Source of the DNA: a virus
Length of the DNA stretch: 39,781 bases
Strand: one strand, 5' to 3'
Virus record (IMG/VR): IMGVR_UViG_3300042991_000617
Location: 1-39,781 of that record
The translations under genes were made by a program, and so were the position numbers. Of the stretch, positions 1 through 39,781 are shown in pieces. The notes under the pieces were generated by a model, which saw only the letters and a list, made by a program, of their open reading frames with translations, had not been told where the DNA came from and made no database searches. The stretch's first letter is position 1, and each line of letters opens with the position of its first letter.

Positions 1-240
1 GACAAGGGCATCTACCTGCTCGACCGTGGTCTGAACGTTCAGTACATCGGTGCTCCGGTCGAGACGGAGACGACCACGTTCTTCTCTGAGGCGGGAAGTA
101 CTCTTACTTCCAGTGTGCTCGTGGAGAACGCCAACCAGGTTCGGTTCTCTTACGGGGATTCGCTCTCTCCAAAGACTCTGGTCTACGATTTCTTCCACGA
201 GGCTTGGTACGTCTGGTTCGAAAACGGTCCCGCCATCGAC
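1..240. repeat. Left copy of the contig-end overlap
   Basis: These 240 bases recur at the right end with four mismatches (window positions 54, 89, 97 and 114). Both copies lie in the same reading frame of one tail gene. This is what a circular or circularly permuted genome looks like after assembly; removing one copy gives about 39,541 bp. Two mismatches are silent and two change residues (Glu/Ala and Ser/Gly), which suggests strain variants rather than a packaged terminal repeat. Confidence 0.9.
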
Positions 241-738
241 AACTTCAGGCACGCCTGCCTCTGGGACGGGGTTTGGACTGCTCTCGGGCAAACGGACCTC
301 ATCACCGAGACTCCGAATCTCTACTTGGACAAGACGGCGCACATCATCACGGAGATCGTGACTCCCTGGATCAAGCTCTCGGGGATTCAGGATTACAAGC
401 GGATGTATAGGGCTATGTTCTTGGGCCGCTACGTCTCGTCGGGAAACCTCCTGATCCGCGTTGGCTACGATTACCAACTCGCCTACCCGGATTCGAGAAC
501 CTGGACGAACGCTGAGCTTCTGGCCCTCCCCGGTGTCGGGGAACCGATGCAGGTGGGGATTCATATTCCAAGGCAGAAGTGCGAGGCCATCCGGTTTTCC
601 TTGCGCGAGGTGGATGGTACCGTAGCAGCAGGGCGCGGGGCGTCGTATTCTGCCCTTGCCCTCCAGGTCGGGGTCAAGCCAACTCTATTCAAAGGTCGGA
701 GCGTAACCAGTGCAGCAACCAGCCCAACGAGGAAATGA
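1..738 (+). CDS. Tail nozzle-like structural protein, C-terminal part (continues from the right end)
   Basis: This open frame has no start in the window's left end: codon 1 continues the frame of the gene starting at 37115 through the overlap. After joining, the protein is about 1054 aa. This part supplies the last 245 residues. The segment just before and across the join (lines such as GIYLLDRGLNVQYIG) resembles beta-propeller tail hub or nozzle proteins, which in short-tailed phages close the tail tube below the adaptor ring. The internal ATG at 115 is not a real start because the frame is open from base 1. The next gene follows after 3 bases with its own GAGGAA ribosome site. Family assignment is by position and general resemblance to T7 gp12 or P22 gp10 type proteins and was not tested by search. 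Confidence 0.8.
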   Translation, partial: DKGIYLLDRGLNVQYIGAPVETETTTFFSEAGSTLTSSVLVENANQVRFSYGDSLSPKTLVYDFFHEAWYVWFENGPAIDNFRHACLWDGVWTALGQTDLITETPNLYLDKTAHIITEIVTPWIKLSGIQDYKRMYRAMFLGRYVSSGNLLIRVGYDYQLAYPDSRTWTNAELLALPGVGEPMQVGIHIPRQKCEAIRFSLREVDGTVAAGRGASYSALALQVGVKPTLFKGRSVTSAATSPTRK

Positions 739-741
739 ACC

Positions 742-1929
742 ATGCCAATAGCAGCCATAATCGGAGCAGTTGCGTCTCTTGCGGCGGCGGGGATCTCCGC
801 CGGGGTTGCAGCCCGCCAAAGGAAGAAGGCTCAGGAAGAGGCCGAGCGGATGAACGCTCTCCAGAACCAGCAAGACCTGGCGGGCGCGAGTGCTCTTGCA
901 AGCTCAGGGACGGGGATCTCCCCGGCTCTGGCTCAACGCAACGCGCAGATGGCTTACCAGGCTACGGCCCCGGGCCGGTCTGCACAGCAGATGCAGAACC
1001 TTCTCGCCTACCAGCAAATTGGAGAGAACCGAATCGCCAGGGCCGATCGGACCATCGACGCCACGGTCGGGGCCATTGGAGCAGCAACTGCACAGGGGAT
1101 TACCACGGTGCAGAAGAACCGGGCGGTCGCCGCCCAGTCGGCTGGATTACAGGGTTCCTCAGATCAATACAAACAGGAAGCTCAGTCCGCGATCTCTGGT
1201 CCGATGTCATTGGGGTACGTGAATCCTCAAGCGACCAACCCTGTCCCAAGACCCTTCCCCGAAACCGGCAATCGTCTAACAGCACCGGTGCCACCAGGAG
1301 GGTTCCCAGAGGTTGGGTCCAGATTGACCCCTCCAGTGACCGCCGGGCTCGCAGGAGACCTCTCTTCTCCAATAACTCAAGAAGCCGAAGCGATCGCCCA
1401 AGACCCAGGGGTTCAGGCCGCTGTTCAGGGCGCAGTTGCGAGAGGGGTCGGTGGAGCAACCCAGACAGCCGCCACTGCTCAAGGCAACGCCCCTCAGCCG
1501 GTCGATCGATCGGGAGGAGTCCCTTCGCAACCGGCACCCGGAGCGGGAGCACTTCCACTCTCCAACCAGCCAGCCCCGGCCCCTTCACCTACGGTCCCAA
1601 CCAGCGATCAGGTCACTGAGAGCCAAACGAGAAACGGTCTGAGGAATCGGAACAGAGGGACGATCGCCGCGCCGCCCCCGCCAGCACCGGCGAGAGAGAC
1701 AGATCCTTCGGCGATGAGCTTGGCAGAAAGAACAAGATCCTGGAGATCGCTTCCCTCAGCCGAAAAGAACCAGGTCACGAGAGACGTTGTTAGTATCCTA
1801 CGGGCGGGCGATTGGAGAGGATTGGTTTCGGCAGTTGGCCAGGAACAAGCACTTGCGTTGATGAGAGAGTTCAACCCAGGGGCAATCCCTCGTAACCTTA
1901 GAAATACAGGTGTATCCAATGGCCGGTAA
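742..1929 (+). CDS. Internal virion (ejection) protein, gp14-like, 395 aa
   Basis: The protein opens with an Ala/Gly-rich hydrophobic segment (residues 1-26) followed by a basic and acidic helix (about 27-45, RQRKKAQEEAER). This is the usual layout of the smallest ejection protein of podoviruses, such as T7 gp14, which is carried in the capsid and released through the tail to extend the DNA channel. The middle is Ala/Gln-rich and residues about 155-320 are low-complexity Pro/Gly/Ala. GAGGAA precedes the ATG. It is first of three consecutive candidates for ejection proteins, directly after the tail nozzle gene. The function is inferred from layout and order. Confidence 0.7.
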   Translation: MPIAAIIGAVASLAAAGISAGVAARQRKKAQEEAERMNALQNQQDLAGASALASSGTGISPALAQRNAQMAYQATAPGRSAQQMQNLLAYQQIGENRIARADRTIDATVGAIGAATAQGITTVQKNRAVAAQSAGLQGSSDQYKQEAQSAISGPMSLGYVNPQATNPVPRPFPETGNRLTAPVPPGGFPEVGSRLTPPVTAGLAGDLSSPITQEAEAIAQDPGVQAAVQGAVARGVGGATQTAATAQGNAPQPVDRSGGVPSQPAPGAGALPLSNQPAPAPSPTVPTSDQVTESQTRNGLRNRNRGTIAAPPPPAPARETDPSAMSLAERTRSWRSLPSAEKNQVTRDVVSILRAGDWRGLVSAVGQEQALALMREFNPGAIPRNLRNTGVSNGR

Positions 1930-4438
1930 CGAACAGGAGATGCGTAGGGCCGTCGAGGACACGCTTGACAATAACGCGATAGCAACTTTCCTCGATCAGC
2001 AGGCTGGGGGTTTAGGTGGTACAGAAGTCACTCCAGCGGGCGAACTCAGCCCCCAGCTTTTGGAGCAAAACTTCCCCGACCCGAACGCCGCAGAGCAGCA
2101 AGGGGCGCAGTACGCGCAGGTGGATACACCTTTAGATCCAAGAACTGGACAACCATATCCTGACTTCGGGGCACTTCCTCCGGCCCCTGGAGAAACATTT
2201 TCCACACCAGCAGATCCTGGGTTCGACTCACTCGGAGACTATCCGCAGACTCCAGAGAGCGCAGACCCTTTAGCAGATATTGCTGGTTCCATATTTGGAG
2301 AACCCGCGCCAGGTTCTATGGAAGTTCCGCCGAATCCTGCCGCAGATGTTGCGGTAGAGAGAGAAAGACAACGACACCAGACCACCGTACCAACTGAAGA
2401 TCTGACAGAGCAGGAATGGGAAGAAAGATACAATCAAGAAAACGGACTTGGACCAATCGAGGGAGCCCCGGGTCAACCACCAGTTGGAGGTGCTTTCTTT
2501 GGCAACGTCGTAGCTGGTGAACACGGAGAGACGTTTTTCAGAACAGGAAGACGAGCAAGATTCAGAAGGCCAGGGGTTCCGATGGCCATGACCACATGGA
2601 CTCGTACCGGCATTTTGAAATCAAGAGCACCTGACGAGCTTTATGCGTTGGCCAATCTGAAAGAGAATGAGTACCTGAAGCACCTGTATAAAATATCTGA
2701 GATCTCGGCTAATTCAGAAGATGATCAGGCAAGAGTATTGGGACAGCAAGCAGACTGGTTGGCTAATAACGAGGACGAACTTACCAGGTTTATTGCAGAT
2801 AATGACGACAGGCTCAATCAACACCAGCAATACATGCAACAGTGGATGCAGCGCATTGCTTCGAATACCATAGATCCAGATAGGTTCTACTCCTCCAGAG
2901 GCGCAGGGGCTCGGATTGGGTCTTCGGTTGCCGTAGCCCTCGGAACCTTTGCAGCTATCAGATCGGGTCAGCCCAATTACGCACTGAACATAATCAACTC
3001 TGCGATCGATAGAGACATTGAGGCCCAGGTTCAAGACGCCGCCGCTCAAAGGGGAGCATTCAATTCTGGTCTGAATCTCTACTCTATGATGCTTCAGTCT
3101 ACAGGCGATGGGATCGCGGCAAGGGAGGCTGTCCGCGCCCTTCATTTAGATAATACTATTCATCAAGTAGAATCTATAGTTGCCTCGACGCTGGCTCCAA
3201 TAAGAAGGCAAGAGTTCCAAGCGTTTCTGGAAAAACTTAAATTGGATCAGGCCCGGGCAGACATCGCAGCCGCAGAGGCTCAGTTTGCAGTGTCGGTGGA
3301 GACTCAGTACCGGCTCCGCCATCGAGCAGACAGGATGCCCGCGGGATTGTCTCCAATGGACTTTGCGGAACAACAAAGGGCACTGCGAGCAGCCCTTTTA
3401 GCAACCGATGCTCCAAAGCCAAGACAACAGCAAGAAGCAGACGCGGTGGCTGCACAGGCAGCGGCAGATTCTGCGGCTGCCGCCGAACCGTCTACTCCTT
3501 CGACAACCGGGACTCCACCTCCTACTGGAACAGGAAGAAGGCCAGGCCGCATTTCTACGGCTACCCCAGAGACCGAGACGCGGGCACCTACTCCTCCAGT
3601 TGCCCCAACTGACCAACCTTCTGTGATTGTCCACAATGGACAGGAAGTAAATCTTGTTACTCCAGGAACAATGGGGACGGTACCACTGGGAGAACGCACT
3701 GACATGGATGCAGACTCAAATTGGTATGAGTGGAGAGCAACGCGGGGAGATGCCCCAATTGGTGCGTTCCATTATCCAACATACTCAGAAGAGTTAGGGG
3801 GTAATATTGATGTTGTTGGGGAGCCCGTTACGCATAACGGGAGACCAATTACGAACGCCAGAGGGTTTGCCTATTATAGACTCTATGCAGAGCCTCTCGA
3901 AGTTCCGTCTAACACTTTAGCTGCAAACCTAACTCCGCTTCTGCATACTGTCCCAGGCACAACGTTCACTTCTACACCAGAAGCTCACTTTGCGGCATTC
4001 AATGACTTGACTGGCCCACAGAAGGAAACGCTAAGGGGTGCTGTAGAGCGTTACCGGAACGTTATGATAACCGAGAGAGAGCTTATTAGAGAGGCAAGGT
4101 TCCGTTCTGTTTCATGGGATAGTCTCGTTGGAAGCCAGGCTGCCGCGAACTTTACGAGAGCTTACAATTTTATGATTGAGAATCTTCGTTCGCAGCAGTC
4201 AGCGAATTCGATCAGTGTAGCAGATCTAGTCTTCGCTAATCAGGCTTATGGGAGGCCATGGGGTGGTGTAGACTTCTTTGGAAGATACGCGGGGCAGTTA
4301 GACGTTTTGATTAACAGGGCTAGATCGGCCGTTGACTACAATCTAGCTTCTGTCTACTTGCGGAGAAACAACTCTATGGACCCTCAGGCTGGGCAAACCG
4401 AGACTGCGAGACAGCATAGAGAGGGGATGAGAAAGTAA
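1919..4438 (+). CDS. Large internal virion (ejection) protein, 839 aa
   Basis: I chose the ATG at 1919 over the in-frame GTG at 1910, because ACAGG lies at a suitable distance upstream of the ATG; the gene then overlaps the previous one by 11 bases. The first 200 residues are acidic and proline-rich. Residues about 230-470 are predicted to be helical, with a stretch around 340-420 containing repeated Ala and amphipathic helices typical of phage internal proteins. Residues about 490-560 are a Pro/Thr/Ala-rich linker. No lytic or other enzyme motif is visible. Its place between two other candidates for ejection proteins suggests it is the gp15-like member of an injection complex. It could instead be another virion-associated protein. 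Confidence 0.65.
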   Translation: MAGNEQEMRRAVEDTLDNNAIATFLDQQAGGLGGTEVTPAGELSPQLLEQNFPDPNAAEQQGAQYAQVDTPLDPRTGQPYPDFGALPPAPGETFSTPADPGFDSLGDYPQTPESADPLADIAGSIFGEPAPGSMEVPPNPAADVAVERERQRHQTTVPTEDLTEQEWEERYNQENGLGPIEGAPGQPPVGGAFFGNVVAGEHGETFFRTGRRARFRRPGVPMAMTTWTRTGILKSRAPDELYALANLKENEYLKHLYKISEISANSEDDQARVLGQQADWLANNEDELTRFIADNDDRLNQHQQYMQQWMQRIASNTIDPDRFYSSRGAGARIGSSVAVALGTFAAIRSGQPNYALNIINSAIDRDIEAQVQDAAAQRGAFNSGLNLYSMMLQSTGDGIAAREAVRALHLDNTIHQVESIVASTLAPIRRQEFQAFLEKLKLDQARADIAAAEAQFAVSVETQYRLRHRADRMPAGLSPMDFAEQQRALRAALLATDAPKPRQQQEADAVAAQAAADSAAAAEPSTPSTTGTPPPTGTGRRPGRISTATPETETRAPTPPVAPTDQPSVIVHNGQEVNLVTPGTMGTVPLGERTDMDADSNWYEWRATRGDAPIGAFHYPTYSEELGGNIDVVGEPVTHNGRPITNARGFAYYRLYAEPLEVPSNTLAANLTPLLHTVPGTTFTSTPEAHFAAFNDLTGPQKETLRGAVERYRNVMITERELIREARFRSVSWDSLVGSQAAANFTRAYNFMIENLRSQQSANSISVADLVFANQAYGRPWGGVDFFGRYAGQLDVLINRARSAVDYNLASVYLRRNNSMDPQAGQTETARQHREGMRK

Positions 4439-7400
4439 TGCCCACTCCTGTTTTGTTAGATACAAGCGGGAACAGGATTGATTACGATCCGGGCGACGGA
4501 ACCTTTGAATCACGCATCAGGTCTGATCAGTTCGTGCCGGAAAATCCTTCCGATACTCTGGAGATGTTGGTTCCGTCTGCTGAGACCGGCTTGCCCATTG
4601 TTGAGCGTGTCCCGATTACGATGGCAAACTCTGTACTCGCGGCGTATGAGCGGGCTGGAGTACATGGAGTAAGAATAGTCACGGGCAATAATGACCTTAG
4701 GCAATACGGAACTTACGCGGCCGCCAGAGAGCAAGCTGGGCAGGAGCACCGTTATCTTTCAACTCTGGGGCCAGAGACTGCTGCGTGGGGTTACGTCAAT
4801 ACAGCACTTGTAATTCCGGGGCTCGCTGAGTTGGCGGCGCGAGGTGTTGGAGCGGCCGCTGGCCTATCGGAGGAGCAGCGTGATGCTCGGATAGATCTGC
4901 TTCAAAGAGCGGCAATGGAGAATCAGGGATTGTTCGCCGCCGGTATGATTGGAGGGATCTTTGGCTCCCCAGCTAATTTCATTGCTCCTGGCGTTGGTAT
5001 ACTTGGGCTATCTTCGAGAGCAGGAGGAATCGCATCGAGGGGTATTGCTGCTCTTGGAGGCGGCAGGATTACTACTGCCATTGGAAGAGAGCTTGTCGAG
5101 AACGCTGTTTTCTCCACAATGCTTGAAGCGGCGAATGCCCAAGGGACCGGACAAGCATTCTCTGCTGAATCCGTCCTGACCAATACCGGCTTTGGGGCTG
5201 GCCTTGGGGTTATCTTCAGAGGCGTCAGGGGCTTCCGTGGAGCTATTGGCCGGAGGCTGGCTGGCGAAACCCCGGCTGGCAGATTGCTTTCCCCAGAGGT
5301 CAACGTGGGGCCTTCGGCGGCGCGTGTGGAGCAGGTGACCGCTTCGGCCACCGGTTTGGCTGATGATGTGCTCGAAAATTGGTCAAATGAGTTTGAGGTT
5401 CTTGTGCGTAAGCAAGGTTCCGACCTTCAGCGGCTCAGGCAAGCAGACCTCGCGGCTGAGTCTGGGCCTGGAGGTCTTACTCCTCGGCAGGCTTACGACC
5501 AGATCAGCCAAGAACTCCTTGGAATGAAGGATCGGCTCCAGCAGACCTTCAACGCAAGAACGATTCCAAATCCAGCGACCAGGGGTCCAAGGACTGTGGC
5601 TCGCAGAGGTGGCTGGGAACGGTTAGAGTTTGACTCGGGCAGCTTACCTTCGAATATAAGGGCTCAAGCTGAGGCAGCCGAAAGTAGACTTTATGGGGCA
5701 TGGGAACATCTTGATAATGCATGGTCTCAGAGTGCAGACGACGCTTCCAGAATCGCCTCCATGCGTAATGCGATCGAGGACGTAAGCCCTTCGATTGCAA
5801 ATAGCAGACTCATCGACGCTTTGACCAAAGCTGCTGGAAGGAACGCGATCGCGCCGGAGATCCTAGGGATCTTCAGCAAGGTGGACGATTTCAGTAGGAC
5901 CGTGCGGGCTGGCTCCCCTGGCGTGCGCTCCGCCTCCATTGGCGCGGACCTTTCTGCGTTAGATGACGCCTATCGAAACACGATCAATGGACGGGACATT
6001 GCTCGGGATATCCGTGGCATAAATGAACGGCTTTCCGGCTCTCTCGTTTCTCACTCGAACGATATGGCCAGGCTTGCTGGCGAAGTGGCGGACAACCCGA
6101 TCGCGGCAAGGATCATCGAGCGCGACCGGCAGATCCGAGTGCTGGCCGGAGAGCGCCAGGGCCTCATGGATCAAGCAGCAGGGCTCGCAGGGGAACTCAA
6201 AACTCAGACCTTGAGGGACGCCTCTTCTGCCAAGCCCAGGGATATCAAGTCCTACCAACAGGAAGAGATAACCCTTGGCAGACAGATTGCGGAGAAGAAC
6301 CACGAGATCGAGGCTGCCCGGTCGGCTCAGAAAAACCTCCCCCGCAGGAGCCCGGCTCGGAGAACAGCAAACGAAAACATCGACCGCTTGCGCCGGGAGC
6401 GGAGCGACCTTGTGCTTGCGCGGGCCAAGGCTCGGTTCGCCAGATCCGAACTCAAACTGAACGAGACCCCAGCCCAGAGAGCCTCGGTTTGGGGTTCCGT
6501 GGCAGACCACCTCAAGGGCTTTGCGGTTGACGCGGCCGCCTTCGCGGTAGGCCACGCGGTCGCTGGTCCCCTTGGCGGGATGGTCGGCGGGTTTGCTTCC
6601 AGAGGCGTCCGGGCCGGAATGAACTCGATCCGAATCCGCCAGATCCTCGGGGCCTTCACCGAGAACTCGATCAGGATTACCGCTGCCAATGGACAGATCA
6701 AGACCGCGCTCTCCAAAGGCGTGCTGGTCGTCCAGAAGGCAATCAAAGCTAGCGGGGTAACGCTCAGGTACGCCACTCGCGCAGGCCAGGCGGCGAACGC
6801 GGCCTATTACCAAGAACGCCGGGAGCAGTACCAGCAGATCACCGAGGAGATCCAACTCCTCGCCTCCAACCCGCAGGTGATGATCGACCGCATGTCCCAA
6901 GCCACGATGGGTCTGGAGCAACTCTCTCCAACCCTCGCTGCACACACCACGATGACCTCTGTGGCAGCGGTCCAGTACCTGGCAGCAAACATCCCCCCCA
7001 CACTCCGAGACCCTCTGCTGCCCACCCAGTACGCTTACCCGCCCTCGATCGAAGAGATCAACGAGTTCCTGAACAGGTACACAGCCCTTGAAGATCCAAT
7101 CGGAGTGTACGAGAGTGTTGCCAGCGGACTCGTTACCGCCGAAGGGGCCGAAGCTGTTAGGACCGTCATGCCTCAGATGCACGCCTACATGACCCAGACC
7201 ATGATGACCGAGGTCGCCGAGCATGTGGCCAACGGAGGAACGGTCTCACAGTCCTTCCGGCAATCGGCCTCGATCTTCCTTGGCGCCCCGATCGATCCAT
7301 ACCAGGACCCCCAGTTTCAAGCCTCCCTGCAACCCGGCGCGATGGGCTACCAGACCAACAACCAGGCTCAGTCCCAGGGCGCCACGGGCCCCGGCAAGTC

Positions 7401-7479
7401 CTCCAGGAAGCCGGGGTTCTCGGATATGACCGCCACCTCCAGCAGCCGGACAGAAAGCAGATACCCGCCGGTCTTTTGA
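4438..7479 (+). CDS. Largest internal virion (ejection) protein, 1013 aa
   Basis: The ATG shares its A with the stop of the upstream gene (TAATG), implying translational coupling. Hydrophobic Gly/Ala-rich segments lie at roughly residues 117-140, 160-205 and 690-725, suitable for membrane insertion. A long charged helical or coiled-coil region spans about 560-670 (repeated Arg/Glu/Leu). The C-terminus is Gln/Pro/Ser-rich. I looked for a lysozyme or transglycosylase domain, as found in T7 gp16, and did not see one. It is the last gene of the ejection block and is followed by an unusually clean AAAGGAGA ribosome site for the next gene. The role in DNA ejection is inferred from size, composition and order. 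Confidence 0.65.
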   Translation: MPTPVLLDTSGNRIDYDPGDGTFESRIRSDQFVPENPSDTLEMLVPSAETGLPIVERVPITMANSVLAAYERAGVHGVRIVTGNNDLRQYGTYAAAREQAGQEHRYLSTLGPETAAWGYVNTALVIPGLAELAARGVGAAAGLSEEQRDARIDLLQRAAMENQGLFAAGMIGGIFGSPANFIAPGVGILGLSSRAGGIASRGIAALGGGRITTAIGRELVENAVFSTMLEAANAQGTGQAFSAESVLTNTGFGAGLGVIFRGVRGFRGAIGRRLAGETPAGRLLSPEVNVGPSAARVEQVTASATGLADDVLENWSNEFEVLVRKQGSDLQRLRQADLAAESGPGGLTPRQAYDQISQELLGMKDRLQQTFNARTIPNPATRGPRTVARRGGWERLEFDSGSLPSNIRAQAEAAESRLYGAWEHLDNAWSQSADDASRIASMRNAIEDVSPSIANSRLIDALTKAAGRNAIAPEILGIFSKVDDFSRTVRAGSPGVRSASIGADLSALDDAYRNTINGRDIARDIRGINERLSGSLVSHSNDMARLAGEVADNPIAARIIERDRQIRVLAGERQGLMDQAAGLAGELKTQTLRDASSAKPRDIKSYQQEEITLGRQIAEKNHEIEAARSAQKNLPRRSPARRTANENIDRLRRERSDLVLARAKARFARSELKLNETPAQRASVWGSVADHLKGFAVDAAAFAVGHAVAGPLGGMVGGFASRGVRAGMNSIRIRQILGAFTENSIRITAANGQIKTALSKGVLVVQKAIKASGVTLRYATRAGQAANAAYYQERREQYQQITEEIQLLASNPQVMIDRMSQATMGLEQLSPTLAAHTTMTSVAAVQYLAANIPPTLRDPLLPTQYAYPPSIEEINEFLNRYTALEDPIGVYESVASGLVTAEGAEAVRTVMPQMHAYMTQTMMTEVAEHVANGGTVSQSFRQSASIFLGAPIDPYQDPQFQASLQPGAMGYQTNNQAQSQGATGPGKSSRKPGFSDMTATSSSRTESRYPPVF

Positions 7480-7517
7480 CCGCGCGTTAATACCTCAACC
7501 CAAAGGAGACCAAGATC

Positions 7518-7931
7518 ATGAGTTCAACAGTAGTAGCCGAAGCGAGTATCAGTCCTCCGCTTTCGAATCATATCTTCCCCGTAACCCTGGTGGCGGGTAA
7601 CCCGACCACTTCCCTCCAGTTGCCCATCGAGTACGAGGGCCATTGGATTACTCTCCAGTGCGCTGACGGTGTAGGCGGAACTCCCGTGGTTCACTACTCG
7701 TTCTCGCAGACGGCCCAGGTTTGTAACCCGGCTGCGATGCTGGCTCTCGGTCCTCCGCTCGCTCCAGCGGTCAACGGCTGCTGGCGCATCCAGCTCGGCG
7801 AGACGGTCCATTGGGATCTACGCAACTTCCGGCACGACAACGCTCACGCGATCTTCCTGAACCTGATTTGCACTGGGTTCAACGCTGTAGTCCGTTTCAC
7901 AAAGACCGATGGTCCCTTGGCGGCGGTGTAA
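7518..7931 (+). CDS. Small virion-associated protein, unknown, 137 aa
   Basis: A strong AAAGGAGA site precedes this ATG. The protein has no charged helices. It looks mostly beta-stranded, with Thr/Val-rich alternation and four cysteines at roughly positions 49, 69, 88 and 117. It sits between the ejection proteins and the tail spikes, so a small tail or spike-attachment protein is plausible. I do not recognise the family. Its strong ribosome site suggests high output, as expected for a virion part or chaperone. Confidence 0.6.
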   Translation: MSSTVVAEASISPPLSNHIFPVTLVAGNPTTSLQLPIEYEGHWITLQCADGVGGTPVVHYSFSQTAQVCNPAAMLALGPPLAPAVNGCWRIQLGETVHWDLRNFRHDNAHAIFLNLICTGFNAVVRFTKTDGPLAAV

Positions 7932-7933
7932 TC

Positions 7934-9082
7934 ATGAGCAGACGCGGACCATTCGGTGGAGTAGGAGCAGGCGGAGCCCTTCCAGCAACAAGCGTTCGAG
8001 GGGCACCCAGAATCATCGTGGGCAACCAGACGGCTGGAGATGTGGCCACAGAGGTCGATTACCTCGACACGGGCAACGGTGCTCAGCTCGCAGCAGCGAT
8101 CACAGCGGCTGGAGTAGGCACAGCAAGAGACGTTTGGATCAGACCGGGGACTTACAATCTTGATCTAGTAGGGGCTCCGGTAGGACCGATAACTGTTCCC
8201 AGTAACATCATGGTGCGGGGAGCCGGTAGAAGTCTCACTCGTATCGAGACCAAGGATGCGGGGGATGGGAGGGCATTCATTCTAAACAGCGGGTCAACCA
8301 TATCAGATCTCTACGTGAACATATCGAGGCCCGACCCTGCCGGGGGTGGAGTAACAGGAGTATCTCTGATAACTCTCGCGGTTAACGCGACTTGCCAGAA
8401 CGTATCTGTCTTGGCTGAACAGGGTAATCTCTGGAACGCGGCAGATGTTGCCTTGACTCAGCTTCGGCGAATCTTTGATATCTCTTCCAATGCCGGTTCA
8501 GCCAAGTTGATCAATTGCAAAACACCATACGGTGGGGTCACGAGTATCCCGGTCTTCCAACCGGCGGCGGACCTATACATGGTCTACCTACAAGCCAACA
8601 CTTCGTCCCCTCAAATCAATGATTGTTTCTTTTATGGTGCTGATATATGTATCCATTCTTCGAACTTGGGGGGTTTCTCCGCTTCTAGGAACAGTATTTT
8701 TACGAAAAGGAATTTTGTCCTAAACAACGGAAGCGAGAGCACTCTTATCGAGGGCAACGACTGTCATTGTCTGGGAATTGCAAACGGAACAGAACGGAGC
8801 GTCGAGGTCACAGGAGCTGGGCACCCTCGTCTATCGGTTGTAAACAACAGATTCGAGGCCGGTACTCCCACTGTGGCACCGAGTGTGTGTATATCTCTGG
8901 TCGCTGTTAACGGTGCCGTAGTTACTGGTAACAGTATCATAAATTTCGACACGGGTGTTACATTGGACGCTGTTACGGCATTCACCGTTGTAACGGGAAA
9001 CATGTTGAGAGGGATCACTCCTCTTCAACACATCATCGACCTCGGATCAACCAATGAAGTGGCCCACAACATTTTAGGATAA
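7934..9082 (+). CDS. Tail spike, right-handed beta-helix, copy 1, 382 aa
   Basis: The start is the ATG two bases after the previous stop, not an earlier codon in the same frame. After a short Gly-rich leader the protein reads like pectate-lyase-fold tail spikes. An Asp-Val-Trp-Ile-Arg-Pro-Gly-Thr-Tyr block (about residues 60-70) and MVRGAGR (about 94-100) mark the first helix rungs. Repeated short Asn/Ser/Val turns with many Asn residues (SVVNNRFEAG, VTGNSIINF, VTGNMLRG) mark the later rungs. Such trimeric spikes bind or cleave host surface polysaccharide. No catalytic residues can be assigned from sequence alone. The next gene is a clear paralogue. Confidence 0.75.
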   Translation: MSRRGPFGGVGAGGALPATSVRGAPRIIVGNQTAGDVATEVDYLDTGNGAQLAAAITAAGVGTARDVWIRPGTYNLDLVGAPVGPITVPSNIMVRGAGRSLTRIETKDAGDGRAFILNSGSTISDLYVNISRPDPAGGGVTGVSLITLAVNATCQNVSVLAEQGNLWNAADVALTQLRRIFDISSNAGSAKLINCKTPYGGVTSIPVFQPAADLYMVYLQANTSSPQINDCFFYGADICIHSSNLGGFSASRNSIFTKRNFVLNNGSESTLIEGNDCHCLGIANGTERSVEVTGAGHPRLSVVNNRFEAGTPTVAPSVCISLVAVNGAVVTGNSIINFDTGVTLDAVTAFTVVTGNMLRGITPLQHIIDLGSTNEVAHNILG

Positions 9083-9086
9083 GACC

Positions 9087-10346
9087 ATGGCAACGAAAAC
9101 AAGACAACCAGTACATTGTTATCATGGCGCGTTTGCAACCGCGTCTCTTCCAGTGGACCCGAGCGTTCAACCCGGAGACACGGCATTTGACACTACATTT
9201 GGTATACCAGTCTATTATAACAACCTGTCCGTGTGGACCTCGTATGCCGGGGGCTTAGCGCCCGATATCCGAGGCCCACGAATTGTGGTTGGGAATCAAA
9301 CTGCTGGAGACACGATCCTCAATTGCGATTACCTCGACATAGGCGACTGTGCCCAGTTGGCCGTCGCTCTCGCGGCGGCGGGCGGAGGAACGGCCAGAGA
9401 CGTTTGGGTCAGGCCGGGTATCTACGATCTCGGTTTGGTCGGCTCTCCCGTCGGTCCGCTGGTTATCCCAACCAACGTATCGGTACGAGGATCTGGAAGA
9501 CAATCTACGATCATCCGCACCGACGCGATTGGTGACATGAGCGCGTTTGATATGAGTGCGAATTCGCACATGGATAGTCTACGTGTCGAAGTGGCATTTC
9601 CTATCGGCCCCGCTGGCGGAGTCGCCCAGGTTGTCGATCTGAAGGCAGGGGCTACATGCCACAACGTTCGGGTCACATTCATCAACTCTCATTTGTGGGT
9701 TGCCGGAACTGTAGGGCTCACGAACCTTCGGACAGTGTTTCGGGTTTCGAGCGTTGCCTCATCCAGCTACCTGGTGCGCTGCGGGTCTTCTCATAACCCC
9801 ATCGAGTATCCTCCTTCGCTGAATGCTCTTGTGCCTGGCCAGTACATGACCCTATGCCATGTGGGCGCCGGGTCCGATTACCCTCGCGTTCGCGACTGCT
9901 ACCTGGTCGGCGGAGACATAGCCGTCGATATGGTTACAGCAGGAGGGAGCATCACCGAGAACACCTTGGGGTCAACCCTAATCGGTGTCAGGGTTACTGG
10001 CGGAGCCTACCCGGTCTCGATAGCCGAGAATCAGTGGAGAATGACCGCTGCTGCTACTGGAACGGAGCGCGGCCTTGTTGCCACGAACAACTCCAGGCTC
10101 TCTGTGACCGGAAACACCTTTGTCGCGGCGAGTCTGGTGGCCGGGAGTATCGGGATGGAACTCGTGAACATAGATACCTCGGTGATAAACAACAATACGG
10201 TTTCGACCTTCGACTCTGGTGTCGACCTAGACAACGCTTCGGACAACAACGTCTGCACGGGCAACGTGCTGACCGGAATCACTCCTCTTCAACACGTAAT
10301 AAACCTTGGCGCCGGGAACGAAATCGGCCACAACATTGAGGCATAA
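9087..10346 (+). CDS. Tail spike, right-handed beta-helix, copy 2, 419 aa
   Basis: This is a paralogue of the preceding spike: both carry VGNQTAGD, then an Arg-Asp-Val-Trp block, a GSGR or GAGR turn, and almost the same ending (GITPLQH). The DNA is also alike near the 3' ends (a shared cactcctcttcaacac). This copy has about 40 extra N-terminal residues with DTAFDTTFGIPVYYN, which resembles the FFDTTIGAEY segment near the start of the 911-aa fibre that follows. That suggests a shared attachment module. The ribosome site AGGATAAG lies in the 3' end of copy 1. Function (receptor binding or depolymerase) is inferred from fold-level resemblance. Confidence 0.75.
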   Translation: MATKTRQPVHCYHGAFATASLPVDPSVQPGDTAFDTTFGIPVYYNNLSVWTSYAGGLAPDIRGPRIVVGNQTAGDTILNCDYLDIGDCAQLAVALAAAGGGTARDVWVRPGIYDLGLVGSPVGPLVIPTNVSVRGSGRQSTIIRTDAIGDMSAFDMSANSHMDSLRVEVAFPIGPAGGVAQVVDLKAGATCHNVRVTFINSHLWVAGTVGLTNLRTVFRVSSVASSSYLVRCGSSHNPIEYPPSLNALVPGQYMTLCHVGAGSDYPRVRDCYLVGGDIAVDMVTAGGSITENTLGSTLIGVRVTGGAYPVSIAENQWRMTAAATGTERGLVATNNSRLSVTGNTFVAASLVAGSIGMELVNIDTSVINNNTVSTFDSGVDLDNASDNNVCTGNVLTGITPLQHVINLGAGNEIGHNIEA

Positions 10347-10348
10347 TC

Positions 10349-13084
10349 ATGTCAAAACCATCTCTGTATAAAAACCACAAGATTCTTCCTCAGGCTGCCA
10401 CTGGCACTTATACTCTGGACGCTCGGGTCGAAATCGATGACCAGTTCTTCGATACGACTATCGGAGCAGAGTACGTCTGCATTGTAGCCGGTCCCCCAAA
10501 CGTCTTTGCTCCAACAGCTATTGGAGGAGGCGGAGGGGAGAACCTGCAGCAGACGTATGATATCGGTGGAGCGATCCTTACCAGCGATGCGATGGGGTCG
10601 ATCAACATCCAGTACAACCCGGCTGCGATCGTACCGGTGCCGCTGATTGTGATGGATAACACTGTCTTGGATACAGCGGCGATTCAAATCACCACCGATG
10701 CCACGGTGCCGGCCATCTCCATGGTAGCCGGAGCAGGGCAGACGACCATGACCCACGAGGCAATAGCCTCCTCTGGAAACTTCTCGATCGACTCGGCCAA
10801 CGGGAACATCGATCTCGACGCCAATGGGGCCTTTGGAAACATCCTCATGGCCACAGACGGTGCCGTTGGTGTTGACGTAAACGTCCTCGGCGTAGGTTCT
10901 GAGTTCAACGTTGACGTTAGCAGTGGCGACGTGGTGCTCACGGCGTCGGACCTGGTAGACATCAACGCAGGTGGAATTCTCGACGTTGACGCTACTGGTG
11001 AAATACAACTCACTTCTACTTCTGTTTTAAGGGGTGTCGGGGACAGCGTAAATCTTTCCAATACCGGTGCTACCAACAGCTTGGTCCTTGGACCGACAAA
11101 CGTAACCATGAACAGCGGAGGAACTCTTACCACAACGAGCGTAGGTGCCTCTGCCATGGTTGGCTCGACTGCCGAAGTGAGAAACGCCACTTCGAGCAGT
11201 AGGATTCTTCTCGGGGCAGCAGCTAGCGATTCATACATTACGCTCGGCGGGAACCTAACGCACGGCGTTGGGGGCACCGAAACGCACAGCATCGCGAGTA
11301 ACTACAATTTGAACGTAACTCGCGCCTATGCTCTATCTGCTACACACGCAACTCTAGGAAACATTACGCTGAATAGTCAATCCGAACTCGGAATGACTCT
11401 TTCAGCTACGAACGCAACAGCAAGCCCCATTGGCATTACTGCTACAAACGGAGCGATAACCCTTGCGGCGAACGGGGCAACAAACGGCAACCTCATCGTC
11501 GACACCGCCGGAAGCACGGGCATGGACATTGATGTGGGAGGTACTGGGGCCTTTGATCTGGAGACCATAGCGGGGAATATTGCGCTAACCGCTGGTGGGG
11601 TTGGAACGGCAACGATTGAAACAACAAACGCCAACGCTACTATACACGCGGCGGGGGCAGCGTCCGCGCTTACAATGACAGGCGATTCCGTAACCACCGT
11701 ACAGTCGTCAGACCAAACAAATATACGCGCCTATGGAACGGCTGGCTCGGTAGAAATATTCACCACAAACGGTGCTATCAATATAAATGCCCAAGGCGCA
11801 AACGGCAACCTCATGATCGACACCGCCGGAAGTGCGGGCATGGACATTGACGTAGGCGGAACAGGTTTGTTCAGCCTCAATACAACCAACGGGCCGATCG
11901 ATCTAACAACTGGTGGAGCGACCAACGATATTACGCTCGACTCCGCCGCTTACATGGATCTGCATGCAGTAGGTGGGATTGAACTCATCTCGTCTTCTGT
12001 AGGGGACATAGACCTGGTTACGACATCCGGTCATATAAACATAGATGCAAACGGGACGACCACGGGCAACGTCCAGATCGACGCCGCTGGTCCCAGCGGG
12101 ATCAGGTTATACGCTACCCATGCCACTACTGGAGATGTCATTCTAAACGCTACAGATGATATCACGATCAGTGCAAACGATAATGTCAGCATATCGTCTG
12201 TAGTAAACGGTGACATCTCTATAGATACCAACAACGGAAATCTATCGTCTACGATCAATGGGACTACATTGATTTACACCATCGGTGCGGCTACTATCAG
12301 ATCGTCCACTTCCACCACGCTCGACGGTACGGGCACCGTCGTAATTGACCCTGGGTCGTTGGCGATTGTTACACTCGACGATTCTACCAACCAATGCGAC
12401 TACGCGAGCGATCTCAGGATACAGAGCGGTTCAACCATAAATGCAAGGTTTAACGCCAGAGGGGACTACTTTCCAGAACTACGCAAGGTTGCTTATGACC
12501 CAATGGTTGTAAACTATAACGCGGACTGGTGGACACCCGGTGGAAGTGCCGGAGGCTCGGCTGCTTTTATAACCAGTAAAATTGGTGGGGCATTAGAGAT
12601 AAAGACCGACAACGCGGCTGACGATAGCTACTACGAGATTGCCCACGGAGCCAACTTCGGTTGGCTAGGAGTCACCGGAGGGATGGTGTTGCGGGCCTTT
12701 GTCTCTATACCAACCATAACCCATGTAAAAGTAGAGGTCGGTGTTCGGGACGTGGCAGATGGGGAATCTGTTTCTGTCTATTTCGACACCGATACGGGTG
12801 ACACCCACTGGTTTACTTACACTGACGATGGGACTGATACTATAAACACAGCTTCTTCTGTGGTTGTTGCAGCAGACACAATGTATGAGCTTATGTTTGC
12901 TGCCTCTGACGCTGGTGGCATAGACTTCTACATAAATAGAACATTCATCCTTAATCATGCTGGAGCCAGTATCCCAGAATCTGATGACATGGAGGCTTTT
13001 GTGCGAGTCACATCTAGGGCCATAACCACGGCGAGAACGGTGCTGTTGTTCTCCCACTATCTTTCCAATGGCATAGCAGCTTAA
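10349..13084 (+). CDS. Repetitive tail fibre, 911 aa
   Basis: The N-terminus (about residues 1-60) shares the FDTT motif with the second spike and may dock the fibre. Residues about 140-640 are almost entirely short beta strands rich in Gly, Asp, Asn, Thr and Ala. At least four related units occur, each with Asn-Gly-Asn, Asp-Ala/Thr-Ala-Gly and GMDIDVGGTG-like signatures, and the two best copies are exactly 106 residues apart. The last 170 residues or so contain a different, non-repetitive domain with Trp, Tyr and many Asp, resembling a jelly-roll or LamG-like sugar-binding head. It lies directly before the holin genes. A host-recognition fibre is the best reading. Confidence 0.7.
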   Translation: MSKPSLYKNHKILPQAATGTYTLDARVEIDDQFFDTTIGAEYVCIVAGPPNVFAPTAIGGGGGENLQQTYDIGGAILTSDAMGSINIQYNPAAIVPVPLIVMDNTVLDTAAIQITTDATVPAISMVAGAGQTTMTHEAIASSGNFSIDSANGNIDLDANGAFGNILMATDGAVGVDVNVLGVGSEFNVDVSSGDVVLTASDLVDINAGGILDVDATGEIQLTSTSVLRGVGDSVNLSNTGATNSLVLGPTNVTMNSGGTLTTTSVGASAMVGSTAEVRNATSSSRILLGAAASDSYITLGGNLTHGVGGTETHSIASNYNLNVTRAYALSATHATLGNITLNSQSELGMTLSATNATASPIGITATNGAITLAANGATNGNLIVDTAGSTGMDIDVGGTGAFDLETIAGNIALTAGGVGTATIETTNANATIHAAGAASALTMTGDSVTTVQSSDQTNIRAYGTAGSVEIFTTNGAININAQGANGNLMIDTAGSAGMDIDVGGTGLFSLNTTNGPIDLTTGGATNDITLDSAAYMDLHAVGGIELISSSVGDIDLVTTSGHINIDANGTTTGNVQIDAAGPSGIRLYATHATTGDVILNATDDITISANDNVSISSVVNGDISIDTNNGNLSSTINGTTLIYTIGAATIRSSTSTTLDGTGTVVIDPGSLAIVTLDDSTNQCDYASDLRIQSGSTINARFNARGDYFPELRKVAYDPMVVNYNADWWTPGGSAGGSAAFITSKIGGALEIKTDNAADDSYYEIAHGANFGWLGVTGGMVLRAFVSIPTITHVKVEVGVRDVADGESVSVYFDTDTGDTHWFTYTDDGTDTINTASSVVVAADTMYELMFAASDAGGIDFYINRTFILNHAGASIPESDDMEAFVRVTSRAITTARTVLLFSHYLSNGIAA
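11481..11547 (+). repeat. Fibre repeat unit, copy 1
   Basis: This 67-base segment matches 11799-11865 at most positions, 318 bases (106 codons) downstream. Both encode DTAGSxGMDIDVGGTG. It is the best conserved part of a longer protein repeat, so recent internal duplication or gene conversion is likely. Confidence 0.75.
11799..11865 (+). repeat. Fibre repeat unit, copy 2
   Basis: This is the second copy of the 67-base fibre repeat, in the same frame as copy 1. Third-position differences dominate, which shows that the protein motif is being kept. Confidence 0.75.
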
Positions 13085-13294
13085 GTGGATGACTGGCAAA
13101 AGTACCAGCAGCTCGTGCTGTGGAGGCTTGACCAATCTCAGGCTTCCTTGGACGAGTTGCGGATAGAGATGGAGCGCATGAGGACCAACCTTGCCACCCT
13201 CCATGTGCGCTCCGGGGTCTGGGGTCTGCTCGCGGGCACGATCCCGGTCACCATTGCCCTTGCTTACATCGTCATGTCGGGCCTGTTACCATGA
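13085..13294 (+). CDS. XhlA-like holin or membrane lysis protein, 69 aa
   Basis: The GTG start abuts the fibre stop codon (TAAGTG), and no separate strong ribosome site is seen, so translation is probably coupled. Residues 1-42 form an amphipathic coiled coil (LRIEMERMRTNLATLHV). Residues about 45-66 form one membrane helix (GLLAGTIPVTIALAYIV). This coiled-coil-plus-C-terminal-helix layout and length match the XhlA family of small phage holin-associated proteins. It opens a run of five overlapping small genes that looks like the late lysis cassette. Confidence 0.6.
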   Translation: MDDWQKYQQLVLWRLDQSQASLDELRIEMERMRTNLATLHVRSGVWGLLAGTIPVTIALAYIVMSGLLP

Positions 13295-13377
13295 AGGATG
13301 AGGCCGTGGTTGCTCTCTTTGTGCTTCTGGCCGTGGCCGCTTTTGTCACGTTTTGGCTGAAAGGATCTTACCAATGA
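13291..13377 (+). CDS. 28-aa single-helix membrane peptide
   Basis: This gene overlaps both neighbours by ATGA. The product has the charged start MKDEAV, one hydrophobic helix (residues about 6-22) and a short WLKGSY tail. The double overlap and lysis-gene context argue that it is translated. A pinholin, antiholin or holin partner is a reasonable guess from size and topology, but no family is recognisable. Confidence 0.5.
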   Translation: MKDEAVVALFVLLAVAAFVTFWLKGSYQ

Positions 13378-13571
13378 AACTCGATTGGACTGGGCTTGTG
13401 GCCCTGACCGTAATAGTTGCCGGGGCGATCGTCGCTTACTACTTTGGAGCCGACGAACTCTCCACCATGCTCACAGGGATTCTACTGGGTTCGTTCAGTC
13501 CGAGCCCTTGGAGAAAGGCTTTTCGCCAGGGCGATCTCCAGACCAACGAGGAGAGGGTCACTAAACCATGA
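13374..13571 (+). CDS. 65-aa membrane protein of the lysis cassette
   Basis: I chose the ATG at 13374, preceded by AAAGGATC, over an earlier in-frame codon. A membrane helix spans about residues 7-26 and a second, weaker hydrophobic stretch about 30-43. The tail is soluble and basic, then acidic (RKAFRQGDLQTNEERV). Its two-helix topology makes it another holin candidate. It overlaps the 28-aa gene before it and the lipoprotein after it by ATGA, so the set is probably translated as one coupled unit. Confidence 0.55.
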   Translation: MKLDWTGLVALTVIVAGAIVAYYFGADELSTMLTGILLGSFSPSPWRKAFRQGDLQTNEERVTKP

Positions 13572-13984
13572 GGGCTATGCCAATGCTCGTCCCAGCTTTT
13601 GTCTCCATTTGCGCTTTCGGCTGCGGGCCGTCTGCTTACCAGCGGACCCTGACCGTCTCTGCTCACGCTGTGGTGGCTCTGGACCGGGAGCTTGCGCCTC
13701 GGTACGCAGAGGCTGCCGAGCTTGCGCGAGGGGCCACGACCACGCTGGGGGAGTACGAGGCCAGGATGGCTGGTTGGAACGCCGTGGAGGAGGGGCTGGG
13801 TGCCGTGCGCTCGCTTCTGCTTGAGGCCCAGACCGACATGGATTCTGTGCCCGTGGCTTGTATTCTAAAGACGTTCTCTGCGCTGGGGTCGGTGCTTTCT
13901 TCGTTTGGCATCGAGCTGCCCCCGGCGCTCTCTTCTATCATCGGGGCCTTGGGGCCGCTGGGAGGTGTCTGTGTCGAAGATTGA
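13568..13984 (+). CDS. Probable phage lipoprotein, spanin-like position, 138 aa
   Basis: The N-terminus has a short hydrophobic signal (residues about 5-18) ending in Ala-Phe-Gly-Cys-Gly, a plausible but not ideal lipobox with Cys19. The rest is helical (about 25-95), followed by a hydrophobic Gly/Leu/Pro-rich end. In the position after holin-like genes it could be an outer-membrane spanin or another envelope lipoprotein acting in the last step of lysis. That role would imply a host with an outer membrane. The family is not recognised. Confidence 0.5.
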   Translation: MRAMPMLVPAFVSICAFGCGPSAYQRTLTVSAHAVVALDRELAPRYAEAAELARGATTTLGEYEARMAGWNAVEEGLGAVRSLLLEAQTDMDSVPVACILKTFSALGSVLSSFGIELPPALSSIIGALGPLGGVCVED

Positions 13985-14153
13985 CGTATTCGAGGAGGGG
14001 CTTGAAGTCTTGGGCGTGCTTGCGTCTTTGACTGCCAAGTTGGTCAAGGCGCTCAGGTCGGGGAACGAGGAGAACGTGTGCGAGATCCTTTCCTCTCCAT
14101 TGGCCATTCACCTTAAGCGGGTGGCGGCTGAAGGTAAGCGGCCTGCCCCTTGA
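13971..14153 (+). CDS. 60-aa protein at the end of the late lysis cassette
   Basis: The GTG at 13971 has GGGAGG six bases upstream and overlaps the lipoprotein gene end by 14 bases. The product is a small helical protein with an acidic start, hydrophobic middle (LGVLASLTAKLVKAL) and basic end. There is no clear membrane helix. The last 41 bases overlap the convergent caspase-like gene on the other strand. Function unknown. Confidence 0.5.
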   Translation: MSKIDVFEEGLEVLGVLASLTAKLVKALRSGNEENVCEILSSPLAIHLKRVAAEGKRPAP

Positions 14154-14718
14154 AGGGGAACCAGAACCGGTAGTCTGTTCGCAGGGCCTTGGTCCACTTG
14201 ACCCAACCATCGGTGCCCGGCTCGACTACCCAGCGGCCTCCGGTACCGGTTCCATCGAACACCCGGACGTAGGGGTTCTTGCAGCAGTGGCCGGCGGTCG
14301 TGTGGGCGTAGACGGGGATACCTGAGAGGTGGTCCGCGAGCTTGTCTGCGAACCCGCCCTCTCCGCCGGGAGCGGTGCTCGAACCAGTGGAGCAGCAGTA
14401 AAGGATCACCTTGCAGGTCTTGGACCCGGCTTTGGAGATCGCATCGGAGAGTTGATAGGCGGTAGCCAGGTCGAAGCCTAATTGGATCTTGCCCCTCTGG
14501 CCGTGGCAGAAGAAGGCGACCGCCTCCAGGTCTTTGCGGGCGGCGAGGGCGGCGATCGTCTGGTCCCTCTGTTGCTCTCTTGGTTTTGCAATGTTGACCT
14601 TGATCACGGGGTGATCGACCAGGTGGGCCTTGGCGAAGGCGTAGGCTTCTGGAAGGAAGGCTCCGGTGAAGTCGTGGTTTTTGTGGTTACGGTCGGGTGT
14701 GAAGAGCAGAGCTTTCAT
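14113..14718 (-). CDS. Caspase-like (clan CD / CHAT-like) cysteine protease candidate, 201 aa
   Basis: I chose the ATG at 14718 because GGAAGGA precedes it; an in-frame start ten codons earlier lacks a site. The core shows the two-part signature of the caspase fold. A hydrophobic strand runs into Cys-His72-Gly73 (VAFFCHGQ). About 35 residues later another strand runs into Cys108-Cys109-Ser-Thr-Gly (VILYCCSTG), where Cys109 aligns with the ACxTG cysteine of CHAT or C80-type peptidases. After it come FADKLADHL and a VYAHTT strand, as in that fold. The gene is on the minus strand, antisense between late plus-strand genes, and its tail overlaps the 60-aa lysis gene by 41 bases. Target and role (host killing, counter-defence, virion maturation or lysis) are unknown. 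The fold call rests on motifs only. Confidence 0.6.
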   Translation of the reverse strand: MKALLFTPDRNHKNHDFTGAFLPEAYAFAKAHLVDHPVIKVNIAKPREQQRDQTIAALAARKDLEAVAFFCHGQRGKIQLGFDLATAYQLSDAISKAGSKTCKVILYCCSTGSSTAPGGEGGFADKLADHLSGIPVYAHTTAGHCCKNPYVRVFDGTGTGGRWVVEPGTDGWVKWTKALRTDYRFWFPFKGQAAYLQPPPA

Positions 14719-14746
14719 GTTATCGTCCTTCCAGAGTGAGATTACC

Positions 14747-14785
14747 ATGGCGTGTGGAACGAAAAAAGGTAAGGGTGGTTACTGA
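14747..14785 (+). CDS. Possible 12-aa leader-type ORF
   Basis: A 13-codon ORF (product MACGTKKGKGGY) has a GAGTGAG sequence upstream and ends in TGATG, whose ATG starts the next gene. It could be a coupled leader peptide or a true tiny basic protein. The evidence is only the spacing and overlap. Confidence 0.3.
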   Translation: MACGTKKGKGGY

Positions 14786-15033
14786 TGGCAACCGTCGCAG
14801 AAGTAAAAGCAGTCCTCGATACTTTGGAAGCAAGCCCCGGGTTGGAATCATTCCTGGACCACGTTCTCTTTCGGATCAACAAGCGGAAGCTGGGGGCATC
14901 CGATCAGAAGCTCAAGGCCACGGTCAAAGACTTCCTCGAAGCCAAGGTGCCTCAAGCGGACCTCCAGAAGGCAGCAGATGACTATGCGGCCTCAGAGGCG
15001 GCAGCAGTGGCCAAAGCTGTTGAACCGGTCTGA
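14785..15033 (+). CDS. Small helical protein, unknown, 82 aa
   Basis: The product is strongly helical and Ala/Lys/Glu-rich, with no cysteine or membrane segment. The pattern is of a small three-helix bundle (VAEVKAVLDTLEA, then FLDHVLFRINKRKL, then an alanine-rich C-terminal helix). It is the last plus-strand gene before a block of minus-strand genes that converge on it after 22 bases. It may belong to the late transcript beyond the antisense caspase-like gene. Function unknown. Confidence 0.6.
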   Translation: MATVAEVKAVLDTLEASPGLESFLDHVLFRINKRKLGASDQKLKATVKDFLEAKVPQADLQKAADDYAASEAAAVAKAVEPV

Positions 15034-15055
15034 TTCGGGTCCATAGTAGATGAGG

Positions 15056-15274
15056 TCATTCTTCTTCCTCTTTTACGATTGGACATCCGTGTAGATATCT
15101 CCTCATGCACACAGGGTACTCTATCTGTTTACCCTTGGAGTCTGTGTGATAGTTCGTATACCCTCGACCAGGAACGAACGAACCCTTGTCGAAGCCAAGC
15201 CAGAAGCATTCGCGCTTCGGGCAGTCTTTATGTGACACGTCTACCTTCTTGAACTTATCCACCTTTACGAACAT
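15056..15274 (-). CDS. Small four-cysteine protein, 72 aa
   Basis: I chose the ATG at 15274 because GGAGGAGG sits just upstream, the best site in this block; the longer frame starting at 15391 runs through the upstream 35-aa gene. The N-terminus is basic (MFVKVDKFKKVDVSHKD). Two Cys pairs (DCPKREC and CMRRYLHGC) frame a Gly/Tyr-rich middle and could bind one zinc ion. The end is acidic (VKEEEE). It is the last gene of a long minus-strand run. Function unknown. Confidence 0.6.
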   Translation of the reverse strand: MFVKVDKFKKVDVSHKDCPKRECFWLGFDKGSFVPGRGYTNYHTDSKGKQIEYPVCMRRYLHGCPIVKEEEE

Positions 15275-15287
15275 GGCCTCCTCCCGC

Positions 15288-15395
15288 TTACCTCTTGTCG
15301 AGGTAAGCCTCCACTTGTCCGAGAGCCAGCATTGCCCCCACGAGCGCCACGGCCCAGGGGATCGCGTCGTAGGTCCATTGGATAAAGTCATTCAC
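15288..15395 (-). CDS. 35-aa single-helix membrane peptide
   Basis: The GTG start overlaps the stop of the 63-aa gene (GTGAATGA). The product starts MNDFIQWTYDAIPW, continues as one hydrophobic helix (AVALVGAMLALG) and ends in a charged tail. The frame choice is supported by the overlap, by the sensible hydrophobic profile, and by ending 13 bases before the next gene's start. Candidate small lysis or host-takeover membrane peptide. Confidence 0.45.
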   Translation of the reverse strand: MNDFIQWTYDAIPWAVALVGAMLALGQVEAYLDKR

Positions 15396-15579
15396 GATAT
15401 GGTTTCCCGTTTACTCGAAGCTGGCTCTTCACCCAATCGCTTATCTCTTGGGGAGTCTCGGGCTTTTTATGCAGACTGTAGTACAGATCGCGTAATCTGT
15501 CGGCCACGCGATCGAATTCCCTATCGCTGTCTCGGAAACATTCTCTATCAACCGTTAGCAAGATCTTCTTCTGTTCCAT
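15388..15579 (-). CDS. Small charged helical protein, 63 aa
   Basis: The ATG follows the stop of the 30-aa membrane gene directly (TGAATG), with GGGGTG upstream. The product is charged and helical, with a repeated Asp-Arg pattern (RECFRDSDREFDRVADRLRD), then a Trp-containing C-terminal part. It resembles small phage early proteins in general, but no family is recognised. Genes on both sides encode single-helix membrane peptides, giving an alternating soluble/membrane arrangement. Confidence 0.55.
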   Translation of the reverse strand: MEQKKILLTVDRECFRDSDREFDRVADRLRDLYYSLHKKPETPQEISDWVKSQLRVNGKPYRE

Positions 15580-15672
15580 TCAGCACCCCAGACATGAAGC
15601 GACCAACACGAGCAAGATCCAAAGGCACCCATCGAGCGCTCGTAGCTGTTGTTTTAAAACTTCTTCATCCAT
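15580..15672 (-). CDS. 30-aa single-helix membrane peptide
   Basis: This gene starts inside the end of the 54-aa gene (8-base overlap) and stops one base before the next start. The N-terminus is soluble (MDEEVLKQQLRALDG). The C-terminal half is a membrane helix (CLWILLVLVASCLGC) ending with two cysteines. Coupled translation and a clean amphipathic-to-hydrophobic profile support it. It could be a spanin-like or holin-associated peptide. Confidence 0.45.
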   Translation of the reverse strand: MDEEVLKQQLRALDGCLWILLVLVASCLGC

Positions 15673-15829
15673 GGGTCAGGTCTCTCTGGTTCAGGTACTT
15701 TCTCTCCCGCTCCGACAACTGGCACCAGATGCAGTCAATCTCTGTCTCCAGGTCTTCGAGCACGGGGTCGTCGTCGTCGAGGCCGAGGCGCTGGTCCTCC
15801 AGTTGGATATACTTTTCGAGGTCAGACAT
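15665..15829 (-). CDS. Small acidic helical protein, 54 aa
   Basis: The ATG overlaps the stop of the coiled-coil gene (ATGTCTGA). The product is acidic at the start, with a run of four aspartates and a DCIWC pair. A basic helix (LSERERKYLNQRD) follows. No known family. It is one link in the chain of overlapping small minus-strand genes downstream of the endolysin. Confidence 0.5.
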   Translation of the reverse strand: MSDLEKYIQLEDQRLGLDDDDPVLEDLETEIDCIWCQLSERERKYLNQRDLTHG

Positions 15830-16151
15830 TGGACTTGTTCTCCAACTCTGTTACTCGGTCCTCTAACTTTGAAACGTCCTCTCGATATGTAGCCAAGTCC
15901 CTGGCGTCAGCGAGACCGGATGGAGGATATTGCTCCAGTTCCTTGATCCTACGCTCAAGGTCGTACATGCTTTTCTTCATTGACTGCTCGAAGGTTTCGA
16001 ATCTCTCTTCGAGTTCACGTACCTGCATATTGATCTCTCCTCTGAACTCAAGGACCGTTGATATTCCCTTTAGAGCTTCGTTCCTGTTCTCATGGTTCTG
16101 GCTGGAAACAAACAAACGCTCCAGGTTTTTGATTCTCTTCTTCTTACTCAT
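15822..16151 (-). CDS. Coiled-coil protein, 109 aa
   Basis: The product begins MSKKKRIKN and is nearly all heptad-rich helix. One coiled coil covers about residues 35-73 (LEFRGEINMQVRELEERFE and on) and a second about 85-106. A Pro-Pro-Ser-Gly break near 76 separates them. No membrane helix is visible. It starts within the last codons of the endolysin gene and overlaps the 54-aa gene. It may be a scaffold-like or regulatory partner of neighbouring small proteins; this is guesswork from structure only. Confidence 0.6.
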   Translation of the reverse strand: MSKKKRIKNLERLFVSSQNHENRNEALKGISTVLEFRGEINMQVRELEERFETFEQSMKKSMYDLERRIKELEQYPPSGLADARDLATYREDVSKLEDRVTELENKSNV

Positions 16152-16680
16152 AATACTTGTTCCTCATTGGTCTTGTGCATTGAGCCTCGACCGTGCCCCT
16201 CGGTACCGAGTCGTGTGGACCTGCAAAGTGCCTGGCCGTGGGGCAAGGGTCCGGCTCTTGGTTATCGAGTGCTCGGCAGACGACACCGATCAGCTCCATC
16301 CAGTCCTCCAGCCGATCGCTGGGTACCCCTCGTCCAGAAGCTCTGTAAGCCCTCAGACCGGGTCTCCGCCGCAAGGGAAACGAGTAGGCGACCACGAGTC
16401 CCGCGAGGCTCAGGCGCGAACCTCGTGCGACCACGGCACTGTGGCGGCGAACATAGAGGTGGGCCAGGGCAGCGCACTCTCCAGTACGCCAGGAGTCCCA
16501 GCCCGCCTCGCCTACGCAAGAGGCAGCGATCGTCTCGATAGAAATTTCGGTTGGCTGGACAGACGGGCGGGGGGGAGTCGCGGTCTGTCCAGCAACCGGG
16601 GACGAGTATAGCAGGATACCCACCCCAAAAATAGTGAGGGGCCGAGCGAACATTCTGAGAATTTGAGATTTTGGTTTCAT
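16144..16680 (-). CDS. Secreted endolysin candidate, SleB-like cell wall hydrolase, 178 aa
   Basis: The first 31 residues form a signal sequence or signal anchor: basic start, hydrophobic LTIFGVGILLYSS, then Pro-Val-Ala-Gly-Gln. The mature part contains Gly-Glu58-Ala-Gly-Trp followed by ECAALAHLYVRR, matching the GEA...AVA..NR pattern of SleB/transglycosylase-type hydrolases, with Glu58 as likely catalytic residue. It ends in DPCPTARHFAG (144-154), like the ATHW/HFAG block of phage cell wall hydrolases. Export by the host Sec system would allow lysis control by membrane depolarisation. It sits on the minus strand, away from the plus-strand holin cluster. No good ribosome site is visible for the start at 16680; ATG 16653 is an alternative. 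Confidence 0.6.
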   Translation of the reverse strand: MKPKSQILRMFARPLTIFGVGILLYSSPVAGQTATPPRPSVQPTEISIETIAASCVGEAGWDSWRTGECAALAHLYVRRHSAVVARGSRLSLAGLVVAYSFPLRRRPGLRAYRASGRGVPSDRLEDWMELIGVVCRALDNQEPDPCPTARHFAGPHDSVPRGTVEAQCTRPMRNKYYE

Positions 16681-16757
16681 GCGAACATTCAGCCTTGGTT
16701 AGTTGTTGACACGATAGGCTTCTGGCCCAGCCCCTCGGTGGACCATCGACCTAACCC

Positions 16758-17021
16758 CTACTTATTATACTCCCGCTCGTCCTCCACTCGCAGTATCTCC
16801 CGGCAGAGGTAGGCTTGAGCCTTGTGGAGGTCTTCGAGTTCGGTGGCTTGGTCTTTCTCTCCAGCTCTAACGAGGTACTTCACGACGCAACCTCGGAGGT
16901 AGTTGAGTCCCTTGGCCGTGGTGAAGTCCCAGACTTGGCTGTCGAAGAAGGCCCTGCACTTGGGACAACGTTGCTGGCCAAGTGTGTAGTGGACCGGGTT
17001 GTTTATTTCATCTCTGTCCAT
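16758..17021 (-). CDS. DUF3310-like protein, 87 aa
   Basis: The sequence has the marks of the phage DUF3310 family: NPVHY near the start, Gly-Cys-Val-Val-Lys-Tyr-Leu-Val-Arg-Ala-Gly in the middle (about 44-54), and Glu-Asp-Leu-His-Lys-Ala later. Here a CPKC pair is inserted near residue 20, which could bind zinc. The family's C-terminal part is related to the T7 gp1.7 nucleotide kinase region, and a role in nucleotide metabolism is likely but unproven. It starts inside the end of the 38-aa gene upstream (14-base overlap). Confidence 0.7.
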   Translation of the reverse strand: MDRDEINNPVHYTLGQQRCPKCRAFFDSQVWDFTTAKGLNYLRGCVVKYLVRAGEKDQATELEDLHKAQAYLCREILRVEDEREYNK

Positions 17022-17124
17022 GGACGATCCTCGCTATTTCCCAGGCAGTCGATACACTGATCGGCCCTTCCCAGTCTCGCCAGACAATCATCAAAAAGAA
17101 CCAGATGCGATTAAGCATTACCAT
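17008..17124 (-). CDS. 38-aa membrane-associated small protein
   Basis: The ATG shares bases with the stop of the 273-aa gene (TGATG); a second ATG six bases later is also possible. The product has a hydrophobic start (LNRIWFFLMIVW), then a soluble WEGPISVSTAWEIARIV part. It overlaps the DUF3310-like gene. Both ends fit the overlap style of this operon, which is the main support. Confidence 0.5.
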   Translation of the reverse strand: MVMLNRIWFFLMIVWRDWEGPISVSTAWEIARIVHGQR

Positions 17125-17945
17125 CAAAAGATCTCCTTACCATCTTCGAGTAGGGTGCCCGATCCGTCAAGCACGATGGAGGGTGCGGGCGACTCGGCTG
17201 CTCTCACAGCCTCGTCTTTCTCCACGAGCGGGACGATCTGCTCACGGAGGAAGGCCGACTGCTCGGCGTACTCTTTGATCTTGTCGGCGGTAAACGCCTG
17301 ACCGATCTCGAACGTGGGAATCGCGTACTTCTTACTCTCTGCCAGTTCGAGCCCGATCGTCACGTTCCAGGTGAACAAGGGCCAGTTGCGGAGTTCGGTC
17401 TTGCCCGACTCGTTGACGAACTTGCGCCGCCCGACGAAAAACTTGGCGAGGAAGTTCTTGAAGGGGTTCGAACTTGTTTTGCGAAACCGAATCAGGAACG
17501 GAGTCTCTTTCACGAGGTCGAGTCCGATGACGTTGTAGACCATCCCGCAGTTTTGCTTCCTCTTCCCTGTCTTAGGGTCGTTTACCCATAAAGCATCAGA
17601 GCAACCGTGACAGGCACGAAACGTCCCGTCTGCCATCTGGCCCGTCACCCGGTCGGTCGATCGACATTCGACCTTGGAGCCGTCCTCGTTTGGGTTGTAC
17701 GACCGCCACTCGTTGGACTTAGAGAACGAGAGCAGGGCGCACTCGATCACGTCAAACTGGTCCTCTTGGAGCGTATCGAAGAACTGGTCCGGCTTCTCTC
17801 CGGCCATGTTCCAGACGTAGGTTGGAAGCCTACGCTCCTCGGCTCCTGCTGCTTCAAGCCCATCGGACTCAAGCTCTTGGAACACGGCCAAGGCGGCGTG
17901 GTTCTCTTCGACAACTGCTAACTCGGTCTTTTCTTTTTTACTCAT
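17124..17945 (-). CDS. Zinc-motif protein beside the nuclease, possible ssDNA-binding protein, 273 aa
   Basis: The N-terminal 45 residues are acidic and likely disordered. A CHGCSD motif near residue 111 pairs with a cysteine near 133, suggesting a zinc site. A conserved-looking block (PFLIRFRKTSSNPFKNFLAKFF, only its ends matter here) and a beta-rich LFTWNVTIGLEL follow. The C-terminus is acidic, as in many phage ssDNA-binding proteins. It lies in one operon with the Cas4/RecB-like nuclease, so a DNA-binding partner in recombination or replication is the best guess. I do not recognise it as RecT, Beta or a standard SSB. Confidence 0.55.
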   Translation of the reverse strand: MSKKEKTELAVVEENHAALAVFQELESDGLEAAGAEERRLPTYVWNMAGEKPDQFFDTLQEDQFDVIECALLSFSKSNEWRSYNPNEDGSKVECRSTDRVTGQMADGTFRACHGCSDALWVNDPKTGKRKQNCGMVYNVIGLDLVKETPFLIRFRKTSSNPFKNFLAKFFVGRRKFVNESGKTELRNWPLFTWNVTIGLELAESKKYAIPTFEIGQAFTADKIKEYAEQSAFLREQIVPLVEKDEAVRAAESPAPSIVLDGSGTLLEDGKEIF

Positions 17946-18133
17946 TTGCTTGCTCCTGCTTCTTTCAATGCTTTATTTATAAATATCAGGTGGTCGGTTG
18001 CAGACAAAAGTTTCGACTCTGCTTCTTTCGATTCCATCTGTCTTGCGTACCAGTCCACCAATGCCTGTACCGCGTTGGCTATAGACTCGGTCACTTGTGT
18101 TGGCGTCGGGACAAACTTCTTTTTCTTACTCAT
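17942..18133 (-). CDS. Small basic-start helical protein, 63 aa
   Basis: The start overlaps the stop of the 47-aa gene (ATGA), and its stop overlaps the start of the 273-aa gene in the same way. The N-terminus MSKKKKF is almost the same as that of the 109-aa coiled-coil protein and the 273-aa protein, so the leader sequence may be a recurring design. The rest is helical (ITESIANAVQALVDW-like pattern). Function unknown. Confidence 0.5.
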   Translation of the reverse strand: MSKKKKFVPTPTQVTESIANAVQALVDWYARQMESKEAESKLLSATDHLIFINKALKEAGASK

Positions 18134-18273
18134 TTGCTTTCTTTCTGGACAAGCAACCTCTCGGCCTCGTCCGCAATCTCTTTCGCTTTCTCAACTATCA
18201 CTTTCGGGTTCAGACTCTTACCGGCTGAACCGGTAAGAGCCGCGACAAGCACCTCGAACCAGAGGGTACTCAC
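18130..18273 (-). CDS. Small protein, 47 aa, with an internal hairpin in its gene
   Basis: The GTG overlaps the stop of the 95-aa gene (GTGA), and the stop overlaps the next start (ATGA). The product starts with a mildly hydrophobic segment (TLWFEVLVAALTG) and continues as a Lys/Glu-rich helix. The gene contains a perfect 10-base inverted repeat at 18215-18239 coding for part of LTGSAGKS. Unknown family; supported by the two overlaps. Confidence 0.5.
   Translation of the reverse strand: MSTLWFEVLVAALTGSAGKSLNPKVIVEKAKEIADEAERLLVQKESK
18215..18239. other. Perfect 10-bp hairpin inside a coding region
   Basis: The arms 18215-18224 and 18230-18239 are exact reverse complements around a five-base loop. 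It is GC-rich at the top of the stem and has no T-run next to it, so it is not a classical terminator. It could pause translation, protect mRNA or bind a protein. Confidence 0.6.
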
Positions 18274-18557
18274 CCGCGCCTCAGTTGCTGCTGGAGCCTA
18301 CGGTACTCGTGGAGTCTGGCCTCCTCAGCCTGGAGGATTGGTAACACCTCGTCCAGCAAGGCTTGGATCTCAAACAAGCGCCCTCGGTTGTAAGCCGTAG
18401 CCTCGGACACCCGGAGCTTGTTCAGCTCCTCGGTGAGGAACTTACGTACGACCTTGGGCGTGGTCCGAAAGAACTCCTCCTCTTGGATCTTTAGCTCCTC
18501 GTAGCGAGCTTCGAGCTTACTTAGGCTCCTGCGTCCGTCTCTTGAATGCTCCCACAT
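18270..18557 (-). CDS. Coiled-coil protein, 95 aa
   Basis: The ATG at 18557 shares bases with the nuclease stop (TAATG) and has GGAAGGG upstream, so I reject the longer frame starting at 18671. The product is helical and charged throughout (LEARYEELKIQEEEFFR, then LQAEEARLHEYRRLQQQL). A NRGRLFEIQALLD segment in the middle looks like a phage early-protein helix pair. Adjacent to the nuclease, it may be a partner of it. Unknown family. Confidence 0.55.
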   Translation of the reverse strand: MWEHSRDGRRSLSKLEARYEELKIQEEEFFRTTPKVVRKFLTEELNKLRVSEATAYNRGRLFEIQALLDEVLPILQAEEARLHEYRRLQQQLRRG

Positions 18558-19546
18558 TACAACCCTTCCAGTCCATCGGTCGTCAGCCCAGCCACCTGGG
18601 CCGAGAGCTTGCTGTTCATTCGCACCTGGCCCCCGTGCAGGCACTCGACCTTGAAATCGCACCCCGCACAACGATCGCTGATGTTCTCATAAAACGTTCC
18701 ACGACGCACGCCCCTAATGGCGATGCTAACACTCTCCAAGAGCTTGCTCGTGTCTGCCTCGGTTCGGTTCGATCTGTACCACGCAGGACCGCGTCGCTGC
18801 CCCGGCTGGAAGGAGCACTGCGTGCCTACCTCAACCCCGAGGTCGGCGGCCTCTGAAGCGTCCCAGACAGTTCGGCGAGAGGCTTTGACGTAAGGGACCA
18901 TCTCTTGGGTCTGGACGATGTAGAGGTCGTCCGGGTACAAGCCCACCGTAGCCCCTCGGAAGGTACCGTGCTTGAGAGCGTGAGCGTAGATACCGAGCTG
19001 GTACCCGTGGTCTCTGACTACCGGGTGCATCGGTCTCCCGCCGGTCTTCCAGTCGAGCAGGACGACCCGTCCAGCGTGGTCCCTGAACACGAGGTCGATC
19101 GTACCTCGAAAAAAGAACTGCCCGATCTTGGTCAAGAATTCGCCCTCGATCAGCAAGAGGTCTCGTGCTCTGGTGCGGATGTCGGCGAGAGCCTCGTGGA
19201 CTTGCCACGAGCCGGATGCTAACTCGGCCTCCTGACTCGTCTTCTGCCAGTCGATCGGCTGGCCAGCAAGCTCCCTCTCCAGCTCGCCAAGGATCATATC
19301 GGGGAACCGGTCCCGCGAGAGCCCGGTGAGGTTCTGCCTCAGACAGAACGCGATTACCTCGTGGATGGCCGTCCCCATTGGACGAGGCCAGTTGACCGGC
19401 CTGGTGTCCGGCTCTGTCACCTCTCCACGGAGCTTCATGTAGTTGAATTTCTTCGGGCAACCGTAAGGCCCGCAGAGGTTGGCCAGGTCGGACTGGCGAC
19501 AAGGGTCAGGCTCGGTCGCGAAGAGTTTATGGTTCCAGGTGGTCAT
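18557..19546 (-). CDS. PD-(D/E)XK nuclease, Cas4/RecB family, 329 aa
   Basis: The core nuclease motif is present: His62 in a GTAIHEV helix, Gly-Thr-Ile-Asp151, then Leu-Asp165-Trp-Lys167, and Gln183 in YQLGIYA. Three C-terminal cysteines (292, 295, 301; CAGCDFKVEC) plus one N-terminal cysteine (16, 25 or 30) match the iron-sulphur cluster of Cas4, AddB and phage RecB-like exonucleases. It likely degrades DNA ends for recombination or processes replication intermediates. It heads the minus-strand operon, diverging from the HTH regulator, with a purine-rich GAAAG leader before the ATG. Assignment to the superfamily is firm; the exact role is inferred. Confidence 0.8.
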   Translation of the reverse strand: MTTWNHKLFATEPDPCRQSDLANLCGPYGCPKKFNYMKLRGEVTEPDTRPVNWPRPMGTAIHEVIAFCLRQNLTGLSRDRFPDMILGELERELAGQPIDWQKTSQEAELASGSWQVHEALADIRTRARDLLLIEGEFLTKIGQFFFRGTIDLVFRDHAGRVVLLDWKTGGRPMHPVVRDHGYQLGIYAHALKHGTFRGATVGLYPDDLYIVQTQEMVPYVKASRRTVWDASEAADLGVEVGTQCSFQPGQRRGPAWYRSNRTEADTSKLLESVSIAIRGVRRGTFYENISDRCAGCDFKVECLHGGQVRMNSKLSAQVAGLTTDGLEGL

Positions 19547-19602
19547 GTTCTTTCACTTTCTGCTTTCCGGCTTTTAGGTCGAAACCTTTTTTGTATAGAA
19601 AC

Positions 19603-19630
19603 CTTGACACTGGTTCCTAACGGTGTCAAG
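19603..19630. promoter_or_regulatory. Inverted-repeat operator candidate in the divergent control region
   Basis: Two perfect 8-bp arms, CTTGACAC and GTGTCAAG, lie 12 bases apart between the divergent nuclease and HTH-regulator genes. Another TTGACA is present at 19648-19653, beside the regulator's ribosome site. The arms double as TTGACA -35-like elements on both strands. A dimeric HTH protein could bind here and switch both transcripts. I could not place convincing -10 boxes. Confidence 0.5.
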
Positions 19631-19667
19631 TTCTTTGTATGTTTTTTTTGACAAAGGAGGTGCTAGG

Positions 19668-19889
19668 GTGAGTTTCCGCACATGGTTCCAGAGATACTAT
19701 CAACAGGCTGGAGAGAGAAAGACCAACGCTTTCAAACGCTTCGCTAAGCAGGTTGGGGTCTCTTACGCGACCACCTATTTGTTGTATGATGCGAGACCCG
19801 TCTCTAGGCGTATGGGCTCGAAGATCCGGGGCGTGACCGGTGGCAGAGTGAGTGTGAAAAACATGGTTTTACCTAACGAACAGAGGTGA
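19668..19889 (+). CDS. Cro/XRE-like HTH regulator, 73 aa
   Basis: I chose the GTG at 19668, which follows AAAGGAGG, over the earlier in-frame GTG at 19623 that lies in the operator. Residues about 22-60 fit a phage HTH: FAKQVGVSYATTYLLYDARP as helix-turn-helix, then MGSKIRGVTGGRVSVKNMV, a layout typical of Cro- or YdaS-type proteins. It stands between the divergent operons and next to an inverted repeat, so it likely controls early transcription in both directions. No integrase or CI-size repressor is found, so it need not mean lysogeny. Confidence 0.65.
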   Translation: MSFRTWFQRYYQQAGERKTNAFKRFAKQVGVSYATTYLLYDARPVSRRMGSKIRGVTGGRVSVKNMVLPNEQR

Positions 19890-19891
19890 TC

Positions 19892-22330
19892 GTGGGCTTA
19901 AGTGAATCGCACAGGGGGGCTTTACACGCCTCGGGTTTGACAGACGAAACGATAGCAGAAGCAGGGATAAGGAGCGCAAGTAATGGAGAAGTTTATGACA
20001 TTCTTAATTGGAAGAGTGGCGAGCATGACTTTGGAAGCGGTCTGGTTTTTCCTTACCAAGGTCCAGACGGACAGGTCGAGTTCACTAGAGTTCGACCAGA
20101 TCTACCAAGACGCAAAAAGGAGCAGGGCGGAAAAGAGAAGGAAGTAAAGTATGAGCAACCGTACAAGTCCTCGATCAAGCCCTACTTTCCGCCTCGGTCT
20201 TTGGAGCGAGGGTTTACGGAAACCCCTGAACTTTATTTCTGCGAGGGAGAAAAGAAGGCGCTCTTACTCAGTCAACTGGGTTATGCGACCTGCGGTGCTC
20301 CGGGTTGCACCTGTTTTGGGGTCCGGGGCAAAGACGAGCTCCACCCTTGGATCACAAATTACGTGGGACCAGTGGGCAGACCTTGCGTTGTCGTGTTCGA
20401 CTCCGACTCAGCGACAAATGCTGACGTGGCCCGCGCAGAGAGACGGCTAGCAGGTTTGCTTCTAAAAGCTGGTGCCTTGTCCGTCAAGGTCGTCAGGATC
20501 CCCGCTGTGGGCTGCAAACTGGGGATCGACGATTATTACGTCCGGTTCGGGGAGCAGGCCACCCGTGACCTCCTGGCAGCGGCTACGCCGCTGGAGGAGC
20601 GGCGGAACTCTCCAAGCTCGGTTCCTCCTCCAGCCAGCGACCTGCCCGAGGGTTGCGAGTTTCCCCTCGGTTGGTCGATTGGCGAGGACGGAGCGCTTTG
20701 GACCCAGGGGCCGGACGGTTCCGGGGTGCCGGTTGCTCCGGGGCCGGTGTACCTGACCGAGACCCTTCGAGACCTCTACTCGGACGAGGTTCGGTACAAG
20801 ATCCGGTTCTCACACGCCGGCAAGTGGGTAAACGCCGTGGTGCCTCGGTTGGCGATCGGGGACGCCAGGTCGATGGTGCTGGCCATGACGCCCTTGGGGG
20901 CGCCGGTGACAAGCAACTCGGCCAGCAGGTTGATCGCCTGGTTCCAGGATTGGGAACAGCTCAATGGGGCCAAGCTCCCGAGTCAACGTTGCGTGGACCG
21001 CTGCGGCTGGCACGGGTCCAGCTTCCAGCTCGGGGACCAGACGTTCTCTCCAGAAGGCTCTAAAAGCCTCTTCTTTGACAGCCAGTCAAATGCCCTACCT
21101 GGACAACCTTTCGCCTCTAAGGGGACCTTAGAGGCCCACCTGGGGGCTTTGAGGGCCGCCTGGAGCGAAGACCCGGTTGCAGCGGTGGCGATCTGCGCGT
21201 CTTTCGCCGCCCCACTCCTCAAGGTCTTCGGTGCCCCCAACTTCGCGGTACATCTCCCCGGGGACTCATCCAAGGGCAAGACCTCGATCCTGAAGATCGC
21301 GGCCTCGGTGTGGGGCGACCCGAGGTCGGAAGCGTGGCTCCCTTCGTGGAACAGCACAAAGGTCGGGCTCGAAATCCGGGCACAAGCTCTTTGTGACCTC
21401 CCGTTCTGCGTTGACGAGATCGGGTCGGGCAACGAGCGCGATCGATCGGGTAACGTTTACATGTTGGTCAACGGTCAGGGCAGGACGAGAGGTGCCAGGA
21501 CCGGAGGTCTTCGGGCTTCTCACTCATGGAACACTATCGTTTTGTCCACTGGCGAAAGCCCGATCGTGGACGAGTCTAACCACACTGGGGCCCAGGTACG
21601 GGCGATTCAATGCCCAGTGCTCGGCTTTGGGAAGCTGGACGCTGCCGGGGTAGACGATCTCCGGTCTCGGGCAGAAGACAACTGCGGGCAAGCCGGGAGG
21701 GCCTGGCTGGACCATATTACTGGGGCCAGGAAAATGGTTGGAGCAAAAGAGCTGTACGTGGCCACGGTTCAAGCGTTGCGTGCGGAAACTCACGGGACCA
21801 ATTCGCTGCAAGCTCGCCAGGTAGCCTACATCGCGACTCTCACGGTCTGCGAGCAGTTCTTGGCTCGGTTTATCGGGATCGGTTGCTGCAAGGGGACGAC
21901 CATGCGTTGGCTACTAGACGCGGACAGCAAACTGGCCATCAGGACAGCCAGTGAACGGGCGAGAGACCTAATCGCCGGATTCATGGTCTCGAATGACAAG
22001 AACATCCCGGACATAAACGCAGGATTCGATCCGCAGAATAAACAGGAAATCTACGGATGGCAGGATGATAAATGGGTCTATTTCATCCCAAACATTCTGA
22101 AAGATTTCTTAAAGAAACACGAGATCGGATTATCTACAGTGATACGTGTTTGGTTGAACGACGGGACGGCTCGGGCAAATCCAGGAAGGCAGGATTTCAG
22201 TCTACGCGTGGCAAGAACAACGTCGAAATACACATGTATACTGAAGAATTCCTTCCAGGGTGGAAATGTGCCCAACGAAGAAGGGTTGTGTACACAAGGT
22301 TTGTCCACAGACTTGTACAAGGATTACTGA
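19892..22330 (+). CDS. Primase-helicase fusion (TOPRIM / DUF3854-like plus DUF927-like ATPase), 812 aa
   Basis: I prefer the GTG at 19892, five bases after GAGG; the GTG at 19886 overlaps the previous stop but has no room for a ribosome site. The N-terminal part has TOPRIM marks: CEGEKKA (Glu118) and VVFDSDSATN (Asp170, Asp172), in a DUF3854-like context, for primer synthesis. The C-terminal part has a Walker A GDSSKGKTS (about 457-465), Walker B CVDEIG (about 507-511) and an STGE sensor-like motif, as in DUF927 helicases. It would prime and unwind at the adjacent iteron origin. The gene's 3' end already contains TGTACA sites and a DnaA-like box. Confidence 0.8.
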   Translation: MGLSESHRGALHASGLTDETIAEAGIRSASNGEVYDILNWKSGEHDFGSGLVFPYQGPDGQVEFTRVRPDLPRRKKEQGGKEKEVKYEQPYKSSIKPYFPPRSLERGFTETPELYFCEGEKKALLLSQLGYATCGAPGCTCFGVRGKDELHPWITNYVGPVGRPCVVVFDSDSATNADVARAERRLAGLLLKAGALSVKVVRIPAVGCKLGIDDYYVRFGEQATRDLLAAATPLEERRNSPSSVPPPASDLPEGCEFPLGWSIGEDGALWTQGPDGSGVPVAPGPVYLTETLRDLYSDEVRYKIRFSHAGKWVNAVVPRLAIGDARSMVLAMTPLGAPVTSNSASRLIAWFQDWEQLNGAKLPSQRCVDRCGWHGSSFQLGDQTFSPEGSKSLFFDSQSNALPGQPFASKGTLEAHLGALRAAWSEDPVAAVAICASFAAPLLKVFGAPNFAVHLPGDSSKGKTSILKIAASVWGDPRSEAWLPSWNSTKVGLEIRAQALCDLPFCVDEIGSGNERDRSGNVYMLVNGQGRTRGARTGGLRASHSWNTIVLSTGESPIVDESNHTGAQVRAIQCPVLGFGKLDAAGVDDLRSRAEDNCGQAGRAWLDHITGARKMVGAKELYVATVQALRAETHGTNSLQARQVAYIATLTVCEQFLARFIGIGCCKGTTMRWLLDADSKLAIRTASERARDLIAGFMVSNDKNIPDINAGFDPQNKQEIYGWQDDKWVYFIPNILKDFLKKHEIGLSTVIRVWLNDGTARANPGRQDFSLRVARTTSKYTCILKNSFQGGNVPNEEGLCTQGLSTDLYKDY

Positions 22331-22662
22331 TACTTATGTCATTTGTGTACAGTGTGTACAATGTGTACAGATTTTTGAAAGGGTCATGTGCGTGCGCGCG
22401 TGCGCGTAGGCGGGCGCGCGTGTGTGATCATGCAAATGGAGTGTACACAGTGTACACAAAGTGTAATTAACTTACACATATATGTGTAATCATAGCGGAT
22501 TTTCTGTGTACAAAACGGTTTTTTGCGTTTGTACACACTGTACACAAAACGATAAAAACGGATGTAAGCTATTGGAATCACAATGCGAAAAGGTTTGTAC
22601 ACACAATATGAACACTGATCGCACTTGGTGAAACTATTAGGTTTTTTTGAAAGAGGTGGAAA
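22289..22662. other. Probable replication origin: TGTACA iterons, palindrome, Z-type tract
   Basis: TGTACA occurs 11 times: 22289, 22314, 22346, 22355, 22364, 22442, 22451, 22507, 22530, 22539 and 22596. Within clusters the spacing is exactly 9 bp (three, two and two copies). A DnaA-box-like TTGTCCACA lies at 22301-22309, an 18-bp perfect palindrome at 22472-22489, and an alternating purine/pyrimidine GC run at 22386-22408. AT-rich stretches flank these. The 332 bases after the helicase stop hold no convincing gene. The combination beside a primase-helicase is classic for an iteron origin. Confidence 0.75.
22472..22489. repeat. 18-bp perfect palindrome in the origin region
   Basis: The sequence TTACACATATATGTGTAA equals its own reverse complement. 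It lies among the TGTACA iterons and is AT-rich, so it could be a protein site or a melting point. Confidence 0.75.
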
Positions 22663-22839
22663 ATGAGAAAGATCGATAGAATGATTTTTGAACTAGATGA
22701 CGAAGTTTGGGCGATCGCCGAGAAGTATTGCGGTCAAGGGAAGATTTCGCCTGATTCGATGGCTGCCTGTGACGAGTTTTCTAAAATCATTAAAACGAAC
22801 ATGCTTTTGAGCAGGGGATACACTCCAATTGCAGACTGA
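22663..22839 (+). CDS. Small protein downstream of the origin, 58 aa
   Basis: GAGGTGG lies shortly before the ATG. The product is charged, with an acidic DDEVWAIAEKY segment and a Ser/Lys-rich helix (MAACDEFSKIIKTN). It stops 11 bases after the start of the next gene. No family recognised. Position right after the origin and with the resolvase suggests a replication-linked role, which is only inference. Confidence 0.55.
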   Translation: MRKIDRMIFELDDEVWAIAEKYCGQGKISPDSMAACDEFSKIIKTNMLLSRGYTPIAD

Positions 22840-23251
22840 TCTTTTCCGCGCAGAAGTCCCCGAGTTTTGCGCGGACTCGGAATTGGATAATTTCCCCATC
22901 GAGTATTTGGGAGTGATGCCGCTTCCAGTCACGATCGAGTTTGGACCGAGCACTTGGGTCATGACTACCTGCTCCAATCGGCTCAAAGTGCTCCAGGCGG
23001 GCGGCCAGCGCCCGTTTGACCTCGCGCAGTGGGCCAGGTGCATTTCGTGGGAATGGACTGCCAGGGACTACGCGGAGTCTTGGAAGTGGCGACCGAAGGA
23101 AAAGAACCCGTTCGCTCCAAAGGCCGGAACGTGGATTTGGAAACAAACTACTCGATCGTGGACCCGCTACCCGCCAACGATCGGCGGGTTTCTCAAACAG
23201 TCGGGTTGCACGATTCGAAGTTGGACAAACGAAGGAGAACAAAAGTTATGA
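22829..23251 (+). CDS. Unknown Trp-rich protein, 140 aa
   Basis: The most 5' start is a TTG at 22829 overlapping the 58-aa gene end; the AGGGGAT upstream is somewhat far, so a later start such as the ATG at 22916 is possible. The product is rich in Trp and aromatic residues, with ISWEWTARDYAESWKWRP and three to four cysteines. The frame overlaps the resolvase start by ATGA, which supports it. Unknown function, in the replication/recombination block. Confidence 0.5.
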   Translation: MQTDLFRAEVPEFCADSELDNFPIEYLGVMPLPVTIEFGPSTWVMTTCSNRLKVLQAGGQRPFDLAQWARCISWEWTARDYAESWKWRPKEKNPFAPKAGTWIWKQTTRSWTRYPPTIGGFLKQSGCTIRSWTNEGEQKL

Positions 23252-23802
23252 ATTGCATTTTAGGTATCGACCCTGGTTTCGCCTCCATTGGCCTTGCGGT
23301 CGTGGCGCTCGAAGACAATCAAGTAACCCCGATCGCAATGACCGTCGTTTGCACCGCCAAGTCAACGAGGGCGTCAAAGGTTCGGGCGTCCAGCGACAAC
23401 CACCGCAGGGGTTTGGAAATAGTCCGCTCCATTCGCCCCTTGATCGATCTGCATAAGCCGATCCTGATCTGTGCAGAAGGTTTCTCGTTCCCGCGACAAG
23501 CCAGGGCGTCAGCCTTACTCGGTCGATGTTGGGGAATTATCGATTGCCTGGCCGAGCAGTATTCGATCCCTGTGATCGAGGCTTCTCCCCAAGAAATTAA
23601 GTTCGCGGTCACCGGGTCGAAGAAGGCGAGCAAAGAAGAAGTCCAACACGGCCTCGAATCCTTGTTTCCCGCCAGCGAGACGATCAAGGAGTTTAAACGC
23701 ATCGAACCGCGCTCGCTTTACGAACACGGCTTCGATGCTTTGGGTGCTTGCGTGGCTTGCCTTGAGTCAACCGAAGTAAGACTCCTAAGGCGTTTAGGAT
23801 AG
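23248..23802 (+). CDS. ruvC: RuvC-like Holliday junction resolvase, 184 aa
   Basis: GAAGGAGA precedes the ATG. The RNase H-type catalytic set is visible: Asp8 in GIDPG, Glu77 in CAEGFSF, and His160/Asp163 in EHGFDALGAC. A SPQEIKFAVTG segment (about 113-123) with a basic GSKKASKEEV follows as in bacterial RuvC. It would cut four-way junctions or branched DNA to give linear DNA for packaging. Its last 9 bases overlap the tail of a convergent minus-strand gene. Confidence 0.8.
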   Translation: MNCILGIDPGFASIGLAVVALEDNQVTPIAMTVVCTAKSTRASKVRASSDNHRRGLEIVRSIRPLIDLHKPILICAEGFSFPRQARASALLGRCWGIIDCLAEQYSIPVIEASPQEIKFAVTGSKKASKEEVQHGLESLFPASETIKEFKRIEPRSLYEHGFDALGACVACLESTEVRLLRRLG

Positions 23803-24093
23803 CTCGCTTTCCACATCGCCGTAGAAGGCCCAGAAGGCGATCACGGCTTTCAGGTTTTCGGATTCGCCGATCGAGCTTATCTTAGTATCGATTAACCCGT
23901 TATCGAAACCGTAGTTGTCGCTTCTGGTGTGTAAGAGAATATCATCGTGGAAACGAGTGTAGATAATCCATTTGTGACCATCGATCGTTTCATGTAGGCG
24001 TTCGGACCGATCGGTAGTTTCGTTCCACAATTCGGCGTCGTCGATCGATATGGCGATCTCTTTTATTTCGTTTCTGTATTCATGATTTGTCAT
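23794..24093 (-). CDS. Small acidic accessory protein, 99 aa
   Basis: The start has a GAAAGTGAAAGG leader just upstream, shared with other genes here. The product is acidic and aromatic-rich (HKWIIYTRFHDDILLHTRSDNYG), ending AFYGDVESELS, and looks like an alpha/beta small soluble protein. It is the last gene of the minus-strand accessory run and converges on the resolvase. Unknown function. Small acidic phage proteins of this kind often act on host proteins. Confidence 0.6.
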   Translation of the reverse strand: MTNHEYRNEIKEIAISIDDAELWNETTDRSERLHETIDGHKWIIYTRFHDDILLHTRSDNYGFDNGLIDTKISSIGESENLKAVIAFWAFYGDVESELS

Positions 24094-24120
24094 TTTTTAC
24101 CTTTCACTTTCTTTTCTTGG

Positions 24121-24303
24121 TCAAGCTAAACCAACCATTCGATTCATTTCAAGAAGCATATCCTGTTCTGGCTTATCGTTCACTCCAATGGGCCGAAGTT
24201 CTTTTCCGTTTTCGAACAGAAGGAAAAATCGACCTTCGTGCTCGAACACGTAAATCCTTTTCCCCGTGTTCACGCTACGGCTTTGGTACTTGAGGCTGAT
24301 CAC
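24121..24303 (-). CDS. Small beta-rich accessory protein, 60 aa
   Basis: The GTG start has GAGAGGAAT upstream. The product has alternating beta-type residues (KRIYVFEHEGRFFLLFENGKEL) and a short C-terminal helix. No family recognised. It follows the 23-aa membrane peptide gene after 10 bases. Confidence 0.5.
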   Translation of the reverse strand: MISLKYQSRSVNTGKRIYVFEHEGRFFLLFENGKELRPIGVNDKPEQDMLLEMNRMVGLA

Positions 24304-24313
24304 TGGATTCCTC

Positions 24314-24385
24314 TCAATCCGGGTTCGAACTGATCAGACCCAAAATGATAATTACAAGTAGCACTTTCCAAGTGATAGTGATCAC
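24314..24385 (-). CDS. 23-aa single-helix membrane peptide
   Basis: The GTG overlaps the stop of the 61-aa gene (GTGA) and has AGGAGA seven bases upstream. Almost the whole product is one hydrophobic helix (WKVLLVIIILGLI). It resembles the other tiny membrane peptides of this phage. The overlap and ribosome site are the evidence. Confidence 0.45.
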   Translation of the reverse strand: MITITWKVLLVIIILGLISSNPD

Positions 24386-24567
24386 TGGTTGTCTCCTACG
24401 TTGTAAAAACCCGCGAGTTCTTCGATATGCTCATCGATCACTTGGCGGGCGATCGATAATGCACTCGCCAGACCGCGACGAAAGCCGACACCGAATTCGA
24501 CCGAATTGTCGTTTATGTGGAACGTATCCAATGCCGCTTGGATACGGTTGATTATCTCTTGTTCCAT
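24382..24567 (-). CDS. Small helical accessory protein, 61 aa
   Basis: I chose the ATG at 24567, with AAAGGAAA upstream, rather than a TTG two codons earlier. The product is a helical protein with Ala/Leu/Arg-rich middle (FRRGLASALSIARQVIDEHIEEL). A related FG/GF..A.. pattern is seen in the 69-aa neighbour, which hints at ancient duplication. Start lies within the upstream gene's end. Confidence 0.55.
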   Translation of the reverse strand: MEQEIINRIQAALDTFHINDNSVEFGVGFRRGLASALSIARQVIDEHIEELAGFYNVGDNQ

Positions 24568-24761
24568 TTGCAAATTTCCTTTGGGAAAGGGGTTTCGGGC
24601 GTTTCTCTCGCGTACCAGCCCGCCACAAAGCCGAGCTTGTACGCAAGCTCAACCTTGGAAAGAGAGACCTCGAACAAGTTCGAAAGCCTATCCCGTTGAT
24701 ATTCGATTTCTCGTTTGGCTTCTACCAGTACGCTTTCTAAACTATTCGCTTCGTTTGTCAT
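24552..24761 (-). CDS. Small helical accessory protein, 69 aa
   Basis: I chose the ATG at 24761 because AAAGGAGC precedes it; the longer frame to 24812 lies in the Lar-like gene. The product is helical and charged (LVEAKREIEYQRDRLSNLF), then LAYKLGFVAGWYARETPETPF, a pattern common in small phage proteins of unknown function. It overlaps the genes on both sides by 16-20 bases. Confidence 0.55.
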   Translation of the reverse strand: MTNEANSLESVLVEAKREIEYQRDRLSNLFEVSLSKVELAYKLGFVAGWYARETPETPFPKEICKWNKR

Positions 24762-25041
24762 AGTTGCTCCTTTTGCGAGCGCAAGTTTCGCACTCGCTAT
24801 CAATATCCACATTAATAAACCATTCCTTGCATGAATAGCACTGGAAACCGAAGCACTCGATTACTTCGAAATTCCATTCCTCGATTGCTTCATCGGGAGT
24901 AGCGCCGTGCCCAACAGGCATGGTCTTTTGTACCGCGTCAACGGCGCCGTCGTACTCGCAGTCACAAGTGCAACGGTAGCCTATAGCAGACCGTTCGGTT
25001 ACGGGCGGCTTTCCGCAATAGTGGCAATCGTGGGGCGTCAT
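24742..25041 (-). CDS. Lar-like zinc protein with an extra Cys4 domain, 99 aa
   Basis: The first 57 residues fit the small Lar (restriction alleviation) zinc fold: CHYCGKPP at the start, a second CTCDC group in the middle, and Pro-Asp-Glu-Ala-Ile-Glu-Glu-Trp-Asn at the end, the most telling motif. The last 40 residues add another two CxxC pairs (CYSC and CETC), a zinc-ribbon-like unit not part of the short Lar form. Lar proteins modulate type I restriction; anti-restriction activity here is a hypothesis. AGGT precedes the ATG, one base after the previous stop. Confidence 0.55.
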   Translation of the reverse strand: MTPHDCHYCGKPPVTERSAIGYRCTCDCEYDGAVDAVQKTMPVGHGATPDEAIEEWNFEVIECFGFQCYSCKEWFINVDIDSECETCARKRSNYDKRSE

Positions 25042-25042
25042 G

Positions 25043-25276
25043 TTAACCTACCATCTTGGCTAGGGTTGCCGATGTGGAGTAGTATGCTCTGTGAGTGTCG
25101 GAGTTAAAACTCATCTTACCGAGTGTCCTACCGTTGCATTCGATAGCAACGGGCAAGGTTTTAAACGTTTGGTAGTCTTCTTCGCAGTCTACTTCGGCCC
25201 AAAGATTGAACGGCCATTCCGGGTCAACCATCGTGCGGATTACCGAAATGTAGTTTTCTAACGCTTTCGCTTTCAT
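25043..25276 (-). CDS. Small accessory protein, 77 aa
   Basis: AAAGGATAGG precedes the ATG, downstream of two strong hairpins. The product begins MKAKALENYISVIRTMV, has an acidic middle, and a beta-type YYSTSATLAKMVG end. No family recognised. It is translated just before the Lar-like gene. Confidence 0.55.
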   Translation of the reverse strand: MKAKALENYISVIRTMVDPEWPFNLWAEVDCEEDYQTFKTLPVAIECNGRTLGKMSFNSDTHRAYYSTSATLAKMVG

Positions 25277-25284
25277 AACAAACC

Positions 25285-25359
25285 TATCCTTTCAGGTGAG
25301 CGTACGAGCAAACCGTGTACGCTCACCCAAACGCAAAACCGTAGTTTTGCCGGGTTTGG
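25285..25359. promoter_or_regulatory. Intergenic double hairpin, 25295-25359
   Basis: A perfect 11-bp stem (25295-25305 with 25317-25327, loop of 11) is followed by a bulged stem (25327-25339 with 25344-25359: CCAAAC plus GCAAAAC against GTTTTGC and GTTTGG, loop of 4). They fill the gap between the stop of the 188-aa gene and the start of the 77-aa gene. There is no U-run, so RNA processing, mRNA stability or a protein site is more likely than simple termination. Confidence 0.6.
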
Positions 25360-25926
25360 TTAAGCAGCGTTTCTCTTTTCCTGCTCTTCTCGTTCTTCTC
25401 TTCTCGTTTTACAGTACTCCGACCAATGAAGTTTATTCCCATTTCGATGCTGATAATACCGCTCCGGTCGATAGTAGTTTAGCTTTTCGATAGCATAGAA
25501 GAATTGTGCAAGCTCATCTTGGGTGACGGTTCGAAGGTTGTATTCATCGATTGCGTTCCCGATTGCTTTCATTGCCTTGATTGCAATTAGGTCTCTAGTT
25601 TCGAATATGTGTCCGTTCGTAGTGATTTTGCATGAATGAGAGAACATTTCGACGTGTGGACAGTAAGAGTGTCCCCATTTGACGTTTGTTTCAAAAAGAC
25701 TATCGGTCTCGGGTTCTCCTTCCTTTGCGATGCCGCGTTGAAACTCGATTCTGATCTCCGCTGTCTTATCCCAAGTATTCTTATCGGTCGTAAACGCAAG
25801 CATGATACAAGGATGAGAATAACCCATATTACCGGAATCGGAATCTCGGATTATAACCTCGGCCTTGGTTAATTCGTACCTCGTTGCGTTTACGTTTACT
25901 GTGAACTTCTTCTTTGTTTTTGACAT
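25360..25926 (-). CDS. Accessory protein, unknown, 188 aa
   Basis: GAAAGTAAAGGGAAAG precedes the ATG, a variant of the shared leader. The product starts with a basic MSKTKKKF leader. Its first half looks beta-rich with several polar turns; the second half is helical, with repeated Tyr/Arg (LNYYRPERYYQHRNGN) and a very charged C-terminus (TRREEREEQEKRN). Cysteines and His (YCPHVEMFSHSC) could bind metal. It is the longest gene of the accessory run. Function unknown. Confidence 0.65.
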   Translation of the reverse strand: MSKTKKKFTVNVNATRYELTKAEVIIRDSDSGNMGYSHPCIMLAFTTDKNTWDKTAEIRIEFQRGIAKEGEPETDSLFETNVKWGHSYCPHVEMFSHSCKITTNGHIFETRDLIAIKAMKAIGNAIDEYNLRTVTQDELAQFFYAIEKLNYYRPERYYQHRNGNKLHWSEYCKTRREEREEQEKRNAA

Positions 25927-25980
25927 AACTTTCCCTTTACTTTCAAGGCGAGAAACGAAGCACTTCGTTCGTTTTCCGCC

Positions 25981-26007
25981 GCGAACGCAAAAAGCGAGCG
26001 CGTGGGG
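25981..26007. repeat. 27-bp direct repeat, copy 1
   Basis: This 27-base sequence, starting GCGAACGCAAAAAGCG, is identical to 26284-26310. Each copy sits immediately after a stop codon on the minus strand, between small accessory genes. Confidence 0.85.
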
Positions 26008-26008
26008 G

Positions 26009-26077
26009 TTATTCGAAAACTTCGCTGATATCTCGAAGTTTGGTTACATAAATGCGATAGCCCATGGTTCGATTCAT
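26009..26077 (-). CDS. Possible 22-aa peptide
   Basis: The ATG overlaps the stop of the 62-aa gene (ATGA) and GGGAGA lies just upstream. The product MNRTMGYRIYVTKLRDISEVFE is soluble. It ends exactly at the repeat-type TAACCCCC border that ends another gene here, which is the best support. Low confidence because it is so short. Confidence 0.35.
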   Translation of the reverse strand: MNRTMGYRIYVTKLRDISEVFE

Positions 26078-26262
26078 ACGTTTTCTCCCTGTTCTCGCCA
26101 TACGTCCCTGGAACCAATGCAAAAGATATCGAACCATGGGCTTAATCCTGCATATTTGCAGATATCGAACATATCCGGTTTGTTTGCAGTTTTAAGTGAA
26201 TTGCCATTGGCGTATTTTCTGCCTAATTGATAGGCTTTCTCTTCTAATATTGGGTTATTCAT
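26074..26262 (-). CDS. Small accessory protein, 62 aa
   Basis: GAAAGTGAAAGGG precedes the ATG, one of the clear copies of the shared leader. The product has a helical start (LEEKAYQLGRKYANG) and a WFDIFCIGSRDVWREQGE end with two cysteines. The directly repeated 27-bp element lies upstream. Function unknown. Confidence 0.6.
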   Translation of the reverse strand: MNNPILEEKAYQLGRKYANGNSLKTANKPDMFDICKYAGLSPWFDIFCIGSRDVWREQGENV

Positions 26263-26283
26263 GATTTCCCTTTCACTTTCGCA

Positions 26284-26310
26284 GCGAACGCAAAAAGCGA
26301 GCGCGTGGGG
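26284..26310. repeat. 27-bp direct repeat, copy 2
   Basis: Identical to 25981-26007. It lies between the stop of the 60-aa gene and the leader of the 62-aa gene on the minus strand. Confidence 0.85.
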
Positions 26311-26493
26311 TTATGGGTTTATCCTCTCAATTTTGAGGATCAATCCTTCGATCGCGTACGCGGCGTCATTCATCGCATCCCTACGTGCGTAGTGCGCCAA
26401 TGAATCCGGCGAAATAGACTCATCGCCAAAACGATCGGATAGCTTGGCTTCATCGAAAAACCGATCTTTCAGTTTCTGAAGTTCTCTTATCAT
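26311..26493 (-). CDS. Small acidic accessory protein, 60 aa
   Basis: AAAGCGAAAGAGG precedes the ATG (shared leader plus ribosome site). The product is helical and charged, ending AYAIEGLILKIERI, which recalls the HIEGLIFAYRFLL end of the 45-aa protein upstream. The two may be diverged paralogues. Function unknown. Confidence 0.6.
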   Translation of the reverse strand: MIRELQKLKDRFFDEAKLSDRFGDESISPDSLAHYARRDAMNDAAYAIEGLILKIERINP

Positions 26494-26516
26494 GATTCCT
26501 CTTTCGCTTTTGCAGA

Positions 26517-26567
26517 CCGACCAAGCATGACCTTGATCGGCCTACCAAAAAGACAGCGTCTTTTTGG
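26517..26567. promoter_or_regulatory. Tandem intergenic hairpins
   Basis: The first stem pairs 26517-26525 with 26532-26540 (nine pairs, one mismatch or G-U). The second is perfect: 26545-26554 with 26558-26567 (CCAAAAAGAC, loop of 3). They lie between the 45-aa and 60-aa genes on the minus strand. On the minus strand the second stem begins CCAAAAAGAC with no U-run after it, so it is more likely a processing or stability signal than a terminator. Confidence 0.6.
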
Positions 26568-26593
26568 GGCGACTTGTTCGAATCGCTGAGGGT

Positions 26594-26731
26594 TTAGTGG
26601 TTATCGAGTAAGAACCGATACGCGAAGATCAATCCTTCGATATGCAATCGAGTTTCTTGATCGACTTTCGGGAGTATAGCCGAGTAGTCTCGTATCCACT
26701 GCTCAATTTCCGATCGTAAAAGAGCGCTCAT
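26594..26731 (-). CDS. Small accessory protein, 45 aa
   Basis: The ATG overlaps the stop of the 38-aa gene (ATGA), and GAAAGTGAAGG precedes it inside that gene. The product (LLRSEIEQWIRDYSAILPKV, then HIEGLIFAYRFLLDNH) is a compact two-helix protein. Its end resembles the 60-aa protein. Function unknown. Confidence 0.55.
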   Translation of the reverse strand: MSALLRSEIEQWIRDYSAILPKVDQETRLHIEGLIFAYRFLLDNH

Positions 26732-26844
26732 TTGCGGCCTTCACTTTCTCGCCAAAACTTGGCGAGATCAAGGTAATGTTGACCCATAGCGTGGTCGCAT
26801 GATTCAAAGGCCTTGCAGGCTTTCCAGATAAAATAGTTGCTCAT
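26728..26844 (-). CDS. Small accessory protein, 38 aa
   Basis: I chose the ATG at 26844, with GCGAAAGCGAAAG in front of it, over the longer frame that runs back through the hairpin region. The product MSNYFIWKACKAFESCDHAM continues as LAKFWRESEGRK, an aromatic helix with two cysteines. Overlaps the 45-aa gene by ATGA. Function unknown. Confidence 0.5.
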   Translation of the reverse strand: MSNYFIWKACKAFESCDHAMGQHYLDLAKFWRESEGRK

Positions 26845-26865
26845 CTTTCGCTTTCGCTTTCTCGT

Positions 26866-26941
26866 TTGTCGTTTGCTTCGACAATCGCGAACGGAACCGA
26901 GAGTTAAGCCCTCGGGTCCGTTTGCCGTTGTCGAGAACGGC
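26866..26941. promoter_or_regulatory. Three consecutive hairpins upstream of the accessory genes
   Basis: Stem 1: 26866-26871 with 26879-26884 (perfect, 6 bp). Stem 2: 26891-26901 with 26911-26921 (11 bp, one mismatch). Stem 3: 26924-26929 with 26936-26941 (perfect, 6 bp). All lie between the 43-aa and 38-aa genes. Their spacing without gaps suggests one folded RNA element. Confidence 0.55.
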
Positions 26942-26947
26942 TGGGGG

Positions 26948-27079
26948 TTATTTGAGAGACAAAACGATCGCGCGGACAAGTGCTCGTGTGGAGTATCGTG
27001 CCGGATGCCAAGCAGGAAGCCTGAGTTCGCGCAACGCGAGTGTCCGCGCTTGGATTTTGATTTTTTTGCTTTGTTTCAT
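26948..27079 (-). CDS. Possible 43-aa basic protein, first of the accessory run
   Basis: An ATG at 27079 opens a strongly basic product (MKQSKKIKIQARTLALRE at the start). It ends at TAACCCCC, the same border seen in two other genes here. AGGT is the only ribosome site-like sequence. The compact basic composition could mean nucleic-acid binding. I am unsure that it is translated. Confidence 0.4.
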   Translation of the reverse strand: MKQSKKIKIQARTLALRELRLPAWHPARYSTRALVRAIVLSLK

Positions 27080-27266
27080 AGTGACCTATATTGCAATCGT
27101 GGTGCCACCTAAAAACCCAATGATTACGACATTATGAACCACTGTTCATTTCATTCCTGCAATCACTACGCACGCCAATTCCACCCATTCCCCAATGTTT
27201 TCGTGTACTTACCACGAATGAAATGGGGTTTTTCACGGATGAAATGAAGGTACGTTTCTTCCCAAC

Positions 27267-27285
27267 TGTGCAAGAATCGTACACC
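27267..27285. repeat. 19-bp repeat TGTGCAAG..TCGTACACC, copy 1
   Basis: It differs from copy 2 at two central bases. Its GTACAC end resembles the TGTACAC iterons of the origin. Confidence 0.6.
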
Positions 27286-27360
27286 GATCGGCGGGCGCTC
27301 GAGGCCGTGGCTCACTTGGGCCCAATTTGACACAAGGCTCGGATTGACGCAGTTTGGCAG

Positions 27361-27379
27361 TGTGCAAGGTTCGTACACC
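27361..27379. repeat. 19-bp repeat TGTGCAAG..TCGTACACC, copy 2
   Basis: Second copy, 94 bases downstream of the first, in the same orientation. Could be a protein-binding or packaging recognition site. Confidence 0.6.
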
Positions 27380-27447
27380 TTGTGCGGTCCCATGTCGCCT
27401 CGGTCTAGTGAGTAGAGGCGATCACCTCGGACCAAAGACCCAAGGCT

Positions 27448-27483
27448 CTAGGGTCCTCCTGCTCACAGGGTCGTAGGACCTAG
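27448..27483. other. Hairpin with bulged 9-bp stem
   Basis: CTAGGGTCCT at 27448-27457 pairs with AGGACCTAG at 27475-27483 with one bulged base, loop of 17. It lies just before the purine tract in the non-coding region. Confidence 0.45.
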
Positions 27484-27741
27484 GAATCATCGGGAGGAAG
27501 AGAAAAAGCCGAAAAAGAGGAGACAGGGAGAGAGAAAGAGGGAGCGAAGGAGCACCCAAAAACCCAAAACCAGGGCTACAGGCTCCAAGCCTCTAGGTGC
27601 CTCCCTAAGGGTTCTTTTCTCCAGTCCGCCTCGTACTACGGACCGAGGGCCTTTCGGGCTCTACGAGTCAATCTAGGCCCCCCCCTCGGGTCAATACCGG
27701 TATGGCTCTTGGGTGCAGGGTGGCGGGGGGCTAAGACCCGG

Positions 27742-27757
27742 TCCGAACCTTAAAACT
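27742..27757. repeat. TCCGAACCTTAAAA repeat, copy 1
   Basis: The 16 bases differ at only one position from those at 27799-27814, 57 bases away. Found only in the control region. Confidence 0.55.
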
Positions 27758-27798
27758 AAAAGGTGTAGTACAGTATCTTACATGGGGCCCAGAGCTAC

Positions 27799-27814
27799 TC
27801 CGAACCTTAAAATT
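27799..27814. repeat. TCCGAACCTTAAAA repeat, copy 2
   Basis: Second copy. Together with copy 1 it may mark a binding site for a phage regulator or TerS. Confidence 0.55.
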
Positions 27815-27913
27815 GAATCCTATCCTACCTCAGACTACACGGCCTTAAACCAAAGACTCTATGAGTATAGGGGCTAGAATCATAGGATCTAAACTCGGAG
27901 TGATCGCGGGACT

Positions 27914-27942
27914 TTGACAATGGCTCTATAGTTGTAGATAGT
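27914..27942 (+). promoter_or_regulatory. Sigma70-like promoter upstream of the packaging genes
   Basis: A perfect TTGACA (27914-27919) is followed after 17 bases by GATAGT (27937-27942), four of six matching TATAAT. The start codon of the TerS-like gene is 30 bases further. This would drive the packaging and virion operon with host RNA polymerase. Confidence 0.55.
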
Positions 27943-27972
27943 GGACCCAGGCCCCCAGTTATAGAGGCTCGA

Positions 27973-28404
27973 ATGTCGAAGAAAGAGTATGTGGAGAACA
28001 GTCAGTCGGCTCGGAGGATCAGGTTCAGGGAGAACGTGGACGAACGGGTTGGCGAGAAGCCCCTAGAGAACCTGGCGACCCCGACCGGGATAGTTTTCGA
28101 GCCCAAGCATAGGGTCAGGAGGATCGTGAAGCCTGAGGTCAGGCTCAAACCTCACATTGGGGTACTTTTGGGGTCTTCCTACAACATAATCCACCAAGAA
28201 TTGAACCGTTTGACTGAAAAACAGGCGAATTTCCAATTGGACGAAGAGGAACTCCGCCGTTTCGTCAAATTGGCTGACGCCACGGTCAAATTGGCGCGAG
28301 AAGAGCGCGAACAGGAGACCCGGGACGATCCTGGGTCGTATTCTGACGAGGAATTGCTGGTTGCGGCGGATACGGCCCGCGTGCGCCTGCTGGAGGGCAA
28401 ATGA
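27973..28404 (+). CDS. Terminase small subunit-like protein (by position), 143 aa
   Basis: AGAGG precedes the ATG. The N-terminus is basic (SKKEYVENSQSARRIRFREN), as expected for DNA binding. The C-terminal half (about 55-135) is a long charged helix pair (LNRLTEKQANFQLDEEELRR, then VKLAREEREQETRDD), typical of the oligomerising part of small terminase or related proteins. It lies two genes before TerL at the start of the packaging operon. No clear helix-turn-helix is visible, so the call rests mainly on location and shape. Confidence 0.5.
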   Translation: MSKKEYVENSQSARRIRFRENVDERVGEKPLENLATPTGIVFEPKHRVRRIVKPEVRLKPHIGVLLGSSYNIIHQELNRLTEKQANFQLDEEELRRFVKLADATVKLAREEREQETRDDPGSYSDEELLVAADTARVRLLEGK

Positions 28405-29141
28405 CCCAATCGACCGAAGACCTACCTATCCTTCTGCGACCCATGACCTCAGAGGACGTTGGCATAGTAGCCAGCACCTGGATAAAATCCTTTAGGCACC
28501 TTGGAACCTTCTCCCGAGGAGTTATGAATCGGGTCTATTACCAGAGGCACCAGGAGCTTTTGGAGCAACTGATTCCGCGCTCCTCGGTCTTCGTCGCGGC
28601 GAACGAAGAGGACCCCAGTCAGGTGGTGGGTTGGATCTGCTACGAACTCTACGAGAACGTGCTCTACCTCCACTACATCTACGTGAAGCTGGCCTTTCGA
28701 AGATTCGGGATAGCCTCCCTGCTGATGGACCAGATACTCAAACACGAACACCGGGGCCTCGTGTTTCATTCCCACAACACCAAAGACTTTGGAGAATGGT
28801 CTCAGGACTATCAATGCAGCGTAGCAACCCCTGAGTTTTGGTACGATCCCTACGTAATGTTTATGGTTTTGAGTAAGACCTGGCAAAACAGAACAATAGA
28901 GGAGGTTCAGTATATCCTCCCGGAGGTTTCACGTGAAACAAAAGACTCTGATCCTGCACTACGAGATCCCCGACCCGAGGGACCCGAAGATTTTCAGGAA
29001 AAGGTTCCAGGAAGATACGAACCTAAGCTGGAAGATATCCGAAGGCATCCTATCCGTTCGTTCAAGCGGCGATTGCGTAAGGACATCGAGCGCCCCGATC
29101 CAGAGTATTATGTGGCAACTGGAAGAGTGGGGACCGACTGA
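28401..29141 (+). CDS. GNAT-type acetyltransferase with C-terminal extension, 246 aa
   Basis: The ATG overlaps the previous stop (ATGA). Residues about 10-150 fit a GNAT fold: LRPMTSEDV at the start, a VGWICYELYENVLYLHYIYV strand pair (in parts), and the acetyl-CoA loop FRRFGIASLLM (about 99-109). The last 70 residues are a charged, proline-containing tail (RRHPIRSFKRRLRKDIERPD) that is not part of the domain and ends at the TerL start (TGATG). The substrate is unknown: a packaging protein, a host protein or a small molecule are all possible. Confidence 0.65.
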   Translation: MTQSTEDLPILLRPMTSEDVGIVASTWIKSFRHLGTFSRGVMNRVYYQRHQELLEQLIPRSSVFVAANEEDPSQVVGWICYELYENVLYLHYIYVKLAFRRFGIASLLMDQILKHEHRGLVFHSHNTKDFGEWSQDYQCSVATPEFWYDPYVMFMVLSKTWQNRTIEEVQYILPEVSRETKDSDPALRDPRPEGPEDFQEKVPGRYEPKLEDIRRHPIRSFKRRLRKDIERPDPEYYVATGRVGTD

Positions 29142-30601
29142 TGGAAGAACGCAAAGCGAGGCGCGTCCTCCAAGAGCTGGCCAACCGCTCCAAGCGCAAA
29201 GCGAGACTCAAAGCCGAAGAAATCCTGTTCGCTCCCCAGCAGCTAGAGTTCGTAGTAGATCCAAGTAAACGAAAGGCGGCCCTCTGTTCCAGACGTGCCG
29301 GGAAATCATTCTCCGAAGCCTTCATCCTCACGGAGCTGGCTCTGAACAACGAGCGCTCGATCTGCCCCTACATCACGATGACCAGGGAAAACGCCAGGAA
29401 TATCCTTTGGCCTGCTCTCCAGGATCTGAACGAGCAGCTGGAGCTGGGTATGGACTTCAAGCAGAACACCGGAGACGTGGTGTTCCGCAACGGGTCTAGA
29501 ATAGTCATTCGGGGTGCAGAGGACCGGAGACAGATCGAGAAGCTCCGTGGTCCGAAGTACCCGGGCGTAGTAATCGACGAGGCCCAGAGCTTCCCGGCCT
29601 TCCTCAAGGAGTTGATCGAGGACGTGCTGGAGCCAGCCACGATGGACTACAACGGCCCAATCGTGCTCTCGGGCACCCCAAACGCCTCCTGCACGGGAAC
29701 CTTCTACAGAGTCACCACAGGACACCCCGACTTCCGCGACTGGAGCATCCACCGCTGGACCTTCAGAGATAACCCCCATATTCCCGGAGCCGAAGAGTGG
29801 ATCTCCCGAAAGATGGCCAACTCCGGCTGGACCACCGACCACCCTACCTACCAAAGGGAGTATTGCGGTGTCTGGATCAAAGACAACAACACCCTCGTCT
29901 ATAAGTTTACGGACGAGAGAAACCTGTGTACTTCCGCGTACCTAAAGGAAGGTTCCGATTGGGAGTACACCCTCGGTATCGACCTTGGCTTCAACGATCC
30001 TACCGCCTGGGTCGTGGTGGCCTACAGCCAGAACCTCGGTCAAGCGGTGGTCGTGGACTCCTACAAGGAATCGGAGCTGCTCTCTCACGAGGTCGCCGAC
30101 AAGACGGCGGAGTTCCTCTCCAGTTACGACATCTCGAAGATCGTAGCCGACACGGGCGGTTTCGGTAAGGGTTACGCGGAGGAGATGAAGAGACGCTTCA
30201 GCATTCCAGTCCTTCCTGCCCAGAAGCAGAACAAGGTCACCTTCATCGAGATGCTGAACGGAGAACTCCAGGCCGGGAAGATTAAGATCGCCGAGCAGAA
30301 CGAAGAGCTGCTCGGAGAGATATCCCTTCTCCAATGGGACAATCGCTCCCTCGAACGAGGCAAGTTCGTATTCGACAAATCCTTCTCAGACCATCTCTGC
30401 GACGCGCTCCTTTACGCCTGGCGCGAGTGTCAGCACCACCACGTCGAGCCCCTGGAGAGGCGTATAGAGCCCGGAACGCCAGAGTTCTTCAAGAAGCGAG
30501 AAGACGATATCGAACAAAGGCTCATAGAGCGCTGCACAAGCGACCAGAATGCAACCTGGTGGGAAAAGGCCAGGGGAGGAGACGCTAAGTGGACAATCTG
30601 A
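29141..30601 (+). CDS. terL: Terminase large subunit, 486 aa
   Basis: The ATPase motifs are complete: Walker A CSRRAGKS (49-56), Walker B VVIDEA (143-148), and coupling motif LSGTP (176-180). The C-terminal nuclease has Asp281 in GIDLGFND, Asp337 in VADTGG and Asp421 in the HLCDAL helix, the usual RNase H-like triad. It pumps DNA into the procapsid through the portal and cuts it at the end. Length is normal for the family. It overlaps the next small gene by 13 bases. Packaging strategy (headful or cohesive ends) cannot be decided from the protein alone. Confidence 0.92.
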   Translation: MEERKARRVLQELANRSKRKARLKAEEILFAPQQLEFVVDPSKRKAALCSRRAGKSFSEAFILTELALNNERSICPYITMTRENARNILWPALQDLNEQLELGMDFKQNTGDVVFRNGSRIVIRGAEDRRQIEKLRGPKYPGVVIDEAQSFPAFLKELIEDVLEPATMDYNGPIVLSGTPNASCTGTFYRVTTGHPDFRDWSIHRWTFRDNPHIPGAEEWISRKMANSGWTTDHPTYQREYCGVWIKDNNTLVYKFTDERNLCTSAYLKEGSDWEYTLGIDLGFNDPTAWVVVAYSQNLGQAVVVDSYKESELLSHEVADKTAEFLSSYDISKIVADTGGFGKGYAEEMKRRFSIPVLPAQKQNKVTFIEMLNGELQAGKIKIAEQNEELLGEISLLQWDNRSLERGKFVFDKSFSDHLCDALLYAWRECQHHHVEPLERRIEPGTPEFFKKREDDIEQRLIERCTSDQNATWWEKARGGDAKWTI

Positions 30602-30762
30602 AAGACGTAGAACGAATCACGAAGCTGATGCTGTTTTTAGGCGCGAAGCGCTTCAAGTTCCAAGACCTCGAAGTGGAGTTTTCCAGTCATGCTTTGATTC
30701 CTGGAGAGGAATCGGATATGGTTGGCCGAGCTGTTGAATGGAGTGAGAATGAAAACGACTGA
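30589..30762 (+). CDS. 57-aa protein linking terL and the portal gene
   Basis: A GTG at 30589 follows GGGGAGGA at good spacing, starts inside the end of terL and stops 14 bases inside the portal gene. The product MDNLKDVERITKLMLFLGAK continues with a short beta segment (RFKFQDLEVEF) and acidic tail. The overlaps on both sides and the strong ribosome site argue that it is real. Function unknown; it may be a small head or packaging helper. Confidence 0.6.
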   Translation: MDNLKDVERITKLMLFLGAKRFKFQDLEVEFSSHALIPGEESDMVGRAVEWSENEND

Positions 30763-32584
30763 TTTCAGGTGGTGGAAGAGCGACTCTCAACCTGGAACCC
30801 TACAGTCCGTTTTCCTCAATATCTGGGAAAAGGACCGAACCAGGCGGTCCAACATCCTCAATTGCATGAGGCTTTACGGCAACCGGGACATCGCCGGGAC
30901 AGGTCCCTCCAGTTACGACTCCTTCATCTCTGCCGATCGGGTCACGCTGAACGTGATCAAGTCCGCCTGCGACACTTTGACCTCACGTATAGGCAAAAAC
31001 CGACCTCGACCTACATTCCTCACCAACGACGGCAACTTCTCCCTCCGCAAGCGGGCAAAGCTCTTACAGCGCTACGTGGAGGGGATGTTCTACTCCGCCA
31101 AGGTCTACCAAACAGCCCCCAAGGTCTTCCTCGACTCCCTTGTCTTCGATGCAGGGATCGGCAAGGTCTTCCGCCAACCGGGCACCCAGAAGATCGTGTT
31201 CGAGCGGGTGTTCCCCACCGAGCTTTACGTGGACCCGATCGAGGGCTTCTATGGAGAGCCTCAGCAGATCATCCAGTCCAAGTTCGTGAACCGAGACATC
31301 GTGCTCGAAGCCTTCCCCGAGCACTCCTTCGATATCCTCCAGGCATCCAACGACATCTCCAGCTACGAAGAGGGCGAGTTTGGAGTAGACAGTACAGCAG
31401 ACCAGGTCCGCCTTCTCGAGGCCTGGCATCTTCCATCCGGTCCCGAAGCGAAAGACGGCAAACATATTATCGTTCTTGGAGACATAATCCTCTTCGAAGA
31501 GGAATGGACCAAGGACTACTTCCCCTTCGTGGTGATCAAGTGGTCCGAGCGACTCAGAGGATTCTGGGGAGCAGGCATTGCGGAGGAACTCATCGGTATT
31601 CAGACCGAGATCAACGCTCTCCTCTCCAAGACGCAGAAGATCATGGACCTCGTATCGGTCCCCCGAGTCTTTGTCGAGCAGGGCTCGAAGATCAACAAGG
31701 CCAAGATCAACAATCAGATCGGAGCCATCGTTCCCTATACTGGAGCACCTCCGATCATTGCAGCCACCTCTGGAGTCCCGGTCGAGATCTTCGGCCAGAC
31801 CGACAGGCTCTACCAGCGAGCCTTTGAGATCATCGGGCTCTCCCAGCTCTCCGCCTCCAGCCAGAAGCCAGCAGGCTTGGAGTCAGGCATTGCTCTCCGC
31901 ACCTTCAACGACATCGAGTCCGAGCGCTTCGCAATCGTCTCCAGGAACTACGAACAGATGTTCCTCGATATTGCCACCAGGATCGTAGACATAGGCCGGG
32001 ACATTGCCTCCGAAGACCCCGGCTACTCGGTGGTCGCGGAGAAGGACAAATACACCATCCAGCAGGTCACCTGGTCCGAGGTAGACCTCGACCGGGACTC
32101 CTATGTCCTCAAAGTCTACCCCGCCTCGTCACTGCCAAACACACCCTCCGGCAAGCTCGCCTTCGTGGAGAACATGATTGCCCTCCAACTTGTGGATGTG
32201 GAAGAAGGCAAACGCCTCCTCGACTTCCCAGACCTGGAGCGCTCGGTTGCTCTCGAACGCTCAATGTCCGACAACATAGACCGCTCCATCGAACAGATGC
32301 TGGACGAAGGGCTTTATGAGGGCCCAAGTCCTTTTATCGATCATGCCTTGGCTCTCAAGAAGACCCAGTCTGAACTTCTGAAGGCCCAGAACGACGACGC
32401 CCCAGAAGAGCGACTCGAACTGCTGAGGCAGTTCATGCTCGCCTGCAACCAGAAGATCCTCGAATCCCAACAACAACAAATGATGCAGTCTCAAGCCCTC
32501 CAGATGGGCCTGCAACAGGCCGCTCCTCTACCAGGTGCGCCACCAGCTCCGGGAGTACAAGGCGTACCCCCCCAGGCCGTTTGA
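30749..32584 (+). CDS. Portal protein, 611 aa
   Basis: I chose the ATG at 30749 with GGAG five bases upstream; an in-frame TTG at 30722 gives nine more residues but has no site. The sequence shows features of podovirus-type portals: an N-terminal helix with Trp-Trp, NVIKSACDTLTSRIGKN (about 78-94), the WSERLRGFWGAGIAEEL region (about 270-290), and a long helical C-terminal part ending in Gln- and Pro-rich tail. It forms the dodecameric ring at the capsid vertex, the docking point for terminase and the tail. Position between terL and scaffold fits. Confidence 0.85.
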   Translation: MKTTDFRWWKSDSQPGTLQSVFLNIWEKDRTRRSNILNCMRLYGNRDIAGTGPSSYDSFISADRVTLNVIKSACDTLTSRIGKNRPRPTFLTNDGNFSLRKRAKLLQRYVEGMFYSAKVYQTAPKVFLDSLVFDAGIGKVFRQPGTQKIVFERVFPTELYVDPIEGFYGEPQQIIQSKFVNRDIVLEAFPEHSFDILQASNDISSYEEGEFGVDSTADQVRLLEAWHLPSGPEAKDGKHIIVLGDIILFEEEWTKDYFPFVVIKWSERLRGFWGAGIAEELIGIQTEINALLSKTQKIMDLVSVPRVFVEQGSKINKAKINNQIGAIVPYTGAPPIIAATSGVPVEIFGQTDRLYQRAFEIIGLSQLSASSQKPAGLESGIALRTFNDIESERFAIVSRNYEQMFLDIATRIVDIGRDIASEDPGYSVVAEKDKYTIQQVTWSEVDLDRDSYVLKVYPASSLPNTPSGKLAFVENMIALQLVDVEEGKRLLDFPDLERSVALERSMSDNIDRSIEQMLDEGLYEGPSPFIDHALALKKTQSELLKAQNDDAPEERLELLRQFMLACNQKILESQQQQMMQSQALQMGLQQAAPLPGAPPAPGVQGVPPQAV

Positions 32585-32613
32585 ACTCCAACAGTTAAAG
32601 GGAGAAAGAACCA

Positions 32614-33360
32614 GTGACAGAACAACAAGCAGCACAAGTAGAACAGTCCACACCAGCTCCGGCCCCTGCAACCGCACCCGAACCGGCACACTCTCCAGGT
32701 GTGGCTAAGACCCTCTCTCTCCTCATGGCGAGAGAGGCGAAGGTACGCCAAGCCACCGAAGAACAGAAAGCACAAACAGATTATCAACGAAAGTATCAAG
32801 AACTCGAAAGCCTGATAGAGAAAGATCCGCTCCAAGCACTCAAACTTAAAGGGCACAGCTACGAGTCCCTCAGTCAACGAGTCCTCGCAGAAGACCCGGT
32901 GGCTGCAAAAACAGTAGCACTTACAAAAGAAGTCAGTGAACTCAAGAGCGCGATCCAGCTCCGCGAACAGCAAGAGGCCGAACAGGCCCAACTTGCTGCT
33001 CTCCAAGAAGCTCAAGATCGCTTAAAAGGGTTCATCGACTCCTCGGGCAAATTCAAGCTGGTACAAAAACTTGGATTTCATGCCGCCGCTTATCAACATC
33101 TGCAAGATCAAGTCAAAGCAAACCCCGATGCTCCTATAAGTGAAGAGGACGCTGCACAAGTGATAGAAGCGCAGCTCGAACGGTTGCTGGATCTGGCGAT
33201 GGAAGATGAAGAGGTGAGGGCTAAGTACTACAAGGCCCCCGTGTCACTTACTTTATCAAATCGTCACTCAGCACAGGTTCCAACCAGGACTGATATGGAT
33301 AACCTCACTCGTGAGCAAAGAAATCAGATCCTAGTAGATCAACTCACTCAAAGGAGATAA
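32614..33360 (+). CDS. Scaffolding protein candidate, 248 aa
   Basis: The GTG at 32614 follows GGGAGAAAG. The N-terminus is disordered (Pro/Ala-rich, residues 8-28). Residues about 30-140 are a long charged helix with Gln/Glu repeats (LREQQEAEQAQLAALQEAQD), and the C-terminal part is mixed helical with a basic end (LTREQRNQILVDQLTQRR). This helical, charged layout immediately before the major capsid gene is that of phage scaffold proteins, which guide procapsid assembly and leave. No protease domain is seen. Confidence 0.7.
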   Translation: MTEQQAAQVEQSTPAPAPATAPEPAHSPGVAKTLSLLMAREAKVRQATEEQKAQTDYQRKYQELESLIEKDPLQALKLKGHSYESLSQRVLAEDPVAAKTVALTKEVSELKSAIQLREQQEAEQAQLAALQEAQDRLKGFIDSSGKFKLVQKLGFHAAAYQHLQDQVKANPDAPISEEDAAQVIEAQLERLLDLAMEDEEVRAKYYKAPVSLTLSNRHSAQVPTRTDMDNLTREQRNQILVDQLTQRR

Positions 33361-33363
33361 AAC

Positions 33364-34620
33364 ATGACCCTAGATATCAATACCCTCGGACCAGCACTGA
33401 AGAACCGATATGTTCCGATGGAAGTCAGAACCCTCTCGTACACAGACCATCCCTTCATGGCAATGGTAGAAAAAGACGAGACTTTCTTTGGTATTGGACT
33501 ACTCCCCATTCCCATCCGTTTTGCTACCAACGCAGCCCGTAGTGTGGACTATGCTACTGGTTTTGGTATGCAAGGTGCCACAAGCTCTCAGTATAGGGCT
33601 TTCCACATCAACCGCGCGCGCGACTACGCGTTTGCTCGAATGAACAACGAAACCCTCAAAGCCTCGTCCAATGACATAGGTTCCTTTGTGAAGGGCCTTA
33701 CTTCGGAGATCGACGGCTCCTTCCAATCGATCGGTCGGAGTGCTGCCACAAAGCTCTATCGTACCGGTACCGGTTCGGTGGGAACTGTAGGGGCGTATAC
33801 CGGCGGTCCGGCTACCTTCTTCACTCTCGCCAACATTGGCGACGTAGTGAACTATGAGGTCGGGGAGACACTGGTGGCCTCAGCAGTCGGCCTTGGTGAC
33901 GGCGGCCTTCTGTATGCAGGCTCCACGGTCATTACTGCCATCGACCGCGACCTTGGAATCATCACGGGTTCTGGCAACTTGGCTGCTCAATTCGTCGGTT
34001 TCGGTGTAGGTGACTTCATCTACAAACAAGGCGACGCGGCCAACGGCGGACCACTGATCGCGATCTCTGGCTTGGCTGGTTGGCTTCCAGCAGTGGCCCC
34101 TGGGGCTCTCGACAACTGGTTTGGTGTCAACCGCTCGGTGGACTCGACACGGCTTGCTGGTATCCGTTACGACGGTTCCGCAGAGACGGTCGAGGAGGCC
34201 CTCATCGGTGCTTCGGTTCGCGCAGGGCTCAATGGGGCCAAGTGCGACTACGCCTTCCTGAACCCCGTCAACTACGGCCAACTGCTTCGTACCCTCGGAG
34301 CCAAGGTCAACTACGCTACGATTTCTTCTCCCGGTGGAGTGGCTCCAATCAGCTTTGAAGGCGTCAAGCTCCACACGGCTTACGGCACGATCACTGTTCT
34401 TCCAGACGCAGACTGCCCGGTCGGAAGAGGCTACATGCTCACCATGAGCACCTGGAAGATCTACTCGCTCGGCATGATGCCCCAAATGCTCCAGGACGAA
34501 CATTCTCAAGGTCTCATTCGAGCCTTTGGACAAGACGCCTGGGAAGTCCAAATCGGGTATTATTCCCAGCTTGCCTGTGAAGCTCCTGGTTACAACGTGA
34601 CCATGCAGTTGGCGGTGTAA
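33364..34620 (+). CDS. Major capsid protein, 418 aa
   Basis: The gene follows the scaffold after three bases. Early FRSVDYATG-like and RARDYAFARMNNETLKAS segments, a hydrophobic middle rich in Gly/Thr (GTGSVGTVGAYTGG), a VRAGLNGAKCDYAFLNPVNYG block and an FGQDAWEVQIGY end are consistent with an HK97-fold capsid protein of podovirus type. Length is right. It forms the icosahedral shell. Its central position in the late operon between scaffold and small virion genes supports this. Confidence 0.8.
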   Translation: MTLDINTLGPALKNRYVPMEVRTLSYTDHPFMAMVEKDETFFGIGLLPIPIRFATNAARSVDYATGFGMQGATSSQYRAFHINRARDYAFARMNNETLKASSNDIGSFVKGLTSEIDGSFQSIGRSAATKLYRTGTGSVGTVGAYTGGPATFFTLANIGDVVNYEVGETLVASAVGLGDGGLLYAGSTVITAIDRDLGIITGSGNLAAQFVGFGVGDFIYKQGDAANGGPLIAISGLAGWLPAVAPGALDNWFGVNRSVDSTRLAGIRYDGSAETVEEALIGASVRAGLNGAKCDYAFLNPVNYGQLLRTLGAKVNYATISSPGGVAPISFEGVKLHTAYGTITVLPDADCPVGRGYMLTMSTWKIYSLGMMPQMLQDEHSQGLIRAFGQDAWEVQIGYYSQLACEAPGYNVTMQLAV

Positions 34621-34622
34621 CA

Positions 34623-35021
34623 ATGGCAACAGACGCCATTTACACTGGTAACGAGGTGAACGATCAGATCGTTCGTTACCATGGCAGGATCACCACGATG
34701 GCCGGTCCTACCACGGCATTCCAAGGTGAGAAGATGACCTTTATACATACCGGACCTGGCGTGTATACGGTCACTCTTAACGACCCAACCAAGGTTGGAC
34801 AACCTGTAGAGATAATCGGAACAGATCTATCCTTGCGAGTGACTGCGGTTGGTCGCATGGACACAGCAGCGGTTGTCGGCTCGATGACGAACGCTACCCG
34901 AACCGTAGTTATTCGTTCCACGCTTGATAAGAACGCATTTCCGGCCCTAGCTGCCGACTTTGCAGTAGGCGATGGTGTGGACTTTGAAATTATAACCAGA
35001 GGCTCACTCGCCTATCAATAA
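34623..35021 (+). CDS. Small virion protein A (capsid decoration candidate), 132 aa
   Basis: It follows the capsid gene after two bases. The product is beta-rich (VYTVTLNDPTKV, VVIRSTL) with little helix. It is a paralogue of the next gene: both begin MAxDAIYxGNEVxxQIVxYxG. Such beta-sandwich proteins just after the capsid gene are often decoration or head-stabilising proteins. Confidence 0.6.
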   Translation: MATDAIYTGNEVNDQIVRYHGRITTMAGPTTAFQGEKMTFIHTGPGVYTVTLNDPTKVGQPVEIIGTDLSLRVTAVGRMDTAAVVGSMTNATRTVVIRSTLDKNAFPALAADFAVGDGVDFEIITRGSLAYQ

Positions 35022-35032
35022 GGAGGTTTCTA

Positions 35033-35434
35033 ATGGCTGTAGATGCAATTTATGTAGGAAACGAAGTCGATCAGCAGATCGTGTATTATCGCGGTCAGTT
35101 CAGAGTTAACGCTGGCGCAATCGCTGGTGCCACCCTCAACAACCAGGTCACGGTGACGTACACTGGTTTGGGCAACTATCTCCTGACTCTCCATGATCCT
35201 GGCGGTTACGGACGGGCTATGGAAATCACAGGCGTTCAACTCACTCCAATCACCACCCTGATTGCAGATTGTATCAAGTCTGGTGTTGTAGGCGTGATCA
35301 ACAACGCGGCTCGCAGCGTCCAGATCTTGGCCACTGCGGACAATCACGTTGCCGTCCCTGTGGCAGGCGACCCGACAAACAACGACGGCTGGTCGTATAT
35401 GATCACAACCCGTCGTTCCATTGCGGCTCAGTAA
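35033..35434 (+). CDS. Small virion protein B (paralogue of A), 133 aa
   Basis: AAGGAGG precedes the ATG, one of the strongest sites in the genome, suggesting abundant product. The protein shares the N-terminal pattern and general beta design of protein A (NYLLTLHDPGGY, SVQILATADN), and both end in a Ser/Arg-containing ITTRxS segment. Probably another decoration or head-completion protein. Confidence 0.6.
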   Translation: MAVDAIYVGNEVDQQIVYYRGQFRVNAGAIAGATLNNQVTVTYTGLGNYLLTLHDPGGYGRAMEITGVQLTPITTLIADCIKSGVVGVINNAARSVQILATADNHVAVPVAGDPTNNDGWSYMITTRRSIAAQ

Positions 35435-35448
35435 AGGAGGCGAAGACT

Positions 35449-35814
35449 ATGCCTTACAACAGAATCACGTACACAGCAGAATCCATGTCTAGGAATCTGA
35501 TCATCTCTATGGGAATCTATGGAGTCAACGCGGCTGCCGCGTGGGTTCAGATGGGTGGAGATCCAAACATTGCCTTGCACCCCACAACTCCGCACCCTGG
35601 TGTCGGGGTCTACATGTTCCAACTCCAAGGTGGAGTCGGGGCCGTAGACTTCGCCACGTTCCCTTCGGTGTCGTCCGCGACGCCACTGCTTTCATCTCAT
35701 AGCGTTGCTGGCAACGTGATTACGGTTTACGTGATCACGCATGCTGGCGTTGCTACCGATCTGGTTGCTGGAGAACTACTTTTCCTCCAACTGCTCATAA
35801 GCAAAGGCCAGTAA
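35449..35814 (+). CDS. Small virion protein C, 121 aa
   Basis: AAAGGAGG precedes the ATG at 35449; I reject the earlier in-frame start inside protein B. The product is beta-rich with hydrophobic strands (GVGVYMFQLQGGVGAV, VITVYVITHAGV). It keeps the small size and place of proteins A and B, but I see only general likeness. Structural role inferred from location. Confidence 0.6.
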   Translation: MPYNRITYTAESMSRNLIISMGIYGVNAAAAWVQMGGDPNIALHPTTPHPGVGVYMFQLQGGVGAVDFATFPSVSSATPLLSSHSVAGNVITVYVITHAGVATDLVAGELLFLQLLISKGQ

Positions 35815-35817
35815 TCC

Positions 35818-36798
35818 ATGGCAAGGTTCAGGACACTCGCTCAGTTACGAACAGAGTCCCGTCAGCGTGCTGACATGGAGAACTCTCTTTTTGTCTCTGA
35901 TGTGGAAGTAAACAGGTACATCAACGAATCCATCTCTGACCTTTATGACCAAATCATAGAAGCAGCAGGTCAGGAATGGTTTCTTACGAGTTACCGTTTT
36001 ACTCCGGTAGCTGGGCAGAGTGTCTACAACCTCCCTCACGATTTCTACTTGCTCAAGGGAGTAGATATGGGCGAAGGGGATGCGGCTTATCCAGTCCTTC
36101 CCTACAACTTCGACGAACGGTTCCACCAGGGCCAGGTTCGCTACAGGCTCAAGGGATTCGCAACTGGTGCCTTTCCTAACCAGGGCGCCGGCGGCGAAGA
36201 GCAGGTGGCTCCCGGCGGTATCCTTCCAGGAGCGCTGTTGGGCAAGATCAACGGCCTTTTCACTGGGAATACGATCCTTGAACTTACAAACTCAGATCAC
36301 ACGTCTTCGTTTTACATTGGACAACGTCTTTCGTTTACAGCAGACCCGGCCAACGGGCTAAGAGGTTTCCCTCCGTACACGATCGACGTGACAGAGGTTT
36401 CCGTTCCCTTCTTTCGTGTTCGTGTTTCTGGGAACGTGGCCATAGGAGGGGTGCTTGCTGGAGACTTGATTTATGATGGCGTGACTGGACAGTACACGCC
36501 GCAGATCGAGTTCGTTCCAACCACCTTCAATCAGACCTCTGTTGCCATCCACTACATCCCCCACGCTCCTGAACTCAAGATCGACACTGCTGTCTGGAAC
36601 GGGTTCAACGGGTTCGAGGAGTTCGTGCCCGTGGACGTAGCGATCAAGCTCATGGAGAAAGAAGAGTCGGACCCAACGGCCCTCATGCTCCGCAGGGCCA
36701 AGATCGAGCGCCGCATCCAATCGCTGGCTCAAGCCAGAGACCATAACTTCCCCGATACCATCGTTGACGTGAACCTGACGCACGGGAGGCAGTACTGA
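35818..36798 (+). CDS. Head-tail adaptor protein, 326 aa
   Basis: The start is typical of this family: a Leu-Arg-Thr-x-x-Arg-x-Arg-Ala-Asp-Met-Glu-Asn helix, then VNRYINESISDLYDQIIEA, YRFTPVAGQSVYNLPHDFYLL. These are shared by adaptor proteins that sit between portal and nozzle in podoviruses. A beta-rich insertion (about 150-225) and a basic C-terminal helix (MLRRAKIERRIQSLAQARD) follow. It would form a ring under the portal and recruit the nozzle protein encoded two genes on. Confidence 0.75.
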   Translation: MARFRTLAQLRTESRQRADMENSLFVSDVEVNRYINESISDLYDQIIEAAGQEWFLTSYRFTPVAGQSVYNLPHDFYLLKGVDMGEGDAAYPVLPYNFDERFHQGQVRYRLKGFATGAFPNQGAGGEEQVAPGGILPGALLGKINGLFTGNTILELTNSDHTSSFYIGQRLSFTADPANGLRGFPPYTIDVTEVSVPFFRVRVSGNVAIGGVLAGDLIYDGVTGQYTPQIEFVPTTFNQTSVAIHYIPHAPELKIDTAVWNGFNGFEEFVPVDVAIKLMEKEESDPTALMLRRAKIERRIQSLAQARDHNFPDTIVDVNLTHGRQY

Positions 36799-37115
36799 TG
36801 GCAAACCCTAAGTTTGTAAAGCTCCAGACCAAGGACACCACGATCAATCGGATCCAAGACAACGCTCGCGCAGCCACCGACAAGCCCTCTCCGATTGCCC
36901 AAGGCGCAACCGTTCAGGTCTCCGCTCTTGGAGCAGCTACGGATATAGCCCATAACCTGGGCAGGAAGCCCCAGGGGGCGATTCTCATCAACGGGGACGG
37001 AACAGTAGTCCACTTGGTCGTGCAGTCCTCTACGGTCGATCCTGAGCGGTTTATCAGCCTTGCCTCCAGCGGCGGGGCGGGGACTCCCATCACCGGCACG
37101 GTCTGGGTGTTCTGA
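36798..37115 (+). CDS. Small tail or head completion protein, 105 aa
   Basis: The ATG shares bases with the adaptor stop (TGATG), and the stop shares bases with the next ATG. The sequence NRIQDNARAATDK, VSALGAATDIAHNLGRKPQG and a beta-type end (ISLASSGGAGTPITGTVWVF) are of a kind often found between adaptor and nozzle genes in podovirus clusters. It may be a small tail-tube or attachment component. Function inferred from place. Confidence 0.55.
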   Translation: MANPKFVKLQTKDTTINRIQDNARAATDKPSPIAQGATVQVSALGAATDIAHNLGRKPQGAILINGDGTVVHLVVQSSTVDPERFISLASSGGAGTPITGTVWVF

Positions 37116-39781
37116 TGGCGAAACCCGGCCTCGTAAAACAGATCGTGGATATCCCTTTGGCCGGAGGCATCGATCAGAAGACGACCGAGCAGCTCGTGGA
37201 CTCCCCGTCTCTGATGACGCTCTCGAACCTGGAGATCAAGAAGACGGGTCAGATCCAGAAGCGCAACGGGTACAGCTCGATCGCCATTACTGGCCTGGAC
37301 ACCACGGGTGTCTACCCCAACTCGATCTTCGATCACCACGGCCAACTGACCGCGCTTACGAAGAGCGGGCCTTATGCCCTCGACCGAACGACTTGGAGAC
37401 AAAAGAACACGAGCGGTCCGATCCCTTGCGAGGTGACAACAGTTGGAGCCTACAAGCAAGACGAAAACATCCAGTACGTGGACATTGCCTGCCTCACCAA
37501 CGCTTCTGGGGAGACCCTGATCGCTACTATTTGGGTAACGTCAAACACAGCTAATACTTGGGTATCGATCAAGAACGCAGCAACTGGAGAGAACACTCTT
37601 GATCCGGTTATCATTCCAGGGCTCGGGAGTTTTCCGACGATCGCCGCCGTGAGCGACCGATACTTCCTGGCCTTTGGTACGAATACCATTACAGACGTTT
37701 ACTGCTCAGTGATCGACTGCAATGGGCCACCATACATTGTCGGTGCAGCTGTAGCTCTAGGTGTCGGACCATGCGACGGTTTTGAGACTCACTCTATTTC
37801 TTCGAGCGCGTTCTGCAATCTGATCGTTACCACTCAAGCAACATTCACAACTCACGTTCACCGAATCAGTGACGCAGGAGTAGTGACCAACTCGCTTGGT
37901 CCATTCGGCGGGATTCGAGGTTCTGAGTTTGGCAGAACCGTCTTCCACAACACGACGCTCAATAGGGTAATGTTTGGGGTCGCGAATGCCTCTGGAGCGC
38001 CGGGCGTTCCACTGGTTCATACGTTTTACTGTGACGACGCTTACGCGGCGGCCAGTGCTGGGACATATATTTACTCAGCCGACCGCACAGCCTTTGCTGG
38101 AGCTTCATATATCGGAGCCCCTTGCATAACTATCTGCCAGAACTCGGCGGCTGGGTCCATGATGCTGTTTTCCTCCATGGGCCGGACTATCCCTACGAAT
38201 CGCATGATTCAATGGAGTGGCCTCGATCCTGTCGGTGCTCCAGTCGGCACTCAAGGTATTCAGTACCATTGGATGCTAAACTCGAAAGCGTTCCAGGGGA
38301 TTGAAAACACCCCTTGCGTCTCGATCATTACTCTTGATGAGTTCAATACTCCAGTCTGCCTTCTTGTTTCAACATTTGAGTACGTAATAGGAGCTGTCAC
38401 GACTGCGGCACTTAAGCCGTTTGCCAGGGTGCTCCAGGATTCGATTGACACCGGTTGGCCAACGTCTACAGCGTTTAGAGGAAACGGACGCTCCGTTGCT
38501 CCAATCAGCTCAAACCGCTTTGTCTCGTCCTTCGTGCAAGTGTTACTGGATGGATATAAGCCGACTCCACTCGCCATCGCGGATTGGACTACTCAAAAAA
38601 CAGCAATATCACTTGCAACCATTGATCTCAATGTTGATCCGTTGTCTACGGCGGGCTTGTCCGATCTATCCGTGTTCTCAGGCGGCGTCTGCTCCTGTTA
38701 CGACGGCGAGTATCTTGCCGAGGTCATACCGCACACTGCTCCCCGCATAAGTACTATATTAGAGGTTGATACATTTGGACCTTTGCCTGCGGGCTACTTT
38801 GAGAATAGAACATTCAAATATGTAGCTATCTGGTCATACAATGATGCAGACGGTAATGTTCACAGAAGCAATCCATCCTCGATGGGGTCGATAGTCATCA
38901 ATGCTCCACTACTTAACTACTGTTCTTCCATAGAGCTTACGTTAGATCTCCCCCCTCCTTCGGCCATCAACGGCGGGTCGAACAGGAGATTGCTTTGTGA
39001 GATATATCGAACGCCAGGGAGCGGGGACATCTTTTATCAGGTAGCAGTTATTCAACCAAATCCAATGGCTGCTCCAGCAGAGTCCGAAATATTCTATTCC
39101 GATACATTGTATGACATACCTGCTCCAAATCCCTTAACACTCCGTCCCCTTCTCTATACGACCGGCGGAATACTCGGGAACCTCTGCCCTCCATCCTTCA
39201 TCGACCTTGAGAACTGCAACAACCGCCTCTGGGGCATATCAGGAGAAGACCAGACTGAGGTCTGGTATTCGAAGCTTAACCAGAAGGGTCTCGGTCCTGA
39301 GTTCAACGGAAACCTGACGATCAGAGTGCCTTCTGGGACTGATCGGCTGACAGCCCTCGCTGCAATGGACGACAAGCTGATCGCGTTCTCCAGAAGCAAG
39401 ATCTTCTACATCGCCGGAGACGGACCCAACAACACGGGGCAGGGTGGGGACTTTCTCGGTCCAGTGCTCATCTCTTCGGACGTTGGCTGCCAGAACCGGA
39501 ACTCCGTGGTGTCAGGACCATTTGGGGTCACGTTCCTTTCGGACAAGGGCATCTACCTGCTCGACCGTGGTCTGAACGTTCAGTACATCGGTGCCCCGGT
39601 CGAGACGGAGACGACCACGTTCTTCTCTGCGGCGGGAGGTACTCTTACTTCCAGCGTGCTCGTGGAGAACGCCAACCAGGTTCGGTTCTCTTACGGGGAT
39701 TCGCTCTCTCCAAAGACTCTGGTCTACGATTTCTTCCACGAGGCTTGGTACGTCTGGTTCGAAAACGGTCCCGCCATCGAC
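37115..39781 (+). CDS. Tail nozzle-like structural protein, N-terminal part (continues at base 1)
   Basis: The ATG overlaps the previous stop (TGATG). I read through the frame without a stop to the end, 809 codons before the overlap, and it continues in frame at base 1 to 738. The whole is about 1054 aa. The N-terminus (PLAGGIDQKTTEQLVDSP) and NLEIKKTGQIQKRNGY are typical starts of this kind of nozzle or hub protein. Later NNRLWGISGEDQTEVWYSK and SKIFYIAGDGPN give repeated beta-propeller-like blades. It likely closes the tail tip and carries the spikes. Confidence 0.8.
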   Translation, partial: MAKPGLVKQIVDIPLAGGIDQKTTEQLVDSPSLMTLSNLEIKKTGQIQKRNGYSSIAITGLDTTGVYPNSIFDHHGQLTALTKSGPYALDRTTWRQKNTSGPIPCEVTTVGAYKQDENIQYVDIACLTNASGETLIATIWVTSNTANTWVSIKNAATGENTLDPVIIPGLGSFPTIAAVSDRYFLAFGTNTITDVYCSVIDCNGPPYIVGAAVALGVGPCDGFETHSISSSAFCNLIVTTQATFTTHVHRISDAGVVTNSLGPFGGIRGSEFGRTVFHNTTLNRVMFGVANASGAPGVPLVHTFYCDDAYAAASAGTYIYSADRTAFAGASYIGAPCITICQNSAAGSMMLFSSMGRTIPTNRMIQWSGLDPVGAPVGTQGIQYHWMLNSKAFQGIENTPCVSIITLDEFNTPVCLLVSTFEYVIGAVTTAALKPFARVLQDSIDTGWPTSTAFRGNGRSVAPISSNRFVSSFVQVLLDGYKPTPLAIADWTTQKTAISLATIDLNVDPLSTAGLSDLSVFSGGVCSCYDGEYLAEVIPHTAPRISTILEVDTFGPLPAGYFENRTFKYVAIWSYNDADGNVHRSNPSSMGSIVINAPLLNYCSSIELTLDLPPPSAINGGSNRRLLCEIYRTPGSGDIFYQVAVIQPNPMAAPAESEIFYSDTLYDIPAPNPLTLRPLLYTTGGILGNLCPPSFIDLENCNNRLWGISGEDQTEVWYSKLNQKGLGPEFNGNLTIRVPSGTDRLTALAAMDDKLIAFSRSKIFYIAGDGPNNTGQGGDFLGPVLISSDVGCQNRNSVVSGPFGVTFLSDKGIYLLDRGLNVQYIGAPVETETTTFFSAAGGTLTSSVLVENANQVRFSYGDSLSPKTLVYDFFHEAWYVWFENGPAID
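39542..39781. repeat. Right copy of the contig-end overlap
   Basis: This is the 240-base overlap with the left end, differing at four positions. See the left copy for the interpretation as one circular genome. Confidence 0.9.

Follow-up and report, generated by a model that had tools for sequence, protein, structure and literature searches.

A predicted stand-alone caspase-fold protease related to DUF4347 in uncultured phages

The window analysed here is the whole of a viral DNA record of 39,781 nucleotides (IMG/VR record IMGVR_UViG_3300042991_000617). Its minus strand encodes a predicted small stand-alone cysteine protease of the caspase fold (clan CD), 201 aa in length (Table 1). We regard the protein family as a previously undescribed form of a known protease superfamily, one that stands alone and is carried by phages. 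According to our best reading, the protein might be a caspase-fold cysteine endopeptidase, which is carried as a mobile accessory gene and cuts host protein near the end of infection. This statement, taken as a whole, is given about an even chance of being right. The protease activity, the host target, and the timing are the parts of it that we infer.

The existence of the gene is confirmed. An earlier note on this DNA had described a 201-codon minus-strand frame with the motifs FFCHGQ (His72) and YCCSTG (Cys109), and direct reading of the sequence bears out both the frame and the motifs. The codon usage of the gene (0.245 bits/codon) lies within the range of the long genes of this phage (0.13–0.34), whose antisense frames all score below 0.1 bits/codon. 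The gene is far beyond chance, because the protein matches DUF4347, belongs to a 36-row family with an invariant His and Cys, is under purifying selection, and has a confidently predicted fold. No sigma-70-type promoter was predicted at the gene, and no terminator; the promoters of the host may be of another type. The protein has no signal peptide.

Table 1. Features of the protease gene and of its surroundings in the window.
Feature	Position	Strand	Basis or remark
Stand-alone caspase-fold (clan CD, DUF4347-related) cysteine protease-like protein, 201 aa	14113..14718	-	Sequence, Pfam, alignment, AlphaFold2 (AF2), Foldseek
His72 codon, predicted catalytic His	14503..14505	-	35/35 in family
Cys109 codon, predicted nucleophile	14392..14394	-	36/36 in family; also all aligned cellular forms
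His139 codon, where the strand that follows the Cys strand ends	14302..14304	-	36/36 in family
Shine-Dalgarno GGAAGGA, 7 nt upstream of the start codon (ATG, 14718)	14726..14732	-	Sequence read
60-aa ORF, tail-to-tail 41-base overlap with the protease gene	13971..14153	+	ORF list, codon usage
Lipoprotein-like protein, 138 aa, lipobox FGC; possible outer-spanin-like lysis gene	13568..13984	+	Function inferred
Transmembrane protein, 72 aa, holin-like	13353..13571	+	Function inferred
Coiled-coil and transmembrane protein, 69 aa, lysis-cassette-like	13085..13294	+	Function inferred
Credible 82-aa ORF on the opposite flank of the protease gene	14785..15033	+	Codon usage (score 0.271)
Membrane-anchored protein, 178 aa, homologous to protease neighbours in L032, L034, and L039	16144..16680	-	

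The window contains genes for a terminase, a portal protein, a weakly matched major head protein, a primase/helicase, an exonuclease, and a RuvC-like resolvase. Its first 240 bases are repeated directly at its end (39542–39781) with 4 mismatches, so the record is probably a whole genome that can be joined circularly end to end. Read as a circle, the gene order suggests one stretch of plus-strand late genes that starts near 28 kb, crosses the joined ends, and reaches 15 kb, and a leftward block that extends from 19.5 to 15.06 kb. Several other features were observed. The products of two adjoining plus-strand genes (7811–9082 and 9087–10346) share a similar stretch (VGNQTAGD...), match NosD-type beta-helices weakly, and are perhaps duplicated tail spikes. 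A tRNA-Cys gene (24773–24861, minus strand) lies in a region of lower G+C. An acetyltransferase-like gene (28401–29141, plus strand) directly precedes the gene of the terminase large subunit (TerL).

DUF4347 (PF14252) was the sole Pfam family that the protein passed, with 28.0 bits against a cut-off of 24.6 (E=2e-6). The match is partial, as it spans positions 22–105 of the 164 profile positions, and it covers the part from His to Cys. Three of ten family members match DUF4347 at E<=1. Searches of PHROGs, NCBIfam, PADLOC, and the PDB sequences gave no useful match, and plain protein searches with the window protein found nothing among viral contigs, genome contigs, phages, and plasmids. The family was uncovered by a DNA-pattern scan for TAGHxxxNPxxRxF, which returned ten matches, nine of them true homologues and one spurious. 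In a subsequent profile-guided search, 30 viral contigs and 6 genome-assembly loci were recovered. The earlier note had proposed looking for the same gene in related phages; it was found in 31 uncultured-phage contigs besides the window (L015 included). A tblastn search of 50,697 phage records with three family members identified no homologue. The terminase relatives of the window phage also gave no match to the protease, and this empty answer is weak. No stand-alone caspase-fold protease family of this type was found in PHROGs or in the cultured-phage collection, and no description of a phage clan CD protease family was found in the literature searched, which covered few subscription journals.

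The 36-row alignment showed that Cys109 and His139 are invariant, and that His72 is invariant in every row that has the position (Table 1). His139 is possibly a residue of the substrate pocket. Asn148, Gly81, and the GG(D/E)GGFAD block are nearly invariant. At position 128, the window protein alone has Ala, and the other 35 have Arg. The dN/dS values of about 0.09–0.27 in unsaturated homologue pairs indicate purifying selection. The family gene of L042 (9557–10709) runs across two overlapping frames, which is a frameshift or a sequencing error. In L033, an IS605 OrfB/TnpB-looking transposase (2855–4045) lies just upstream of the family gene.

The fold was predicted by AlphaFold2 on the 36-row alignment (pLDDT 93.8, pTM 0.91). 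The order of elements is E3-8, H16-31, E39-41, H47-59, E64-71, H84-97, and E98-108. In this model, His72 directly follows the core strand 64-71 and Cys109 directly follows the strand 98-108. The earlier note had proposed a caspase-type fold with these two residues in the catalytic places, and had suggested a structure search against clan CD; the predicted strand order, the Foldseek matches, and the invariance of the residues all support the proposal. The top match in the PDB was chain G of 9qpe, the type VI protein Tce1 of P. aeruginosa (E 2.8e-4, TM 0.53/0.59). It was followed by the cysteine protease domain of TcdB (peptidase C80), and more weakly by caspase-3 and the CHAT protease Csx29. 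The viral fold search returned distant caspase-like proteins of giant viruses, with weak scores. The sequence and structural results agree, since Tce1 is PA0256, which was earlier described as a DUF4347 protein (PMC8262886). An enzyme of the caspase-fold cysteine protease type is thus a well supported prediction, in which we place high confidence.

Membership in the better known clan CD families was not supported. The CHAT identity put forward in the earlier note fails in the family sense, as there is no Pfam CHAT match at E<=10 and the fold match to Csx29 is weak; the protein is DUF4347 by sequence. C14 (caspase/metacaspase) was rejected, with no Pfam match and a weak fold match to caspase-3. 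C80 also gave no Pfam match, and its fold match is partial. The protein shares the general caspase fold with CHAT (Csx29) and the caspases (TM about 0.34–0.41 of the query), but has no TPR or sensor domain, and no CRISPR or defence neighbours were seen. It shares the caspase-like core and the His/Cys dyad with C80, the peptidase of large clostridial and MARTX toxins and the second-best of the solved matches, but only about 105 columns were aligned, with a TM of 0.29 of the query. The likeness to DUF4347/Tce1 is closest, including a Pfam match above the cut-off, the best structural match, and the same order of the His/Cys dyad. However, the phage protein is a stand-alone domain of 201 aa without the N-terminal extension of Tce1, and it has conserved motifs of its own, GG(D/E)GGFAD and HTTAGHxxxNP.

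Cellular relatives were found in the phylum of the myxobacterial assembly (18/379 genomes) and in that of the planctomycete assembly (3/392 genomes). Most of the cellular copies lie inside large proteins; in myxobacteria, the domain is at the C-terminal side, within frames of 415–2416 aa. It is fused to glucosaminidase and SH3 in L052, to LysM, Hydrolase_2, and PG_binding in L068, to the eCIS core in L064, and to SH3 in L069. Toxins associated with eCIS are marked by the eCIS core domain, DUF4157 (PMC11297309). The His/Cys dyad is kept in all 14 further cellular sequences, together with His139 and nearly always Asn148; these domains are homologous to the phage type. In the tree, the multidomain cellular forms (support 0.87) are separate from a clade of the phage proteins and a few stand-alone chromosomal forms (support 0.92). 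Among these stand-alone chromosomal forms, L060 has phage-like neighbours (judged by eye) in a myxobacterial chromosome, which suggests that some of these phages may infect myxobacterial hosts. Two stand-alone copies in bacterial assemblies, L050 (a 617-kb contig) and L053, do not have the second conserved His (position 144). HlyD/RND efflux-like genes follow both of them, and a LysM/PG_binding gene lies just before that of L050.

The gene is very probably an accessory gene of the moron type, as it is patchily distributed and its place and strand differ between related phages. The proteases of L022 and L043 are 82% identical, compared with 33–65% for the flanking homologues, and the gene lies at another place and on the other strand. 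The recurrent sites are module borders. TerL lies within about 3.5 kb in L023, L024, L026, L027, L028, L039, L040, and L044. An SLT transglycosylase gene adjoins the protease gene in L030, L037, L042, and L046, and lies 3.2 kb off in L041; an SLT-like protein adjoins it in L035, as detected by a custom profile whose members included the L035 protein. These SLT-linked copies belong to a clade of ten phage copies (support 0.99), most of which are near cell-wall enzymes. Within 1.5 kb of the gene, small membrane proteins are over-represented (22/149 versus 43/784, p=3e-4), although related loci do not count independently in this comparison. The G037 copy is the last gene of the leftward operon, where it comes immediately after an exonuclease-like gene, and 3 bases separate its end from the final late gene of the rightward strand. 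The context alone fixes no role, because the gene is near packaging genes in some phages and near lysis genes in others.

One neighbour was considered as a fixed partner. The protease and one neighbouring secreted protein are the only genes common to L032 and L039, and relatives of this secreted protein are also encoded near the protease gene in L034 and in the window (16144–16680). The window protein has conserved EAG, EC, and NPxPxAxHF motifs, no Pfam or PDB match, and a predicted fold of pLDDT 66 with no structural match. A Hydrolase_2 identity, read from the motifs, was not supported. An obligatory partnership was rejected, as seven of the ten contigs with the secreted protein are without the protease; the three contigs with both are those that supplied the query.

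Under the best reading, the gene would be carried as a moron-like element at the borders of late modules and in many cases next to lysis genes. The small enzyme would be made in the host cytoplasm, a location suggested by the missing signal peptide, and would use its His72/Cys109 dyad to cut a single host protein or a small number of them, which would help in taking over the cell or finishing it off around the end of infection. In a comparable way, bacteria deliver the same domain to other cells as the payload of injected proteins. The host-directed reading is preferred because the domain occurs in delivered effectors elsewhere and because the gene shows the behaviour of a mobile accessory. 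A role in host killing or counter-defence, as raised in the earlier note, is plausible, since the relatives in bacterial genomes resemble toxin domains that are delivered into cells. The properties of Tce1 bear on this reading in both directions. Its authors propose a His186/Cys240 dyad and a putative cysteine protease, and Tce2, the second effector of the Tce1 system, lost its toxicity in yeast when the predicted active-site Cys was changed (PMC13323088). Tce1 was toxic in the E. coli cytoplasm in one study (PMC8262886); however, it was not markedly toxic to E. coli in the later one (PMC13323088), which speaks against the host-directed reading.

The gene could instead assist lysis, with the protease reaching the periplasm together with the endolysin and cutting envelope proteins for a fuller burst. 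This is unlikely, yet it is the strongest of the alternatives. The cell-wall enzymes around the ten-copy clade, the enriched small membrane proteins, the secreted neighbour shared by L032 and L039, and the fusion of bacterial forms to cell-wall hydrolases would all fit. However, the window gene is on the strand opposite to the lysis genes, the G037 copy ends a leftward operon, and another group has the gene near terminase genes. The secreted neighbour was not confirmed as a cell-wall enzyme by Pfam or fold, and its co-occurrence with the protease comes from the source contigs of the query. Slightly less probable is a counter-defence protease, which would cut a host immune protein and block abortive infection. 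A mobile, patchy, accessory gene with its active site under purifying selection is the pattern expected of such a protein. Nevertheless, the PADLOC models did not match it, and a scan of neighbouring genes recognised none with a known role in defence or anti-defence.

The antisense layout of the window was described correctly in the earlier note. Plus-strand ORFs of 60 and 82 aa lie on the two sides of the protease gene, so it is truly nested antisense, with the 41-base overlap at its tail. The note had called the overlapping ORF the last lysis gene; the upstream genes do resemble holin and lipoprotein genes, as they code for a lipobox protein and two short proteins with transmembrane segments, but no function was recognised for the 60-aa ORF itself. 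The note had further proposed that late read-through would make antisense RNA. Such RNA might silence the gene late in infection. Such regulation would be compatible with any other function and would suit the nested position, between ORFs with no predicted terminator in between. However, the orientation is not conserved. Some homologues share the strand of the late genes, others close the leftward block, and others again have been moved and inverted, so the antisense position is local, one of several arrangements rather than a conserved switch. A conserved antisense arrangement was thus rejected, and the regulatory role is left unsupported and improbable. Processing of phage proteins, such as the maturation of capsid or internal virion proteins, is the least probable alternative: the gene is near TerL or portal genes in the eight contigs listed above, but it moves and is not fixed beside capsid genes, its location is a different one in many phages of the set, and the terminase relatives of the window phage gave no match.

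The family links phage accessory genes to the effector arsenal of the contractile injection systems. A broader proposal, which is speculative and to which we give about one chance in four, is that phages took up, or gave rise to, the protease payload domain of bacterial contractile-injection effectors as a free-standing lysis-stage enzyme. If this is true, these phages would kill or open the host by means of a protease, a strategy that has not been described in phages. If the enzyme is active, its substrate would reveal a host protein that phages gain from cutting, either a vulnerable essential or envelope protein or a defence protein.
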